Source: Aliiroseovarius marinus (GTDB lineage: Bacteria; Pseudomonadota; Alphaproteobacteria; Rhodobacterales; Rhodobacteraceae). Taken from it: 64,000 nt of DNA. The position numbers and the translations under genes are program-made. Location of the stretch: the NCBI RefSeq assembly GCF_004360145.1, contig NZ_ML178712.1:62001-126000 (forward strand), given 5' to 3'. The notes under the pieces are model-generated. The model searched no databases. It saw only the letters and a program-made list of their open reading frames with translations, and was not told where the DNA came from. This document shows, one piece after another, positions 1-64,000 of this stretch; positions within the stretch are counted from its first letter, which is position 1; every line of letters begins with the position of its first letter.

Positions 1-861
<861 letters not shown>

Positions 862-1004
862 TCAGTTGTTTTCGGGCGCATGCGTAGTCGGAAAGTGCCT
901 TTCGCGCAAGAGCGCTGCACCGCGGCGTCAGGGATGACTTGCAACCGAATGCGACACGCGATAGCGCTAAAGCGCCCATTTTCCAGACTTTTGAAGGATG
1001 TCAC

Positions 1005-1763
1005 ATGCCCGAGGTTCTGGACCTCACTTTCTTTACCTTTGCCATCCCAGCAGTGATTTTTGCAGGGATTTCCAAGGGTGGCTTCGGGTCAGGGGCGGCG
1101 TTTGCGGCGACCCCTTTGCTTGCGCTGATTCTGGACCCGGGCGCCGCGATTGGCCTGATGCTGCCGCTTTTGATGCTGATGGATGTGACGGCGCTGAAAC
1201 CCTATTGGCGCAAATGGGATACGCCGTCGGCCTGGGCCTTGGTGTTGGGGGCGGTGCCGGGCGTGGCGCTGGGGGCGGCGCTTTACTCGGTCGCAAATCC
1301 AGACGTGTTTCGGCTGCTGATCGGTTTGATCGCGGTTGGGTTCGTGGCCTTCCAACTGGCGCGTGCGAACGGGTTGATCCCGCCTGCTCCGCGCCCGATG
1401 TCGGGCAAACTGGGCGCGTTTTGGGGGACAATCGCCGGCTTTACCAGCTTCATTAGCCATGCGGGCGGCCCGCCTGCTGCGGTCTACCTATTGTCCCGCA
1501 AGCTAGACAAAACCACGTTCCAAGCCACGACCGTCATCGTCTTCTGGGCCATCAACCTTCTGAAGTTCGTCCCCTATTTCGTCTTGGGGATCTTCACATG
1601 GCAAACGGCAAAGGCCGATCTCATGCTGATCCCCTTTGCCGTATTGGGCGTCTGGATCGGGGTGCATCTGCACCACAAGATGTCCGAACGCCTGTTCTTC
1701 GGCTTCACCTATCTGTTCCTGATCCTGACCGGAACGAAACTGATCTGGGAAGGTCTGACCTAA
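1005..1763 (+). CDS. TSUP (TauE/SafE) family membrane exporter
   Basis: Predicted 252-residue inner-membrane protein of the sulfite exporter TauE/SafE family, which moves small, often sulfur-containing, anions. The paired TSUP signatures are visible: GISKGGFGSG near residues 21-30 and GFTSFISHAGGPP near 146-158. Hydrophobic segments fill the rest. The ATG at 1005 was chosen because AAGGA lies 7 bp upstream; a longer frame from 939 has no comparable ribosome site. The gene overlaps the convergent small secreted protein by 4 bp. The substrate cannot be read from sequence. Confidence 0.85.
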   Translation: MPEVLDLTFFTFAIPAVIFAGISKGGFGSGAAFAATPLLALILDPGAAIGLMLPLLMLMDVTALKPYWRKWDTPSAWALVLGAVPGVALGAALYSVANPDVFRLLIGLIAVGFVAFQLARANGLIPPAPRPMSGKLGAFWGTIAGFTSFISHAGGPPAAVYLLSRKLDKTTFQATTVIVFWAINLLKFVPYFVLGIFTWQTAKADLMLIPFAVLGVWIGVHLHHKMSERLFFGFTYLFLILTGTKLIWEGLT

Positions 1764-2083
1764 ACCGGGTCACCCAGCCGTGCCGGCGTCAGTTCCTCAT
1801 CCAGCTGCTCGTATCCCTGCCCCGCAGCAACCAGACAGGTCATGCCATTGGGCATCGTCACAGTGATCGTCCATGTGCCGGTTTCATCCGAGGCGAAGAC
1901 CTCGACCACCTGCCGGTCGCCAGCAAGTCCGATGGATTGCCGCGTTTCGCCATAACTTTCGGCCAAGCGTTGCATCACTTGTGCGCGCTCGGCGCATTTG
2001 GCGGCGCCCTGCGCCTGCAATTGTCCGGCTGACAGAAGGATTGCGCCGACACCAAGTCCAAGGGCCAGAATGTCCTGTTTCAT
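1760..2083 (-). CDS. Small secreted hypothetical protein
   Basis: A 107-residue protein of unrecognised family. Residues 1-24 form a clear Sec signal peptide (MKQDILALGLGVGAILLSAG, then QLQAQ), with likely cleavage after LQA. The mature part is about 83 residues with two cysteines (CAERAQVM and MTCLVAAG), which could form a periplasmic disulfide. The segment EVFASDETGTWTITVTMPNG reads as beta strands. AAAGGA precedes the ATG. It converges on the TSUP gene with a 4-bp overlap and is divergent from mcl2. No function is assigned. Confidence 0.7.
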   Translation of the reverse strand: MKQDILALGLGVGAILLSAGQLQAQGAAKCAERAQVMQRLAESYGETRQSIGLAGDRQVVEVFASDETGTWTITVTMPNGMTCLVAAGQGYEQLDEELTPARLGDPV

Positions 2084-2387
2084 GGATCTGTCCTTTCAGT
2101 TGGGCCGCTCTGCCTGGCCAACCGGCGCACCGGCGGCATCAGGGCCGTGTTCACTCTGGTGCCGATCTGCATCCCATTGCATCAGTGGCCAACCGTGGGC
2201 CCTCCCGTCATTCGGCATCTCTGTGAAAAGCCTGCGCCCATGGGCCAAAGAACTGGTTAACGCGCCGCGCATAGGTCGGCGCAACCATGAACCCAACGTA
2301 AAATTTCTGCATTGCGGCAAAGTTTGCCTTGCGAATTGGTGCGCAAATGTGGTCCCTTGCGCAACAATATTGCGGAGACACAGAATC
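2084..2387. promoter_or_regulatory. Divergent intergenic region upstream of mcl2 with TTGC/GCAA palindromes
   Basis: 304 bp without a gene. The 80 bp before mcl2 carry several related symmetric sites: GGCAAAGTTTGCC at 2316-2328 (perfect 6-bp arms around a central G), TTGCGAATTGGTGCGCAA just after it, and TTGCGCAA at 2357-2364. ScfR-family regulators of acyl-CoA assimilation (PccR, RamB) are known to bind TTTGCAAA-like elements, so these are plausible operators for the ethylmalonyl-CoA genes. The left half of the gap shows nothing I can name. Confidence 0.4.
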
Positions 2388-3236
2388 ATGACCACACGCC
2401 CCTATCGTTCCGTCCTCTACATCCCCGGCTCGAAAGAGCGTGCGCTAGAGAAAGCCCGCGGCCTTGCCGCTGATGCGATCATTTTCGACCTTGAAGATGC
2501 CGTTGCCCCCGACGCCAAGGTCGAGGCCCGCGCCATCCTGAAAGCCGAGCTGGACAAGGGCGGTTATGGCAACCGCGCCAAGATCGTCCGCATCAACGGG
2601 TTCGACACCGAATGGGGCAAAGACGATGTGGCGGCCTTTGTGGGTGCAGACATCGACGCGATCTTGATGCCGAAGGTCGGCTCGGCCGCACAGCTGGATG
2701 AATTGGCCGCGCTGATCCCCAACGTTGACCTCTGGGCGATGATGGAGACCCCAATCGGCATGCTGAATGCTGCTGAAATTGCGGCCCATCCACGCTTAAA
2801 AGGCTTTGTCATGGGCACCAACGATCTGGCGAAAGAGCTGAATACCCGCTTCCGCGCTGATCGCCTGCCGATGATGGGCGGGCTGCATATGTGCCTAATC
2901 GCAGCCAAGGCCCATGACGTTGTGATCGTCGATGGCGTCTATAACGCGTTCAAAGACGAAGAAGGTTTGAAAGCCGAATGTGATCAGGGCCGCGACATGG
3001 GCATGGACGGCAAAACGCTGATCCACCCGGCCCAGCTCGAGATCGCAAACGCCGCCTTCGCCCCGTCCGAGGCCGAGATCGACCTGGCCCAACGTCAGAT
3101 CGCAGCCTTCGAGGAAGCCGAAGCCTCCGGCCAAGGTGTTGCGGTTGTGGATGGCAAGATCGTCGAAAACCTGCATGTTGTGACGGCAAAATCCATTCTG
3201 GCCAAAGCCGACGCCATCGCCGCGATGGAGGGCTAA
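2388..3236 (+). CDS. mcl2: HpcH/HpaI-family CoA ester lyase, probable (3S)-malyl-CoA thioesterase
   Basis: A 282-residue CitE/HpcH-type TIM-barrel protein. It begins MTTRPYRSVLYIPGSKERAL and carries the metal and CoA site motifs FDLEDAV (near 33), MPKVGS, METPIG and GTNDLAKEL. Length and N-terminus match Rhodobacter Mcl2, which hydrolyses (3S)-malyl-CoA to malate and CoA, better than the roughly 318-residue malyl-CoA lyase Mcl1. The ATG at 2388 has GGAG about 12 bp upstream and matches the family start; the open frame extends to 1998 but that part looks non-coding. The gene is followed by nnrU and mesaconyl-CoA hydratase. A lyase rather than thioesterase activity remains possible. Confidence 0.85.
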   Translation: MTTRPYRSVLYIPGSKERALEKARGLAADAIIFDLEDAVAPDAKVEARAILKAELDKGGYGNRAKIVRINGFDTEWGKDDVAAFVGADIDAILMPKVGSAAQLDELAALIPNVDLWAMMETPIGMLNAAEIAAHPRLKGFVMGTNDLAKELNTRFRADRLPMMGGLHMCLIAAKAHDVVIVDGVYNAFKDEEGLKAECDQGRDMGMDGKTLIHPAQLEIANAAFAPSEAEIDLAQRQIAAFEEAEASGQGVAVVDGKIVENLHVVTAKSILAKADAIAAMEG

Positions 3237-3259
3237 GGCCCCTCTAAAGGAACCTCGCC

Positions 3260-3808
3260 ATGACATTGCTGATCGCCGGACTTGCCCTGTGGTATGTCGG
3301 ACATTTCTGGAAACGCGCCCTGCCCCGCGCCCATGACAACATGGGACCGCGGGCCAAGGGAATATCCGCACTTGTGATCCTGATCGGCGTGGTCTTCATG
3401 GTGATCGGGTACCGTGCGACGGAAAGTTTCGACGTGCACACCTATCCGCCCGCGTTGCGGCATGTGAACAACCTGATGGTGCTGTTCGCGCTCTATTTCA
3501 CCAGCCCCGGCCCGTCGAAAGGCGCGCTTTTTTACAAGATGCGGCACCCGATGCTGACCGGGTTCATTCTGTGGGCCGTGGCGCATATCATCGTGAACCC
3601 GGATCTGGCCTCGATGGTGCTGTTCGGCGCGCTGACGGTCTGGGCGGTTCTAGAAATCATCGTGATCAACCGCGCGGAACCCGACTGGCAACCCAACCCG
3701 AAAGGCACCATCGCCAAGGACGCCATGTTCTTTGTCGCCTCGATCATCCTGCTGGCGATCATCGGATATATTCACGGGCTGATCGGCCCGACCCCGTTCG
3801 GCGCGTAG
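3260..3808 (+). CDS. nnrU: NnrU family membrane protein
   Basis: A 182-residue integral membrane protein with about five hydrophobic segments. It starts MTLLIAGLALWYVGHFWKRA and has the conserved HPMLTGFILWAVAH motif near residues 95-108. NnrU was named in denitrifiers, where it is linked to nitrite and nitric oxide respiration, but the family is widespread and its biochemistry is unsettled. It lies 23 bp after mcl2 and 69 bp before mch, in the same direction, so it is probably co-transcribed with carbon-assimilation genes. AAGGA sits before the ATG. Confidence 0.85.
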   Translation: MTLLIAGLALWYVGHFWKRALPRAHDNMGPRAKGISALVILIGVVFMVIGYRATESFDVHTYPPALRHVNNLMVLFALYFTSPGPSKGALFYKMRHPMLTGFILWAVAHIIVNPDLASMVLFGALTVWAVLEIIVINRAEPDWQPNPKGTIAKDAMFFVASIILLAIIGYIHGLIGPTPFGA

Positions 3809-3877
3809 CCTGACCTGCGCGCACACTAACACCGGTGGGCCATCACCTGCGCCCGCCCCGACATTTGGAGAGCTTTG

Positions 3878-4912
3878 ATGGCCAAGACCAATCCCGGACG
3901 TTTCTTTGAAGACTACAAGCTGGGCGACGTGATCGACCATGCCGTGCCGCGCACCGTGGCCGAAGGCGAACGCGCGCTGTATCACGCGCTCTATCCCGCC
4001 CGCCACGCGCTCTATTCCTCGGACGAATTCGCAGGTGCCTGCGGATTGGAAGGCTCGCCTATCGACGACCTGATCGCCTTCCATGTGGTGTTCGGCAAGA
4101 CCGTGCCGGATATCTCGCTGAATGCCGTCGCGAACCTTGGCTATGCCGAAGGCCGCTGGCTGAAACCCGTTTATCCCGGCGACACGCTGCGCTCGCAATC
4201 CGAGGTGATCGGACTGAAGCAGAACTCGAACGGGAAGTCGGGCGTTGTGTGGGTTCGCACCCGCGGGTTCAACCAGATGGGCGAGCCGGTGATGGAATAT
4301 GTGCGCTGGGTGATGGTGCGCAAAGGCGATCTGGACGCCCCCGCGCCGGGCACCGTGATCCCCGAACTGAAGGGCGTACTGGACGCGTCCGACCTGTCGA
4401 TCCCCGAAGGTCTGTCCTTCGAGGACTACGACTTCACGCTGGCCGGCGAGCCCCATCGCTGGGGCGATTACGAGGTCGGCGAAAAGATCGACCACGTGGA
4501 CGGCGTGACGGTCGAAGAAGCCGAGCACATGATGGCGACCCGCCTGTGGCAGAACACCGCGAAGGTGCATTTTGACGCCACCTTCCGTCCCGATGGTCAG
4601 CGCCTGATCTATGGCGGCCACGTGATTTCGATGGCACGCGCGCTGTCGTTCAACGGCTTGGCCAACGCGCAGATGATCGTGGGTCTCAATGGTGGCGCAC
4701 ATGCCAACCCCTGTTTCTCGGGCGACACGATCCGTGCATGGTCCGAGGTGCTGGACAAGGCCGACACCGACGCCCCGGGCGTGGGTGCTGTGCGCCTGCG
4801 TCTGGTTGCCGTCAAACACGGCGCGCCCGAATTTGCCCTGAAAGGCGACGACGGCAAATACCTGCCCGAGGTCATGCTGGATCTCGACTATTGGGCGCTT
4901 ATGCCGAAGTAA
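3878..4912 (+). CDS. mch: Mesaconyl-CoA hydratase (MaoC-like double hotdog)
   Basis: A 344-residue enzyme expected to hydrate mesaconyl-C1-CoA to beta-methylmalyl-CoA in the ethylmalonyl-CoA pathway of acetyl-CoA assimilation. Two MaoC-like hotdog halves are visible: the N-terminal half from NPGRFFEDYKLGD, and the C-terminal half with GDYEVGEKIDH, RLWQNTAKVHFDA and YGGHVISMARALSFNGLA. Size and motifs match the Rhodobacter enzyme encoded next to sdh. The ATG at 3878 follows TTTGGAGAGC; an in-frame TTG one codon earlier is ignored. A hairpin follows the stop. Confidence 0.9.
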   Translation: MAKTNPGRFFEDYKLGDVIDHAVPRTVAEGERALYHALYPARHALYSSDEFAGACGLEGSPIDDLIAFHVVFGKTVPDISLNAVANLGYAEGRWLKPVYPGDTLRSQSEVIGLKQNSNGKSGVVWVRTRGFNQMGEPVMEYVRWVMVRKGDLDAPAPGTVIPELKGVLDASDLSIPEGLSFEDYDFTLAGEPHRWGDYEVGEKIDHVDGVTVEEAEHMMATRLWQNTAKVHFDATFRPDGQRLIYGGHVISMARALSFNGLANAQMIVGLNGGAHANPCFSGDTIRAWSEVLDKADTDAPGVGAVRLRLVAVKHGAPEFALKGDDGKYLPEVMLDLDYWALMPK

Positions 4913-4923
4913 GATGTCTGGCG

Positions 4924-4948
4924 GCGGGACGTCTTTGAGACGCCCCGC
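4924..4948 (+). terminator. Hairpin after mch
   Basis: GCGGGACGTCT and AGACGCCCCGC form an 11-bp stem with one A-C mismatch and a 3-nt loop, 12 bp after the mch stop. Only a short pyrimidine stretch follows, so termination would be by a strong stem with a weak U tract. Confidence 0.5.
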
Positions 4949-5049
4949 TACTTCCCAAACACATGCCCTAGGGTCAAATATCAGCAGGAATCTTGCGCGC
5001 GCCGCCCCTTTCCCGACTATAAACGTCGGGATACAATGGCATACAAATC

Positions 5050-5080
5050 TGTGATCACATATCCAAAAACTGTGATCACA
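5050..5080. promoter_or_regulatory. Twin TGTGATCACA palindromes upstream of sdhC
   Basis: Two identical perfect 10-bp palindromes, TGTGATCACA, occupy 5050-5059 and 5071-5080. Their centres are 21 bp apart (two helical turns), so two dimers would sit on the same DNA face. They lie about 125-155 bp upstream of the sdhC start, in the 290-bp gap between mch and sdh. The form suggests a GntR-like or CRP/FNR-superfamily operator, but I cannot name the regulator. The rest of the gap, up to the AAGGAGG at 5191-5197, holds no other clear site. Confidence 0.55.
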
Positions 5081-5202
5081 AGCCCCCAAAAACACCCCCG
5101 TTAGCGCAAAATTCCCGACTTTCGGGTCGCTTCTTGCGTGACTCAGTGCCGCAAAAGGCGCTATTCCTGTCGCAAAGTCGAAACAGACAGAAGGAGGCCG
5201 CC

Positions 5203-5586
5203 ATGGCCGACGTGAACAGAGGCAACCGTCCTCTTTCTCCGCATCTGCAAGTATACCGCCCGCAGCTGACCTCCATCACCTCGATCTTCGCCCGGATCAC
5301 CGGGGTCGCCCTGCTGGGCGCTGCGATCTTGGTCGCATGGTGGTTCTTCGCCGCGTCGCTGGGTGCAGGATATTATGATGTTGTGAACGGTCTGATGACC
5401 TCGTTCGTTGGGGACGTGATCATGTTCCTGGCGCTCTGGGCGCTGTGCTACCACGCACTGTCCGGCCTGCGTCACCTGATCTGGGACATCGGCATCGGCC
5501 TTGAGGTCGAAACCGCCGAGAAAATGGGCATCGGCGTCATCGTCGGGTCCGTCGTTCTGGCGATCATCGTCGCCCTGATCGTGTAA
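5203..5586 (+). CDS. sdhC: Succinate dehydrogenase cytochrome b556 subunit
   Basis: A 127-residue membrane anchor of complex II, carrying heme b and part of the ubiquinone site. PHLQVYRPQLTSITSIFARITG (residues 13-34) is the typical N-terminal quinone-site segment. His84 in CYHALSGLRHLIWDIG (82-97) is the expected axial heme ligand. Three transmembrane helices are visible. The ATG at 5203 is set by a strong AAGGAGG 5 bp upstream; an upstream in-frame ATG at 5134 lacks one. It is the first gene of sdhCDAB and is probably controlled through the palindromes at 5050-5080. Confidence 0.96.
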   Translation: MADVNRGNRPLSPHLQVYRPQLTSITSIFARITGVALLGAAILVAWWFFAASLGAGYYDVVNGLMTSFVGDVIMFLALWALCYHALSGLRHLIWDIGIGLEVETAEKMGIGVIVGSVVLAIIVALIV

Positions 5587-5596
5587 GGAGCCCGTT

Positions 5597-5968
5597 ATGC
5601 AATATATGACTGACCGCAAACGCGCCGTGGGCAAAGGCTCTTCGGGTTCGGGTACGGAACATTTCTGGGGACAGGCTATCTCGGCTGTTGGCCTTCTGAT
5701 CCTGATGCCGCTGTTCGCTCTGACATTCGGTTGTGCCCTTGGCCTGCCCTATGAAGAAGCAATCGCTTATTATCAGCGCCCCTTCCCCGCAATTGTCGCC
5801 GCAATGACGCTTGTTGTGTCGATGGTTCACTTCCGTCACGGCATTCAGGTCGTGATCGAGGATTATTCGCGCGGCGTGACCAAGAAAGTCTTGGTCGTTG
5901 CTTGCACCGCAGTGGCCTACACCGTTCTGGCAATTGGCCTTTATGGCCTTGGCCGCATCGCCTTTTAA
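5597..5968 (+). CDS. sdhD: Succinate dehydrogenase membrane anchor subunit
   Basis: A 123-residue second membrane anchor of complex II with three transmembrane helices. MVHFRHGIQVVIEDY (residues 76-90) contains His78 and His81, one of which should be the second heme ligand. The Asp89-Tyr90 pair corresponds to the conserved quinone-site aspartate-tyrosine. The start follows the sdhC stop by 10 bp with AGGAG in between. It is co-transcribed with sdhC, sdhA and sdhB. Confidence 0.94.
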   Translation: MQYMTDRKRAVGKGSSGSGTEHFWGQAISAVGLLILMPLFALTFGCALGLPYEEAIAYYQRPFPAIVAAMTLVVSMVHFRHGIQVVIEDYSRGVTKKVLVVACTAVAYTVLAIGLYGLGRIAF

Positions 5969-5986
5969 GACCGGAGAGCACCCAAA

Positions 5987-7792
5987 ATGGCAGCTTACGA
6001 ATACGAAACACACGAATATGACGTGGTCGTGGTCGGCGCCGGTGGCGCTGGTCTGCGGGCCACGCTTGGCATGGCCGAACAGGGCTTGCGCACCGCTTGT
6101 GTGACCAAAGTTTTCCCGACCCGCTCGCACACCGTTGCGGCACAGGGCGGCATCGCCGCGTCCCTGTCCAACATGGGCCCGGACAACTGGCAGTGGCACA
6201 TGTACGACACCGTGAAGGGCTCGGACTGGCTGGGCGACACGGACGCGATGGAATACCTGGCCCGCGAGGCACCCAAAGCGGTGTACGAGCTGGAGCACTA
6301 TGGCGTTCCCTTCTCGCGCACCGAAGAAGGCAAGATCTATCAGCGCCCCTTCGGCGGCCACACCACCGAATTCGGTGAAGGCCCCGCAGTACAGCGTACC
6401 TGTGCCGCCGCTGACCGGACCGGCCACGCGATCCTGCACACGCTTTACGGCCAATCGGTCAAGAACAACGCTGAGTTCTACATCGAGTACTTCGCAGTAG
6501 ACCTGATCATGTCGGAAGACGGTCAGTGTCAGGGTGTTGTCTGCTGGAAGCTGGATGACGGTACGTTCCACGTCTTCAACGCGAAGATGGTTGTGCTGGC
6601 GACGGGCGGCTATGGCCGCGCCTATTTCTCGGCCACCTCGGCCCACACCTGCACCGGCGACGGTGGCGGCATGGTGGCCCGTGCGGGTCTGGCCCTGCAG
6701 GATATGGAATTCGTTCAGTTCCACCCGACCGGCATCTACGGCTCGGGCTGCTTGATCACCGAAGGTGCACGTGGCGAGGGTGGCTATCTGGTCAACTCGG
6801 AAGGCGAGCGTTTCATGGAGCGTTATGCGCCCCAGTATAAAGACCTTGCCCCGCGCGACTATGTATCCCGCTCGATGACGATGGAGATCCGCGAAGGCCG
6901 CGGTGTGGGTGCCGAAGGCGACCACATCTTCCTGCATCTGGATCACCTGCCCGCCGACGCGCTCGCCGAACGCCTGCCCGGCATCTCGGAAAGCGCCAAG
7001 ATCTTTGCCGGTGTTGACGTAACCAAAGAACCGATCCCGGTTCTGCCGACGGTTCACTACAACATGGGCGGCATCCCGACCAACTATTGGGGTGAGGTTC
7101 TGAACCCGACCAAAGACGATCCGACCGCTGTCGTTCCCGGCCTGATGGCCGTGGGTGAAGCAGGTTGTGCGTCGGTCCACGGTGCAAACCGTCTGGGTTC
7201 GAACTCGCTGATCGACCTTGTGGTCTTCGGCCGCGCCGCCGCGATCCGCGCTGGCAAGGTTGTCGATGCCGAGGCACCGAACCCGGTTCTGAACCAAGCT
7301 TCGGTTGACGCGGCATTCGACCGCTTCGACGGTCTGCGCAATGCAAGCGGCGCGATCCCGACCGCCGATCTGCGTCTGGAAATGCAGAAGACGATGCAAG
7401 CTGACGCAGCCGTGTTCCGTACCGCCAAGACCATGAAAGAAGGCGTCGAGAAGATGACCGCCGTGGCCGCCAAGATGGACGACCTGGCCGTGACCGATCG
7501 CTCGCTGATCTGGAACTCGGACCTGATGGAAACGCTGGAACTGGCGAACCTGATGCCGAACGCTCTGGCGACGATCCACGGCGCAGAAGCCCGCGAAGAA
7601 AGCCGCGGCGCCCACGCGCACGAGGACTTCCCGGAACGCGACGACAAGAAGTGGCGCGTCCACACTGTTAGCCGCGTGGATGGCAACAAGGTTGACCTGT
7701 CCTATCGTCCGGTCGTCGTTGATCCGCTGACCACCGAAGCCGAAGGCGGCATCGAACTGAAGAAAATCGCGCCCAAAGCGCGTACGTTCTAA
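5987..7792 (+). CDS. sdhA: Succinate dehydrogenase flavoprotein subunit
   Basis: A 601-residue FAD subunit that oxidises succinate to fumarate at the cytosolic face. The dinucleotide motif VGAGGAG is at residues 16-22. The covalent flavin-attachment His48 lies in [10 protein letters not shown] (47-56). The substrate-site arginine segment GARGEGGYL and the C-terminal [14 protein letters not shown] motif are present. Length is normal for the family. It starts 18 bp after sdhD with CCGGAGAG as ribosome site, and sdhB follows after 12 bp. Confidence 0.98.
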
Positions 7793-7804
7793 GGAGGACG
7801 CCAG

Positions 7805-8584
7805 ATGGTACAATTCAAGCTCCCCAAGAACTCGACCGTTCGCGTCGGTAAGACATGGCCCAAGCCCGAGGGTGCCAGCAATGTCCGCAAGTTCCAGATC
7901 TATCGCTGGAACCCGGATGATGGCGAGAACCCCCGTGTGGACACCTATTTCCTGGACATGGACAAATGTGGTCCGATGGTTCTGGACGCGCTGATCAAGA
8001 TCAAGAACGAGATTGATCCGACCCTGACCTTCCGCCGCTCGTGCCGTGAAGGCATCTGTGGGTCCTGCGCGATGAACATCGACGGGATCAACACGCTGGC
8101 CTGTATTTACGGGATGGACGAGATCAAGGGCGACGTGAAGATCTATCCGCTGCCGCATATGCCGGTGGTGAAAGACCTGATCCCGGACCTGACGCATTTC
8201 TATGCGCAGCACGCGTCGATCATGCCGTGGCTGGAAACCAAGACCAACCGCCCTGCGAAAGAGTGGAAGCAGTCCATTGAGGACCGCAAGAAGCTGGATG
8301 GTCTGTATGAATGCGTCATGTGCGCCAGCTGCTCGACCTCGTGCCCGAGCTATTGGTGGAACGGTGACCGCTATCTTGGGCCGGCCGCGCTGCTGCATGC
8401 GTATCGCTGGATCATCGACTCGCGCGATGAAGCCACAGGCGAGCGTCTGGACCAGCTGGAAGACCCCTTCAAGCTGTATCGCTGCCACACGATCATGAAC
8501 TGCTCGAAGACTTGCCCCAAGGGCCTGAACCCGGCCAAGGCAATCGCGTCGATCAAGAAAATGATGGTCGAGCGCCAGCTTTGA
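7805..8584 (+). CDS. sdhB: Succinate dehydrogenase iron-sulfur subunit
   Basis: A 259-residue electron-transfer subunit of complex II. The 2Fe-2S ligands are Cys80, Cys85, Cys88 ([10 protein letters not shown]) and Cys100. The C-terminal domain has [12 protein letters not shown] and [12 protein letters not shown] for the 4Fe-4S and 3Fe-4S clusters, with one cysteine position supplied by Ser or Thr in the usual way. GGAGG precedes the ATG. It closes the sdhCDAB operon and is followed by a strong terminator. Confidence 0.98.
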
Positions 8585-8602
8585 TCTTTTCAAAATACAT
8601 GC

Positions 8603-8638
8603 AAAATGGGCGGCCAATTGGTCGCCCATTTTCGTTTG
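8603..8638 (+). terminator. Rho-independent terminator of sdhCDAB
   Basis: AAAATGGGCGGCC and GGTCGCCCATTTT form a 13-bp stem (one G-U pair) around AATT, followed by CGTTT. It lies 18 bp after the sdhB stop. The A-rich left side means it could also act on the other strand. Confidence 0.85.
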
Positions 8639-8646
8639 AGGGTTAG

Positions 8647-9072
8647 ATGTCGGGTTATTCTGGAACACCTTTGGAAAAGAAGCTTGGCCTGAAGGATGGG
8701 CAACGCGTGGCGTGGATCGGGCGTCCCGCCGCGCAGGACCATCTGGCGACAAGCCGGGCCTTCATTTCGGTCGAGGATTGCTCGGCGGATCAGCTCTCTG
8801 GCCCGTATGACGTGATCCACCTATTCACGGATGACCGCGCCACGTTCGAAACTGCCCTGCCCCAACTTCTTGCCGCACTGCATCGCGATGGCATGATCTG
8901 GGTGTCTTGGCCGAAGAAGGCGTCAAAAGTTCCGACCGATATGACCGAGGATGTCATTCGTAACGCAGCCCTTAGAACGACGCTCGTGGACGTGAAAGTG
9001 TGCGCCGTGGACGAGATTTGGTCGGGCTTAAAACTGGTCATCCGCAAGGAACACCGCGCAGCGCATGGATAG
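8647..9072 (+). CDS. DUF3052-like protein
   Basis: A 141-residue soluble protein beginning MSGYSGTPLEKKLGLKDGQR. The opening, the YDVIHLFTDD strand and MIWVSWPKKASKVPTDMTED near residues 80-99 fit the DUF3052 family as I recall it, a small Rossmann-like fold without known activity. No catalytic residues can be assigned. It lies just after the sdh terminator, so it probably has its own promoter or depends on read-through. The ATG was chosen because the family start matches. Confidence 0.6.
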   Translation: MSGYSGTPLEKKLGLKDGQRVAWIGRPAAQDHLATSRAFISVEDCSADQLSGPYDVIHLFTDDRATFETALPQLLAALHRDGMIWVSWPKKASKVPTDMTEDVIRNAALRTTLVDVKVCAVDEIWSGLKLVIRKEHRAAHG

Positions 9073-9156
9073 CCCACTGCCGTACGCCAATCAGCAGGGT
9101 CCGGATCGCCCGGATGCGTCCGCTCTGTAATGGTCTCTGAAACACAGGAGATCATC

Positions 9157-9618
9157 ATGCCTCTTTTTTCAGGAATCACCCAAGATCACGCCGACGCGTT
9201 ACGCGCCGGGGCATCAGATGCCTATGGCAACACACCAGACCGTCAGACAAGCGACGGAACCGCCCCGTGCCGGTGTTGTCTGGCACTTATTGACGAGGGA
9301 CGGGATATGCTTGTATTTGCCCACCGCCCGTTCATCGCGCCGCAACCTTACGCCGAGACGGGGCCCGTGTTTCTATGCGCAGATCACTGCGATGCCGTGG
9401 CTGCGTCACCAGACATTCCACCGGTCGTTGTCTCGCCCAACTATTTATTGAAGGGCTATTCAGCGGACGAGCGCCTTTTGTACGGAACTGGCCGGGTCGT
9501 CCCCAAAGATCAGATCGCCAGCTATGCGGATAGGTTATTGGATCGCTCGGATATCGCGTTTGTCGACCTAAGATCCGCAACCAACAATTGCTGGCAAGCG
9601 CGCATGCACAAGGCGTGA
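9157..9618 (+). CDS. DUF1203-like protein
   Basis: A 153-residue protein with PCRCCL near residues 37-42, PYAETGPVFLCADHC near 68-82 and a C-terminal ATNNCWQARMHKA. The spaced cysteines and histidines and the TGPVF segment resemble the DUF1203 family, of unknown function; metal binding is possible. The ATG at 9157 is preferred over 9130 because AGGAG at 9146-9150 is well placed for it. The downstream neighbour is the convergent panC. Confidence 0.6.
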   Translation: MPLFSGITQDHADALRAGASDAYGNTPDRQTSDGTAPCRCCLALIDEGRDMLVFAHRPFIAPQPYAETGPVFLCADHCDAVAASPDIPPVVVSPNYLLKGYSADERLLYGTGRVVPKDQIASYADRLLDRSDIAFVDLRSATNNCWQARMHKA

Positions 9619-9642
9619 CAGTAGAACTGTGGCCGAGGCTTT

Positions 9643-10479
9643 TTAGACCGCGATATTGTCGATCAGCCGCACATCGCCCAGCATCGCCGCCGCCAGCAGG
9701 CGCGTGGGGCGGGACAGGTCTTTGACCGGCTGCAAAGTCTCGGCGTCGCGCAGTTCCAGATACTCGACCGTGCGATAGCCTGCGCGTTCGATTTGAGCTT
9801 TGGCGCTGTCCAGAACCACACGCACATCGGCACCACGACGGATCGCTTCGGCAGCGCGGTCCATCTCGGCTTTCAGGGCGGGCGCGATGGCGCGCTCTTC
9901 GGGCGTCAGACGGACGTTGCGCGAGGACATCGCAAGGCCATCCTCTTCGCGCACCGTGGGGCAGCCGATCACTTCGGTTTCAATGTCCAGATCTTCGGAC
10001 AGGCGACGCACCAGAAGCATCTGCTGATAGTCTTTCTGCCCAAAACAGGCCACATCTGCGCGTGATTGCAGGAACAGCTTTGCCACTACGGTTGCCACAC
10101 CATCGAAATGGCCGGGACGATGCGCGCCCTCAAGGTCCTCGGTCAGGCCCGACACATGCACATTGGTGGCAAAGCCGTCGGGATAGATCTGATCTGGCGT
10201 CGGCACATACAGCGCATCGATCCCATAGGGCGCCAGCTTTGCGGCGTCGTCCTCTTCCGTGCGGGGATACTTGTCCAGATCGTCCGGATTGTTGAACTGT
10301 TTGGGATTCACAAAGATCGTGACGATCACGCGGTCTGCGTGTTTCTTTGCCTCGTCCACCAAGGACAGGTGACCTGCATGCAGCGCCCCCATCGTAGGCA
10401 CAACGGCCACACGTTCACCTTTGAAAATCCAGCTACGACGCAGGGTGCGCAGCTCGTCCTTGGACCGGATGATCTTCAT
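9643..10479 (-). CDS. panC: Pantothenate synthetase
   Basis: A 278-residue enzyme that condenses pantoate and beta-alanine with ATP to form pantothenate, in the coenzyme A pathway. [14 protein letters not shown] (residues 28-41) holds the HIGH-like nucleotide motif, FVNPKQFN the substrate segment, and MSSRNVRL the second nucleotidyl-transferase signature. The start overlaps the panB stop by 4 bp (ATGA), so the two genes are translationally coupled. Confidence 0.97.
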
Positions 10480-11303
10480 TTCTTTTTGACCTCATCTGCA
10501 AAGACGTGCTCGGGCGCCGGGAAACTGCGGTCTCGCACCTCTTGGGCATATTTGGCAATGGCTTTCTCGCCGTCCTCACCCAAAGTCGCATAGCGTTTGG
10601 CGAATTTCGGTTTGAAAGCTGTGAATAGGCCCAGCATGTCGTCGACAACCAGAACCTGCCCGTCGCATTGCGCCGAGGCGCCGATGCCGATGGTCGGGAT
10701 CGATACGACTTCGGTGATTTCATTGGCCAGACTTTCCGGCACTTTCTCCAACACGACCGAGAACGCCCCCGCCGCTTCCACAGCCTTGGCGTCAGCCATG
10801 ACTCGGTCGCGGTCCTCGCCCCGGCCTTGTACGGCGTAACCGCCCAGCGTGTTGATCGCCTGCGGAGTCAGGCCAACATGGGCCATCACGGGGATCGAGC
10901 GGCTGGTCAGGAAGCGGATGGTTTCCTCCATCGAGACACCACCTTCCAGTTTGACCGCCGCAGCACCAGTTTCACGCATCAGGCGGGCGGCATTGCGGAA
11001 GGCTTGCTGCGGGCTTTCCTCGTAGGAGCCGAATGGCATGTCGACGACCATCATCGCCTGCGACAGACCGCGTTTCACGGCGGCACCGTGCATGCACATC
11101 ATCTCCATCGTGACGCCCAGCGTATCGGGAAGTCCGTGGATCACCATGCCAACGCTGTCGCCCACCAGAACCATGTCGCAATGCGCGTCCATCATCTGGG
11201 CCGTTGGTGTCGCATAGGCGGTCAGCACGACCAGCGGCGTGTCCCCTTTACGGGCACGGATGTCCGACGGGGTCGGTGCTTTAATCTTGGCCGAGGCGCT
11301 CAT
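10476..11303 (-). CDS. panB: 3-methyl-2-oxobutanoate hydroxymethyltransferase
   Basis: A 275-residue TIM-barrel enzyme making ketopantoate from 2-ketoisovalerate and methylene-tetrahydrofolate. Metal and substrate motifs VLVGDSVGM (near 45-53), MPFGSYEES and AAVKLEGG are present, with the catalytic-glutamate segment [10 protein letters not shown]. It is the first gene of panBC. GAGGAGAAC lies directly upstream of the ATG. The product goes to CoA, which connects loosely to the CoA-heavy pathways at the left of the window. Confidence 0.97.
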
Positions 11304-11454
11304 GGTTCTCCTCCCTGATCCTCTTCGGTGGCAGGGACTATAATGCTGCGGCGCAGAAATTCAAAGGGGAATGACGGGGCGTCTTTCCCTTGCCTTGGTC
11401 CAAAATCCCGCGTTTCATAGGGTATATCCCGCAGAACGGGTAAGGAGGATCAAG

Positions 11455-12924
11455 ATGACCAACCTGAAACTGACAGCAGGCGCATGGGCGCTGATGGCAA
11501 CGACCGCTTTGGCGGGCACTGATGCGATCACATTGGGCATGGTGCTTGAGCCGCCAAATCTGGACCCTACCGCAGGCGCCGCTGCCGCGATTGACGAGGT
11601 TGTCTATGCCAACATTTACGAGGGTTTGACCCGTTTCGGCCCCGATGGTGCCGTGCTGCCCGGACTGGCCAGCGCGTGGGAGGTCAGCGAGGACGGCATG
11701 ACCTATACCTTCACCCTTCGCGAGGGCGTGAGTTTCCATGATGGCACCACGATGGACGCCGATGACGTCGTGTTCTCGCTGGATCGTGCACGGGCCGAGG
11801 AGTCGACCAACGCACAGAAAGCGCTGTTCAAAGACATCGAAAGCGTGACGGCGGTCAGCCCGACCTCGGTCGCGGTGAAGCTGTCTGCCCCCAATGGCAA
11901 CTTCGCCTTCAACATGGCCTGGGGCGACGCTGTGATCGTTGCGCCCGAAAGCGTCGGTGATGCAGCGACCGCCCCCGTGGGCACCGGTCCGTTCACCTTT
12001 GTCGAGTGGGCTAAAGGCGACCATGTGACCATCGCACGCAATGACGCTTATTGGGGTGACGCGCCCGCGCTGGCCAAAGCCACGTTCAAGTTCATCTCGG
12101 ACCCGAACGCGGCCTTTGCGGCGATGATGGCTGGCGACGTCGACGCCTTCCCGAACTTCCCCGCACCCGAAACGCTGGCCCAGTTCGAGGCTGATCCACG
12201 GTTCACCGTAATCGTCGGCTCGACCGAGGGTGAGACCATTCTGTCCACCAACAACAAGTCCGGCCCGCTGGCCGATGTGCGCGTCCGCAAGGCCATCGCC
12301 CACGCGATCAACCGGCAGGACATCATCGACGGCGCGATGCATGGCTTTGGCACGCCCATCGGCACCCATTTTGCCCCGCACAACCCGGACTATGTGGACC
12401 TGACCGGCCAATCCGCGTTTGACCCTGAGATGTCGAAATCGCTGCTGGCAGAGGCTGGTGCCGAAAACCTCACCCTGCGCCTGATGCTTCCACCCCCCGC
12501 CTACGCCCGCCGCGGGGGCGAGATCATCGCCGCCCAGCTGCGCAATGTCGGCATCAACACCGAGATCAGCAATCTGGAATGGGCCCAGTGGATCGAACAG
12601 GTGTTCAAAGGCAAGGATTATGACCTGACCATCGTCAGCCATACCGAGCCCGCAGACATCAACATCTACGCCCGCCCGGAATACTATTTCCAGTATGACA
12701 ACGCGGGCTTCCAAGCGCTGATCGAGAAACTGTCGGTCACCTCGGACCCGGCCATGCGTGCCGAGCTGAACAAGGAAGCCCAACAGATCATCGCGGATGA
12801 CTATGTGAACGGCTATCTGTTCCAGCTGGCGAAAACCGGCGTGGCGAATGCCAAGATCAACGGGCTGTGGGAAAACGCTCCCACACAGGCCAATGACCTG
12901 ACGGGGGTCAGCTGGTCGGACTGA
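11455..12924 (+). CDS. ABC transporter substrate-binding protein, dipeptide/oligopeptide type
   Basis: A 489-residue periplasmic SBP_bac_5 (DppA/OppA-like) protein. A signal peptide covers residues 1-20 (MTNLKLTAGAWALMATTALA, then GTDA). Family segments PPNLDPT, YANIYEGLTRFGPDG, TFTLREGVSFHDG, DADDVVFSLDRA and VRKAIAHAINRQDII are present. TAAGGAGG precedes the ATG. No permease or ATPase gene is adjacent, so it is either an orphan binding protein or serves a transporter encoded elsewhere. The ligand is unknown. Confidence 0.88.
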   Translation: MTNLKLTAGAWALMATTALAGTDAITLGMVLEPPNLDPTAGAAAAIDEVVYANIYEGLTRFGPDGAVLPGLASAWEVSEDGMTYTFTLREGVSFHDGTTMDADDVVFSLDRARAEESTNAQKALFKDIESVTAVSPTSVAVKLSAPNGNFAFNMAWGDAVIVAPESVGDAATAPVGTGPFTFVEWAKGDHVTIARNDAYWGDAPALAKATFKFISDPNAAFAAMMAGDVDAFPNFPAPETLAQFEADPRFTVIVGSTEGETILSTNNKSGPLADVRVRKAIAHAINRQDIIDGAMHGFGTPIGTHFAPHNPDYVDLTGQSAFDPEMSKSLLAEAGAENLTLRLMLPPPAYARRGGEIIAAQLRNVGINTEISNLEWAQWIEQVFKGKDYDLTIVSHTEPADINIYARPEYYFQYDNAGFQALIEKLSVTSDPAMRAELNKEAQQIIADDYVNGYLFQLAKTGVANAKINGLWENAPTQANDLTGVSWSD

Positions 12925-12943
12925 TCATCCCAAACACCACATC

Positions 12944-12970
12944 AAAGGGCGTCCCCAGCGGGCGCCCTTT
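12944..12970. terminator. Terminator between convergent genes
   Basis: AAAGGGCG (12944-12951) and CGCCCTTT (12963-12970) form an 8-bp stem. It sits between the end of the binding-protein gene and the end of the DMT transporter gene (the right arm covers its last bases). It can serve either strand. Confidence 0.65.
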
Positions 12971-13892
12971 ATGTTTTCGTCGCATTCGGATTGGGCGTCA
13001 CGCGGCGTTTCAGAACGGCCTCTCGCCAGGTGATATAGGTCACGGCGGCCATGATCATCCCTGCTCCCACGACGACCCACATGTCGATGGGTTCGTTGAA
13101 CAGGAAGACGCCGACCATCGACGCCCAGATAATCTGAAGGAAGGTCACGGGTTGGGTGACGGACACAGGCGCCTCGGCAAAGGCTCGGGTCATCGAGTAG
13201 TGGCCAGCCGTCGCGAAGAACGCCACCACCACCAGCCAGCCAGCCTGCACCAGAGTGACCGGCTCCCACACATACCACGCCACGGGCAACAGCCCGATGG
13301 TGACGGTCACCGACATCATTGCCACGATCTGCGCCGCCGAGACATCTTGCGACAGACGTTTCGCGATCAGATAAGACGCGCCAAGAAAGATCGCCGTGAA
13401 CACCATCGCCAGATGCCCGTCGCCCAGCTCGCGCACGCCGGGGCGTAGGACCACCAGCACGCCCAGAAACGCGACGCCGACGGCCATCATGCGACGGGTC
13501 GAGAATGTCTCGCCCAGAAACAGGGCTGCCCCCAACATGACATAGATTGGGTTCAGGTAGTTCATCGCCGTGACCTCGGCGATGGTGATCTGGGTCATGG
13601 CATAGAACCAGCACATGACGGCCCCGGAATGCACCACGCCACGCACCACAAACAGCCGCCAAACCAGCGGCGAAAACCGCGCCTGCGGCAGTTTCACAAG
13701 GGCGGGCAGGACGAACAGCAGCCCAAACAGGAACCGCAGAAACGCCGCTTGGGACGAGGGCATCGTCTGCCCGACATATTTCACCAGCACGTTCAGGCCG
13801 ACAAACAGGAACCCTGCGGCCAGCATCCATGCAATCCCGTGCGCGGGGCGGTGTTCTGATATGTCGGTGACGCTCATCTGGCGACATGACAC
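12969..13892 (-). CDS. EamA/DMT superfamily transporter
   Basis: A 307-residue inner-membrane protein with ten predicted helices in two EamA repeats: the first from GIAWMLAAGFLFVGLN, the second from AMVFTAIFLGASYLIAKRLS. The inner TQITIAEVTAMNYLNPIYV segment is typical of metabolite and drug exporters of this family. The start is uncertain: an ATG at 13892 gives 307 residues and a second at 13877 gives 302; neither has a clear ribosome site. The substrate is unknown. Confidence 0.82.
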   Translation of the reverse strand: MSCRQMSVTDISEHRPAHGIAWMLAAGFLFVGLNVLVKYVGQTMPSSQAAFLRFLFGLLFVLPALVKLPQARFSPLVWRLFVVRGVVHSGAVMCWFYAMTQITIAEVTAMNYLNPIYVMLGAALFLGETFSTRRMMAVGVAFLGVLVVLRPGVRELGDGHLAMVFTAIFLGASYLIAKRLSQDVSAAQIVAMMSVTVTIGLLPVAWYVWEPVTLVQAGWLVVVAFFATAGHYSMTRAFAEAPVSVTQPVTFLQIIWASMVGVFLFNEPIDMWVVVGAGMIMAAVTYITWREAVLKRRVTPNPNATKT

Positions 13893-13902
13893 CGAATTGG
13901 AT

Positions 13903-13946
13903 CCAAAAACAAGAGACCCCGACGCAGAGAAACCGCGCCGGGGTCT
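13903..13946 (-). terminator. Terminator of yebC
   Basis: AGACCCCGGCGC and GCGTCGGGGTCT (read on the minus strand, 13946-13914) make a 12-bp stem with one G-U pair, followed by CTTGTTTTTGG. It lies 22 bp past the yebC stop. Confidence 0.8.
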
Positions 13947-13967
13947 GAATTCTTTCTGATGGTCAGC

Positions 13968-14708
13968 TTACAGCTGCGCCATCACCTCGTCCGAGGCTTC
14001 GAAATTGGTGGTGACACGCTGCACGTCGTCATCATCCTCAAGCGCATCCACCAGCTTCATCAGCTTTTGCATGTTTTCAAGGTCCAGCTCGGTCGTGATG
14101 TTCGGCTGCCAGATCAGCTTGGTCGATTCCGACTCGCCCAGCGCGGCTTCCAGCGCGGTCGACACTTCGTTCAGGTCAGTATCGGCACAGACGATGCGGT
14201 GGCCGTTCTCGTCGCTTTCGCAATCCTCGGCACCGGCTTCGATGGCGGCTTCCATCACGGTGTCTGCGTCGCCTGCATCCGCCGGGTAGATCACTTCGCC
14301 CTTGCGGTCGAACATAAAGCCCACCGATCCGGTTTCACCCAGGTTGCCACCGTTCTTGGTGAAGGTCGAACGCACGGTCGAGGCGGTGCGGTTCTTGTTG
14401 TCGGTCATAGTCTCGACGATGACAGCGACACCGTTGGGGCCATAGCCCTCGTAGCGGATCTCGTCATAGTTTTCGGCGTCGCCACCCTGCGACTTCTTGA
14501 TCGCGCGTTCGATCACGTCCTTCGGAACCGATTGCGACTTCGCCTCTTTCACAGCCAGACGCAGACGCGGGTTCTTGTCCGGGTCCGGATCGCCCATTTT
14601 GGCGGCCACAGTGATCTCTTTGGCGAGTTTCGAAAACAGCTTCGAGCGCAGCTTGTCCTGGCGACCTTTACGGTGCTGGATGTTTGCCCATTTTGAGTGG
14701 CCAGCCAT
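13968..14708 (-). CDS. yebC: YebC/PmpR family protein
   Basis: A 246-residue protein with the invariant start [18 protein letters not shown]. The middle segment [19 protein letters not shown] and the acidic [15 protein letters not shown] near the C-terminus are diagnostic. The family has been described both as DNA-binding regulators and, more recently, as ribosome-associated factors helping translation of proline stretches. Length is normal. It is a single gene with its own terminator. Confidence 0.95.
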
Positions 14709-14777
14709 GGCGACCTCCGACTAAATTCTTCGTTCGAGGTTCAATAGCCTATGGGGCGGACAAGGGGCAAGGGGGGG

Positions 14778-15200
14778 CTAGGGTTTGAAGGCCGCGTTTT
14801 CCCGCCAGCCCCGGTGTCCGGTCTGCAGAACCGACACGTTTTCGCGTCCCGCCACCCGAAGCGCGAACATCGCCTGGGAGGAAATGGTGCCGGTGTTGCA
14901 ATAGACGATCACCTTACGGTCGGTTGGAATCTCGTCGATCCGGTCCAGCACCTCGCGCCATTCGATGTTGATCGCGCTGGGGATGTGGGCCTCGGCAAAT
15001 TGCTCTGCGTCGCGGACATCGATGAACAGGACCGCGTTGAACACGTCCTCGTCGATCTGTTCGGGCAGGATGATCCCGGCCTCGTATTCCGTGAACATCA
15101 TGTATTCCTGCATGCCCTCGATGGCGGCGTCATTGGCACGTGCAGGTACGGTCATCAGGGCCAGAACTGCAGACAGGGTCAGGGCAAAGAGGCGGGTCAT
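14778..15200 (-). CDS. Secreted rhodanese-like domain protein
   Basis: A 140-residue periplasmic single-domain rhodanese. Residues 1-22 are a Sec signal peptide (MTRLFALTLSAVLALMTVPA, then RA). The domain has LFIDVRDAEQFAEAHIPSAI (59-78). The active-site loop CNTGTIS begins with Cys101 in VIVYCNTGTIS, so sulfurtransferase chemistry is possible. The ATG at 15200 is preferred over the upstream ATG at 15218 because it begins the signal peptide directly. The partner is unknown. Confidence 0.85.
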   Translation of the reverse strand: MTRLFALTLSAVLALMTVPARANDAAIEGMQEYMMFTEYEAGIILPEQIDEDVFNAVLFIDVRDAEQFAEAHIPSAINIEWREVLDRIDEIPTDRKVIVYCNTGTISSQAMFALRVAGRENVSVLQTGHRGWRENAAFKP

Positions 15201-15273
15201 GGTCGCTCCAACAGGCATTCGCGTCTTGGAATATATATCCCATCGCCCCGAACAGCGCTAGCCGTTCGCCGGA

Positions 15274-15726
15274 CTACGCCCGTTCATCCTTGGGCGAGCC
15301 CATCACCACATGGGTCACCAACTGATGCACCTGCGGCAGCGTGCCCAGCTTATCGGTGTGAAAGCGCTTGTAGGCGATCAGATCTTCGGCCTCGACCCGC
15401 AGCAGGTATTCGACAGTGCCGGTGATGTTGTGACACTCGCGCACCTCGTCATACAGCGCCACGGCCCGTTCGAACCCTTCCTGCGCTTCCTTGGTGTGAT
15501 CGTTCAGCCCAACTGTGACATAGGCCACAAAGCCCACGCCCATCGCGACCGGATCAAGTACGGCCCGATAGCCGGAGATCACGCCGCTGCGCTCAAGCTC
15601 CTGCACACGCCGCAAACAGGCCGAGGGCGACAGCCCTACGCGATCGGCAAGTTCCGTATTGGGCAAGCGACCATCTTTCGACAACTCACGCAATATTCGT
15701 TGGTTTATTTGATCTAGCTTCGCCAT
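15274..15726 (-). CDS. Lrp/AsnC family transcriptional regulator
   Basis: A 150-residue regulator. The helix-turn-helix is at about residues 20-47 (NTELADRVGLSPSACLRRV), followed by the RAM/Lrp ligand domain with AYVTVGLNDHT and CHNITGTVEYLLRVEAED. These proteins sense amino acids. It is divergently transcribed from a LysE-type exporter across 73 bp, the usual arrangement in which the regulator controls its exporter and itself. The ATG at 15726 fits the conserved MAKLDQINQRIL start. Confidence 0.93.
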   Translation of the reverse strand: MAKLDQINQRILRELSKDGRLPNTELADRVGLSPSACLRRVQELERSGVISGYRAVLDPVAMGVGFVAYVTVGLNDHTKEAQEGFERAVALYDEVRECHNITGTVEYLLRVEAEDLIAYKRFHTDKLGTLPQVHQLVTHVVMGSPKDERA

Positions 15727-15799
15727 TAGTTGCAGTTTTATCGGATTACTGCACAACTTTGCAATCTCACAGCGCTACTTGTGCACAATAATCACCTAC
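15727..15799. promoter_or_regulatory. Divergent Lrp/LysE control region
   Basis: 73 bp between the Lrp-type regulator and the LysE gene. It contains the perfect palindrome TTGTGCACAA at 15779-15788 and an imperfect inverted pair, GTTGCAGT / ACTGCACAAC, at about 15729-15756. These are the natural candidates for Lrp binding. Confidence 0.45.
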
Positions 15800-16393
15800 A
15801 TGACTTACGACCTCCTCTTTGCGCTTGTCGCCTTTGCTTTCGTCTCGTCCATCACGCCGGGGCCGAACAACCTGATGCTGATGGCCTCGGGCGCGAACTT
15901 CGGCTTCGCCCGCACGATCCCACATATGCTGGGCGTGGCGCTGGGGTTCACGCTGATGGTGGTGCTGGTGGGCGCGGGGCTGATGCAGCTCTTCGACCTC
16001 TACCCGGTCAGCTACACGGTGCTGAAAGCCGGCAGCGTGGTCTACCTGCTGTGGCTCGCATGGAAAATCGCCCGCGCATCCGAGCCCGGCACGGGCACGG
16101 CGGGCGGCACGCCGATGACCTTCTTACAAGCCTCGGCCTTCCAATGGGTGAACCCGAAGGCATGGGCAATGGCCCTGACCGCGATCAGCGCCTATGCGCC
16201 TTCGCGCGACATGGGGGCCGTATTGCTGGTGGCTGTGATCTTTGGCGCGGTGAACTTGCCGTCTGTGTCCACCTGGACCGTTCTGGGTCAGAAAATCCGC
16301 GTGATCCTGACCAACCCCGCCCGCCTGCGCGCCTTCAACATCACCATGGCCCTGCTTCTTGTCGCGACACTTTTCCCCGTAATCTACGGGTGA
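15800..16393 (+). CDS. LysE/RhtB family amino-acid exporter
   Basis: A 197-residue inner-membrane protein with about six helices. SITPGPNNLMLMASGANFG (residues 16-34) is the LysE family signature, and AFQWVNPKAWAMALTAISAY the second conserved segment. The ATG at 15800 gives the typical MTYDLLFALVAF start; an upstream ATG at 15779 adds seven residues and falls in the operator palindrome. Divergence from an Lrp-type gene suggests induction by an amino acid. The substrate is not readable. Confidence 0.9.
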   Translation: MTYDLLFALVAFAFVSSITPGPNNLMLMASGANFGFARTIPHMLGVALGFTLMVVLVGAGLMQLFDLYPVSYTVLKAGSVVYLLWLAWKIARASEPGTGTAGGTPMTFLQASAFQWVNPKAWAMALTAISAYAPSRDMGAVLLVAVIFGAVNLPSVSTWTVLGQKIRVILTNPARLRAFNITMALLLVATLFPVIYG

Positions 16394-16424
16394 CGCGGCC
16401 CCGCCCACGCGCTACTTCTTGGGC

Positions 16425-18206
16425 ATGACGACAGATCAGATCATTCTCTTTTCGCTATTTGGCACCGTGTTCGGCCTGCTGCTTTGGGGCCGCTTTCGCT
16501 ATGATATCGTAGCGTTTTCCGCCCTCATGCTGGGAGTCATTCTTGGCGTCGTCCCCACAAAAGAGGCATTTTCCGGCTTTGGCCACCCCGCAACACTGGT
16601 CGTTGCGCTGGTGCTGGTCGTGTCCGCCGGGCTGGTGCGGTCCGGCGCGGTGTTCCTGATCACCCGCACGCTGGTCGACGCGTCACGCTCCTTGGGCGCG
16701 CATATCGCGTTGATGGGCGCGATTGGCGGCGTGTTGTCGGCCTTTATGAACAACGTCGCTGCGTTGGCCCTTCTGATGCCCGTCGACATTCAAACCGCCC
16801 GCAAGGCCGCGCGCCCGGTGGGCCTTAGCCTGATGCCCCTGTCCTTCGCCACCATCCTTGGCGGCATGGTCACGCTGATCGGCACGCCGCCCAACATCAT
16901 CATCGCTTCGATCCGTGAGGATGCCTTGGGCGAGCCGTTCAAGATGTTCGACTTCGCCCCCGTAGGTGGAGTGACGGCCATCGCGGGCCTGATTTTCGTC
17001 GCCCTGATCGGCTGGCGGCTGATCCCGCAACCGGACGCGGCTGAAAACGGCTCCAACCCTATGGACGAGTTCAGCCAATATGTGGCCGAGCTGACCGTAC
17101 CCGAAGGCTCCAAACACATCGGCAAGCGCCTGAAGGAATTGCTGGAAGACGCCGAGAAGAACGACGTCGCCATTCTGGGCTTGGTGCGCGATGGCACCCG
17201 CCGTTACGGCACCCAGCGCGGCACGCAGCTAAAAGCACATGACGCGCTGGTGCTGGAAGCCACGCCCGAGGCGCTCGACGAGTTTCGCGCGGCCCTTGGG
17301 CTGGCCTTTGCCGAGGATCACCGCGAAGAGAAGCTGAAAGCCGAGGGCGAGGGCCTCTCGAAGATCGAGGTCGTTGTCCCGGAAAACGCCCGGATCGCCG
17401 GCCGGACCGCGCAATCGATTGGCTTGAACTGGCGCCAAAGCTCGGTCCTGATGGGGATTTCGCGCGCTGGTAAGAAGATCACCAAGCAGATGCGTAAGAC
17501 CGAGATCCACGCGGGCGACATCCTGTTACTTCTGGTGCCGCAAGGGCGGGAAGCAATTGTGACCGAATGGTTGGGCTGCCTGCCGCTGGCGGAGCGCGGA
17601 TTGACCGTGACGCGGGACGAGAAAGTCTGGCTGGCCATCGGCATGTTTGCCGCCGCCGTGGCCGCCGCCAGTTTTGGCCTGATCTATCTGCCAGTCGCGC
17701 TTGGGCTGGTCGTCGTAGGCTATGTCCTGTCCAAGATCATTCCCCTGTCCGAGCTCTATACACATATCGAGTGGCCGGTGGTGGTGCTGCTTGGGTCCAT
17801 GATCCCCTTGGGCGCTGCGCTGGAAAACTCGGGCGGGACCGAGTTGATCGCGGGCGCGCTGGTTGGGATCACAGAAGGCCTGCCCGCGTGGGCGGTTCTG
17901 ACCGTCTTGATGGTTGTGACCATGACGCTGTCAGACGTGCTGAACAATACCGCCACCACCATCGTCGCCGCGCCCGTAGGCATCCAGATGGCCCATGCGT
18001 TGGACAAGAACCCCGACCCGTTCCTGATGGCCGTGGCGATTGCTGCCTCCTGCGCGTTTCTGACGCCCATCGGGCACAAGAACAACACGCTGATCCTTGG
18101 ACCCGGCGGCTATAAGTTCGGAGATTACTGGCGCATGGGCCTGCCGCTAGAAATCCTTGTTGTCGCCGTGTCGATCCCGGCCATTCTGGTCTTCTGGCCG
18201 CTATAG
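16425..18206 (+). CDS. SLC13-type permease with RCK_C (TrkA-C) domains
   Basis: A 593-residue membrane transporter of the divalent anion:Na+ type. The N-terminal membrane half has FMNNVAALALLMPV and VTLIGTPPNIIIAS; the C-terminal half has SDVLNNTATTIVAAP and LTPIGHKNNTLILGPGGY. Between them, about residues 210-390 are soluble and contain two RCK_C-like modules (GSKHIGKRLKELLED, and NARIAGRTAQSIGLNW with HAGDILLLLVP). Sulfate or a dicarboxylate are typical family substrates. The ATG at 16425 was preferred over a TTG two codons earlier. It converges on 18201-18761 with a 6-bp overlap. Confidence 0.85.
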   Translation: MTTDQIILFSLFGTVFGLLLWGRFRYDIVAFSALMLGVILGVVPTKEAFSGFGHPATLVVALVLVVSAGLVRSGAVFLITRTLVDASRSLGAHIALMGAIGGVLSAFMNNVAALALLMPVDIQTARKAARPVGLSLMPLSFATILGGMVTLIGTPPNIIIASIREDALGEPFKMFDFAPVGGVTAIAGLIFVALIGWRLIPQPDAAENGSNPMDEFSQYVAELTVPEGSKHIGKRLKELLEDAEKNDVAILGLVRDGTRRYGTQRGTQLKAHDALVLEATPEALDEFRAALGLAFAEDHREEKLKAEGEGLSKIEVVVPENARIAGRTAQSIGLNWRQSSVLMGISRAGKKITKQMRKTEIHAGDILLLLVPQGREAIVTEWLGCLPLAERGLTVTRDEKVWLAIGMFAAAVAAASFGLIYLPVALGLVVVGYVLSKIIPLSELYTHIEWPVVVLLGSMIPLGAALENSGGTELIAGALVGITEGLPAWAVLTVLMVVTMTLSDVLNNTATTIVAAPVGIQMAHALDKNPDPFLMAVAIAASCAFLTPIGHKNNTLILGPGGYKFGDYWRMGLPLEILVVAVSIPAILVFWPL

Positions 18207-18761
18207 CAGCTTAGGCGCGGGCACCTCGTCCATCCACTTGTGGATCGCCGCAACCAAATCATCGCGCCAACTTTCGCGGGTCAGGCCCGGAATATGCGGC
18301 TGCTGCCCATCCCGCATCACGTCTCGGATCGCGTGTTTGAACAGGTAGAATTGGTGCAGATCCGGCGTCTGGTGGTCAAACCATAGGCGCGAGACCTTCT
18401 TTAGCGCGTCGAAGTCATCGCCCTTCGCGGCAAGGATATCCTCCAGATGTACCCGCGCCAGCCAGCGCGTGGCGTTGTCTTGATTGTCGGGTGTGGACAG
18501 GTGCACATCCCGCACGGCATCCCGGATCAGGTCGGACACTTCGCCCCAATGGGCCGGGCTGGGCAGGTCTGCGAGCGTGTAAAGCGCACCGCTTTCGATG
18601 GCACGTGCGGCGACATTGTGATGCTGGTCATCTGCCTCGACACCCGCCGCCCATGACAAAACCTGATCGGCCCAGTCTTGCGCCGCACCATCCACGTCGA
18701 AATTCAACGCCCACCGCCCCAGCAACAGCAGGGTCGCGCGTTCTGGAAAGGCAGCCGCCAC
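18201..18761 (-). CDS. Hypothetical protein coupled to SLC13 permease
   Basis: A 186-residue soluble protein with no family I recognise. It is rich in Trp, His and Asp and mostly helical in appearance (LARVHLEDILAAKGDDFDA, WFDHQTPDLHQFYLFKHAI). The start is a GTG immediately after the stop of the permease at 18762 (TAA then GTG), so it is probably translated by coupling and belongs to that operon. The upstream position suggests a role with the permease, but this is inference only. Confidence 0.6.
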   Translation of the reverse strand: MAAAFPERATLLLLGRWALNFDVDGAAQDWADQVLSWAAGVEADDQHHNVAARAIESGALYTLADLPSPAHWGEVSDLIRDAVRDVHLSTPDNQDNATRWLARVHLEDILAAKGDDFDALKKVSRLWFDHQTPDLHQFYLFKHAIRDVMRDGQQPHIPGLTRESWRDDLVAAIHKWMDEVPAPKLL

Positions 18762-20540
18762 TTACAGCGGCCAAATGAACGGGATCAGTGCCGAAGCCAG
18801 AATGCCTACCGACAGGTTCAGCGGGATCCCCACCTTCAGGAAGTCCGAGAACTTGTAGCCCCCCGGACCATAGACCAGCGTGTTGGTCTGATAGCCAATC
18901 GGCGTCGCAAAGCTGGCCGAGGCTGCGACCATCACCGCCACCACCAGCGGTCGCGGGTCCAAGCCCAACGCGGTTGCCAAGCCGATGGCGATCGGGGTCA
19001 CCACCACGGCCACAGCGTTGTTCGACACAAGCTCGGTCAAAACCGAGGTCAGCAGGTAAATCGCCCAGACGATCAGGAAAGGCGGCAGCTTGCCCAAAAG
19101 CGGCGCGATGCCTTCCGCAATCAGCGCCACCGCGCCCGAGTTTTCCAACGCAGCCCCGATGCCCAGCATCGAGAAGATCAGTACCAAAAGGCGGCCATCC
19201 ACCGCCCCGAAGGCCTCGTCCGCGTCGATGCAGCGGGTCAGAAGAACGACGGCCACCGCCAAGACGGCCAACAGGAAAATCGGCGCAACGCCGAAGCCCG
19301 CCAAAGCCACAAGCCCGATCAGCGCGGCCACGGCGACGGGCGCATGGCCCCGACGATACTCGCGATCTGACGGGGCCGAGACGTCGACAAGATCCATGTC
19401 CTGCGCCAGACGCTGGATGTCTTCGGGTGCCCCCTCCAACAGCAGCGTATCCCCCACGCGCACCACCAGATCGTCCAATTGGCGGCCAATGTTTTGGTTC
19501 TTGCGGTGCACCGCCAGCGGATAGACACCATAGCGGCGACGCAGGCGCATCTTGCCCAGCTGTTTGCCCACCATCTTACAATCCGGAGAGATCAGCACTT
19601 CAACCGTGGTCGTTTCCACCGCCGAGACCTGATCCACGCGCTTCAGACTTTTATCGCGCTGAAGGCTAAGAAGCTCGGTCATTGCAGTCCGCAGCACCAC
19701 GCGGTCACCGACCTGAAGCGTCACGCCAGACAGGTCACGACGCAACGAAGTATCGCCGCGCACAACGTCCACCAGCCGCACACCTTGGCGCTTGAACAGC
19801 TGCACCCCGTTCACCTCGCGTCCGATCAGGTTGGATTCCGGCGGGATCACGGCCTCGGAAAAGAATTTCTTGCGGGATCTGTCCGTCAACAGCGTGGCCA
19901 TGCTGTCACGATCCGGCAGGATCCTTGGTGCGATGAAGCGCAGGTAAATCATGCCCCAGGCCACAAGAACAATGCCAAGCGGGGTGACTTCGAAAATCGT
20001 AAACGGCTCTAGCCCGCCATCGCGCGCCACACCATCGACCAGCAAGTTGGTCGAGGTGCCGATCAGCGTCAGCGTGCCGCCCAGAATGGCGCCATAGCTC
20101 AGCGGGATCAGCAGTTTCGACGCCGATTGCCCAATCTTCTTTGCCAACTGGATAAAGACCGGGATCATCACGACCACCACCGGCGTGTTCGACACCACCG
20201 CGGACGAGATCACGACAAAGCCCATTAGCGCGGCCAAAGCCATCATCGGGCTGCGCTCGGCCTTCTTCTCGGCGATCTGGGTGAACCATTGCAGCGCACC
20301 GGTCCGCACCAGCGCGCCCATCACGATGAACATGGCCCCAATGGTCCATGGGGCGGGATTCGACAGCACCTCGAGCGCGCTGTTGTAATCCAGAATGCCC
20401 ATAAATAGCATGAACGAGACACCGCCGATGGCGACGACTTCAGTCGGGAAGCTTTCGCGCAGGAACAGAATGAACATTCCGCCCACTGTCATCAGGGCAA
20501 TCACCGCCTGCGTGGTGGCGCTGAACTCGAATAAACCCAT
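18762..20540 (-). CDS. SLC13-type permease with RCK_C (TrkA-C) domains
   Basis: A 592-residue transporter built like the one at 16425: membrane half, two RCK_C-like modules (SNLIGREVNGVQLFKRQGVR and CKMVGKQLGKMRLRRRYGV), membrane half. Signature segments are VVSNTPVVVVMIPV, TLIGTSTNLLVDG, LVSNNAVAVVVTP and FATPIGYQTNTLVYGPGGY. The family includes sulfate and dicarboxylate carriers. The ATG at 20540 follows GGGGACATTGC; a start at 20585 is possible but adds a poorly matching N-terminus. It converges on its paralogue with one small gene between. Confidence 0.87.
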   Translation of the reverse strand: MGLFEFSATTQAVIALMTVGGMFILFLRESFPTEVVAIGGVSFMLFMGILDYNSALEVLSNPAPWTIGAMFIVMGALVRTGALQWFTQIAEKKAERSPMMALAALMGFVVISSAVVSNTPVVVVMIPVFIQLAKKIGQSASKLLIPLSYGAILGGTLTLIGTSTNLLVDGVARDGGLEPFTIFEVTPLGIVLVAWGMIYLRFIAPRILPDRDSMATLLTDRSRKKFFSEAVIPPESNLIGREVNGVQLFKRQGVRLVDVVRGDTSLRRDLSGVTLQVGDRVVLRTAMTELLSLQRDKSLKRVDQVSAVETTTVEVLISPDCKMVGKQLGKMRLRRRYGVYPLAVHRKNQNIGRQLDDLVVRVGDTLLLEGAPEDIQRLAQDMDLVDVSAPSDREYRRGHAPVAVAALIGLVALAGFGVAPIFLLAVLAVAVVLLTRCIDADEAFGAVDGRLLVLIFSMLGIGAALENSGAVALIAEGIAPLLGKLPPFLIVWAIYLLTSVLTELVSNNAVAVVVTPIAIGLATALGLDPRPLVVAVMVAASASFATPIGYQTNTLVYGPGGYKFSDFLKVGIPLNLSVGILASALIPFIWPL

Positions 20541-20634
20541 GCAATGTCCCCGTTTAAACGCTTGGACCAGTTTTGCCCTGCACATGGGTCATGGGCAAGC
20601 ACGGTTTTGCGGTCGGGTGGAATTAGGCCGCGTG

Positions 20635-21459
20635 TCAGACCGCATCCAAGGGCGAGGATTGCGCAAGCCGCCCCCCGTTCCGTACCATCTGAACCTTCGT
20701 GGCCTTGCCGGTACGGTCATCGGTCTCGATATAAAGACCCGACAGCGTGGCTTCGCCCTCGGCCGGGGTGAAACGCCCCTTGGCCATGCCCGTCACAAAA
20801 CGGCGCATGGGCTCTTCCTTCTGCATACCGATCACGCTGTTATAGTCGCCACACATCCCGGCATCTGCCATGAACGCAGTGCCTTTGGTCAGGATTTGTG
20901 CGTCACCGGTCGGGACATGTGTATGCGTCCCCACCGCCACACTGGCGCGCCCGTCGCACCAATGGCCGATGGCCATCTTTTCGGACGTGGCTTCGCAATG
21001 GATGTCGACCAAAGACGCCTGCACAGCACCGCAAAGCGTGTGCCGCTTCAGAACCAGATCCACGGCCGAGAACGGATCATCATAGGCCCGCTTCATAAAG
21101 ACCTGACCCAGCACCTGCGTGACCAAGATCTTGCGCCCACGCGCATCCGCGAAAACCCGCGCGCCCACACCGGGGCATTCCTTGGCATAGTTCAACGGGC
21201 GGATGATGCGCTTTTCCTGTTCGCAAAAGCTCAGCATGTCGCGCTGGTCAAACGCGTGATCACCAAGAGTGATCACGTCCACGCCCGCATCCAGCAGCGT
21301 TTTCGCGTGGCCCGCATTCAGCCCATGCCCGCTGGTGGCGTTTTCGCCATTCGCCACGACGAAGTCGAGCTTCCAGTCGTTCCGCAGCGTCTTCAGCCGC
21401 TCAGTTACCGCGCGCCGTCCGGCACGCCCCATGATGTCGCCAAGAAAGAGTATTTTCAT
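20635..21459 (-). CDS. YmdB-type metallophosphoesterase
   Basis: A 274-residue calcineurin-like phosphoesterase of the YmdB/TIGR00282 family. Metal-site motifs are MKILFLGDIMGRAGR (1-15), VVANGENATSG (34-44), LGDHAFDQ (65-72) and VGTHTHVPTGD near 175. In Bacillus YmdB cleaves 2',3'-cyclic nucleotides; the role here is inferred only from family. Transcribed in the same direction as ygfA upstream, with the repeat element at 21546-21635 between them. Confidence 0.9.
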   Translation of the reverse strand: MKILFLGDIMGRAGRRAVTERLKTLRNDWKLDFVVANGENATSGHGLNAGHAKTLLDAGVDVITLGDHAFDQRDMLSFCEQEKRIIRPLNYAKECPGVGARVFADARGRKILVTQVLGQVFMKRAYDDPFSAVDLVLKRHTLCGAVQASLVDIHCEATSEKMAIGHWCDGRASVAVGTHTHVPTGDAQILTKGTAFMADAGMCGDYNSVIGMQKEEPMRRFVTGMAKGRFTPAEGEATLSGLYIETDDRTGKATKVQMVRNGGRLAQSSPLDAV

Positions 21460-21545
21460 GAGATAAGCCCTAGGCGGCTTTCATCCCAAGGGCAAGAGCA
21501 CGCATGCCAATCCACGCACTACGCCGCCCCACAACACGCCACCCT

Positions 21546-21635
21546 CTCATTTTCTTGCTGAAAATATCCTGGGGGAGTGTGAAAGCCCTGGCTTTCGCAC
21601 GGGGGCAAAGCCCCTAAAGGCTCACGAAGTGAGCC
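21546..21635 (-). repeat. Three-hairpin 3'-end element, copy A
   Basis: Read from the ygfA stop on the minus strand: GGCTCAC/GTGAGCC hairpin (21635-21619), GGGGC/GCCCC hairpin (21614-21602), GTGCGAAAGC/GCTTTCACAC hairpin (21600-21577), then the tail CCCCCAGGATATTTTCAGCA plus AGAAAATGAG. The order matches copies at 39684-39777 and 62001-62076. The first hairpin starts at the base following the stop codon. Confidence 0.75.
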
Positions 21636-22196
21636 CTAGAACCAGATGATGCCCTCCTCAGTCACAATCGCATCAAGCGGCTGATCCGTGGGTTCCAGCG
21701 GCAACCCCTCGGCCTCTTGCGCGCTATAGGCATAGCCGATGGCCAAAGTCGGGCGTTCGGCCCGCAGACCTTCCAACGTGCGGTCATAGAAGCCGCCGCC
21801 ATAGCCCAGACGTCCGCCTTTGCGGTCGAAGGCCACCAACGGGACCACAACCACCTCGGGCGTGATGAACTCAAGTTCGGCCGGGACTTGCGCCCCAAAA
21901 GGCCCGTCCACCATGTCACTGTCCGGGCGCCAGTTTGCGAACTTCAGGGGCTGACCTTCGCCGGTGATATAGGGCACGCCAATGGTCGACCATGCGGCCA
22001 TCGCCGCCATTGCGGGCAGCGGATTGATCTCGGTCCGGATCGGCATATAGCCCGCCATCGCCTTGCCCTTGTGGTCATTCAAAACCGAAATCAGATGCGC
22101 CACGCCCAGCGCCGAGCGCGCTTCGGAATGCGCGTCCTTGCGGCGGGCAAAGGCAGCTTTACGGGCAGCCGCTTTCACGGCGGTCAGGTCAGTCAT
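21636..22196 (-). CDS. ygfA: 5-formyltetrahydrofolate cyclo-ligase
   Basis: A 186-residue enzyme converting 5-formyl-THF to 5,10-methenyl-THF with ATP, restoring the one-carbon folate pool. The N-terminal basic segment (AARKAAFARRKDAH), YMPIRTEINPLP and the C-terminal VPLVAFDRKGGRLGYGGGFYDR (phosphate/ATP loop) are characteristic. Length is normal. mgtE lies 22 bp upstream in the same direction and may be co-transcribed. The repeat element follows the stop directly. Confidence 0.92.
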   Translation of the reverse strand: MTDLTAVKAAARKAAFARRKDAHSEARSALGVAHLISVLNDHKGKAMAGYMPIRTEINPLPAMAAMAAWSTIGVPYITGEGQPLKFANWRPDSDMVDGPFGAQVPAELEFITPEVVVVPLVAFDRKGGRLGYGGGFYDRTLEGLRAERPTLAIGYAYSAQEAEGLPLEPTDQPLDAIVTEEGIIWF

Positions 22197-22217
22197 GTCG
22201 AAGTCCAGTCAGGGTCG

Positions 22218-23603
22218 TCAGATCAGCATTACAGCGGCAAGGCCAAGGAAGGCGAAGAAGCCCACGACGTCCGTCACTGTGGTCACGAACGCGCCCGAGG
22301 CCAGTGCCGGGTCGATGTCCATTCGCTCCAGCACCACCGGGATGATAACGCCTGCAAGCCCTGCGATCACAAGGTTCACGACCATCGCCACACCGATCAC
22401 GACACCCAGAAGCGGTGTGCCAAACCAGATGACGCCAACGATCCCCATGACCACTGCAAAGATGACCCCGTTGACCAGCCCCACAGCCGCCTCACGCCAG
22501 ATCACGCGCCACAAGTTGGCCGAGGTGAGGTCTTTCGTGGCAATCGCACGCACGGCAACGGTCAGCGACTGCGTACCTGCGTTGCCGCCCATCGAGGCAA
22601 CGATGGGCATCAACACGGCTAGCGCCACGAACTGGGCAATCACTGCATCGAACTGCGCGATGACCAGCGACGCCAGGATCGACGTCACAAGGTTCACGGC
22701 AAGCCACGGGAAGCGGCGCTTGGTGGTTTCCACGATCTTGTCGGACAGCGAGCTTTCTTCGCCCACACCGGCCAGACGCAGGATGTCTTCTTCGTGTTCT
22801 TCATCCAGAATGACCATCGCGTCGTCGATGGTAATCACACCGACCAAACGGTCATCCGCATCCACGACAGGGGCCGAAATCAGGTGGTACTGGTTGAACG
22901 CATAGGCGACCTCGCCCTCGTCCTGCATCACTGGAATGGTGCGGAAGCTGTCTTCAGTCAGCGAGGTCATAAGCACCTCGCGCGCACTGCCCATCAGACG
23001 GCCCAAGGTGACATAGCCGGTCGGGCGCATCCGCGGATCAACCAGAATAACGTGATAGAACTGCTCGGGCAGATCATCCTGAGACCGCAGGAAATCAATC
23101 GTCTGCCCGACATTCCAGTGATCTGGTGCCACGACAAGCTCGCGCTGCATCAGACGACCGGCGGATTCCTCGGGGTAGGACAGCGACTGCTCGACCACGA
23201 CCCGGTCATCGTCGTCCAACGCGTCCAGAACGGCCTCGGTCTGCGGATCATCGAGGTCTTCGATCAGGTCGACAACGTCGTCGGTTTCCAGATCGCGCAC
23301 GGCCTCGGCCAGAACGGCGGGCTCCATCGCGCCCACCACGTCTTCGCGCAGGCCTTCGTCCAGTTCGGACAGGACCTCGCCGTCGAACTCGGTCCCGTAC
23401 AGGCGCACGAACGTGTCGCGATCATCGTCAGGTAGCTGTTCTACAAGGTCGGCGATGTCAGCGGCGTGCAGTGGTTCCAGAAGGGCCTGAAGCGCAAGCG
23501 CATCCTCGGCTTCCAGCGCATCGCGCACGGGGCCAAAGGTTTCGCGGTCTAGCTCGTAGTCACCTTCTTCGGGCGTATCGTCGATATGTTGATCATCCAG
23601 CAT
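22218..23603 (-). CDS. mgtE: MgtE family magnesium transporter
   Basis: A 461-residue magnesium channel/transporter. It has an acidic N-terminal MgtE_N domain (about 30-135, e.g. LHAADIADLVEQLPDDDR), two CBS domains (about 140-265), a plug helix and five transmembrane helices. MPIVASMGGNAGTQSLTVAV is the hallmark pore segment. The ATG at 23603 gives the family-typical length; the frame stays open upstream to 23885 but this overlaps the divergent guaD start and looks spurious. No magnesium riboswitch was recognised in the 126-bp gap upstream. Confidence 0.95.
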   Translation of the reverse strand: MLDDQHIDDTPEEGDYELDRETFGPVRDALEAEDALALQALLEPLHAADIADLVEQLPDDDRDTFVRLYGTEFDGEVLSELDEGLREDVVGAMEPAVLAEAVRDLETDDVVDLIEDLDDPQTEAVLDALDDDDRVVVEQSLSYPEESAGRLMQRELVVAPDHWNVGQTIDFLRSQDDLPEQFYHVILVDPRMRPTGYVTLGRLMGSAREVLMTSLTEDSFRTIPVMQDEGEVAYAFNQYHLISAPVVDADDRLVGVITIDDAMVILDEEHEEDILRLAGVGEESSLSDKIVETTKRRFPWLAVNLVTSILASLVIAQFDAVIAQFVALAVLMPIVASMGGNAGTQSLTVAVRAIATKDLTSANLWRVIWREAAVGLVNGVIFAVVMGIVGVIWFGTPLLGVVIGVAMVVNLVIAGLAGVIIPVVLERMDIDPALASGAFVTTVTDVVGFFAFLGLAAVMLI

Positions 23604-23729
23604 CGCGCGCCCTCCGTCCGCTGTTTGGCCCGACCATAGGGCAGACAGGCGGGCAAGTGAACCGGCAGAAAGACATTGAACAGGTGAATTTCGCAGCCTA
23701 CCGTGAACGACGGCAAAAAGGAGAGGCCA

Positions 23730-25013
23730 ATGGAACTGCTTCTGGGACAGGTTCTGCAATTCAACACCAACCCGTTCGAGGGGCGTCCCGAGGACGCGGC
23801 CACCCATATCCGGCGCGGCGCGGTTCTGGTGAAGGGTGGCGTAATTGCGGAAGTGGGCGAGGCAGATGCCCTGCGCGCCCAGCACCCCGAGGCCAACGTG
23901 ACCGACATGGGCGATGCGCTACTGTCGCCGGGCTTCGTCGACACCCATGTGCACTACCCGCAGACCGCGATCATTGCGTCGTGGGGCAAACGGCTGATCG
24001 ACTGGCTGAACAGCTATACATTCCCCGAGGAAAGCCGGTTTGGCGACGCGGGGCACGCCACCGAGATCGCCGAGACTTATTTTGACCTCGTGACGGCAGC
24101 GGGCACTACCACGACCGTCAGCTATTGCACCATTCACCCGGAAAGCGTGGACGCCTATTTCACGGCGGCGCAAACGCGTGGGCTTCGGGCGCTTGGTGGC
24201 AAGACCTGTATGGATCGCAACGCGCCCGACACTCTGCAGGACACGGCGCAATCGGCTTATGACGACAGCAAGATGTTGCTTGAACGCTGGCATGGGCAGG
24301 ACCGGCTGTCCTATGTCATCACGCCGCGCTTCGCGCCTACTTCAACCCCCGAACAGCTGGAAGCCTTGGGCTCGCTCTGGGCCGAGCACCCGGACCTGTT
24401 GATGCAAACCCACATCAGCGAACAGCACGAGGAAATCGCATGGGTCGCGGACCTCTTCCCCGACGCGCGCGACTATCTGGATGTGTACGAGCGCTTCGGG
24501 CTGGTGGGCAAAGGTGCCCTGCTGGGCCACGCGATCCACCTGACCGAACGCGAACGCGACCGGATCGCCGAGCTGGGCGCCAGCGTCATTCACTGCCCGA
24601 CGTCAAACATGTTCATCGGGTCAGGCCTGTTCGACATGAAAGGCTTGATGGAACAGGGCCACCGGATCGGGTTGGCATCCGACACGGGCGGCGGGTCCAG
24701 TTTCTCGATGCTACGGACGATGGCGGCGGCCTATGAGGTTGGGCAGCTCTCGGGCACCGCGCTGCACCCGGCGCAGCTGTGGTGGCTGGCGACCGCAGGC
24801 TCCGCTGCGTCGATCCATCTGGACGACAAAATCGGGCGTCTGGCCCCGGGGTACGAGGCCGACATCATCGCAGTTGATCTGGCATCAACCCCCGCCATCG
24901 CCCAGCGCGCCGCACGAGCCGAGAGTATTTGGGAAGCCATCTTCCCCACCATCATGATGGGGGATGATCGGGCAATTTCGGCGGTTTGGGCCGGGGGCCG
25001 GAAGATTAGGTAA
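23730..25013 (+). CDS. guaD: Guanine deaminase
   Basis: A 427-residue amidohydrolase converting guanine to xanthine in purine salvage and catabolism. Zinc ligands His73 and His75 lie in DTHVHYPQ. HISEQHEE, GHAIHLTERE, HCPTSNMFIGSGLFDM and ASDTGGGSSFSMLRTM are the remaining family motifs. The ATG at 23730 has AAGGAG 7 bp upstream; a GTG at 23703 is less likely. Its stop is 3 bp from the end of the convergent hisN-like gene. No other purine catabolic gene is adjacent. Confidence 0.95.
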   Translation: MELLLGQVLQFNTNPFEGRPEDAATHIRRGAVLVKGGVIAEVGEADALRAQHPEANVTDMGDALLSPGFVDTHVHYPQTAIIASWGKRLIDWLNSYTFPEESRFGDAGHATEIAETYFDLVTAAGTTTTVSYCTIHPESVDAYFTAAQTRGLRALGGKTCMDRNAPDTLQDTAQSAYDDSKMLLERWHGQDRLSYVITPRFAPTSTPEQLEALGSLWAEHPDLLMQTHISEQHEEIAWVADLFPDARDYLDVYERFGLVGKGALLGHAIHLTERERDRIAELGASVIHCPTSNMFIGSGLFDMKGLMEQGHRIGLASDTGGGSSFSMLRTMAAAYEVGQLSGTALHPAQLWWLATAGSAASIHLDDKIGRLAPGYEADIIAVDLASTPAIAQRAARAESIWEAIFPTIMMGDDRAISAVWAGGRKIR

Positions 25014-25016
25014 AGG

Positions 25017-25820
25017 TCAGACCTTCGACAGAATTTCCAGCGCTTGTGCGTGGAGGTCTGCGTTCGCGGCGGCCACAACACGGCCACCCTGATGGACCGG
25101 ATTGCCTTGCCAGTCCGTGACGATCCCGCCCGCCGCCTCGATCACCGCGATTGGGGCCTGAACATCGTAGGATTGCAGACCCGCTTCGATCACAAGATCG
25201 ATCTGACCAGCAGCCAGCAATCCGTAGGCGTAACAATCCGTGCCATACCGCGTCAGCTTGGCCTGACGCGCCACAGCGTGAAACGCCTCGGCTTCTTCAG
25301 TGGTGCCGACCTCGGGGAACGTGGTGAACAGGATTGCATCTGATAGGTCACGGGTCGCCCGCGTCTTCAAATCACGTCGCCCCATTGGTCCGTCGACCCA
25401 TGCTTCACCAAATCCACCCAGAAAACGTTCTTTGATATAGGGCTGGTCGATTACACCTAGAACCGGGCCAGCTTCGGGTCCAACGGCAATCAACACACCC
25501 CAAGTGGGTGTGCCAGACAGGAACCCGCGTGTCCCGTCGATGGGATCCAGCACCCATGTCAGTCCGCTGGTGCCGTCTTTCGCACCGAATTCTTCACCGA
25601 AGATCCCGTCCTCGGGGCGCAACTCCGCAAGAAGGGCACGCATGGCTTTCTCGGCCGCGCGATCTCCTTCCGTCACGGGGTCAAACCCCTCGGACAGCTT
25701 ATTGTCCGCGGTCAGGTCCGTGGATCGAAAATACGGAAGCACAGCTTCGCGCGCCGCGTCCGCCAACGCGTTCGCGACACGAATAAGGTCAGTCTGAGTG
25801 TTTGCGTCCAACGTCTGCAT
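25017..25820 (-). CDS. hisN: Inositol monophosphatase family, probable histidinol-phosphatase
   Basis: A 267-residue Mg-dependent phosphatase. FGEEFG near residue 78, WVLDPIDGTRGFLSG near 90-104 and YDVQAPIAVIEAAGG near 222-236 are the metal-site motifs. The WVLDPIDGTRGF form and overall length fit the HisN-type histidinol-phosphatase of alphaproteobacteria better than CysQ or SuhB. No other his gene is near, so the substrate remains inferred. The ATG at 25820 begins the conserved part; an upstream in-frame start at 25871 adds 17 unlikely residues. Confidence 0.82.
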   Translation of the reverse strand: MQTLDANTQTDLIRVANALADAAREAVLPYFRSTDLTADNKLSEGFDPVTEGDRAAEKAMRALLAELRPEDGIFGEEFGAKDGTSGLTWVLDPIDGTRGFLSGTPTWGVLIAVGPEAGPVLGVIDQPYIKERFLGGFGEAWVDGPMGRRDLKTRATRDLSDAILFTTFPEVGTTEEAEAFHAVARQAKLTRYGTDCYAYGLLAAGQIDLVIEAGLQSYDVQAPIAVIEAAGGIVTDWQGNPVHQGGRVVAAANADLHAQALEILSKV

Positions 25821-25879
25821 CGCCGATCCCCTTGTGCTTACCAAGCGCGGTAGCAGCGATGCCCAAGTCACGTCAAGCG

Positions 25880-26248
25880 TCAGGCGACGTCCGACAGAAC
25901 ACGCGCCAGTTCGAACAAGCGGCGGCGTTGGTTTTCCGGAATGGCGTAATAGCTGCGCACCAGCTCCAGCGCTTCCTTGTCTGCAAGGATATCACCGGGC
26001 ATCGCATTGCCATTCACGTCATCTGCGTGGTTTTCCAATCCTTCAAAGAAAAAGCTGACAGGGACGTTCAACGCTGACGCCATATCCCAAAGCCGAGACG
26101 CAGACACGCGGTTCATGCCGGTCTCGTATTTCTGAATTTGCTGGAACTTGATGCCGACTTTCTCGGCCAGTTGATGCTGGGTCATTCCCACCATCCAACG
26201 CCGATGGCGTACGCGTTTGCCTACATGGATATCCACAGGATGCTTCAT
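25880..26248 (-). CDS. XRE-family HTH regulator
   Basis: A 122-residue DNA-binding protein. The Cro/CI-type helix-turn-helix covers about residues 12-67, with GMTQHQLAEKVGIKFQQIQKY and GMNRVSASRLWDMASAL. A C-terminal helical tail (DKEALELVRSYYAI, RRRLFELARVL) probably dimerises. The type is common as a single-copy chromosomal regulator in Rhodobacterales; the regulon is not known to me. The ATG at 26248 is used (family start MKHPVDIHVGKR). A palindrome upstream may be its own operator. Confidence 0.88.
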   Translation of the reverse strand: MKHPVDIHVGKRVRHRRWMVGMTQHQLAEKVGIKFQQIQKYETGMNRVSASRLWDMASALNVPVSFFFEGLENHADDVNGNAMPGDILADKEALELVRSYYAIPENQRRRLFELARVLSDVA

Positions 26249-26545
26249 CCAATCACTCCTCGTTACCAAGCTGCTTGGCAGCCTTACCTACTTCTTACGC
26301 ATCAGACGCTGTACCAGCGCATGACATAACACAATCAAGCTCACATCGCCCGATGGACCGGCGAACGGATGATTCCCTTCACCACCATGGCGAGATAAAC
26401 CCCGCACAACCAGCACGCAATGGCTGTCTAACATATTCAAGAAAACATTGCAATTTAACCTGTTAATCAACCTGAGCCGCAGAAGGGGGCTGCGTCGCTC
26501 TCGATTTTTTCTTATCACCGCGCTACATCACCGGCAGGAGGCCCC
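26249..26545. promoter_or_regulatory. Divergent region between XRE regulator and quinone reductase
   Basis: 297 bp, A+T-richer than its surroundings and without a gene. It holds CCAAGCTGCTTGG at 26266-26278 (6-bp arms, 18 bp before the XRE start), a possible autoregulatory operator, and TTAACCTGTTAA at 26455-26466 on the side of the quinone reductase gene. No RNA gene was recognised. Confidence 0.4.
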
Positions 26546-27517
26546 ATGAAGACATTTCGCGTGACAGAACTTGGCAAACGCCCAGCATTGACCGACCAAC
26601 AGCCCTTGCCCATCGCACCGGGTCAAGCCCGCGTGGATATCCGCGCCTGTGGCTTGAATTTTGCCGATCTTCTGATGACCAAAGGTAGCTATCAGGACAC
26701 GCCAGCGGTCCCGTTTTCGCTTGGGATGGAGCCTGCGGGCATTGTGACCGAGCTTGGACCCGACACGGATGGCCCCGCCGTCGGCACGCGCGTGGTGGTG
26801 TTTTCCGGCAAGGACGGACTGGCCGATGAGGGCGTGTTTCCCGCCGATCGCTGTCTGCCCCTGCCTGACAGCATGAGCTTTGAAGACGCGGCCGCCTTCC
26901 AGATTGCCTATGGCACCAGCCATGTCGCGCTGGATTACAAGGCCCAGCTTCAACCTGGCGAGACCCTTTTGGTACTTGGCGCGGCAGGCGGCGTTGGCCT
27001 GACGGCTGTCGAAATCGGCAAGGTGATGGGCGCACGCGTCATCGCCTGTGCGCGCGGGGCAGATAAGCTCGAGATCTGCAAACGTGCGGGCGCAGACCAT
27101 GTGATCGACAGCACCTCTGAAGACATCCGCGAGGTCGTGAAAGCGCTTGGCGGGGCAGATGTGGTCTATGACGCCGTAGGTGGCGAACAGGGCGAGGCCG
27201 CCTTCCGCGCCACCAACCCGGACGGGCGGTTCCTGTATATCGGCTTTGCCTCGGGTGACATGCCGAACCTGAAGCCGAACCACATGCTGGTGAAGAACAT
27301 CACGGCCATTGGGCTCTACTGGGGTGGCTATCTGAAATTCAAACCCGAGGTTCTGACCGACAGTCTGCGCCAGCTTCTTGGCTGGTATGCGGACGGCAAG
27401 ATCCAACCGCATGTCAGCCACACCCTGCCGCTGGACCAAGCCGAGGATGCGCTGGAGCTTCTGCGCAGCCGCAAGTCCACCGGCAAGGTCGTGGTCACGA
27501 TGGGGCCGAACGGCTAG
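26546..27517 (+). CDS. Zinc-free NADPH:quinone oxidoreductase
   Basis: A 323-residue medium-chain dehydrogenase/reductase of the QOR type. ACGLNFADLLMTKGSY (near 32-47) marks the GroES-like domain without catalytic zinc cysteines. LVLGAAGGVGLTAVEIGK (near 143-160) is the NADPH-binding motif, and YDAVGGEQGEAAFRA and GLYWGGY follow. It probably reduces quinones or enone-type substrates in the cytosol. GCAGGAGG precedes the ATG. It converges on the LysR gene. Confidence 0.9.
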   Translation: MKTFRVTELGKRPALTDQQPLPIAPGQARVDIRACGLNFADLLMTKGSYQDTPAVPFSLGMEPAGIVTELGPDTDGPAVGTRVVVFSGKDGLADEGVFPADRCLPLPDSMSFEDAAAFQIAYGTSHVALDYKAQLQPGETLLVLGAAGGVGLTAVEIGKVMGARVIACARGADKLEICKRAGADHVIDSTSEDIREVVKALGGADVVYDAVGGEQGEAAFRATNPDGRFLYIGFASGDMPNLKPNHMLVKNITAIGLYWGGYLKFKPEVLTDSLRQLLGWYADGKIQPHVSHTLPLDQAEDALELLRSRKSTGKVVVTMGPNG

Positions 27518-27531
27518 ACCCCATCCCGGCC

Positions 27532-28383
27532 TTACAGCTCGCCAAACGCGCGCCGGATCATGTCCAGAAGGTCATCCATCGCCTGATTGCTGCTTTTGGC
27601 GGCGTACATATTCACTTGCGTCACGGCGAGGTCGGGAAGCGCGCCGCCGTGATCCACCACGTCCAGATCGCTGCGCACTGTGCCTTCGATCACCGCATGA
27701 ACGGCAAGATCCGCAGATAAGGACGCCTCGATGGTGCGGGTCGAATCGCTTTCGACGGCCATTTCCCACGCGATGCCAGCCTCGTCCAACGCTTGCTGCA
27801 CCTCTTTGCGGAAGATGCAGTTATGCTCGAACGCCAAGCGCAGGGGGCGTTGCCGCCATGCCTGCCCGCCCGGCGCACCGACCCAGACCAGAGGCAACGC
27901 GGTCAAGGTCTCGCCGCCGGCGTCCATCTCCTCTTCCGTGGTCAGGATGGCGTCGCACTCGCCGCGTGCGAACATCGCTTTCAACCGGCTGGTATAGGAC
28001 GAGATCAACTGAACCCGCATCCGCGGATACGCCGCATGGAACTGGCGCAGCACCTTGGGAATCGCCGGATAGACCACGTCTGCAGGCACACCCAACACCA
28101 CCTCGCCCTCGAACGCCTGATCGGTCAGGCGCGAATACACCTCGTCGTTCAAACGCAGAATACGACGCGCATAGCCCAGCAGTTGCTCGCCATCTGCGGT
28201 CAATGACACGCCCCGCCCCGACCGGTCCAACAACGGGCGGCCCAGGCTTTCCTCAAGCCGTTTCAACTGCATGGACACGGCAGACTGCGTGAGATGCAGA
28301 AGTCCAGCAGCACGGGTCACCCCACCCGCATCCGCGACGGTGGCAAAACTGCGCAAAGCGGTCAGATCAAGATTACGCGGCAT
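27532..28383 (-). CDS. LysR-family transcriptional regulator
   Basis: A 283-residue LysR-type regulator. The winged helix-turn-helix is at residues 5-64 (LTALRSFATVADAGGVTRAA, QSAVSMQLKRLEESLGRPLL). The periplasmic-binding-like effector domain follows from about residue 90 (GEVVLGVPADVVYPAIP). It is divergent from the DUF1127 gene across 123 bp, so it probably controls that gene. TCATTCA direct repeats lie in the gap. The effector is unknown. Confidence 0.92.
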   Translation of the reverse strand: MPRNLDLTALRSFATVADAGGVTRAAGLLHLTQSAVSMQLKRLEESLGRPLLDRSGRGVSLTADGEQLLGYARRILRLNDEVYSRLTDQAFEGEVVLGVPADVVYPAIPKVLRQFHAAYPRMRVQLISSYTSRLKAMFARGECDAILTTEEEMDAGGETLTALPLVWVGAPGGQAWRQRPLRLAFEHNCIFRKEVQQALDEAGIAWEMAVESDSTRTIEASLSADLAVHAVIEGTVRSDLDVVDHGGALPDLAVTQVNMYAAKSSNQAMDDLLDMIRRAFGEL

Positions 28384-28506
28384 ATCAACCTCCGTGATGA
28401 CTCAATACAAAATCATTCATTTTACTTATTTCACTCATTCAAGCATAACAATCACGAAATTTGATGCAACACGCTTCATTCATCGCAAACACGAAGGAGA
28501 GACGAG
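28384..28506. promoter_or_regulatory. LysR / DUF1127 divergent control region with TCATTCA repeats
   Basis: 123 bp, A+T-rich. The heptamer TCATTCA occurs three times in the same orientation, at 28413-28419, 28435-28441 and 28476-28482. The first two are 22 bp apart, about two helical turns. They may be part of the LysR recognition region or an activator site for the DUF1127 gene. GAAGGAGA lies before the start at 28507. Confidence 0.4.
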
Positions 28507-28719
28507 ATGACCGCTGTAACCTGCACCAATGCCCCCGCCGCGAAACGCAGCTTCTCGCTGCTGGCTTGGGTTGCGACCGTGATCCAAACCCGCCGCGAGC
28601 GTGTGGCCCTGTCCCAACTGGACGCCCACCTGTTGACCGATCTGGGCCTGACCGCTGATGAAGCACAGCGCGAAGCCAGCCGCCCGATCTGGGACGTGCC
28701 CTCGCACTGGCAACAGTGA
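28507..28719 (+). CDS. Small DUF1127 protein
   Basis: A 70-residue protein. The DUF1127 motif is the C-terminal RRERVALSQLDAHLLTDLGLTADEAQREASRPIWD (given by its ends at about residues 29 and 63), an arginine-rich helical pair typical of alphaproteobacterial small proteins. Some family members have been linked to RNA binding, phosphate or carbon turnover. GAAGGAGAGACGAG precedes the ATG. It is a monocistronic gene with a terminator, opposite a LysR regulator. Confidence 0.88.
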   Translation: MTAVTCTNAPAAKRSFSLLAWVATVIQTRRERVALSQLDAHLLTDLGLTADEAQREASRPIWDVPSHWQQ

Positions 28720-28752
28720 CCAATTCACGCTGTTAAGCTCTTGAAAATTGCG

Positions 28753-28792
28753 CCGCCCTTGCCAATATACCGGTCAAGGGCGGTTTTCTTTT
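28753..28792 (+). terminator. Terminator of the DUF1127 gene
   Basis: CCGCCCTTG (28753-28761) and CAAGGGCGG (28775-28783) form a 9-bp stem around a 13-nt loop, followed by TTTTCTTTT. Confidence 0.88.
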
Positions 28793-28828
28793 GGGAACCC
28801 GCATCAATAAGTTTGCTTGGAGGTCTCA

Positions 28829-29545
28829 ATGGCTGAGTTTGACACGATTCGCGCAGGTGCCGGCACGCGCGCCGCGATCGACGAAGGGCTGCGCGCCCAC
28901 ATGAACAAAGTATACGGCACCATGTCGGTGGGTCTGCTTCTGACCTTCGCCGCTGCTTGGGCCGTGGGCAACAACGCCGCGATGATGGAAACGCTGTTCA
29001 CCGGCTTCACCCGTTACATCGTGATGTTTGCCCCGCTGATCATGGTCTTTGCCTTTGGTGCCGCCATCAACCGCCTGTCCGCCGCTGGCGCACAGCTGTT
29101 CTTCTACTCCTTCTCGGCTGTGATGGGCGTCTCGCTGGCCTATATCTTCGTGATCTTCACCGGCGTATCCATCGCGCAGACCTTCCTGATCACCGCCATC
29201 GCCTTCGCGGGTCTCAGCCTCTACGGCTACACGACCAAGCGCGACCTTGGGCCGATGGGTGCTTTCCTGATCATGGGTCTGATCGGCATCATCGTCGCAT
29301 CGATCGTGAACATCTTCATCGGCTCGTCGATGATCCACTTCGCCATCTCGGTGATCGGTGTTCTGATCTTTGCTGGCCTGACCGCCTATGACACCCAGAA
29401 AATCAAGACCGACTACATCGCACATGCCCATGCTATGGACAGCGAATGGCTGGCGAAATCCGCGATCATGGGCGCGCTGAGCCTGTATCTGGACTTCATC
29501 AACCTGTTCATGTTCCTGCTGCAGTTCCTGGGCAACCGCGAGTGA
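28829..29545 (+). CDS. Bax inhibitor-1/YccA family membrane protein
   Basis: A 238-residue inner-membrane protein with seven predicted helices. The start AEFDTIRAGAGTRAAIDEGLR is typical of alphaproteobacterial members; the C-terminal GLTAYDTQKIK and ALSLYLDFINLFMFLLQFLGNR are family hallmarks. Family members are thought to conduct Ca2+ or protect membrane proteases; the role here is not known. The ATG at 28829 follows TTGGAGGTCTCA; an in-frame TTG at 28817 overlaps that ribosome site. Confidence 0.92.
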   Translation: MAEFDTIRAGAGTRAAIDEGLRAHMNKVYGTMSVGLLLTFAAAWAVGNNAAMMETLFTGFTRYIVMFAPLIMVFAFGAAINRLSAAGAQLFFYSFSAVMGVSLAYIFVIFTGVSIAQTFLITAIAFAGLSLYGYTTKRDLGPMGAFLIMGLIGIIVASIVNIFIGSSMIHFAISVIGVLIFAGLTAYDTQKIKTDYIAHAHAMDSEWLAKSAIMGALSLYLDFINLFMFLLQFLGNRE

Positions 29546-29569
29546 TCATGACACGTTGACGTGTGATCA

Positions 29570-29598
29570 GGGCCGGTCCTCGTGACCGGCCCTTTTTT
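29570..29598 (+). terminator. Terminator of the Bax inhibitor-like gene
   Basis: GGGCCGGTC and GACCGGCCC form a perfect 9-bp stem with a 5-nt loop, followed by six T. A smaller hairpin, ACACG/CGTGT at 29551-29564, lies just before it. Confidence 0.92.
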
Positions 29599-29617
29599 GT
29601 TGCGCTAGAGTAAACCT

Positions 29618-30322
29618 ATGAATCGGCTGTTCGAAAACATCGCCAAGCTCATCCTCAGCCCGCTTCTGACGGCGCAGGCGCTAAAGGTGCGCAAGACCGC
29701 TAGACTGCTGCCCGAGCCCCCCGGCCATCGGTTCGGCGCACAAGGCACCGGTCCCAACCTATCCTTGATGATCGTGGGCGACAGCTCGGCCTCGGGGGTG
29801 GGTGCACCGCACCAGACCGAGGCCTTGTCAGGGCAGCTCGTCAGCGCGCTTGGCACGTCCTATCACGTCAACTGGCGGCTTCTGGCTCGAACTGGATCGA
29901 CCACCCGCACCACCCTGCCCCTGCTGAAATCTCAGGCACCCGAGCAGACAGACATCGTGCTGGTGGTGCTGGGGGTGAACGACGTGACCAGCCAAATGCC
30001 GCTCTATCGCCTGCTGGCCTGCCGGGCCGAGCTCTATACGCTCTTATTCGAGAAATGGGGGGCAAAGCGCGTCATCGCCACCGGCATTCCCCCGATTGAT
30101 TGCTTTCCACTGCTGCCCAATCCACTGCGCTGGTTCCTTGGCGTCCAGGCCCGCCGCTTTGATCGCGCGCTGGCCGAGCAAGCCGCGTCCATGGGCGTGG
30201 ACTATATGCCCTTCGACGTCCCCCTGACGCCCGAGATGATGGCCGAGGATGGATTTCACCCCGGCCCAAACGCCTATTACCTGCTGGGACGCAAGGTGGC
30301 ATCGCAAATCCTCCACCGCTAG
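29618..30322 (+). CDS. SGNH/GDSL-type hydrolase
   Basis: A 234-residue esterase-like protein. Block I is IVGDSSASG with the putative nucleophile Ser56. LGVND is block III (oxyanion Asn), and DGFHPG near residue 211 carries the Asp and His of the catalytic triad. It lacks a signal peptide of normal type; the first 20 residues are moderately hydrophobic (LFENIAKLILSPLLTAQA), so membrane association is possible. Substrate unknown. It has its own start after the upstream terminator. Confidence 0.88.
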   Translation: MNRLFENIAKLILSPLLTAQALKVRKTARLLPEPPGHRFGAQGTGPNLSLMIVGDSSASGVGAPHQTEALSGQLVSALGTSYHVNWRLLARTGSTTRTTLPLLKSQAPEQTDIVLVVLGVNDVTSQMPLYRLLACRAELYTLLFEKWGAKRVIATGIPPIDCFPLLPNPLRWFLGVQARRFDRALAEQAASMGVDYMPFDVPLTPEMMAEDGFHPGPNAYYLLGRKVASQILHR

Positions 30323-30330
30323 GCCCAAAC

Positions 30331-30357
30331 GAAAAAAGCCGCCCCAAAGGGACGGCT
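30331..30357 (-). terminator. Terminator of rpmG, possibly bidirectional
   Basis: On the minus strand AGCCGTCCC and GGGGCGGCT pair around TTT (30357-30337, one G-U pair) and are followed by TTTTT. On the plus strand the same stem lies 14 bp after the SGNH hydrolase stop. Confidence 0.85.
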
Positions 30358-30379
30358 CTTTACCCAAAGAACGGCGATC

Positions 30380-30547
30380 TTACTTGATCTTGCCTTCTTT
30401 GTATTCAACGTGCTTGCGCACAACCGGGTCGTACTTTTTGACAACCATTTTCTCGGTCATGGTGCGTGCGTTCTTCTTGGTCACATAGAAGTGGCCGGTA
30501 TCCGCGGTCGAGTTCAGGCGGATTTTGATCGTGGTCGGCTTCGCCAT
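30380..30547 (-). CDS. rpmG: 50S ribosomal protein L33
   Basis: A 55-residue ribosomal protein starting [20 protein letters not shown] and ending [13 protein letters not shown]. The [21 protein letters not shown] core identifies it as L33. It has no zinc-binding CxxC pairs, so it is the cysteine-free form. AGGAGCTGACGAT precedes the ATG. It is monocistronic with a terminator after it. Confidence 0.96.
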
Positions 30548-30664
30548 ATCGTCAGCTCCTCATCGGGCGGGCGCATGCCGCCCGGGGTAAATCTCTGGAA
30601 CCCGCCTTTTAGCGCCATTCCGACCCGAGTCAACCGCAAAGCAGAGGATTCCCCCGCCCTACCG

Positions 30665-30698
30665 CTTTTTCTTGTCACAAATACCCCCGCCGGAGGCC
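30665..30698 (-). repeat. 3'-end element tail, partial copy B
   Basis: The plus-strand stretch TTTTTCTTGTCACAAATACC then CCCGCCGGAGG resembles the tail of the three-hairpin element (TTTTCTTGCTGAAAATATCC in copy A). No associated hairpins are seen. It lies between rpmG and rnpB. Confidence 0.45.
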
Positions 30699-30728
30699 TA
30701 AAATCTTCAAGACCTTGGGGAATCATAC

Positions 30729-31119
30729 GCGCGGATGGCCTGTAAGCCGGATTCTGTCCCGGTGTTGCCACCATGGATGACCATTCTTCTAGACCTGTTG
30801 TTGCCAACAGGTTCAAGCTGCCAACCCGGATCTGCTCGGGGCAAGACACCCCTGGGGTTGCCCCCGCGCGATCCCTATTAGGCATTGCTCCCGGTGGGGC
30901 TTGCCGTGCCGCCGCTGTTGCCAGAAGCGCGGTGGGCTCTTACCCCACCGTTTCACCATAACCCGCGCATGCGCAGGCTGTCTGTTCTCTGTGGCGCTTT
31001 CCCTCGGGTTTCCCCGGCCGGGCGTTACCCGGCACCGTTGCCTTGTGGAGTCCGGACTTTCCTCGCGTCACGAAGGGGCACGCCCCAACAGTCACCCGCG
31101 GTCATCCAGCCATCCGCGC
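30729..31119 (-). ncRNA. rnpB: RNase P RNA, bacterial type A
   Basis: Catalytic RNA that removes tRNA 5' leaders. On the minus strand the 5' end carries GCGCGGATGGC, which pairs with GCCATCCGCGC at the 3' end to form P1. GAGGAAAGTCCGGACTCC near the 5' end, ACAGACAGCC further in, and ACAGAATCCGGCTTACAG at the 3' end are the universally conserved P4 and flanking motifs. Length is about 391 nt, normal for alphaproteobacteria. TTGACG at 31155-31150 and TATCTA at 31136-31131 lie upstream, but their spacing is shorter than a standard promoter. Confidence 0.96.
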
Positions 31120-31160
31120 AAAGCTGGACTTAGATAGGCTGGGCCATGGCGTCAAGGGCG

Positions 31161-31229
31161 AGGGCGAAAGGGGCACTGCCCCTCGCCTCTTCGAGGCTCA
31201 CCCCGGGATACTTCCAGCAAAGAAATGAG
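31161..31229 (+). repeat. Three-hairpin 3'-end element, copy C (overlaps ampD end)
   Basis: Plus strand: GGGGC/GCCCC hairpin at 31170-31182, GCCTC/GAGGC hairpin at 31185-31197, then the tail CCCCGGGATACTTCCAGCAA plus AGAAATGAG. The GCTCAC/GTGAGC hairpin is absent. In this copy the tail is read backwards as the last ten codons and stop of the amidase gene. Confidence 0.65.
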
Positions 31230-31881
31230 AAACACCGGGAAGGGCCGCGACATCATCTTCTGACAGGGGGCCCTCGGCCCACGGGCGGTGGCGCAAGCGC
31301 ACGGCGGCCAGAAGGGTGGCATCATCAACATCGCTTGGGTAGCCAAGGCTGCTTGCATAGCCTCGGAAGGCATCGACCGAAATATCTGTTGTTTCGCCCA
31401 GAGTTCCTGAAGGCGCGGCAAGTCCCTGCCGTCCCAATCGTGCCCAATCAAAGCGCGGGCCGGGGTCGGATTTGCGTCCAGGAGCCATATCACTATGGCC
31501 AATCACGCCTGCGGGTTCGATGTTCCAACGCTGCATGATCTCAGGCATTAGGGCTTCGAGTGTTGCCATCTGAGGCTCGGAAAAGGGTGAGGCGCCATCG
31601 TTGTCCAGCTCGATCCCAATTGAGCAGGAATTGATGTCGTCCATCCCAGCCCAAGACCCTGCGCCGGCATGCCACGCGCGCATCTCTTCGTCGACCAACT
31701 GAAACAGCCGTCCATCGCGGTGGATCAGATAGTGGGCAGAGACCTCGTATTCGGGGCTGCACAGACGCTCGAGCGCTTCATCCGGATCTGGCATGGCCGT
31801 GTAGTGCAGAACGATCAGCGACGGCACCGACCTATTCCGGCGCGGGCCGAAATTCGGGGATGGGTGCGAAATGGGCTGCAT
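31198..31881 (-). CDS. N-acetylmuramoyl-L-alanine amidase, AmpD-like
   Basis: A 227-residue Amidase_2-domain protein for peptidoglycan (or anhydro-muropeptide) turnover. Zinc ligands are expected at His26 (IVLHYTAM), and the His and Asp of IGHSDMAPGRKSDPG near 130-144. SAHYLIHRDGRLFQLVDE is the second core motif. No signal peptide, so probably cytosolic like AmpD. Its ATG shares one base with the stop of the lipoprotein gene (TAATG). The last residues SHFFAGSIPG come from the dispersed repeat, so the natural C-terminus may have been replaced. Confidence 0.92.
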   Translation of the reverse strand: MQPISHPSPNFGPRRNRSVPSLIVLHYTAMPDPDEALERLCSPEYEVSAHYLIHRDGRLFQLVDEEMRAWHAGAGSWAGMDDINSCSIGIELDNDGASPFSEPQMATLEALMPEIMQRWNIEPAGVIGHSDMAPGRKSDPGPRFDWARLGRQGLAAPSGTLGETTDISVDAFRGYASSLGYPSDVDDATLLAAVRLRHRPWAEGPLSEDDVAALPGVSHFFAGSIPG

Positions 31882-32576
31882 TACTCGGTCGAGATGTTCA
31901 GCGTTTCACCGGGCAGAGGAACCGGTTGCGCGGGGGCCGGCGTGGCGGGCGCAGTTGGTTCGGTTTCGATGCCGATCGCTTCAAGTTCTTCCGAGCTTAC
32001 GGCTTCGGTTGTCGCAGCGGGCACTTCCACACCGCGTGCAGCGCGGAACGGGGCCGGATCCCAGGCGCAGGCAAAGCCGTCGCCATCCGGGTCGATGCCA
32101 TAGAGATCACGCTTCGGGCCACCGCTTTCAAGGAACGCGATCTGGGCAAAATCGGCCGAGGTATAACGGGCGCAGTTGCGACGCGCGCGCGCCTCACCCG
32201 AGAGCGAGGACCGCTGATACAGGGGCTGCCCAACCGAGTTGGTCGTGGACAGGGCATACTGCACAATCGACGTCGTATTGCCCGAGGGGCGATCTGGCAC
32301 GGCCTCGGGCTGCACCTGCTGGTAATTCGCGCGATAGCCTTCTAGGCGCGCCGCATCGCTTTCGATGCTTTCACGCGACGACACGGCAGCGAAGTCCTGT
32401 TCATCGGAAATGGTCGCGGCCTCGGACGCAGCGGTGGGAGCTGCATCGACCGAACTGTCTGCGCCCAGCGCCGACAGGGGCTGGCCAGACAGGTTTTCAG
32501 GAGCCCGGCTGTCAGGCAGCGGCGCAACACATCCGGCCATCAGGCCAAGAAAGGCTAGTCCGAGGGTGATGCGCAT
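31881..32576 (-). CDS. Putative lipoprotein with Excalibur-like C-terminal motif
   Basis: A 231-residue protein. MRITLGLAFLGLMAGC gives a lipobox (LMAGC, Cys16), so it should be lipid-anchored. Residues 20-110 are low in structure and rich in Ala, Ser and Glu. A compact region has RNCARYTSADFAQIAFLESG and then GIDPDGDGFACAWDP (near 160-174), which resembles the Excalibur calcium-binding DxDxDGxxC motif. A Pro/Ala/Glu-rich tail follows. It is translationally coupled to the amidase, suggesting a cell-envelope role. Confidence 0.7.
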   Translation of the reverse strand: MRITLGLAFLGLMAGCVAPLPDSRAPENLSGQPLSALGADSSVDAAPTAASEAATISDEQDFAAVSSRESIESDAARLEGYRANYQQVQPEAVPDRPSGNTTSIVQYALSTTNSVGQPLYQRSSLSGEARARRNCARYTSADFAQIAFLESGGPKRDLYGIDPDGDGFACAWDPAPFRAARGVEVPAATTEAVSSEELEAIGIETEPTAPATPAPAQPVPLPGETLNISTE

Positions 32577-32617
32577 CGCGGGCTCCTTACAGTACAGTCA
32601 CACCAATTGGGCGCGTT

Positions 32618-34099
32618 TTACCACCATTTCGAAGGCTTAGCCACAAAACCTGCGCGGGCTTCAACTTCGTGGGCGATATTCAGCAGGTCGCCTTCTTCCC
32701 ACGGGCGGCCAATCAGTTGCAGACCCAGTGGCAGGCCCTGCGCATCCAGACCGGCAGGGATCGAAATGCCCGGCAGACCGGCAAGGTTCACGGTCACGGT
32801 GAAGACGTCGTTCAGGTACATCTTCACGGGATCGGCGTCCTTCATTTCGCCCAGTCCAAATGCAGCCGACGGGGTGGCCGGGGTCAGGATTGCGTCGACA
32901 CCGGCAGCAAAGACATCGTCGAAGTCTTTCTTGATCAGCGCGCGCACACGACGGGCGCGGTTATAGTAAGCGTCGTAGAAACCAGCCGACAGCACATAGG
33001 TACCCACCATCACGCGGCGCTGCACCTCGGCCCCGAAGCCTTCGGCGCGGGTTTTGGCGTACATCTCGTCAATGCCGTCGCCAGCTTCCAGCTTGGCGCG
33101 GTGGCCATATTTCACGCCGTCATACCGGGCAAGGTTCGACGAGGCCTCGGCGGGGGCAATCACATAATATGCTGGCAGTGCGTATTTGGTGTGCGGCAGC
33201 GAGATGTCCACGATCTCGGCCCCTGCGTCGCGCAGCATGTCGGCGCCATCGGCCCAGAGCTTTTCAATCTCAGCGGGGATACCCTCCATGTGGTATTCCT
33301 TCGGGATCCCGATTTTCTTGCCTTTGATGTCGCCGGTCAGCATGGCTTCGAAATTCGGCACCGGGATGTCCGCGCTGGTCGAATCCTTCATGTCATGGCC
33401 GCACATAGCTTCCAGCATAATCGCCGCATCGCGCACAGATTTGGTCATCGGGCCGGCTTGATCCAGCGAGGATGCGAAAGCCACAATGCCCCAGCGCGAG
33501 CAACGCCCGTAGGTGGGCTTGATGCCGGTGATGCCGGTGAAGGCGGCAGGTTGGCGGATCGAACCGCCAGTGTCGGTGCCGGTTGCGGCCAGACACAGGT
33601 CAGCGGCGACAGCCGAGGCCGAGCCACCCGACGAGCCACCCGGCGTCAGGTCGCGGTCGTCCACTTTCCACGGGTTCACCGCGTTGCCGTAGACCGAGGT
33701 CTCGTTCGACGAGCCCATGGCGAACTCGTCCATGTTCAGCTTGCCCAGCATCACGGTGCCTGCATCCAGCAGATTCTGGCTGACGGTCGATTCGTATTCT
33801 GGTTTGAAACCGTCGAGAATTTTCGATGCTGCCTGCGAGGGCACACCCTTGGTGCAGAACAGATCTTTGATGCCCAGCGGGATGCCGCACATGTCGGGCG
33901 CATCGCCCGCCTGAATGCGCGCGTCGGCGGCTTTCGCCTGCTCGCGGGCCAGTTCCGGGGTGTTGTGCACGAAAGCCCCCAGCGCACCGGCGCCTTCGAT
34001 TTCGGTCAGGCAGGCTTCGGTAATCTCGGCCGATGTCACATCACCCTTACGCAGCGCGTCACGGGCATCGGCAATCGTCAGTTTGTTCAGCTCGGTCAT
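32618..34099 (-). CDS. gatA: Asp-tRNA(Asn)/Glu-tRNA(Gln) amidotransferase subunit A
   Basis: A 493-residue amidase subunit that releases ammonia from glutamine for transamidation of Glu-tRNA(Gln) or Asp-tRNA(Asn). The Ser-cisSer-Lys triad is visible: Lys78 in [10 protein letters not shown], the [10 protein letters not shown] loop (154-163) and Ser180 in [11 protein letters not shown]. Length is normal. gatC precedes it by 12 bp in the same direction; gatB is not in this window. Confidence 0.97.
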
Positions 34100-34111
34100 A
34101 TCCCTGCCCCC

Positions 34112-34399
34112 TTATTCGACAACTTTCGGAACGGCGAAGAAGCCTTCGCGCGCATCCGGTGCGTTGGACAGGATTTTTTCCGGCATGCCGCCATCCGTCA
34201 CCACATCTTCACGACGCTTCAGGCGCATCGGCGTGACCGAGGTCATCGGCTCGACGCCGTCCACATCCACTTCGTTCAGCTGTTCGATGAACCCAAGGAT
34301 CGCATTGAAATTCTCGGCCAGCTCCGGCAGGCGGTCGTCTTCGACCTTGATGCGGGCCAGATGCGCAACCTTGCGCGCGGTTTCGATATCAATCGACAT
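34112..34399 (-). CDS. gatC: Amidotransferase subunit C
   Basis: A 95-residue stabilising subunit of the GatCAB complex. [20 protein letters not shown] (5-24), [21 protein letters not shown] and the C-terminal [13 protein letters not shown] are family-typical. The ATG at 34399 follows GGAGACACCTTC; the frame is open further upstream but non-coding in character. First gene of gatCA. Confidence 0.95.
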
Positions 34400-34563
34400 G
34401 AAGGTGTCTCCGGATGTGTGTGCGCGTGGGCGCGTTGCCTCGTCATTTATCGCGCGGAACCGCGACCCGCAAGGCGTCTGAACGTTGTGCGACGCTGTCC
34501 CATGGGTGACTTGGGCGAAATCACTGCTACTCTGGTCCTGAATGACCAAATAGGAGGCTTCCC

Positions 34564-35262
34564 ATGCAAATCACCTGGCTTGGCCATGCCGGCTTTCGAA
34601 TCGAGATCGAGGACGCCGTGCTGCTGATCGACCCGTGGCTGGACGGAAACCCGATGTTCCCTGAAGACCGGCGCGCGGACGCACTAGAAGGCGCAACGCA
34701 TATCCTGATCACTCATGGGCACGGGGATCACGCGTCCTCGACCCTTGAGATCGCGAAAGAACTGGGCATTCCGATTGCCGCCATACACGAGCTTGCTTCG
34801 TTCTGGGGCGGGGAAGATGGCGTTGAAACGCTGGGTTTCGGCAAGGGTGGCACCGTCGATCTGAATGGGGCGAAAGTCACGATGGTGAACGCCTCGCATT
34901 CCGCCAGCTTCGACTATCTGGGCGGGGATCGACCGCTCTGCGCCGGGGCCGAGGTCGGCTTCATGATCGCGGGCGAAGGCCACGTGATCTATCTGTCCGG
35001 CGACACCGATATCATGGCGGATATGGAGTGGATGGGCGACCTGCACAAACCCGATATCGGCATTCTGTGCGCCGGGGGCCATTACACAATGGACATGGCA
35101 CGGGCGGCCTATGCGGCGAAGCGGTATTTCGACTTCAAGACCGTGATCCCCTGCCACTACAAGACGTTCCCGATCTTGGCCCAATCCGCGCAGGAATTGA
35201 TCGACGCCTTGCCCGAGGTAAACGTGATCGAACCGGAAGTGCTGTCGCCAATCGCGATCTAG
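34564..35262 (+). CDS. UPF0173-type metallo-beta-lactamase-fold hydrolase
   Basis: A 232-residue metal-dependent hydrolase. It begins [14 protein letters not shown] and has [10 protein letters not shown] near residue 49 (the HxHxDH zinc site), [21 protein letters not shown] and IPCHYKTFP, which give the remaining ligands. Family substrates are unsettled. AGGAGG lies 9 bp before the ATG. It converges on tadA with only 3 bp between stops. Confidence 0.9.
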
Positions 35263-35265
35263 AAC

Positions 35266-35718
35266 TCATCGCCGGGCAGCAAAGAACTCTTTCAGGATCG
35301 CCTCGGCCTCGTCCGCGCCAATGCCGTCATAGACCTCAGGGACATGGTGGCATTGGGGATGCGTGAAGATGCGCGGGCCGTGGGCCACACCGCCCGATTT
35401 GGGATCAGCAGCGCCGTAATAAATGCGCCGAATCCGCGCAGCCGAAAGAGCGGTCGCGCACATTGGGCACGGTTCCAACGTCACATAGAGGTCATAGCCG
35501 GGCAGCCGTTCGGACCCCGCTTGCGCACAGCCCTCGCGGATCACAAGGATCTCGGCATGCGCGGTGGGGTCGTTTAACTCGCGGGTCCGATTTCCGGCCT
35601 GTGCCACCACGCTACCATCCGGCGCGACCAGCACGGCGCCCACCGGCACCTCGCCGCGATCTGCGGCGGCGCGGGCCTCGGCCATGGCGGCGTCCATATG
35701 GCTTTTGAAACGGGTCAT
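35266..35718 (-). CDS. tadA: tRNA adenosine(34) deaminase
   Basis: A 150-residue zinc deaminase that converts A34 to inosine in tRNA-Arg. The zinc site is His54 with the proton-shuttle Glu56 (HAEILV), and Cys84 and Cys87 (EPCPMCATAL). SAARIRRIYYGAADPKSG is also typical. It is divergent from the rluB-like gene with about 70 bp between starts. Confidence 0.93.
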   Translation of the reverse strand: MTRFKSHMDAAMAEARAAADRGEVPVGAVLVAPDGSVVAQAGNRTRELNDPTAHAEILVIREGCAQAGSERLPGYDLYVTLEPCPMCATALSAARIRRIYYGAADPKSGGVAHGPRIFTHPQCHHVPEVYDGIGADEAEAILKEFFAARR

Positions 35719-35789
35719 GCCCCTTCATGCCTGCACTGCCCGCGATTGCCAAGGCTTCCCCTTTCGCGCAGCGCAGGCTATGCGGGGGT

Positions 35790-36740
35790 ATGACGGATAA
35801 ACCCACCCCCGCCAAAACACCGGCTGGCGACCGGATCGCCAAAGTTCTCTCGCGTGCAGGCATTGCCAGCCGCCGCGAGGCCGAACGCATGATCGAAGCC
35901 GGGCGCGTCAGCGTCAACGGCACGGTAATCGACAGCCCCGCCCTGAACGTGACCCCCAAGGACAAGATCCTTGTGGATGACAAACCCGTGGCCGAGCCAG
36001 AGCCGCCGCGCATCTGGCTGTATCACAAGCCCACTGGGCTGGTGACCACGGCTAAGGACGAAAAAGGCCGCGAGACGGTCTTCGACAAGCTGCCCGAGGA
36101 CATGCCGCGCGTGATGAGCGTCGGGCGTTTGGATTTGAACTCGGAGGGGTTGCTGCTGCTGACCAATGACGGCGGCGTAAAGCGCAAGCTGGAACTGCCC
36201 TCGACCGGGTGGACCCGCAAATACCGCGTGCGCGTGAAGGGCAAGCCGACGGATGACATGCTGTCGCCTGTGCGCAAGGGAATCACCGTCGACGGTGAGC
36301 GGTTCCAGCCCATGTCGATCTCACTTGATCGGCAGCAGGGCGCGAATGCGTGGCTGACCATCAGCCTGCGCGAAGGCAAAAACCGCGAAATCCGCCGCGC
36401 GATGGAGGCGATTGGCCTGTCGGTGAACCGCCTGCTGCGCGTCAGCTATGGCCCGTTTCAACTGGGCGAGTTGAAAGCGGGCGAGGTCGAAGAGATCCGC
36501 CAGCGCGTGGTGCGTGAACAGCTGGGTATGGAAGCCCCTGCAAAGGCACCTGCCCGAAAGCGCTCCGGCCCGGTCAAAAGCAATCGCGGCACGATGGCCA
36601 AACCATCGCCGAAACGTGGGGAAAAATCCGGCGGGAAACCCGGGCAACGTCCGACAGGCAAAAGCTTTGGTGGCAGCGGGTCACGCAACCGAAACGCGGG
36701 TGGAAAACCACAAGGCCGACCGGGATCACGCAAGAAATAA
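35790..36740 (+). CDS. rluB: 23S rRNA pseudouridine synthase, RluB type
   Basis: A 316-residue RsuA/RluB-family enzyme. The S4 RNA-binding domain is at about residues 14-60 (RIAKVLSRAGIASRREAERM). The catalytic Asp115 lies in GRLDLNSEGLLLLTNDG, and EGKNREIRRAMEAIG is the third motif. From about residue 250 a basic, Gly/Lys/Pro/Arg-rich tail extends to the end and probably binds RNA. The ATG at 35790 is preceded by GCGGGGGT; a start at 35727 overlaps the tadA promoter region. RluB rather than RluE/F is the best guess. Confidence 0.88.
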   Translation: MTDKPTPAKTPAGDRIAKVLSRAGIASRREAERMIEAGRVSVNGTVIDSPALNVTPKDKILVDDKPVAEPEPPRIWLYHKPTGLVTTAKDEKGRETVFDKLPEDMPRVMSVGRLDLNSEGLLLLTNDGGVKRKLELPSTGWTRKYRVRVKGKPTDDMLSPVRKGITVDGERFQPMSISLDRQQGANAWLTISLREGKNREIRRAMEAIGLSVNRLLRVSYGPFQLGELKAGEVEEIRQRVVREQLGMEAPAKAPARKRSGPVKSNRGTMAKPSPKRGEKSGGKPGQRPTGKSFGGSGSRNRNAGGKPQGRPGSRKK

Positions 36741-36750
36741 GACTGAGAGC

Positions 36751-38334
36751 TTAGAAAAGTGACCCTTGATCCGGGGTGTCTTTCTTAGGCTTCGCTTTTC
36801 GGGCAGGTTTGGGTGTCGGAGACTTAGTGACAGAGGCCGACGCTGACCCATCCAGCGTCAAACGCCCATCTGCAAACTCGATCTCAAGCGCAGCGGCTTT
36901 GCTGGCAGCTTCCTGCGTCGTCACCACATCACCATCGCCCCGCACCACCGCATACCCGCGTTTCAGCGTCTCGGTATAGCCAAGCGTCTGGCGCATCCGT
37001 TCCAGTGCGGCCAGCCGATCTTTCTGACGCGAGACTGCAGATAGATAGGCATTGTCCAGCCGGGCTGCCGTATCTTGCAGGGCTTGCGCACGCTGCTGAT
37101 TAGCTAGCATGATCCGCCCGGTATCCAGACGCGCCGCCAAGCGGTCAAACTCCCGACGGCGATCTGCTGTGCCCCGCGACAGGCCCGGACCAAGGCGCGC
37201 GGTCGCCATCGTCAACCGATCCCGCAGCGGCACCAAACGCGCGGTCAAGGCGCGTGGGCGCAGGCCTGCAGAAGCCTCGCTTAGCTTCACGCGTCGCGCT
37301 TGCGTCATTTGCGTTAGAGCCACGGGCAGTTTCAGAGACGCCGTATCCAACCGTTGACGCGGTCCATCCAGTAGCGCATCGGCGCGCGGCAACGCACGCG
37401 AAAGGTCGCGTAGACGTTGGGTGCGTTGGGTGACGCCTTGCTCCAACGCGCGGGTCAGGCGGGTGCCTTGCTCCTCGGTCCACGCCATCAGTTCCAACCG
37501 TACCGGCACGGCGTGCTCTGCTGCGGCCGTGGGTGTCGGCGCCCGCAGGTCAGACACGAAATCGATCAGGGTGGTATCGGTCTCGTGCCCCACCGCCGAG
37601 ATCAGCGGAATGTCCGAGGCCGCAGCGGCCCGCGCGACGATTTCCTCGTTAAAGCCCCACAAATCCTCGATCGAGCCGCCGCCACGCGCCACGATCAGCA
37701 AATCGGGACGTGGCAGAGCTCCGCCCGGCGTCAGACGATTGAAACCCTCGATGGCCGCAGCCACTTGCGGGGCACAGGCATCCCCCTGCACGGCGACGGG
37801 CCAGATCAGTACCTTCCGGGGAAAGCGATCACGCAGACGGTGCAGAATATCGCGGATCACCGCGCCGGAGGGCGAGGTCACGACCCCGATTACCTCGGGC
37901 AGGAAAGGGATCTTTTTCTTCCGCTCAGGCGCGAACAGCCCCTCGGCCGCCAGCTGTTTCTTGCGCTTTTCCAACATCGCCATCAGCGCGCCTTCGCCAG
38001 CGACCACGACGTCATCCACGTTGATCTGGTATTTCGACTGGCTGCCAAAAGTGGTGATCTTGCCCGAGACGATGACCTCCATCCCCTCTTCCGGCATGAT
38101 CGACAGACGGCTGACCTGCCCTTTCCAACTGACCGCCGCGATCACGGACCGGTCGTCTTTCACGTCGAAATACAAGTGACCCGAGCGCGCCAACATCACG
38201 CGCCCGACTTCTCCGCGTACGCGCACGCGGCCAAAAGCGCCCTCGATGGTTTTCTTAACCGCGCCGGAAATTTCCGAAACGGTGAATTCAGGGGTGTTTT
38301 GGCCGGGGGTTGGGTCGTCAATCAGGTCGGACAT
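36751..38334 (-). CDS. xseA: Exodeoxyribonuclease VII large subunit
   Basis: A 527-residue nuclease subunit acting on single-stranded DNA. An OB-fold comes first (TVSEISGAVKKTIEGAFGRV, HLYFDVKDDRSVIAAV, about 18-115). The nuclease core has VIGVVTSPSGAVIRDIL, RGGGSIEDLWGFN and SAVGHETDTTLIDFVSDLRAPTPTA, followed by a long coiled region and GYAVVRGDG. The ATG at 38334 is the family start; the frame happens to stay open for 388 more codons through purD, but this is an antisense artefact. The C-terminal tail is Lys/Pro-rich. Divergent from purD. Confidence 0.95.
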   Translation of the reverse strand: MSDLIDDPTPGQNTPEFTVSEISGAVKKTIEGAFGRVRVRGEVGRVMLARSGHLYFDVKDDRSVIAAVSWKGQVSRLSIMPEEGMEVIVSGKITTFGSQSKYQINVDDVVVAGEGALMAMLEKRKKQLAAEGLFAPERKKKIPFLPEVIGVVTSPSGAVIRDILHRLRDRFPRKVLIWPVAVQGDACAPQVAAAIEGFNRLTPGGALPRPDLLIVARGGGSIEDLWGFNEEIVARAAAASDIPLISAVGHETDTTLIDFVSDLRAPTPTAAAEHAVPVRLELMAWTEEQGTRLTRALEQGVTQRTQRLRDLSRALPRADALLDGPRQRLDTASLKLPVALTQMTQARRVKLSEASAGLRPRALTARLVPLRDRLTMATARLGPGLSRGTADRRREFDRLAARLDTGRIMLANQQRAQALQDTAARLDNAYLSAVSRQKDRLAALERMRQTLGYTETLKRGYAVVRGDGDVVTTQEAASKAAALEIEFADGRLTLDGSASASVTKSPTPKPARKAKPKKDTPDQGSLF

Positions 38335-38409
38335 GTGGTCTCGGTTCTTGTGCATTGCGTGTTGCGACCTTAGAACGCCCGTAACGGAAGGCCAAGCGGG
38401 AGAGCATCC

Positions 38410-39672
38410 ATGAACATCCTTATTCTGGGCAGCGGCGGGCGTGAACATGCGCTGGCATGGGCAGTGATGCAGAACCCGAAATGCGATCGTCTGATCGTGG
38501 CACCGGGCAACGCCGGTATGGCGCAGATCGCAGAGTGCGCAAAACTGGATATCGAGGACGGCGGCGCGGTGGCGACGTTTGCCCAAGACAACACCATCGA
38601 CTTCGTGATTGTCGGCCCTGAAGCGCCGTTGGCGGCAGGTGTTGCTGATCGTCTGCGCGAGGCGGGAATCAAGGTGTTTGGCCCCTCGGCCGAGGCGGCG
38701 AAGCTGGAAGCCTCGAAAAGCTTTACCAAGGAAATCTGCGACGCCGCGAACGCACCGACCGCAGCTTACGGTCACTTCACCGATGCCGAGGCCGCCAAGG
38801 CCTATATCCGCGAACAAGGCGCGCCGATCGTGGTTAAGGCAGACGGTCTGGCCGCCGGTAAGGGCGTGATCGTTGCGATGGACGTTGAGACCGCGTTGGA
38901 CGCGATTGACGACATGTTCGGCGGCGCCTTTGGGGGCGCCGGTGCCGAAGTTGTCATCGAAGAGTTCATGGAAGGCGAGGAAGCGTCCTATTTCATCCTC
39001 TGCGACGGCAAGACCGCCCTGCCCATCGGAACCGCGCAGGACCACAAACGTGTGGGCGATGGCGACACGGGTTTGAACACGGGTGGCATGGGCGCCTATT
39101 CGCCCGCCCCGGTTCTGACCGACGAGATCGCCGCGCGCGCCATGCGCGAGATTGTGCAGCCCACCGTGGACGAGATGGCCAAGCGCGGCACGCCCTATCA
39201 GGGGGTGCTTTATGCGGGCTTCATGATCAAGGACGGTCAGGCACGGCTGGTGGAATACAATGTGCGGTTTGGCGATCCGGAATGTCAGGTTCTGATGATG
39301 CGTCTGGGCGCGCAGGCGCTGGATCTGATGCTGGCCTGCGCCGAGGAACGTCTGCACGAGGCGCAGGTGAATTGGGCGGATGACCATGCGATCACTGTGG
39401 TGATGGCGGCGAATGGCTATCCGGGGTCGTATCAGAAGGGTTCGGTCATCAACGGATTGGACGCGCTGCCGGAAGATTCGAAGAACATGGTGTTCCACGC
39501 AGGAACGACTGAAGTGGACGGCAAGATCACCGCATCCGGCGGGCGGGTTCTGAACGTCACCGCGCGTGGCGAGAGCCTGCAGGAAGCCCGTGACAGGGCC
39601 TATGCGATGATCGAGGGGATTGATTGGCCTGAGGGCTTCAACCGCTCGGATATTGGCTGGCGCGCGCTATAA
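38410..39672 (+). CDS. purD: Phosphoribosylamine-glycine ligase
   Basis: A 420-residue ATP-grasp enzyme of purine synthesis, making GAR from phosphoribosylamine and glycine. The N-terminal MNILILGSGGREHALAW, the PEAPLAAG substrate loop, APIVVKADGLAAGKGV (ATP-grasp, near 136-151), GTAQDHKRVGDGDTGLNTGG and YNVRFGDPE are diagnostic. Length is normal. GGGAGAGCATCC precedes the ATG. A three-hairpin element follows 11 bp after the stop. Confidence 0.97.
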   Translation: MNILILGSGGREHALAWAVMQNPKCDRLIVAPGNAGMAQIAECAKLDIEDGGAVATFAQDNTIDFVIVGPEAPLAAGVADRLREAGIKVFGPSAEAAKLEASKSFTKEICDAANAPTAAYGHFTDAEAAKAYIREQGAPIVVKADGLAAGKGVIVAMDVETALDAIDDMFGGAFGGAGAEVVIEEFMEGEEASYFILCDGKTALPIGTAQDHKRVGDGDTGLNTGGMGAYSPAPVLTDEIAARAMREIVQPTVDEMAKRGTPYQGVLYAGFMIKDGQARLVEYNVRFGDPECQVLMMRLGAQALDLMLACAEERLHEAQVNWADDHAITVVMAANGYPGSYQKGSVINGLDALPEDSKNMVFHAGTTEVDGKITASGGRVLNVTARGESLQEARDRAYAMIEGIDWPEGFNRSDIGWRAL

Positions 39673-39683
39673 GTTTCGTCATC

Positions 39684-39777
39684 GGGAGCTCACTGCGTGA
39701 GCCTGTCGGGGGCTTTGCCCCCATGCGCCCCCTAGTGGGGACGCATTCCCCCAGGATATTTCAGGCAAGAAAATGAG
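39684..39777 (+). repeat. Three-hairpin 3'-end element, copy D
   Basis: After the purD stop: GCTCAC/GTGAGC hairpin (39688-39702), GGGGGC/GCCCCC hairpin (39708-39722), ATGCG.CCCC/GGGG.CGCAT hairpin (39723-39746), then the tail TCCCCCAGGATATTTCAGGC plus AAGAAAATGAG. Order and orientation relative to the upstream gene equal copies A and E. The tail ends one base before the stop codon of the convergent gene. Confidence 0.78.
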
Positions 39778-39778
39778 G

Positions 39779-40494
39779 TCAGTTGCAGTTCAGGGCTGCG
39801 GTCAGGCTGCTGGGACCGGTGTATTTGCCGATCGGGGCGATCTGAAACTCGCCATCGATCAGGCGTGCTTCCATGACGCGGGACCAATTGGCGCTCGCTG
39901 TGACGACCACGGGCGCTTCGTCTTTGCAGATACGCACGCCGCCTTCGATGTCGGGACTGCCATATTTGTGGTTGGTCACTCCGCCGACCGAAGCGATTTC
40001 TTTGAACGTCAGAGACGATTGTGACGCATCCACTGTCACCAACCGCAAACGGCGGGCAAGGTGCGGGCGGTCGACATAGGCGATCTCGTCCAGCCCGTCG
40101 CCGTTGAAATCGGCAATCCCGGCCACGGCCAGCCAGCGGTGGCGGGTGCCAATAGGGGCGTTGTTGCCCAGAGCAGTCAGCGTGCCGTCCTGCAGCCCAA
40201 AGATGCGGATCATTGCGCCAGTCGTGTCACCGCTGAAGACAGCGACGACCTCGGGCGTGCCGTCCCCGTCGAAATCATGCAGGCGGGGGGCGGTGTCTTC
40301 GAAGACACCCCCGGTCACGCGCGCCAGAAGGCGGCTACCGTCGCGCAGCGTGACCTCAAGCGCGCCGTATTCTCCGCCGGGGACAGCGCCATGCCCATAG
40401 CGATCCGTCGGTTCGACGTAGCGCGCTGCGGAAATGTCGGCCGCCGCGGGGGCGGCCAGACACAGGGATAGAAGTGCGGCTGTGAGGCCGCGCA

Positions 40495-40495
<1 letters not shown>
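39779..40495 (-). CDS. Secreted VCBS/FG-GAP-repeat-like protein
   Basis: A 238-residue exported protein. Residues 1-19 are a signal peptide (MRGLTAALLSLCLAAPAAA). Two calcium-binding FG-GAP-like repeats are visible: LHDFDGDGTPEVVAVFSGD and IADFNGDGLDEIAYVDR, both DxDGDGxxE/DxNGDGxxE type. It probably forms part of a beta-propeller-like periplasmic protein. The ATG overlaps the ferredoxin stop by one base (TGATG), so it is coupled to the ferredoxin gene; a functional link is not obvious. Confidence 0.8.
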
Positions 40496-40842
<347 letters not shown>

Positions 40843-40984
40843 TCACGTGCGGTTTGAGGGGCGCACGGGCTACGGTCATTTCGTTCGACAGACCAGATAG
40901 CAACGATAAGGCGCTATTTCGAGCCTAAAAGCGGCGAAAAATGTCGCATGGACTTCACAAACGCGAATTGATGCGAACATCAGG

Positions 40985-41016
40985 AAAACCCACCCAGAGC
41001 GAACCGGATGGGTTTT
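40985..41016 (-). terminator. Hairpin after the small membrane protein gene
   Basis: AAAACCCACCC (40985-40995) and GGATGGGTTTT (41006-41016) form an 11-bp stem with one mismatch. On the minus strand it follows the end of the gene at 41048 and is followed by TTTT. The symmetric ends allow use on both strands. Confidence 0.6.
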
Positions 41017-41047
41017 CTGTCAAAATAGACGGAACAACGGGTGCTGT

Positions 41048-41395
41048 TCAGAACAGACTCACGATGAATTCGGCCACGGCAAGCGTGAGCGGATCAATCT
41101 GCATCAGCCACGCGCCAGCTTGTTCGATCACACCGCCTTCAGCGAGGCTTTCAAGCCGTGTGGAATAGCTGGACAGCCCAACCTGGCTGACGATGATCCC
41201 TTTGAACAAGACAAATCCAATCAGGACGAGCAGGATTGCTCGCAGCGGAAAACCGCGACTTCTGAAGCTTGCTTGTTCTGGAACCAAAAGCCCGTCACGT
41301 TCCACCAAGTGGACATAGCCCCGAGCCAATTTGTTATGACGGCGATCAATCTGCCGTACGCGTTTTTCAAAATCTCTTATTTGTGCATCGGCCAT
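41048..41395 (-). CDS. Small membrane protein of unknown function
   Basis: A 115-residue protein. Residues 1-45 are charged (DFEKRVRQIDRRHNKLARGY), and one clear transmembrane helix is at about 52-72 (FPLRAILLVLIGFVLFKGII). The C-terminal half is amphipathic with a second weakly hydrophobic stretch (IDPLTLAVAEFIVSLF). I do not recognise a family. The ATG at 41395 follows GGTTAACC-like sequence with no strong ribosome site; a start at 41410 is also possible. The upstream DNA is A+T-rich. Confidence 0.6.
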   Translation of the reverse strand: MADAQIRDFEKRVRQIDRRHNKLARGYVHLVERDGLLVPEQASFRSRGFPLRAILLVLIGFVLFKGIIVSQVGLSSYSTRLESLAEGGVIEQAGAWLMQIDPLTLAVAEFIVSLF

Positions 41396-41455
41396 GGTTA
41401 ACTTCCCCAAGCTGAAGAGCCAGATTAATTTTAGGCAACGATGTCAGAATAAAGC

Positions 41456-41502
41456 AAATTTGTGGCAATTACTAGGAAACCCTTTGTTTCCTGCCACAAT
41501 TT
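41456..41502 (-). terminator. Bulged hairpin after prmA
   Basis: AGGAAAC/GTTTCCT (41474-41480, 41486-41492) is a perfect inner stem. An outer stem AAATTTGTGGC/GCCACAATTT (41456-41466, 41493-41502) extends it, with a 7-nt bulge on one side. It lies just after the prmA stop; the U tract is weak (AAATTTGC). Confidence 0.6.
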
Positions 41503-41504
41503 CA

Positions 41505-42374
41505 TCATTTTTTACGCAAAATCAATGTGGTCCAATCCCCGATCTCTTCACGTTGGGTCAACTTGAACCCGTTTTGGGTGTAGCTCTCCAACACATCTTC
41601 AGCTTGAGGGTTAAGAATCCCCGATAGAATCGCATAGCCATCTTTGCCGATATTCCGGCCCATTTCCGGGGCCAACCCAATCAACGGACCCTTCAAAATG
41701 TTGGCAAAAACAAGGTCGAACGGCGCCTTCGCGGCAATCTCCTCGGCACCAAACCCGGCGGCTTCAACACACAGCACACGATTTTCAAGCGCATTGGCGG
41801 CGACGTTAGCGCGGGCGACGTCCACCGCGACCTCGTCGATGTCGCTGGCAATCACGGGGTTGGGCCAGATCTTGGCGGCGGCCATGGCCAGAACAGCCGT
41901 ACCACAGCCGATATCTGCCACATTTTCGCCCACAAAGCCGTCCTGAGCCAGATGGTCCAGCGCCCGCAGGCAGCCCAGCGTGGTGCCATGGTGCCCGGTG
42001 CCAAAAGCCATGGCTGCATCGATCAGCAGCCCGATCTTGTCCTCGGGAAGAGAGGCCGCATCATGGCTGCCATAGACGAAGAAACGGCCTGCTTCGACCG
42101 GAGCGAGCTCGCGCTTCACATGGGCGACCCAGTCGACCTCGGGCAATTCCGATACGCTAAAATCCTTGGCGCCATGCATCGAGGCCAGCAGCGCAAGCCC
42201 AGCCGCATCGGGTTCTTCGACGAAATAACCACCCACTTCCCAGATGCCGCTGTCATCTTCGACCTCGAACACGCCGACGCCCGTGGGTTCCGGCACAAGG
42301 TTTTCCATCGCAGCCCCAAGGGCTTCGGCATCATCTTGTCCGTTTACGGTGGTCAAAGCGGTCCAGGTGGGCAT
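41505..42374 (-). CDS. prmA: Ribosomal protein L11 methyltransferase
   Basis: A 289-residue SAM-dependent methyltransferase that trimethylates L11. The SAM motif is NVADIGCGTAVLAMAAAK near residues 153-170. KIGLLIDAAMAFGTGHHGTT before it and FDLVFANILKGPLI (the NPP-like post-I motif) after it are typical of PrmA. Length is normal. AAGGACACACC precedes the ATG. It stands alone with a bulged hairpin downstream. Confidence 0.94.
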   Translation of the reverse strand: MPTWTALTTVNGQDDAEALGAAMENLVPEPTGVGVFEVEDDSGIWEVGGYFVEEPDAAGLALLASMHGAKDFSVSELPEVDWVAHVKRELAPVEAGRFFVYGSHDAASLPEDKIGLLIDAAMAFGTGHHGTTLGCLRALDHLAQDGFVGENVADIGCGTAVLAMAAAKIWPNPVIASDIDEVAVDVARANVAANALENRVLCVEAAGFGAEEIAAKAPFDLVFANILKGPLIGLAPEMGRNIGKDGYAILSGILNPQAEDVLESYTQNGFKLTQREEIGDWTTLILRKK

Positions 42375-42426
42375 GGTGTGTCCTTTCCAACAAGCCCCTG
42401 TGCCCTAGCGCCCTGCTGTGGGCGGG

Positions 42427-42972
42427 TCAAGCGTCTGGCAGGGGCGCGTCGGTGTCTGTGGCGCTACGCCATGCTGCGATCTGGGCCGCGACCTCTTTCA
42501 TGTGGGCATCACTGCTGAAGGCGGATTTCTCGATCGGGCAATAGTCGTAGGCGTCGATCAGCAACAGCAACCCGTGTTCGGTCACAAGCACGCCCTCCAT
42601 ATGACTCCACGAAATCAACACCTCATATCCAGGATGTGTGATCCGCATCCCCAGCGGAGACAGCACGATCCGCGCCACCCCTTCGCGCATCCGCGACCGA
42701 CTGAGTGTCTTGATATGGGAGTTCCGGCTTTGCCGGATAACCAGCAGCCCTGCCCCCATCAGCAGCATGAAGGACAGAAAGGTCCACATGCTGGCATCAC
42801 TGGCAAACGCAACGATGGCCGAAACACATACGAAGGCGGAGATCAGGATGGTTGCTCTGACCTGCCTGCCCCACCCCTCTGCGCGCCGTCGCCGTTCAGC
42901 GGAAAGAGCACGCAGGGCATAGTCGATGTCGATCGCGTCAAAGCGCGAATAGAACTCTAGATTGGTGCTCAA
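42427..42972 (-). CDS. YcxB-like membrane protein
   Basis: A 181-residue protein with a cytosolic N-terminal helix, two adjacent transmembrane helices (about 40-60 and 63-80: ATILISAFVCVSAIVAFAS, MWTFLSFMLLMGAGLLVI) and a C-terminal domain with LSPLGMRITHPGYEVLISWSHMEGV, which reads like the YcxB-like C-terminal domain. Function unknown. Transcribed toward prmA, separated by 52 bp. Confidence 0.6.
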   Translation of the reverse strand: MSTNLEFYSRFDAIDIDYALRALSAERRRRAEGWGRQVRATILISAFVCVSAIVAFASDASMWTFLSFMLLMGAGLLVIRQSRNSHIKTLSRSRMREGVARIVLSPLGMRITHPGYEVLISWSHMEGVLVTEHGLLLLIDAYDYCPIEKSAFSSDAHMKEVAAQIAAWRSATDTDAPLPDA

Positions 42973-43104
42973 ATCGGATCTCTTGAATAAACACAGAATA
43001 CAGAACAGGCGTCCACCATAAGGCGAACGCGCTCAGTGTGTCAGATTGTAGTTGATCCGGCGAGTAAGGAATTTCCGACCCTGTCAGGTCACGCAGCTTC
43101 CCGC

Positions 43105-44340
43105 TTATCCGAGGGCGCGCGCCCGCATATGGGTCAGGATCGTTTCATTGCCCTTCTCAGGATGGCGCGGAATCAGCAGGGCCAAGCCCAGCGAAACACC
43201 CGCCATGGCCGCTGCCAGTCCGAACACGGCACCCGGCGACACCACCCACAGATACCCAAGCAGCGCGGGCAGAAAGACCGCCGCGATGTGGTTGATGGTA
43301 AAGGCGACAGCTGCAGTGGGGGCAATATCCTGCGGATCCGCGATCTTCTGGAAATAAGTTTTCAGCGCGAAGGCCAGCGCAAAGAACAGGTGGTCCAGCA
43401 CATAAAGCGCGGCCGCCAGAACCACACCCCAACCGAAATAGTAGATCCCGCCATAGGCTAGGAACACGCCGATCAGGCCGACATACTCAAACGCCAGCGC
43501 GCGGCGTTCGCCCCAAATGGACACGGCTTTGCCCATCAAAGGCGCGAAGAAGATGTTGGCGATATAGTTGATCAGGAACAGCGCCGTGACCTCGTGCACC
43601 TCGAAGCCGAAGCGCTCGACCATCATGAAGGCCGCGAACACGACGAAAATCTGACGGCGTGCGCCCGCCATGAACTGCAGCGCATAATAGAGCCAATACC
43701 GGCGGCGCAGCACGAATTGCTTCAACTGCGGCTCGGGGCTTTCGAACTGCGGATAGGCGAAATAGGCAAAAATCGCGATGGCCAGCGTGGTGCCGCCCGC
43801 GATCATGTAGACAAGGTTATAGCTCAGATCGAAGGTCTTCCAAGTCAGCACCAAAAGGCCATAACTGACCAGCGCCGCCGCCGACCCGATGGACATGATC
43901 CAGCCCAACATCTGCGGCGCCTTTTTCTTGTCGATCCACTGCAGCTGAAGCGACTGGTTCACCGTTTCAAAATAGTGAAACCCGATCGAGCTGAGCATGG
44001 TGACCGTCAGGATCCCACCAAAGCTGGGAAACCACGCGGTGATCGCCGTGGCTGCGCCCAGCAGCGCCAGCGACACGACTCCCAGCACCTGCTCGCGAAA
44101 CAGCATCAACAGGGCGATGACGCCAATGGCCAGAAAGCCCGGGATCTCGCGCACGGTGTGCAGCCAGCCGATCTCGACCCCGGTGAAGTCCGCGGCCTCG
44201 ATCACGAAGTTATTTAGAAGCGCCGACCACGTGAAGAACGCAATCGGCATCCCGGCTGCCATCAGCATCAACAGGAAGATGGGGCGGCGCCAGAAGGGCA
44301 GCGCGCGGGCGTCATCAAGGGTCAGGATCTGGTGTCTCAT
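43105..44340 (-). CDS. MFS transporter
   Basis: A 411-residue protein with about twelve transmembrane helices, of the major facilitator superfamily. Segments FFTWSALLNNFVIEAADFTG, WLHTVREIPGFLAIG (loop 2-3) and MGKAVSIWGERRAL (loop 8-9) fit the fold. The final residues are charged. Substrate unknown. It is divergent from the YeeE/YedE gene across 133 bp containing symmetric sites. Confidence 0.85.
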   Translation of the reverse strand: MRHQILTLDDARALPFWRRPIFLLMLMAAGMPIAFFTWSALLNNFVIEAADFTGVEIGWLHTVREIPGFLAIGVIALLMLFREQVLGVVSLALLGAATAITAWFPSFGGILTVTMLSSIGFHYFETVNQSLQLQWIDKKKAPQMLGWIMSIGSAAALVSYGLLVLTWKTFDLSYNLVYMIAGGTTLAIAIFAYFAYPQFESPEPQLKQFVLRRRYWLYYALQFMAGARRQIFVVFAAFMMVERFGFEVHEVTALFLINYIANIFFAPLMGKAVSIWGERRALAFEYVGLIGVFLAYGGIYYFGWGVVLAAALYVLDHLFFALAFALKTYFQKIADPQDIAPTAAVAFTINHIAAVFLPALLGYLWVVSPGAVFGLAAAMAGVSLGLALLIPRHPEKGNETILTHMRARALG

Positions 44341-44380
44341 CCGCCTGCCTTACGCCTGAATTCCCAGTTTGGCGAGCGCT

Positions 44381-44422
44381 AAACGCATTCACGCATGCAT
44401 ATGCGTTTCTGACTCAGATCAA
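44381..44422. promoter_or_regulatory. Inverted repeat and FNR-like box upstream of the YeeE/YedE gene
   Basis: AAACGCAT (44381-44388) and ATGCGTTT (44401-44408) form 8-bp arms 12 bp apart. Directly after them CTGAC-TCAG-ATCAA (44409-44422) resembles the alphaproteobacterial FNR consensus TTGAC/T-N4-ATCAA with one changed base in the left half. These lie 52-93 bp before the YeeE start. Confidence 0.4.
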
Positions 44423-44473
44423 GGTGGCGCGCGGTCACGACGTTAAAACTGCGCCAACTTGAAGGAGCCCCCT

Positions 44474-45535
44474 ATGGACATCGTCCCCCTGATCGACCGT
44501 ATCGGAGAGAACCCGACCGCCGCCCTGTTCGGCCTGATCACTGGCATCGTCTTTGGCGTGTCGGCCCAGCGCTCGCGCTTTTGCCTGCGCGCCGCCGCGG
44601 TCGAATTCGCCCGCCGCATGATGGACGCCTCGGTTGCGGTGTGGCTTCTGACCTTCTCGACTGCTCTGGTCTGGGTGCAGGGCGCAAACCTTCTGGGCCT
44701 GATGCGGACCGAGGACGCCCGCATGATGGCCGTCACCGGCAGTTGGTCTGGCGCAATCATCGGCGGGCTGTTGTTCGGGGTCGGCATGGTGCTGGCGCGC
44801 GGTTGTTCCGGGCGTTTGCTGGTCTTGGCCGCGACGGGCAACCTGCGCTCTGTCGTCTCGGGCCTGATCTTCGCCGTGGTCGCACAGATGAGCCTACATG
44901 GCTGGCTCGCCCCAACCCGCGACACCCTCGCCCGCCTGTGGATGACCGAGGGCGGCGTGAACGTAAATCTTCTGAACCTAGCAGGCCTGCCCGATTGGTC
45001 CGGCCTTGCGTTGGGACTGATGACCGCCGTTCTGGCGATTGTGATCGCCCGCAAAGCAGGCCTCGGCCCGCGTCGCCTGATTTTCGGCTCGGGCGTTGGG
45101 TTTGCTGTGGCCCTTGGCTGGGTGCTGACCTATCAACTGTCGCTTGCCGCGTTCGAGCCCGTGTCGGTCACCTCGGCCACCTTCTCGGGCCCGTCCGCCA
45201 ACACGCTGATGTTCTTCCTCGTCTCGGACCCGGTGCTGGAATTCGACGTGGGCCTTGTCCCCGGCGTCGTCATCGGGGCTTTCGTCGCCAGCTGGCTGAC
45301 CGGCGAGTTCAAGTTCCAAGGGTTCGAGGGCGAAGCCAACATGCGCCGCTCGATGACCGGAGCGGTCCTGATGGGCTTCGGCGCGATGCTGGCCGGCGGC
45401 TGCGCGATCGGCGCAGGCGTCACGGGTGGCTCGATCTTCGTCGGCACCGCATGGCTTGCGCTTCTGTGCATGTGGATCGGCGCGATGGTGACAGACGCGC
45501 TGGTGGATCAGCGCGCGTCTCTGGTGACTGCCTAG
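44474..45535 (+). CDS. YeeE/YedE family (thiosulfate-type) transporter
   Basis: A 353-residue inner-membrane protein of the YeeE/YedE family, whose best-known member imports thiosulfate through conserved cysteines. Here the cysteine motifs are SRFCLRAA near residue 36, GVGMVLARGCSGRLL near 100-114 and MLAGGCAIGAGVTGGS near 306-321. About nine helices are visible. AAGGAG lies before the ATG at 44474; an in-frame TTG at 44459 overlaps it. A decayed copy of its 3' end lies at 46893-47059. Confidence 0.88.
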   Translation: MDIVPLIDRIGENPTAALFGLITGIVFGVSAQRSRFCLRAAAVEFARRMMDASVAVWLLTFSTALVWVQGANLLGLMRTEDARMMAVTGSWSGAIIGGLLFGVGMVLARGCSGRLLVLAATGNLRSVVSGLIFAVVAQMSLHGWLAPTRDTLARLWMTEGGVNVNLLNLAGLPDWSGLALGLMTAVLAIVIARKAGLGPRRLIFGSGVGFAVALGWVLTYQLSLAAFEPVSVTSATFSGPSANTLMFFLVSDPVLEFDVGLVPGVVIGAFVASWLTGEFKFQGFEGEANMRRSMTGAVLMGFGAMLAGGCAIGAGVTGGSIFVGTAWLALLCMWIGAMVTDALVDQRASLVTA

Positions 45536-45556
45536 CCCAAACCGAACCCGGCGGCG

Positions 45557-46702
45557 TTACCTGACAGACAGTCGATGCGCGAGTGCGATACTGAGCATGA
45601 GGCACGGCACAAGGAGCAGGAAAGCCACGTCCAAGGACGTCGCCTGCGCCAAAAATCCAATGGCCGGTGGGCCGATCAGAAATCCGCTCAGCGCACCAAA
45701 CGTCATGACCGATACATTGCGCGCTTCGGCCCGTTTGCTCAGGGCCGCGCTGGCCGTCACACCAAGTGGGAAGATCGTCGAAACGCCCAACCCAACCAAG
45801 GCAAAGCCGACGAAAGACGCATATGATCCAAGGTTCGACGCCAACACGATGACCCCCAGAAGTGCGGCCCCCAGACATCCGCGCGCCAAAACCGTCGCCC
45901 CAAAACGAGTATTGATCGCGTCGCCCACGAACCGCCCGATGGTCACAAAACCCGAGAAGACCGTGACCGCCAACCCCTCGCGTCCGGGCGTGAACTGCGC
46001 GACCTCGCGCATATAAACGGCAGCCCAGTCGATCATCGCCCCCTCGACAAGTGTTGCGCCGAAAACGATCGCAATAATCAAGTAAAGCGCGGTGGGAATT
46101 GAGCGGCCCATGGGAGCCTCGGGTTCGTGATGTTCTGGGGCCTCGACAAACGGCAGCAAAGCAGCAACGGCAATCAAGAGCGGCAGCAAAATGACGCCCC
46201 CGATCGCAAGCGCTGCGAAAGCCGAAAGCTCGAACGTGGCCAGCTGTACGCCGATCAGACTGCCAACCATGACGCCGAGGCTCCAAAACCCATGCGCGCG
46301 GTTCATGATCGCTTTGCGGCGGGCCTTCTCGACCCGCGCCGCATACACGTTCATTCCAACCTCGGCAAAGGCGACCACTGCCCCAAGGGCAACAAGCGAT
46401 ACAAACAGACTGACCGGCCCAACCGCCAATCCTGGGGTCACGCCGACCAGCAGCATTGGCGGAAGGCACCACATAAGCGCGTGACGCGGTCCCATCTCGT
46501 CCACCAGCTTTCCCGCGAAGTAGAGTGTTGGCAGCAGCCCTACCGGCATGCCAAGCAACGCCAAGGCCAGCTGAGATTTGCTGAGCCCGAGCACATATTG
46601 GACCTCGGCCACACGCGAGAACCAAATGCCAAGCTGAACCGGCTGTAAAAAGAAAACGGCCATACACAGGAAAACGGCCCATCGCGATGTATCTGCTTTC
46701 AT
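45557..46702 (-). CDS. MFS transporter, YbjJ-like
   Basis: A 381-residue major facilitator with twelve predicted helices. MPVGLLPTLYFAGKLVDEMGPRHAL (loop 2-3, given by its ends near 52 and 76) is the MFS signature, and EGAMIDWAAVYMREV near 235 is typical of YbjJ/FucP-like members. The substrate is unknown. It converges with the YeeE/YedE gene (21 bp between stops) and separates that gene from its decayed fragment. A perfect palindrome lies 45 bp upstream of its start. Confidence 0.85.
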   Translation of the reverse strand: MKADTSRWAVFLCMAVFFLQPVQLGIWFSRVAEVQYVLGLSKSQLALALLGMPVGLLPTLYFAGKLVDEMGPRHALMWCLPPMLLVGVTPGLAVGPVSLFVSLVALGAVVAFAEVGMNVYAARVEKARRKAIMNRAHGFWSLGVMVGSLIGVQLATFELSAFAALAIGGVILLPLLIAVAALLPFVEAPEHHEPEAPMGRSIPTALYLIIAIVFGATLVEGAMIDWAAVYMREVAQFTPGREGLAVTVFSGFVTIGRFVGDAINTRFGATVLARGCLGAALLGVIVLASNLGSYASFVGFALVGLGVSTIFPLGVTASAALSKRAEARNVSVMTFGALSGFLIGPPAIGFLAQATSLDVAFLLLVPCLMLSIALAHRLSVR

Positions 46703-46746
46703 ACTCAGACCTTTTCCTTGCCCGTGGCACAGGCACGCCCACAGGC

Positions 46747-46781
46747 GATAGCGCTATCATTTTCAGATCATAGCGCGTTAT
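46747..46781. promoter_or_regulatory. Palindromes upstream of the MFS gene
   Basis: GATAGCGCTATC at 46747-46758 is a perfect 12-bp palindrome. A related imperfect one, ATAGCGCGTTAT, follows at 46770-46781, 23 bp centre to centre. Their position 45-80 bp before the start suggests a repressor operator; no regulator gene is adjacent. Confidence 0.4.
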
Positions 46782-46892
46782 TCAATGCTGATTTCCCCCA
46801 ACGCACCCGGACCCGCTGCTTGGTATGACGTATGCCGAGCACTTTGTTTAGACTGACGCGCGCAGTTTGGACCTAGTGCCTAAGTTCCCGAG

Positions 46893-47059
46893 ATTCGAGC
46901 GCGATGGTGGCTGGCGACTTCGCAATAGGTGATGACATCACTGGCGGCTCCATCTTCGTCGGCACCGCATGGCTTACGCTTCTGTGCATGTGGATCAGCG
47001 CGATGGTGACAGACGCGTTGGCAGATCAGCGCTGGGCAGTTGGGTTGGCGGGGGTGTAA
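46893..47059 (+). pseudogene. Decayed 3' fragment of a YeeE/YedE gene
   Basis: In one frame this reads AMVAGDFAIGDDITGGSIFV, then GTAWLTLLCMWISAMVTDAL, then ADQR, aligning without gaps to residues from about 303 to the end of the YeeE protein at 44474 (AMLAGGCAIGAGVTGGSIFV...). The shared part ends at about 47032 and an unrelated end WAVGLAGV and stop follow. The key cysteine (GGCAIG) is changed to Phe (GDFAIG), and there is no start or N-terminal part. The many base differences show it is not a fresh duplication. The remainder of the 439-bp gap (46703-47141) holds only the palindromes at 46747-46781. Confidence 0.8.
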
Positions 47060-47141
47060 CGGGCGCCGCCTACATCTTGATTTCCCATGAAAACCTGACC
47101 AGAACTTCGCAGAAAGTATTGGTTCAAAGAAGTAGCTCAAG

Positions 47142-47819
47142 ATGGACTTAAGTAAGAAATTTGATCGGTGGTTGACGCTATATGCACTAAGGGGCGGACT
47201 GTTCGGCAAATTGATCCTTCGCTGGCAATCAAACAAGTTCTTAAATGAAACCGGCCCGCATTCCTCTTTACGGCTCGACATTTGTATCCCCGACCTATCC
47301 CGCCCTCTACCGCCTGAGATGCAGGGAGGTCTAGGTTCCGACCACGAACTAATGCCCCTCCGAATGGAGCTTCCAAGCAAGGCCGAACTCGTCGGTAGTA
47401 GAATCAACGGGTTTTCGTCACACCTTGGCAGCTATGGCATGGGGGGCGTCGGCATACTTGGCCTTCAACTGGACGATCAATGGTTGATCATATGCCTCGA
47501 TGGTGCTGGGAACTGGGTCGAGTACGAAAACCGCATGATCGAAGACTATTTCTATGAAGACTACGACCGAGGAAAACCTTGGGTTACGGACGATGCGGAT
47601 GAAATATCCGGAAAACTTGCCGGGTCAACGATTGTCGATTTCGACGTCCAGAAGCATTCGATGGCGATCCAACTGGATACCGGATCCTCGATACTGATAC
47701 ACCCGGATGCAAGTCGACGCCCCTTATTTGAGGGCACAAAAAGAGAAAGAGTTTTTCTGGATACCGACGATCTTCGGCACGCCATTACACTGTCGCCTAC
47801 CGGCGAGCTTTACGCTTGA
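47142..47819 (+). CDS. Orphan hypothetical protein in accessory region
   Basis: A 225-residue soluble protein that I cannot assign. It starts MDLSKKFDRWLTLYALRGGL. It has acidic aromatic stretches (NRMIEDYFYEDYDRGKPWVT) and ends in a beta-like domain (DTGSSILIHPDASRRPLFEG, DDLRHAITLSPTGELYA) reminiscent of immunity-protein-like folds, though this is only an impression. Base composition is visibly more A+T-rich than neighbours, and rare-looking codons such as ATA and TTA are used. It follows the YeeE fragment, so it may have come in by transfer. Its stop is 4 bp from the end of priA. Confidence 0.65.
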   Translation: MDLSKKFDRWLTLYALRGGLFGKLILRWQSNKFLNETGPHSSLRLDICIPDLSRPLPPEMQGGLGSDHELMPLRMELPSKAELVGSRINGFSSHLGSYGMGGVGILGLQLDDQWLIICLDGAGNWVEYENRMIEDYFYEDYDRGKPWVTDDADEISGKLAGSTIVDFDVQKHSMAIQLDTGSSILIHPDASRRPLFEGTKRERVFLDTDDLRHAITLSPTGELYA

Positions 47820-47823
47820 GCCC

Positions 47824-50019
47824 TCAATAAAAACTCTGCGGATCAATATCCACCGACACCCGCATGTCCCCCTTGATCTGAAACTGCGCCAGCCAGCGTT
47901 TTAGGGCGGCTTGGATGGGGGCGGTTTTCTCGGCTTTGACCAGCAGGCGCACGCGGTGGCGGCCTCGGACGCGGGCGATGGGGGCGGGGGCGGGACCAAA
48001 AAGTTGCGCGCCAATTTGGTGAAGCGGTTCGGAACGTCGGGCCATTTCCGCACCCAGATCAAACACCGCTTGGATATCGGGCGAGGACAGGACGATCCCG
48101 GCGAGACGCCCATAAGGCGGCACGCCAGCGGCTTGCCGTTCGCTGGCCTCGGCTTTCCAGAACTGTTCTTCCTTGCCCGCCAAGATGGCGCGGATCACCG
48201 GGTGTTCGGGCTGGAAGGTTTGCAGCAAAGCGACCCCCGGCGTTTCCGCCCGCCCTGCCCGGCCCGCCACTTGTCGGATCAGTTGGAAGGTGCGCTCGGC
48301 GGCGCGCAGGTCGGAGCCTTGCAAACCAAGGTCGGCGTCGATCACGCCCACCAGCGTCAGCTTCGGGAAGTTATGCCCCTTGGCGACCAGTTGCGTACCG
48401 ATGATGATGTCGGCCCCGCCCTCGGCGATCAGTTCGATCTGTTCTTTCAGCGCCCGCGCGGACCCGAATAGGTCCGAGGATAGCACTGCGATACGGGCGT
48501 CGGGGAAGGCGGCGGTGACCTCTTCAGCCAGCCGTTCGACACCGGGGCCGACCGGGGCCAGCTTGCCCTCGACCTCGCATTCCGGGCAGGCGTCTGGCAT
48601 GGGTTTCGTCTCGCCGCATTGGTGGCAGACGAGACGTTTCTGGAACCGGTGTTCGACCATCCGCGCGTCGCAATGATCGCAGCCGATTTGGTGCCCGCAG
48701 GCGCGGCAAATGGTGACGGGCGCATAGCCACGGCGGTTGATGAACAGAAGCGATTGCTCGCCGCGCGCGATGCGCAACCGCACGGCGGCCTTCAGCGTGG
48801 GCGAGATCCAGCTTTGCGCGGGCAGGTCTTCCTGCCGCATATCAATCGCGCGCATTTCCGGCATGACGGCGGGGCCATAGCGGCTGGTCAGTTCAATCCG
48901 CTTATACTTGCCCGCCTCGCAATTGGCCCATGTTTCCAAGGACGGCGTGGCCGAGGCCAGCACCACCTGCGCGTCACAGATAGACGCCCGCATCACCGCC
49001 ATATCCCGCGCGGAATACAGCACACCATCTTCCTGCTTGTAGGAACTGTCGTGTTCCTCGTCCACGATGATCAGCCCCAGATCGCGGAACGGCAGATACA
49101 GCGCGGATCTGGCGCCGACGACCAACTGCGCCTCGCCCTGCCCGACCATGCGCCAGCAGCGGCGGCGTTCGGTCATGGTCACGCCAGAATGCCATTCTGC
49201 GGGACGGGCACCAAAGCGTTCCTCGACCCGTTTCAGGAACTCAGCGGTCAGGGCGATTTCGGGCAAGAGCACCAGCGCCTGACGGCCCTTGCGCAGGCAG
49301 GCAGCGACGGCTTCCAGATAAACCTCGGTCTTGCCCGCGCCGGTGACGCCGCGCAGAAGCGTGGTGCCATAGCGGCCAGAGCGTACACCGTCGGTGAGTT
49401 GCTTGGCGGCGACAGCCTGATCCTCGGTCAGTTCCTTACCGGGCAGCGCTGGATCAAGCCGCGGATAGGGCATGTCACGCGGCGTGTCTTCCTCCCGGAT
49501 CGCACCCAGCTTCACAAGGCCCTTCACCACGGATCCACTGACTCCTGCCAGATCGGCTAGTTCCTTCTGCGTGAACCCAACACCCGGCTGGTCCATCAGC
49601 ACATCCATCACTTTGGCGCGCGCATCAGTCAGGCGGTTGGGGCGGTGGCCTGACGCCTTCAACACCTTGCGCATCGAAGGCGGATCGGAGAGCCCCGGCG
49701 CGCGGGTGGCCAGACGCAGCATCTGCGCCATCGGGGTCAGTGTATAGTCGCCCACGCGGGTCAGAAACTCGGCCATTTCGGAACGCATCGGCGCCACGTC
49801 GAGCACCCGGATTACCGCCCGCAGTTTCGAGGCGTCAAAGCCCCCCTCGCCCGGACCCCAAACCACACCCAGCACTTTGCGCGGCCCAAGCGGCACCTCG
49901 ACATAGTCGCCTTGCACGCAGCCCCCTTCGGGCGCGCGATATGTCAGGATTCGGTCCAGCGGCTGGGCGGTCAGAACGCCGACCCTTGCGCCTGCCGGAA
50001 ACTGCTCGATATCACTCAT
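47824..50019 (-). CDS. priA: Primosomal protein N' (replication restart helicase)
   Basis: A 731-residue superfamily-2 helicase that reloads the replisome at stalled forks. Walker A is GVTGAGKTEVYL near residue 225 and the DEEH box follows in IIVDEEHDSSYKQEDG. The zinc-binding insert has paired cysteines (CRACGHQIGCDHC and CHQCGETKPMPDACPEC). GTQLVAKGHNFPKLTLVGV and RQVAGRAGRAETPG are the later helicase motifs. The ATG at 50019 matches the family N-terminus (VGVLTAQPLDRILTYRAPEG); the frame is open to 50076. Divergent from tal. Confidence 0.96.
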   Translation of the reverse strand: MSDIEQFPAGARVGVLTAQPLDRILTYRAPEGGCVQGDYVEVPLGPRKVLGVVWGPGEGGFDASKLRAVIRVLDVAPMRSEMAEFLTRVGDYTLTPMAQMLRLATRAPGLSDPPSMRKVLKASGHRPNRLTDARAKVMDVLMDQPGVGFTQKELADLAGVSGSVVKGLVKLGAIREEDTPRDMPYPRLDPALPGKELTEDQAVAAKQLTDGVRSGRYGTTLLRGVTGAGKTEVYLEAVAACLRKGRQALVLLPEIALTAEFLKRVEERFGARPAEWHSGVTMTERRRCWRMVGQGEAQLVVGARSALYLPFRDLGLIIVDEEHDSSYKQEDGVLYSARDMAVMRASICDAQVVLASATPSLETWANCEAGKYKRIELTSRYGPAVMPEMRAIDMRQEDLPAQSWISPTLKAAVRLRIARGEQSLLFINRRGYAPVTICRACGHQIGCDHCDARMVEHRFQKRLVCHQCGETKPMPDACPECEVEGKLAPVGPGVERLAEEVTAAFPDARIAVLSSDLFGSARALKEQIELIAEGGADIIIGTQLVAKGHNFPKLTLVGVIDADLGLQGSDLRAAERTFQLIRQVAGRAGRAETPGVALLQTFQPEHPVIRAILAGKEEQFWKAEASERQAAGVPPYGRLAGIVLSSPDIQAVFDLGAEMARRSEPLHQIGAQLFGPAPAPIARVRGRHRVRLLVKAEKTAPIQAALKRWLAQFQIKGDMRVSVDIDPQSFY

Positions 50020-50120
50020 AAGGCCAGATTCCCCGTCATCAGGCACACCATAGGGGCTTTCTGCCCGCGCGCCCATGGGGTAAGAGAGCGCAAACGCAAA
50101 CTTCCGCAGGATACGCGCAC

Positions 50121-50774
50121 ATGAAATTCTTTGCAGATACCGCCGACATCGACGCCATCAAGGAACTGAACGACCTTGGCATGGTGGACGGTGTGACCAC
50201 CAACCCCTCGATCATCAAAAAGTCGGGCCGCGACATCATCGAGGTCACGAAAGAGATCTGTGACATCGTGGACGGCCCCGTCTCGGCCGAAGTCACCGCT
50301 GTCGACGCCGACACCATGATCGCCGAAGGCCGCAAGCTGGCCAAGATCGCTGACAACATCGCCGTAAAAGTGCCGCTGACATGGGACGGGCTGAAAGCCT
50401 GTAAGACCCTGTCGGACGAAGGCACCATGGTCAACGTGACCCTGTGCTTCTCGGCCAACCAAGCGCTGCTGGCGGCGAAAGCTGGCGCGACCTTCATCTC
50501 GCCCTTCATCGGGCGTCTGGACGACATCAACCTGGATGGTATGGAGCTGATCGAAGACATCCGCACCATCTATGACAACTACATGTTCGACACGCAGATC
50601 CTGGCCGCCTCGATCCGCAATGTGAACCACATGAAAGACGCCGCACTGGTTGGTGCCGACGTTGCCACGGCGCCGCCCTCGGTCATTCAGGCGATGGCGA
50701 AACACGTTCTGACCGATAAAGGTCTGGACGCATTCCTGGCCGACATCAAAGCCGCTGACATCAAGATCCTGTAA
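50121..50774 (+). CDS. tal: Transaldolase, short (TalC/FSA-like) type
   Basis: A 217-residue TIM-barrel aldolase. The Schiff-base Lys83 lies in [28 protein letters not shown] and [13 protein letters not shown] are the conserved start. Phe129 in SPFIGRLDD, where fructose-6-phosphate aldolases have Tyr, favours true transaldolase of the pentose-phosphate pathway. Length is normal. It is monocistronic with a strong terminator. Confidence 0.93.
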
Positions 50775-50802
50775 GCCGGTCTTGCATAAAAGCATGTGAC
50801 GA

Positions 50803-50824
50803 GGGGGCCACGGCCCCCTTTTCT
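50803..50824 (+). terminator. Terminator of tal
   Basis: GGGGGCC and GGCCCCC form a stem almost without loop (in practice GGGGGC/GCCCCC around CACG), followed by TTTTCT, 29 bp after the tal stop. Confidence 0.88.
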
Positions 50825-50908
50825 ATTTCAGGCCCATGCCCGTTTTTTGGACATCACCCGCCTGCGTGGTGTAACATCTCGAAAACGACAAAAAACATCG
50901 AGGCAGCC

Positions 50909-51616
50909 ATGAGCAGTATCCCGGCACTGGATGACGATCTGCGCGCGCATCTGATCGCGCAGCCCGAAACTATTTTGAACGACCAGGACATCATGAACGC
51001 CTTGGTCAACGCGCATGAACGTCAGATGGGGACGAATATCGTCGATCTGCGTGGCGCTGCGATGGACCGGCTGAGCGACCGGTTGGGTCGTCTGGAAGAC
51101 ACGCACAGATCCGTTGTGGCTGCGGCGTATGAGAATGTCTCGGGCGTGGCGCTGATCCATCGCGCCGTTCTGCGCATGCTGGACCCGACCGATTTTGCCG
51201 CTTTCATGAAGGATCTGGACGGCGAGGTCACCGAGACCCTGAAAATTGACTGCATCCGTCTTGTGCTGGAAACCGAACAGGACACCAAAGAGGCGGCGCT
51301 TGATCGCCTTGGATCCGTGATCTCGACACTCCCTGCCGGATTTATCGACGAGTATCTGGGACAAGCCGCTGGCCCGGATCGACGCACTGTTTTCCTGCGC
51401 CAGATGCACGAAAAAGACCCCGACATTTATGGCGATTGCAGCTACTGGATCCGGTCCGAGGCCTGCATCGTTCTGGACCTTGGCGAAGGGCGGCTGCCCG
51501 GCATGCTGGTTCTGGGCGCCGAGGACCTGTCCCAATTTCGCCCCGGGCAGGGCACGGACCTGCTGGAATTCTTCGGGGGCGTTTTTGAACGCGCGATGCG
51601 CCGCTGGCTGTCATGA
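50909..51616 (+). CDS. DUF484 family protein
   Basis: A 235-residue GAF-like DUF484 protein. DDLRAHLIAQPETILNDQDIMNAL is replaced here by its ends near residues 9 and 32; GTNIVDLRGAAMDRLSDRLGRL (given within 38-60) is the conserved helix, and GMLVLGAEDLSQFRPGQG and LLEFFGGVFERAMRRWL end the domain. The gene is regularly found upstream of xerC and overlaps it by 4 bp (ATGA), but its biochemical role is unknown. Confidence 0.9.
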   Translation: MSSIPALDDDLRAHLIAQPETILNDQDIMNALVNAHERQMGTNIVDLRGAAMDRLSDRLGRLEDTHRSVVAAAYENVSGVALIHRAVLRMLDPTDFAAFMKDLDGEVTETLKIDCIRLVLETEQDTKEAALDRLGSVISTLPAGFIDEYLGQAAGPDRRTVFLRQMHEKDPDIYGDCSYWIRSEACIVLDLGEGRLPGMLVLGAEDLSQFRPGQGTDLLEFFGGVFERAMRRWLS

Positions 51617-52548
51617 GCCGCGAGGGATCTCTTGCAATCCCACCCGGAACGCGGGACGCGCTCTCGTTATTTCTGGACCACAAACGCGCGCTGGATGCGG
51701 CGTCCGAGAACACGATCAAAGCCTATCAGGCCGACATCAGCGGATTTCTGGGCTTCATGGCCACTCATCTGGGCGGCGAGGCCGGGCGCGGCGCGCTGGC
51801 CCGCGTGACGATCAGCGATATGCGGGCCTGGATGGCGTCCGAACGCGCGCGCGGCATTGGCACACGCAGCTTAGCGCGGGCGTTGTCGGCGGTGAAAAGC
51901 TTTTACAGTTGGCTGAGCGAGCAAGATGGATTTGACGCGACCGCCGTCCTGTCCACCCGCAGCCCGAAATTCGCCAAAAAACTCCCGCGTCCACTGTCGC
52001 CCGATGCGGCGCAGGCCGTGCGGGACATGGCCCCGCTGCAATCGCGTCACGACTGGGTCGGCGCGCGGGATCTGGCGGTTGTAACACTTCTGTATGGCTG
52101 CGGGCTGCGTATCTCGGAAGCCCTTGGCCTGACCTGCGCCGATGCCCCGCTGGGCGAGGTGCTGCGCATTCGCGGCAAAGGCAACAAGGAACGGTTGGTG
52201 CCGGTCCTGCCCGCCGCCCGCGACGCGGTCGAGGCATATCGCACCCTCTGCCCCCATCCCGAAGCCACTGACCTTCCACTGTTTCGCGGTGTACGTGGCG
52301 GAGCGCTAGGGGCGCGACAGGTGCAGAAAATGATGCAGCAGGTACGCCTGCAACTGGGCCTGCCCGCCACGGCCACGCCGCACGCTTTGCGCCACAGCTT
52401 TGCTACGCATCTTCTGGCCTCGGGCGGGGATCTGCGCGCCATTCAAGAGCTTTTGGGTCATGCCAGCCTATCCACCACGCAGGGCTATACCGCGCTGGAC
52501 ACGTCCAAGCTGGTCGAGGTCTATAACGCCGCCCACCCTCGCGCCTGA
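51613..52548 (+). CDS. xerC: Tyrosine recombinase XerC
   Basis: A 311-residue site-specific recombinase that resolves chromosome dimers at dif with XerD. The full catalytic set is visible: Arg166 (GLRISEALGL), Lys189 (IRGKGNKERL), His257 and Arg260 (PHALRHSFATHL), His283 (LGHASLSTTQ) and Tyr292 (GYTAL). The N-terminal SAM-like core-binding domain covers about 10-110. Translationally coupled to the DUF484 gene. This is a housekeeping recombinase, not evidence for a mobile element. Confidence 0.95.
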   Translation: MSREGSLAIPPGTRDALSLFLDHKRALDAASENTIKAYQADISGFLGFMATHLGGEAGRGALARVTISDMRAWMASERARGIGTRSLARALSAVKSFYSWLSEQDGFDATAVLSTRSPKFAKKLPRPLSPDAAQAVRDMAPLQSRHDWVGARDLAVVTLLYGCGLRISEALGLTCADAPLGEVLRIRGKGNKERLVPVLPAARDAVEAYRTLCPHPEATDLPLFRGVRGGALGARQVQKMMQQVRLQLGLPATATPHALRHSFATHLLASGGDLRAIQELLGHASLSTTQGYTALDTSKLVEVYNAAHPRA

Positions 52549-52601
52549 CGCGCCACAGGTTTTCGCTTTCCACCAATGCGATTTTCCGGCACAAAGCGCG
52601 G

Positions 52602-53294
52602 ATGAACATTCAGACCAAAGCCCTGCTCGTCCATCTGCTGACCGCAACCGGAGCCGTCTTCGCCATGCTGGCGATGCTTGCCGCCGTAGACGAGAAATGG
52701 GGGCTGATGTTCCTGTGGCTGGTGGTCGCTTTCATCGTAGACGGCATCGACGGCCCGCTGGCCCGCCGCTATCAGGTCAAGGTCAACGCGCCGCAATATG
52801 ACGGCGTCTTGATGGACCTGATCATCGACTATCTGACTTATGTGTTCATCCCGGCCTATGCGCTGTTCAAATCGGGCCTGATGCCCGGCTGGACCGGCTG
52901 GTTTGCGATCATCGTGATCACCTTCACCAGCGTCGTCTACTTCGCGGATACGCGGATGAAGACCAAGGATAACAGCTTTTCCGGCTTCCCCGGCTGCTGG
53001 AACATGGTCATTCTGGTGCTTTTCGCGACCGAGCCGAATTTCTGGGTCATGACCGCGCTGGTCACCGCCATCGCGGTTGCCATGTTCTTGCCCCTGAAGT
53101 TCATTCACCCGGTCCGCACCGAGCGCTGGCGCCCGATCAGCCTGCCGATGGCTTTGGCATGGACCGGATTTGCGGCATGGGCGGCATGGGTCGATTTCCA
53201 CCCGGAAAGCTGGGCGCATTGGGGGCTGGTCGTGACGTCGATCTATCTGCTGGGGGCCGGGATCGCGCAACAGATTATTCCTGAAAAAGCCTAA
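52602..53294 (+). CDS. pcs: Phosphatidylcholine synthase
   Basis: A 230-residue CDP-alcohol phosphatidyltransferase with about eight helices that condenses choline with CDP-diacylglycerol at the inner membrane. The catalytic motif is Asp50-Gly51, Ala54-Arg55, then Gly68, Asp72 and Asp76 (DGIDGPLARR ... YDGVLMDLIID). The 12-residue spacing between AR and G, instead of 8 as in PgsA at 54028, is what I expect for bacterial Pcs. It lies 53 bp after xerC, possibly transcribed with it. Confidence 0.88.
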   Translation: MNIQTKALLVHLLTATGAVFAMLAMLAAVDEKWGLMFLWLVVAFIVDGIDGPLARRYQVKVNAPQYDGVLMDLIIDYLTYVFIPAYALFKSGLMPGWTGWFAIIVITFTSVVYFADTRMKTKDNSFSGFPGCWNMVILVLFATEPNFWVMTALVTAIAVAMFLPLKFIHPVRTERWRPISLPMALAWTGFAAWAAWVDFHPESWAHWGLVVTSIYLLGAGIAQQIIPEKA

Positions 53295-53331
53295 GCGCCA
53301 AAGCAATACTCTGACGGGCGCGAAACAGGTT

Positions 53332-53790
53332 TCACTCTTTCCATCGTTTCAGAGCGTCCTCGTCATTCACCTTAGCATCCACCCAATCGGTGCTGCCATC
53401 CTTGGTAAACTCTTTCTTCCAGAACGGCGCGCGGGACTTCAGATAATCCATCAGGAACTCTGCTGCTTCAAAGGCCGCCACGCGATGCGCCGAGGCCGTC
53501 GCCACCATCATGATCTGATCCCCGGGCCGAAGCCGGCCGTGGCGATGGATCACCAAACAATCCGCCAAGGACCAGCGACGTGTGGCTTCGTCCACGATGG
53601 AGGAAATCGCCTTCTCGGTCATGCCGGGATAGTGCTCGATCTCCATCCGGTCGAGCGTGCCTGCTTCGTCGCGAACGATGCCGGTAAAGCTGACCACCGC
53701 GCCCAGATCGCTGCGCCCTTGGGCAAAGCCGGTCAGCTCGGCGCCCTGATCGAAACTTTCGGTTTGAACGCGAACCGTCATCTTAGCCAC
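53332..53790 (-). CDS. moaE: Molybdopterin synthase catalytic subunit
   Basis: A 152-residue large subunit of molybdopterin synthase, converting precursor Z (cPMP) to molybdopterin with sulfur from MoaD. GAVVSFTGIVRDEAG, IEHYPGMTEKAI, VIHRHGRLRPGDQIMMVA and APFWKKEFTKDGSTDWVDAK are diagnostic; the lysines in FWKKEF include the catalytic ones. It overlaps moaD by 8 bp. Confidence 0.95.
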   Translation of the reverse strand: MAKMTVRVQTESFDQGAELTGFAQGRSDLGAVVSFTGIVRDEAGTLDRMEIEHYPGMTEKAISSIVDEATRRWSLADCLVIHRHGRLRPGDQIMMVATASAHRVAAFEAAEFLMDYLKSRAPFWKKEFTKDGSTDWVDAKVNDEDALKRWKE

Positions 53791-54031
53791 CCGTCATCGG
53801 GGGGAAGAACGCCACCTCACGCACGCCCTCAAGCGAGGCATCGAAGTCAGACAGTTCCTGATCCAGCGCCACACGCAGTGCCGAGAGGTCTTCAAAAGCA
53901 GCCGCATAGCGCGGTTCGCGGGCGCGCAATTCGTCGACCAATTCGGCCACCGTCGCGGCCGAGGTCTCGACCCGTTCGCGCGGCTCGCCGATCCGTTCGC
54001 GGACCCAAGCGAAATACATCACGTCGATCAT
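53783..54031 (-). CDS. moaD: Molybdopterin synthase sulfur carrier subunit
   Basis: An 82-residue ubiquitin-fold sulfur carrier. It begins MIDVMYFAWVRERIG and ends in the essential Gly-Gly (FFPPMTGG), the site of thiocarboxylation. It overlaps pgsA upstream by 4 bp (ATGA) and moaE downstream by 8 bp, so the three are translationally coupled. Confidence 0.95.
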   Translation of the reverse strand: MIDVMYFAWVRERIGEPRERVETSAATVAELVDELRAREPRYAAAFEDLSALRVALDQELSDFDASLEGVREVAFFPPMTGG

Positions 54032-54702
54032 GCGTCATCCTCTTTCAAATGGGGCAGCGCCTTGCGGAAGTAATCCCAGCCGGTGATGACCGTCAGCAGA
54101 CCTGCAATCCACAACAGAACCAGCCCAACACGTCCCGACCAGATCATCCCGTTGTAGTAACCACGCAGACCATTCACGTCCTCGACCTCGCCCAGCATGA
54201 TCTGGTCGAACATGGCTTGGTCCATACCGAACGAGCCCATCACAAGGTGATGTTCGAAGATACCACGCGAGAACAGAATCGCGATGGCGACCATCTGTGC
54301 GGTGGTTTTCCACTTGGCCAGCTTGGTCACTTTCAGTGTGCCTGCGGTATCGCCCAGAAACTCGCGCAGGCCCGAGACGAAGACCTCGCGGAACAGGATC
54401 ACCGTGGCGGGCAGCACCAGCCACGGGGTCCAGTAGACGTCAGAATAGCCCACGATCACCATCAGCGCGATGACCACCATCGCCTTGTCGGCAATCGGGT
54501 CAAGCATCGCGCCCATCTTGCTTTCCTGCTGCCACTTGCGCGCCAAGTAGCCGTCCAGCCAGTCGGTCGCTGCCGCTGACAGGAACAAGATCAGCGCCAG
54601 CCAATCCGCCAGAGGGCGGGCGAAATACAAAAACATGATCGCCACGGCCGGGGCTGCGATCAGCCGCGACAATGTCAGGATATTAGGCAAGGTCCATTTC
54701 AT
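54028..54702 (-). CDS. pgsA: CDP-diacylglycerol-glycerol-3-phosphate 3-phosphatidyltransferase
   Basis: A 224-residue integral membrane enzyme for the first committed step to phosphatidylglycerol. The CDP-alcohol motif D-G-x2-A-R-x8-G-x3-D-x3-D is exact at Asp50, Gly51, Ala54, Arg55, Gly64, Asp68 and Asp72 (WLDGYLARK ... MGAMLDPIADK). MKWTLPNILTLSRL is the usual start. It is 18 bp after uvrC; the uvrC-pgsA order is widely conserved, and moaDE follow. Confidence 0.95.
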   Translation of the reverse strand: MKWTLPNILTLSRLIAAPAVAIMFLYFARPLADWLALILFLSAAATDWLDGYLARKWQQESKMGAMLDPIADKAMVVIALMVIVGYSDVYWTPWLVLPATVILFREVFVSGLREFLGDTAGTLKVTKLAKWKTTAQMVAIAILFSRGIFEHHLVMGSFGMDQAMFDQIMLGEVEDVNGLRGYYNGMIWSGRVGLVLLWIAGLLTVITGWDYFRKALPHLKEDDA

Positions 54703-54720
54703 AAGCTTTTCAATACCGTG

Positions 54721-56604
54721 TCAGGCCCGGTCATGGAAGAAGCCATAGATGGTTTCTGCAAGTGTTTCTGAAATGCCATCCACCGCCTTCAAGTCGTCCA
54801 GCCCCGCGCGGCTGACCGCCTTGGCCGATCCGAAATGCGCCAGCAGCGCGCGTTTGCGGGTGGCGCCAACGCCCGGCACCTCGTCCAGCGGGGTCGCGCC
54901 CTGCGCCTTGGCACGCTTGGCACGGTGGGTTCCGATGGCAAAGCGGTGTGCTTCATCGCGCAGCCGCTGGATGAAGTAGAGCACCGGGTCATTGCGTTTC
55001 AGCGCAAAGGGGCGCTGGCCGCGACGGTGGAATTCTTCCTTGCCGTGATCGCGGTCCACACCCTTGGCCACGCCGATCATCGGAATGTCGGTCACGCCCA
55101 ACTCCTCCATGATCTCGTGCACAGCGCTGACCTGCCCGGCCCCGCCGTCGATCAGAAGCAAGCCCGGCCACCCCTCGCCCTCACGGTCGGGGTCTTCCTT
55201 GAGCAGACGTTTAAAGCGGCGGGTCAGAACCTCTTTCATCATGCCGAAGTCATCGCCCGGCGTCAGATCATCGCCCTTGATATTGAACTTGCGGTACTGG
55301 CTTTTCATGTAGCCTTCCGGCCCCGCCACAATCATCGCGCCGACCGCATGCGCCCCTTGGATATGCGAGTTGTCGTAAACTTCGATCCGTTGGGGCGGGC
55401 CGTCCAGATCGAACGCCTCGGCCATACCATCCAGCAGTTTCGCCTGTGTCGCGGTCTCGGCCATCTTACGGCCAAGGCTTTCGCGGGCGTTGCGTTGGGC
55501 GCCCGCGACCAGCTCGGACTTCTCGCCACGCTGCGGGACCGACAGCTCGACCTTTCGGCCCAGCTTCTCGGTTAGGGCTTCGGCCATAAGGTCCTGCTCA
55601 TCCAGCGGGTCCGACAACAGGATCAAACGCGGAGGGTCCTTCTGGTCATAGAACTGCCCGACAAAGGCTTGCAGCACCTCGCCCGGCCCGGCCCCTGCAC
55701 CGGTGCGCGGATAGAAATCGCGGTTGCCCCAGTTCTGGTTGGCGCGGATGAAGAAGACCTGCACACAGGCCTGACCACCCTCCATATGCAGCGCGATCAC
55801 ATCGGCCTCGGCCACACCACGCGGGTTGATCCCCTGCGACTGCTGCACCTGCGTCAACGCGCGGATCCGGTCACGCAGCACGGCGGCCTTTTCGAACTCC
55901 ATCGCTGCGGAGGCGGCCTCCATATCGGCCGCCAAGCTTTCCTGCATCTTGGTCGTGCGCCCCGACAGAAAGTCCACAGCATCCTGCACCAGCGTGCCAT
56001 AGCCTTCGGCATCGATCTTGCCCACACATGGCCCGGCGCAGCGTTTGATCTGATACTGCAGGCAAGGACGCGAGCGCGCGTCGAAAGTGGCATCCGTACA
56101 GTTGCGCAACAGGAATACTTTCTGCAGCTGGTTCAACGTCCGGTTCACCGCATCCGCGCTGGCAAAGGGGCCGAAATACTGGCCCTTCTCTTTCCGCGCG
56201 CCGCGATGCTTTTTGATCTGCGGAAACTCATGCCCCGTCAGCAGAATATTCGGAAAGCTTTTGTCGTCGCGCAGCAGCACATTGAAATGCGGCTTCAGTT
56301 GCTTGATCAGGTTCTGCTCAAGCAGCAACGCCTCGGTTTCTGTGCGCGTGGTCAGAAACATCATCGAGGCGGTCTGGCTGATCATCCGCGCAATCCGTGC
56401 GCTATGCCCCGTCGGCTTGGCATAGTTCGACACGCGCTTCTTCAGGCTGCGTGCCTTTCCAACGTACAGTACCCGTCCCTTGGTATCGAGCATGCGATAC
56501 ACACCGGGCGAGTTATCTAGCGTTTTCAGGTAGGACTGGATCACCTCGTGGCCGGTTTGCACCGGCGCCTCAACCTCAGATGTGTCCTGCTTATCGCGCG
56601 TCAT
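54721..56604 (-). CDS. uvrC: Excinuclease ABC subunit C
   Basis: A 627-residue dual-incision nuclease of nucleotide excision repair. The GIY-YIG-type domain is near residues 31-110 ([20 protein letters not shown]). A UVR/coiled-coil region lies near 215-250 ([20 protein letters not shown]). The RNase H-like domain has [18 protein letters not shown] and [14 protein letters not shown], and tandem HhH motifs close the protein ([17 protein letters not shown]). It is the first gene of uvrC-pgsA-moaD-moaE. Confidence 0.97.
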
Positions 56605-56920
56605 GGGGCATCTTTCTTGATTCTTTTTCCCGCTGCAATCTTATCGTTTCGGACACAAGAGAAAACATTCCCACAGTTTCTGTGGATAAGTCTGAGGACA
56701 TGTTGTCGTCTTGCGGGATTTTCCGTTGTTTTTAGCCGCTTTCGTCGGAGTGCCTAATTTTTAGGCGCATCCGTAAGTCATTGTTTTTCAACGAAAGAAA
56801 TATGAACCTTCTGTAAACACGTGAAATCATTGCGAAAAACAAACGTTAAAAAATGAGACTACTTCACAGGTGCACAACTTCCGCTAGGGCAGGTGAGGAA
56901 GCCTCGCCGAAAGGTCAGGA
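56605..56920. promoter_or_regulatory. A+T-rich region upstream of uvrC with DnaA box and SOS-like site
   Basis: 316 bp without a gene. TGTGGATAA at 56681-56689 is a perfect DnaA box (reverse of TTATCCACA), overlapping the hairpin CCACAG/CTGTGG (56671-56685). GAAC-N7-AAAC at 56804-56818 differs by one base from the alphaproteobacterial LexA site GAAC-N7-GAAC. GTGCCTAA/TTAGGCGC at 56750-56768 is an 8-bp hairpin. The region is not a convincing origin, with only one box. Confidence 0.45.
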
Positions 56921-57712
56921 TTAGCTGGGTTTTCCGATGACGTCCGGGGTCTGCCAACCAAGGTGTTGACCGCCATCCACAGCGATCATTTGTCCGGTCA
57001 CCGCGGGGGCCATCAGCAGATAAGTCAGCGCCGCCGTGATGTCTTCCGGGTTCGGACCGCGCTTCAGGATCGATCCAGCCCGTTGCGCGTCAAAGTGGTC
57101 TTGCGACTGGCGTGCGCCGATCATCGTGGACCCCGGCGCAATCCCATTGACCCGCACCTGCGGGGCCAGCGCCTGCGCCGCCGTTTGCGTCAGTGTCCAC
57201 AGGCCGTGTTTGGCGAGGGAGTAGGTCATGAATTCCGGCGTCAGCTTCTGTACCCGCTGGTCCAGCATATTGACGACAAGCGCTTGGGCCAGTTGCTCGC
57301 CGTTGTCGTCCATCGTGGCTTGCGGCGCTTGCGCAGCGAATTCCTGTGTCAGGAACAAAGGCGCGCGCAGGTTCGACGCCATGTGGCGGTCCCAACTGTC
57401 CGCCGAGACGGTGCCGATGCGGTCATACTCAAAAATCGAGGCGTTGTTCACCAACACCGACAGCGGGCCACCCAAGGCGTCCGCCGCGCGCGGCACCAAC
57501 GCCTGAACCTCGTCCAACTTCAGGAAATCCGCTTGCAGGGCGACGGCGCGTTGACCCAAAGCCTCGACCGCCTCCACGGTCTCTGCCGCACCCTCCGCCG
57601 AGCTGCTGTAATGCACCGCGACGTCAAAGCCATGACGGGCAAGCTCGACCGCCATCGCACGTCCAAGCCGTGCCCCAGCCCCGGTCACCAATGCGCGTTT
57701 CACTTGCATCAT
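56921..57712 (-). CDS. Short-chain reductase of pteridine-reductase type
   Basis: A 263-residue SDR. The nucleotide motif is TGAGARLG (residues 10-17), i.e. TGxxxRxG rather than the usual TGxxxGxG; this Arg form marks PTR1/FolM-like pteridine reductases. VLVNNASIFEYD (near 87-98), YSLAKHGL (Tyr-Lys pair) and RVNGIAPGST follow. It may reduce dihydromonapterin or dihydrofolate with NADPH, but activity is inferred. The ATG overlaps the stop of the Ca/Na exchanger by 4 bp. Confidence 0.82.
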   Translation of the reverse strand: MMQVKRALVTGAGARLGRAMAVELARHGFDVAVHYSSSAEGAAETVEAVEALGQRAVALQADFLKLDEVQALVPRAADALGGPLSVLVNNASIFEYDRIGTVSADSWDRHMASNLRAPLFLTQEFAAQAPQATMDDNGEQLAQALVVNMLDQRVQKLTPEFMTYSLAKHGLWTLTQTAAQALAPQVRVNGIAPGSTMIGARQSQDHFDAQRAGSILKRGPNPEDITAALTYLLMAPAVTGQMIAVDGGQHLGWQTPDVIGKPS

Positions 57713-58677
57713 GCGTTCCCCAGAACGATCAGCACATAAACGATATAGAGCGCCGACAGCAAAATGCCCCAGACACGGCCCATGTGCCATCTCCAGAAGA
57801 CAAACGGGGCCAACAGCAGCGACGCGCCCAGCATGACCCACAGGTCAAACTGAAGGATGCCCGGCTCGACCGGGATCGGACCGACAATCGACGCGATGCC
57901 GATAATGGCCAAGAGGTTGAACATGTTTGAACCGATCACGTTGCCCAAGGCCACATCGGCTTGTCGGCGCAACGCGGCCATCACGGTGGTGGCAAGTTCA
58001 GGCAGCGAGGTGCCCAGCGCGACCAGCGTCAGGCCGATCACGGTTTCCGAGACGCCATAGTGGCGGGCGATGTTGGTCGAGGAATCCACCAGAAGGTCCG
58101 CGCCCAAGGGCAAACCGATCAGGCCCAGAAGAAGGAACATGATGACCTTCCACCACGGCATGTCGGGATCGGCACCTTCGACATCCTCGTCTTCTTCGGT
58201 TTCGTCCTCTTCGCCCATGCAGACAGCACGGCGATGGCGCATTGCCTCTTTGAAGGCGGACCCAAGGATCAGGGCCAATGCGGCCAGCAATGCGATGCCC
58301 TGTGGCCATGCAAACTCGCCCCCGAAAGCCAAGACGATGAACAGCAGCGTCGCGCCCATCATCTGCAGATAGCTTTTGCGGCTGTCACAGGTCTTGGTGG
58401 ACAGCCCCGCCATCAGTGCCGGTACACCCAGAACCAAAAGGATGTTGGCGGTGTTCGATCCGACCACGTTCCCCATCGCCAGACCCGGGACACCTTCGGC
58501 GATCGACTGTACCGAGATCAAAAGTTCAGGCGCAGAGGTGCCAAAGGCCACGATGGTCAAAGACACGATCATCGCAGGCACACCAAGGCGCAGCGACATA
58601 TTCACCGCCCCGCGCACAAGGCTGTCGCCCGCAAGCAAAAGGATCACTAGGCCAAGCGAGGCAAAAATCAGATCCAA
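57709..58677 (-). CDS. Calcium/sodium antiporter (CaCA family)
   Basis: A 322-residue inner-membrane exchanger with about ten helices. The two alpha repeats are VAFGTSAPELLISVQS with GNVVGSNTANIL (43-80), and LVALGTSLPELATTVMA with GNVIGSNMFNLL (about 215-260). A cytosolic acidic loop lies between (MGEEDETEEDEDVEGADPD). The start codon is TTG at 58677, 3 bp after the stop of the 54-residue protein, so translation is probably coupled. Resembles YrbG. Confidence 0.92.
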   Translation of the reverse strand: MDLIFASLGLVILLLAGDSLVRGAVNMSLRLGVPAMIVSLTIVAFGTSAPELLISVQSIAEGVPGLAMGNVVGSNTANILLVLGVPALMAGLSTKTCDSRKSYLQMMGATLLFIVLAFGGEFAWPQGIALLAALALILGSAFKEAMRHRRAVCMGEEDETEEDEDVEGADPDMPWWKVIMFLLLGLIGLPLGADLLVDSSTNIARHYGVSETVIGLTLVALGTSLPELATTVMAALRRQADVALGNVIGSNMFNLLAIIGIASIVGPIPVEPGILQFDLWVMLGASLLLAPFVFWRWHMGRVWGILLSALYIVYVLIVLGNA

Positions 58678-58680
58678 GGC

Positions 58681-58845
58681 TCAGCCCTTTCCCTTGCAGT
58701 CACAGGGGGATTTCCCCAGCTTATAGCGCCCGCAACGGGGGCATTTCATCGCTTCGATACGCTGTTGGCCGGGATAGCGCAACTTGCCAAACATCGCCAG
58801 CACAGCCATCGCAACCAGAAAGAGGGCAACAATCTTGATGACCAT
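58681..58845 (-). CDS. 54-residue membrane zinc-ribbon microprotein
   Basis: A small open frame directly abutting both neighbours: its ATG follows the sppA stop without a gap, and the CaCA TTG start follows 3 bp after its stop. Residues 2-19 (VIKIVALFLVAMAVLAMF) form one transmembrane helix. The C-terminal part has CPRCGRYKLGKSPCDC (35-50), four cysteines arranged like a zinc ribbon, and ends KGKG. I do not recognise a function. Its tight packing and ordered domains argue that it is a real gene. Confidence 0.75.
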   Translation of the reverse strand: MVIKIVALFLVAMAVLAMFGKLRYPGQQRIEAMKCPRCGRYKLGKSPCDCKGKG

Positions 58846-59652
58846 TTACAGACCAAAACGGGCGTATTCCGCGCGCTCCTCGATGGTCACTAGAGTGTCC
58901 GAGATCATGCGCATCCCGAAACGGCTGAGTAGCCCACGACGTGGGCCATAGACGCGAAAGCGCACCTTATCACCGTATTTCTCTTTCATGGTTGGCACCA
59001 GGTGGCCAATCCCGTCAGCCAAGCCCTTCTCGATGGCGGTGCGGCCCAGCCAGATATCTCCGGTAAACAGGTCTTCGCCTTCGGCCAGCTTGCCCGCACG
59101 TCGGGTTTCCACCTGTGTCTTGAACGCGGTGTGAATGTCTTCCTGAAGCGCCTTCAGCCGCTTCACATCCTCGGGCTTTTCAGGCTGGAACGGGTCCATC
59201 ATCGACTTCGACTTGCCCGCGGTATGCACGCGACGCTCGACCCCGATCTTCTCGATCAACCCGGTTAGGCCAAACCCGGCCGAGATCACGCCGATCGACC
59301 CAAGGATCGAGCTTTCATCCGCATAGATCTCGTCCGCCGCAGTCGCCAGCCAATAGCCGCCCGAGGCTGCAACATCCTCGACGAACGCATAAACGGGGAC
59401 CTCTTTTTCAGCCGCCAGCCTGCGAATGCGCGCGGCGATTAGGCTGGATTGTACTGGGCTGCCGCCCGGCGAGTTGATCACAAGGGCCACCGCCGCGGGC
59501 TTCCCTTTGCGAAAGGCGCGCTCAATCGCCGGGGCCATCGCCGCATCATTCAACTGCCCACGGGTGCCCGTGGCAATCATGCCCGTCAGGCGCACAACGG
59601 CCACCGTGGGGGATTTTTTCACAAAAGGAAGACGTTCGATCATGGCTGACAT
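58846..59652 (-). CDS. sppA: S49 family signal peptide peptidase
   Basis: A 268-residue SppA/SohB-type serine protease. The nucleophile is Ser97 in DVAASGGYWLA, and the lysine partner is in HTAGKSKSMMDPF (147-149). VINSPGGSPVQS and SILGSIGVIS line the active site. It lacks a clear N-terminal transmembrane anchor (starts MSAMIERLPFVKKSPTVAVV), so it is the short, possibly cytosolic form common in alphaproteobacteria. First gene of a tight four-gene group. Confidence 0.92.
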   Translation of the reverse strand: MSAMIERLPFVKKSPTVAVVRLTGMIATGTRGQLNDAAMAPAIERAFRKGKPAAVALVINSPGGSPVQSSLIAARIRRLAAEKEVPVYAFVEDVAASGGYWLATAADEIYADESSILGSIGVISAGFGLTGLIEKIGVERRVHTAGKSKSMMDPFQPEKPEDVKRLKALQEDIHTAFKTQVETRRAGKLAEGEDLFTGDIWLGRTAIEKGLADGIGHLVPTMKEKYGDKVRFRVYGPRRGLLSRFGMRMISDTLVTIEERAEYARFGL

Positions 59653-59723
59653 TTAGATGGCCCACCCCCGTCTAACAAGGGTGAGCCGATCACGCTTTTT
59701 CCCATATGTGGCATACCCGCACG

Positions 59724-60485
59724 TCAAGAGCGCAGCTTATATCCGGTGCGGAAGATCCACCCGATGGTGAACAGACACGCCGCCATGAAGACGACAATCG
59801 CTGCGACCGACCAACCAAGCGCCACATCCGCCTGTCCGAAAAAGGCCCAGCGAAAGCCCGAGATCAGATAGACCACCGGGTTGAACAGCGTAATTGTCTG
59901 CCACACGGGTGGCAGCATCGAGATCGAATAGAACGAGCCGCCAAGGAACACCAGCGGCGTGATCACCAGCATGGGCACCAGTTGCAGTTGCTCGAAATTG
60001 CCCGCCCAGATCCCGATGATGAAACCCAGAAGGGCGAAACTGATACAGGTTAGCAGCAGGAACAACACCATCCAGACCGGATGCGCGATGGTCAGATCCA
60101 CAAAGAAATGCGCCGTCACGAAAATGATCATGCCGATCATGAACGCTTTTGTTGCCGCCGCACCGACATAGCCGATAACAATTTCGTAGAACGAAATCGG
60201 GGCGGAGAGCAGCTCATACACCGTTCCGATGAACTTCGGGAAATAGATCCCGAAGGATGCGTTCGACGTGCTCTGCGTCAGTACCGTCAACATGATCAGA
60301 CCGGGCACGATGAACGCGCCATAGCTGACGCCCTCGACCTGATCGATACGCGAGCCAATCGCCGCGCCAAAGACGATGAAATAAAGCGAGGTGGACAGCA
60401 CGGGCGAGATGACCGACTGCACCAGCGTGCGGAAAGTACGTGCCATTTCAAAACGATAGATGGCCGCGATGGCGTTCCAGTTCAT
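59724..60485 (-). CDS. ABC-2 type transporter permease
   Basis: A 253-residue six-helix permease of the ABC-2 family. It starts [20 protein letters not shown] and has the characteristic [27 protein letters not shown] near residues 190-216 (given by its ends). [15 protein letters not shown] is the usual helix-2 segment. It pairs with the ATPase whose stop overlaps its start (ATGA). The substrate is unknown; such pairs export lipids, polysaccharides or drugs. Confidence 0.9.
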
Positions 60486-61408
60486 GCCGCGTCCTCCTTC
60501 ACCAGATCGACGAAGATATCTTCCAAAGAGCTTTGGCGCGTCGACAGATCCGCCAGATGCAGCCCCGCCTCGCGCAGATCCGACAACAGCCCAGTAATCC
60601 CGGTATGGCCTGCCTGCGCATCATAGGAATAGATCAGCCCGCCCTCGTCCGAGACACTCAGCGGATAGTGCGCCAGCGCCTCGGGCACCGCGTCAATCGG
60701 TGCGTCCAGCTCGATCAACAGCTCCTTCTGCCCAAGCCGCTTGATCAGCGCATCTTTCTCTTCGACCAGCAGGATCTCACCTTTCGAAATCACCCCGATC
60801 CGATCCGCCATCGCCTCGGCTTCTTCAATGTAGTGAGTGGTCAGGATCACGGTTACACCGGTCTCTTTCAGCCGCGCGACGATCTCCCACATGTCTTTGC
60901 GCAGCTCGACATCGACGCCCGCTGTGGGTTCATCCAAGAACAGGATTTTCGGATCGTGGCACAGCGCCTTGGCAATCAGCACCCGGCGCTTCATCCCGCC
61001 CGACAGCGTCATGATCCGGTTGTCTTTCTTGTCATGCAGGCTGAGCAGCTTCAGGATCTCTTCAATCCGCGCATCGTCACGCGGCTTTCCAAACAGACCG
61101 CGCGAAAACCGGACCGAGTTCATCACGGTCTCAAACGGTTCCAGATTAATTTCCTGCGGAACCAGTCCGATCAAGTTGCGGGCTGCGCGATAGTCACGCG
61201 CATGGTCATAGCCGCCCACGGTGATCGTGCCCGAGGTCGCTGTCGCTATCCCGCAAATAATTGAAATCAAAGTCGTCTTACCCGCGCCATTCGGCCCAAG
61301 CAGCGCCAGAATCTCGCCCTCTTCGATCTCAAGATCCACGCCTTTCAGCGCCTGGTGACCGCCCTCATAGGTCTTGGTCACGCCTTTGACGTTCAAAACT
61401 GTCGCCAT
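60482..61408 (-). CDS. ABC transporter ATP-binding protein
   Basis: A 308-residue ATPase. Walker A is [14 protein letters not shown] near residue 36, the signature is [14 protein letters not shown], Walker B is [13 protein letters not shown], and the H-loop is [14 protein letters not shown]. The C-terminal roughly 90 residues form an accessory domain as in DRA-type exporters. The ATG at 61408 fits the family; the frame is open to 61549. Translationally coupled to the permease. Confidence 0.93.
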
Positions 61409-61469
61409 TGCTGTCCCCTTGTGTGGCCCCCGCGCCCATCGTCCTGGCGTCCCTTTTGGGACGAACTTT

Positions 61470-61928
61470 TCAGATAAGCAATCCAGCGGCCCCTTCAAGA
61501 CGCAACAGCTGAACTTTCGTCTCAACCCCGCCCGCGCCGGAAAATCCAACCAGCTTGTTTCCAGCCCCCATCACACGATGGCACGGGATGATGATCGGAA
61601 TGGGGTTCGCGCCGCAAGCATTCCCCACCGCCTGCGCCGAATTGCCCGTCAGCTTGGCAAGCTCGCCATAGGTCATCGTCTCGCCAAACGGGATCGCGGA
61701 CATGGCATCACAGACCGCGCGCTGAAAGTCGCTGCCCGCGACATGGGTAGGCAGATCAAACACGGTCAGTGTCCCGTCGAAATAGGCGCGCAACTGCGCC
61801 TGCGCCTCGGCCAGAACGGGTGTCATCTCGCCTTCCGGGTCAACATTCCAGCGGAGACGCGTGATCTTGCCACCCTCGTCCACAACCCCCAAACGCCCAA
61901 CCGGGCTATCCACCACCGCAACATTCAT
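61470..61928 (-). CDS. ogt: Methylated-DNA-protein-cysteine methyltransferase
   Basis: A 152-residue suicide repair protein for O6-alkylguanine. The acceptor is Cys116 in PIIIPCHRVMG. FQRAVCDAMSAIPFGETMTYGELA (given by its ends near 68 and 91) is the helix-turn-helix region, and GACGANP appears as GNACGANPIP. The ATG at 61928 matches short Ogt proteins; upstream in-frame ATGs exist to 62015 but overlap the terminator hairpin. It follows ileS after its terminator. Confidence 0.92.
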   Translation of the reverse strand: MNVAVVDSPVGRLGVVDEGGKITRLRWNVDPEGEMTPVLAEAQAQLRAYFDGTLTVFDLPTHVAGSDFQRAVCDAMSAIPFGETMTYGELAKLTGNSAQAVGNACGANPIPIIIPCHRVMGAGNKLVGFSGAGGVETKVQLLRLEGAAGLLI

Positions 61929-61975
61929 AAAGCCATCTTGCCCGCGCCCAACACGCCCCGCAATCCGGTTCATGA

Positions 61976-61999
61976 CAAAAGGGGCACCCAAGCGCCCCT
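61976..61999 (-). terminator. Terminator downstream of ileS
   Basis: On the minus strand AGGGGC and GCCCCT pair around an 8-nt loop (61999-61980) and are followed by TTTTGT. It comes directly after the repeat element copy E. Confidence 0.65.
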
Positions 62000-62000
62000 C

Positions 62001-62076
62001 TTCCTCTTGCTTCAAATACCTCGGGGTGAGGCCGCAGGCCGAGGGGCAGCGCCCCTCAGGCTCACACCGTGAGCCC
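62001..62076 (-). repeat. Three-hairpin 3'-end element, copy E
   Basis: From the ileS stop on the minus strand: GGCTCAC/GTGAGCC hairpin (62075-62059), GGGGC/GCCCC hairpin (62055-62043), GGCC/GGCC hairpin (62040-62030), then the tail CCCCGAGGTATTTGAAGCAA plus GAGGAA. Same order and orientation relative to the upstream gene as copies A and D, with more divergence in the tail. Confidence 0.7.
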
Positions 62077-62078
62077 CC

Positions 62079-64000
62079 TTAGCTCAGCGCGTCGTCGCAG
62101 CGGCCGCAAACACCCGCGTGATCGTGGCTGCCCACATCCGGCAAGATTTTCCAGCAGCGCTGACATTTCTCGCCCGAGGCTTTCTCGAACACCACGCCCA
62201 CGCCTTCAACTTCCGGCACGCGGAAGGCTTCGGCGGGCAGCGGGTCATTCGTCAGAACAATCTGAGACGTGATCGACACATCCGCGAAGTTCACCGACTT
62301 CAGCGATCCCAGCACGTCCTCGTCACGCACATGCACAACCGGCGCGGCTTCCAAAGACGCCCCAATCACCTTGTCGCGACGCTGGATTTCCAACGCGGCG
62401 GTGACCACGCGGCGCACCTGACGGATGCCTGCCCATTTCGCCGCCAGCGGCTCGTCCAGCCAATCGGCGGGCGTGTCGGGGAAGTCGACCAAATGGACCG
62501 AGCTGTCGTCGCCCGGGAAACGCTCCAACCACACGTCTTCCATGGTGAAGACCAGAACCGGGGCCAGCCAGGTGGTCAGGCGGTGGAACAGGATGTCCAG
62601 AACGGTGCGCGCGGCGCGGCGGTTCAGGCTGTCGGCCCCATCGCAATACAGCGCGTCCTTACGGATGTCGAAATAGAAGCTCGACAGGTCCACAGTCGCG
62701 AAGTTGAACACGGCCGAGAACACGCCCTGGAAGTCAAACTTGCGATAGCCGTCGCGAACGACGTGATCCAGTTCGGCCAGACGGTGCAGCACCCAGCGCT
62801 CCAGCTCTGGCATGTCAGCAACGTCTACACGCTCGGCCTCATCAAACCCATGCAGATTGCCCAGCATGAAGCGCATCGTGTTGCGCAAACGGCGATAGCT
62901 GTCGGCAACCCCTTTCAGGATTTCCGGCCCGATCCGCTGATCGACCGTGTAATCCGTCTGGGCCACCCAAAGGCGCAGAATGTCGGCGCCATACTGTTTC
63001 ACGACCTGCTCGGGCACGATGGTGTTGCCCAGCGACTTGGACATTTTCATGCCCTTTTCGTCCAGCGTGAAGCCGTGGGTCACGACGTTCTTGTAAGGCG
63101 CACGGCCCTTGGTGCCGCAAGCTTGCAACAGCGACGAGTGGAACCACCCGCGGTGCTGGTCGGTGCCTTCCATGTAGACATCGGCGATGCCGTCCGGCGT
63201 GCCGTCTTCACGGTCACGCAGCACGAACGAGTGGGTCGAGCCAGAGTCGAACCATACGTCGAGCACGTCGAAAACCTGCTCCCATTCGTCAGCGTTGTGC
63301 TCGTTGCCAAGGAACCGCTCTTTCGCGCCGTCGGCGTACCATGCATCTGCACCTTCGGCCTCGAACGCTTCGGCGATGCGGGCGTTGACGGCGGGATCGC
63401 GCAGCAGGAAGCCTTCGTCGGTCGGCAGCAGACCTTTCTTGGTAAAGCAGGTCAGCGGAACACCCCACGCGCGCTGACGCGACAGAACCCAATCCGGGCG
63501 AGCCTCGATCATCGAATACAGGCGGTTGCGGCCGGTCTGCGGCCACCACTGCACCAGTTGGTCGATCGAGTTGAGCGCACGTTCGCGGATGGTCTTGCCC
63601 ATCTCGTCCTGCCCGTCGCCAACTTCTTTATCGACCGATGCAAACCACTGCGGCGTGTTGCGGAAGACGATCGGCGCTTTCGAACGCCACGAGTGAGGAT
63701 AGGAGTGCGTCACGCGACCACGCGCAATGATGCCACCGGCCTCGACCAGCTTGGCGATCACGGCGTTGTTGGCTTTGCCTTCCTTGCCCTTGCGGTCAAA
63801 GACCTGAAGGCCCGCGAAGAACGGCACGTGGGGAAGGAATTCCGATTCCTCGCCCACATTGTGGGTCATGCGGTCGATCCAGTTGCGGGCAACGAACGCT
63901 TCATAGTCGTCGGCACCGTGGCTGGGCGCGGTGTGCACGAAACCCGTGCCTGCGTCGTCGGTCACGTGATCGCCGTCGATCATCGGAACGTCGTAGTCCC
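62079..64000 (-). CDS. ileS: Isoleucyl-tRNA synthetase (N-terminal part beyond window)
   Basis: The last 640 codons of a class I synthetase charging tRNA-Ile. Part of the CP1 editing domain is present (GTGFVHTAPSHGADDY near the window edge). The catalytic KMSKS sequence appears as GMKMSKSLGNT, preceded by WFDSGSTHSFVL. The anticodon-binding region follows, and the C-terminus has the zinc-binding CQRCWKILPDVG ... CGRCDDAL. The N-terminal HIGH half lies past the right edge. The repeat element follows the stop. Confidence 0.97.
   Translation of the reverse strand, partial: DYDVPMIDGDHVTDDAGTGFVHTAPSHGADDYEAFVARNWIDRMTHNVGEESEFLPHVPFFAGLQVFDRKGKEGKANNAVIAKLVEAGGIIARGRVTHSYPHSWRSKAPIVFRNTPQWFASVDKEVGDGQDEMGKTIRERALNSIDQLVQWWPQTGRNRLYSMIEARPDWVLSRQRAWGVPLTCFTKKGLLPTDEGFLLRDPAVNARIAEAFEAEGADAWYADGAKERFLGNEHNADEWEQVFDVLDVWFDSGSTHSFVLRDREDGTPDGIADVYMEGTDQHRGWFHSSLLQACGTKGRAPYKNVVTHGFTLDEKGMKMSKSLGNTIVPEQVVKQYGADILRLWVAQTDYTVDQRIGPEILKGVADSYRRLRNTMRFMLGNLHGFDEAERVDVADMPELERWVLHRLAELDHVVRDGYRKFDFQGVFSAVFNFATVDLSSFYFDIRKDALYCDGADSLNRRAARTVLDILFHRLTTWLAPVLVFTMEDVWLERFPGDDSSVHLVDFPDTPADWLDEPLAAKWAGIRQVRRVVTAALEIQRRDKVIGASLEAAPVVHVRDEDVLGSLKSVNFADVSITSQIVLTNDPLPAEAFRVPEVEGVGVVFEKASGEKCQRCWKILPDVGSHDHAGVCGRCDDALS

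Follow-up and report, generated by a model that had tools for sequence, protein, structure and literature searches.

The paired palindromes upstream of sdhC are, with high probability, an operator of AkgR, a GntR-family protein that would activate the sdhC and sucC operons and would repress its own gene; as a whole, this explanation is built on sequence comparison. The twin site is an element of a known system of TCA-cycle control, not of a new one. We take RSP_0981 of Rhodobacter sphaeroides to be AkgR, which fits two published accounts. Imam, Noguera and Donohue are said to have identified AkgR with RSP_0981 in 2015 and to have described its direct activation of TCA-cycle genes. In a 2015 paper, the GntR protein RSP_0981 is predicted to control succinyl-CoA synthetase, succinate dehydrogenase, and 2-oxoglutarate dehydrogenase (PMC4344238). 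A 2019 paper, which cites Imam, Noguera and Donohue 2015 (mBio 6:e02461-14), includes GTGATCAC among the sites of AkgR, a transcriptional activator of R. sphaeroides (PMC6365646). Because GTGATCAC has been published as an AkgR site, and RSP_0981 was predicted for the same operons, the regulator of the twin is not an unassigned one, contrary to the original suggestion that it might be.

Twin palindromes upstream of sdhC

The window (the whole 64,000-nucleotide stretch of DNA that was analyzed) contains two identical, perfect 10-bp palindromes with a center-to-center distance of 21 bp upstream of sdhC, just as they were first described (Table 1). The second palindrome and the ATG of sdhC have 122 bp between them. 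The sdh genes were named from their NCBIfam matches. When 30 other genomes of the family were searched for SdhA, exactly one match (E ≤ 1e-150) was obtained in 24 and none in the other 6. The gene directly upstream of sdhC (window 3875-4912) has a match above the cutoff to the Pfam family MC_hydratase (mesaconyl-CoA hydratase).

No further exact copy of TGTGATCACA is present in the window. With up to one mismatch allowed, five sites were observed where 1.65 were expected, and 3 of 100 shuffled sequences also reached five. Lone sites are therefore close to the chance level in the window, and the pairing is the unusual part. The exact pair occurs at a single place in the 3.13-Mb genome, and a reversed control pattern occurs at none, in agreement with the initial judgment that such a pair is improbable by chance.

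Table 1. Features of the sdhC upstream region and the sdh operon (window coordinates)
Feature	Position	Strand	Basis or remark
Palindrome 1, AkgR-type operator (predicted), TGTGATCACA	5050..5059	.	Sequence
Spacer, 11 bp	5060..5070	.	Sequence differs between species
Palindrome 2, AkgR-type operator (predicted), TGTGATCACA	5071..5080	.	21 bp (~two helical turns) from palindrome 1
Imperfect CceR-like box, TTAGCGCAA	5101..5109	+	With the preceding G, GTT-N6-AAA versus published GTT-N6-8-AAC (PMC4344238)
Putative -35 of sdhC, GTGACT	5138..5143	+	Conserved distance from the pair
Putative -10 of sdhC, TATTCC	5162..5167	+	Weak; inferred
sdhC, cytochrome b556 subunit	5203..5586	+	TIGR02970
sdhD, membrane anchor	5597..5968	+	TIGR02968
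sdhA, flavoprotein	5987..7792	+	TIGR01816
sdhB, iron-sulfur subunit	7805..8584	+	NF004616

Conservation of the pair and its target genes

Within the genus, the pair was detected in 21/21 genomes, every one of which has a match at ≤1 mismatch. Across the family, represented by one genome per genus, 149/198 genomes carry a pair at ≤1 mismatch and a spacing of exactly 21 bp. The relaxed core GTGATCAC, occurring twice at 18 to 23 bp, was recovered from 26 of the 49 genomes missed by the stricter search, and the two criteria combined give 175/198 genomes. The same relaxed pair, mostly in exactly two copies, is present in 287/292 genomes of the order sample, all of which come from one and the same family. 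The absence of the twin before sdhC orthologues had been named at the outset as the observation that would count against the site; conservation was found instead. The class sample yielded a match in 8/289 genomes, four of them family members, so that 4/285 genomes matched outside the family. The reversed-pattern control returned nothing in the 198-genome, 49-genome, and order-sample searches, matches in 2/21 genomes at three mismatches in the genus search, and a match in 1/289 genomes of the class sample.

The spacing among 106 distinct pairs was 21 bp in 84 and 20 bp in 13, a spread biased toward 21 because most loci were fetched by searches asking for about that distance. The spacer sequence varies across species; the palindromes do not. 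At 63/65 loci, some of which were fetched twice, the pair precedes sdhC, sucC, or sucA. All 30 loci taken from the 198-genome search have it before sdhC or sucC, except L035, where it is located between mdh and sucA. The 35 further loci from the order and class samples, partly repeats, comprise 18 before sdhC, 15 before sucC, and 2 elsewhere, both with 18-bp spacing. With two mismatches allowed per palindrome, a pair was also found at 13/13 loci (12 sucC and 1 sdhC) that have at least 150 bp of upstream sequence in the 76-locus regulator set described below. With pairs placed before sdhC and before sucC or sucA, a single regulon brings together 2-oxoglutarate dehydrogenase, succinyl-CoA synthetase, and succinate dehydrogenase. 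The site thus appears, in line with the original prediction, to be a conserved transcription factor site for a regulator of the TCA cycle.

Other copies of the palindrome in the genome

TGTGATCACA occurs nine times in exact form in the genome: twice before sdhC, twice before sucC, once at the start of a GntR gene, and four times elsewhere; base counting alone (3.13 Mb/4^10) leads one to expect about three. The sucC pair (C1:58826-58855) is upstream of the gene, with its palindromes 20 bp apart, and the single copy at C1:48174-48183 is immediately 5′ of the start codon of the GntR gene. Three of the remaining four copies are within coding sequence, two of them inside genes for a response regulator and a CbiJ/CobK protein, respectively. 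The fourth (C6:38909-38918, locus L107), between the convergent genes zapE and folC, has no obvious target and is probably due to chance. A relaxed-pattern search of the genome returned two extra pairs, one inside mfd (C2:192096) and one at C1:83256 (window 21256) with a spacing of 13. At locus L068 (14900-17806) of this genome, other genes, glycosyltransferase-like by eye, precede sucC; a relative in the genus (L013) has mdh there.

A GntR/FCD protein encoded beside lpd

The GntR gene with a palindrome at its start (C1:48193-48840) encodes a 216-amino-acid protein with GntR and FCD domains. The gene is next to lpd, where the suc operon ends, ~18 kb from the twin and outside the window. Among the 15 GntR matches in the genome, one of them below the family cutoff, it is the only one adjoining an exact palindrome, the other 14 having none. 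Orthologues at E ≤ 1e-70, a cutoff chosen after the table had been viewed, were found in 175/198 family genomes, with identities of 64 to 76% among the matches listed. The original suggestion included GntR among the families to consider, and comparison across genomes favors a GntR protein of the AkgR type that this genome itself encodes.

The pair and the orthologue occur together in 171 of the 198 genomes, 4 have the GntR protein only, 4 the pair only, and 19 neither (Fisher p = 5e-19). Half of the eight discordant genomes are under 80% complete and the other four are not; in G060, which counts as GntR only, a degenerate pair was found upstream of sdhC. In all 14 genomes that lack both pair and orthologue and in which sdhC could be placed, there is no site within 300 bp of the gene, even at two mismatches. 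The placement check left 3/24 loci unplaceable (G175, G041, and G177), and the assumed start is non-ATG in G074 and G079. An SdhA tree, its 32 rows selected with these cases in mind, shows the genomes without pair and orthologue dispersed over several places, with eight changes of the regulator and five of the pair; an independent-pairs test on this tree had only four pairs to draw on, too few to give it power, and gave a median p of 1. Five genomes of the order sample have no pair, and they fall into several situations: G121 and G187 have no clear orthologue, and G301 and G399, both of genus g229, have only a relative with 49 to 51% identity, for which a change of operator is possible. G402, with a 73% identical orthologue and no pair, runs against the co-occurrence rule.

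These data bear on two other accounts of the twin. A pair arisen by chance, or a palindrome that serves DNA methylation or structure and has no regulator, would accord with the GATC contained in the core, with the near-chance frequency of single TGTGATCACA sites in the window, and with the four of nine genomic copies that are inside coding regions or between two genes that converge. We nevertheless consider it extremely improbable, given that the pair persists in 287/292 genomes despite a freely varying spacer, that it has two main gene contexts, and that the 14 placeable genomes without pair and orthologue have no site near sdhC. It is also quite unlikely that a different protein binds the twin, whether an unrelated factor or a paralogous GntR protein such as the ~35% identical one at C3:277507 of G000. 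Relatives with 33 to 39% identity are present in these genomes, and the assignment of motif to protein is indirect here; however, no exact palindrome was found near any other GntR match of the genome, the own-gene site and the co-occurrence indicate a single orthologue group, and the motif is given to AkgR in the 2019 paper (PMC6365646).

Returning to the AkgR-type protein as the regulator, we infer that the product of C1:48193-48840 is orthologous to RSP_0981. In Gemmobacter lanyuensis, its orthologue is encoded downstream of sdhCDAB, a neighborhood that is consistent with the RSP_0981 number following those of sdh (RSP_0974-6). The solved structures nearest to the regulator are McbR and a Brucella GntR protein, and its AlphaFold model is of moderate confidence (pLDDT, 75.6). 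Alignment A1 contains 28 of 30 rows; L081, which does not begin with ATG, and L092, for which a start could not be located, were left out.

Comparison with known regulators

The system resembles the AkgR regulon of R. sphaeroides in having a GntR-family regulator, the motif GTGATCAC, and sdh, sucCD, and the 2-oxoglutarate dehydrogenase genes as predicted targets (PMC4344238, PMC6365646). Here, too, the promoter carries a GTGATCAC palindrome, the sites at sdhC and sucC correspond to these targets, and a GntR/FCD protein encoded in the genome co-occurs with the site. The twin in-phase sites, the promoter spacing, and the own-gene site were not found described in the literature searched, which did not extend to the 2015 AkgR paper itself; nor did that literature contain an account of the geometry of pair and promoter at sdhC.

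PS417_07240 of Pseudomonas simiae, a GntR-like protein encoded beside deoxyribonate oxidation genes and 32% identical to AkgR, also has GTGATCAC before its own gene, but only one site is described for it, and the pathway and the bacterial class are different (PMC6365646). Atu1419, a VanR-type GntR/FCD protein of Agrobacterium that is among the fold matches of the regulator, binds as a dimer to a 10-bp palindrome, and its tetramer can hold two. Its sites are separated by 109 or 190 bp and involve looping, in contrast to the 20 to 21 bp observed here; its palindrome is ATGTATACAT, and it is a repressor (PMC7797058). The twin palindromes equal this VanR/Atu1419-type operator in length and differ from it in their letters. 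McbR/YncC of Escherichia coli (PDB 4p9f) is the closest solved structure to the regulator by both sequence and fold, but the two are only ~24% identical, and we know of no role for McbR/YncC in the TCA cycle.

Several other kinds of site were compared with the twin. CRP-type sites have the form TGTGA-N6-TCACA, whereas the half sites of the twin abut with no spacer. FNR-type sites have the form TTGAT-N4-ATCAA, which TGTGATCACA does not match, and the spacing of the PpsR/CrtJ site, TGT-N12-ACA, was not seen by eye. CceR (RSP_1663) is predicted for sdh and mdh in the 2015 paper, which also names NtrC for sdh (PMC4344238), and has been linked to TCA-cycle enzymes in Paracoccus. An imperfect box of its type follows the twin in this genus, but CceR belongs to the LacI family, and its form, GTT-N6-8-AAC, is not that of the palindromes. 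For RedB, the available account gives no motif and reports indirect effects on sdhB, sucA, and sucB. The early remark that the twin is unlike FNR, LexA, and CceR sites has held up, neither the FNR form nor the CceR form being present in the palindromes.

A genome from another family, G600, has three GTGATCAC-like sites in steps of 20 and 21 bp (L242:970-1022), flanked by genes for a TonB receptor and for a GntR/FCD protein that is 33% identical to the regulator studied here. The position of these sites beside a related GntR/FCD gene indicates that the palindrome goes with this GntR branch. Elsewhere in the genus of G600 (L241), a pair was observed ahead of another TonB-receptor gene; this genus thus accounts for two of the four hits outside the family.

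Promoter geometry at sdhC and at the regulator gene

A plain consensus promoter scan of the region before sdhC found no promoter. The putative -35 element was recognized by its conserved distance from the pair: GTGAC(A/T) is located 57 bp after the pair in 13/13 distinct sdhC regions of the genus, in which the distance between pair and ATG ranges from 122 to 226 bp. In other genera, the element is 56 to 58 bp after the pair in 17/25 sdhC regions and absent from 4/25, and the remaining 4/25 have it at 47 bp (closer by about one helical turn), at 68 and 69 bp (farther by about one turn), and at 79 bp (farther by about two). This pattern of whole-turn steps was spotted post hoc. GTGACA also precedes sdhC in two genomes without the pair (G187 and G068). 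At sucC, a likely -35 element is found ~45 bp after the pair and is less clear than that of sdhC. Identical upstream regions were merged (from 20 to 17 for sdhC and from 37 to 36 for sucC).

By this reading of the promoter, the sdhC palindromes would be centered near -98 and -119, upstream of and in phase with the putative promoter, a location that is the place of an activator. TTAGCG occurs 20 bp after the twin in 12/13 distinct sdhC regions of the genus, but it or CGCTAA was found within 60 bp in only 5/25 sdhC regions of other genera, and TTAGCG is within 45 bp of the pair in 8/36 sucC regions. The CceR-like box is frequent in this genus and rare in the others.

The arrangement at the regulator's own gene was analyzed in two sets of loci, both consisting of the best-scoring relatives of the query. 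A palindrome precedes the orthologue in 20/30 loci of the first set, at ≤1 mismatch, and in 68/76 of the second (58 of them exact), from which 4 of 80 loci without the anchor motif were omitted. TTGAC starts 17 bp before the palindrome in 54/68 of these loci, so that the second half of the palindrome coincides with the -10 position, a location typical of a repressor. A single palindrome over the likely -10 suggests, as judged from sequence, that AkgR probably represses itself. The palindrome is absent before 8/76 orthologues (L174, L195, L206, L215, L227, L231, L236, and L237). Orthologues without it include those of Gemmobacter, Rhodobacter, Cypionkella, and Falsirhodobacter, and Gemmobacter retains the pair at sdhC. 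In two Leisingera loci (L200 and L219), two palindromes 44 bp apart are found ahead of the regulator gene, with TTGAC between them.

The overlap of the single own-gene site with the likely -10, a classical repressor place, also raises the alternative that an AkgR-type protein binds the twin yet represses sdh and suc, for example, by obstructing another activator, and the FCD-type protein Atu1419 is described as a repressor (PMC7797058). We regard this alternative as unlikely, because the sdhC pair is upstream of a conserved promoter element at distances that vary by approximately whole turns, and AkgR is called a transcriptional activator in the 2019 paper (PMC6365646).

Proposed mechanism and implications

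In the favored explanation, activation by AkgR, this GntR protein with an FCD ligand domain would bind the twin as its operator. A spacing of 20 to 21 bp places two dimers on one helix face, and they would most likely be side by side, one per palindrome, with cooperativity between them. The assignment of one dimer to each 10-bp palindrome follows an analogy with Atu1419, whose tetramer holds two (PMC7797058). At sdhC and sucC, the AkgR pair would be located some 80 to 125 bp ahead of the transcription start and would switch on the two operons that take 2-oxoglutarate to fumarate, and the lone palindrome over the likely -10 of its own gene would probably mediate self-repression. As a guess, the effector of AkgR would be a metabolite from this stretch of the cycle.

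It is conceivable, at slightly less than an even chance in our estimation, that the number and place of the palindromes set the sign of AkgR: a phased pair at 20 to 21 bp would hold a dimer of dimers and activate sdh and suc through contact with RNA polymerase, a lone -10 site would give self-repression, and the rule would be kept across most of the family. The fixed face that this requires is defined as 56 to 58 bp to the putative -35, or a shift from it of about one or two turns. If this is true, the rule has outlasted the drift of both spacer and leader.

FCD-type GntR proteins are better known as repressors. The operator geometry at sdhC is strict and helix-phased and would therefore offer a clean test of activation by a protein of this class. 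Across the family sample, predicted control of sdh and suc by the twin is almost ubiquitous, and the site and its regulator tend to vanish together.
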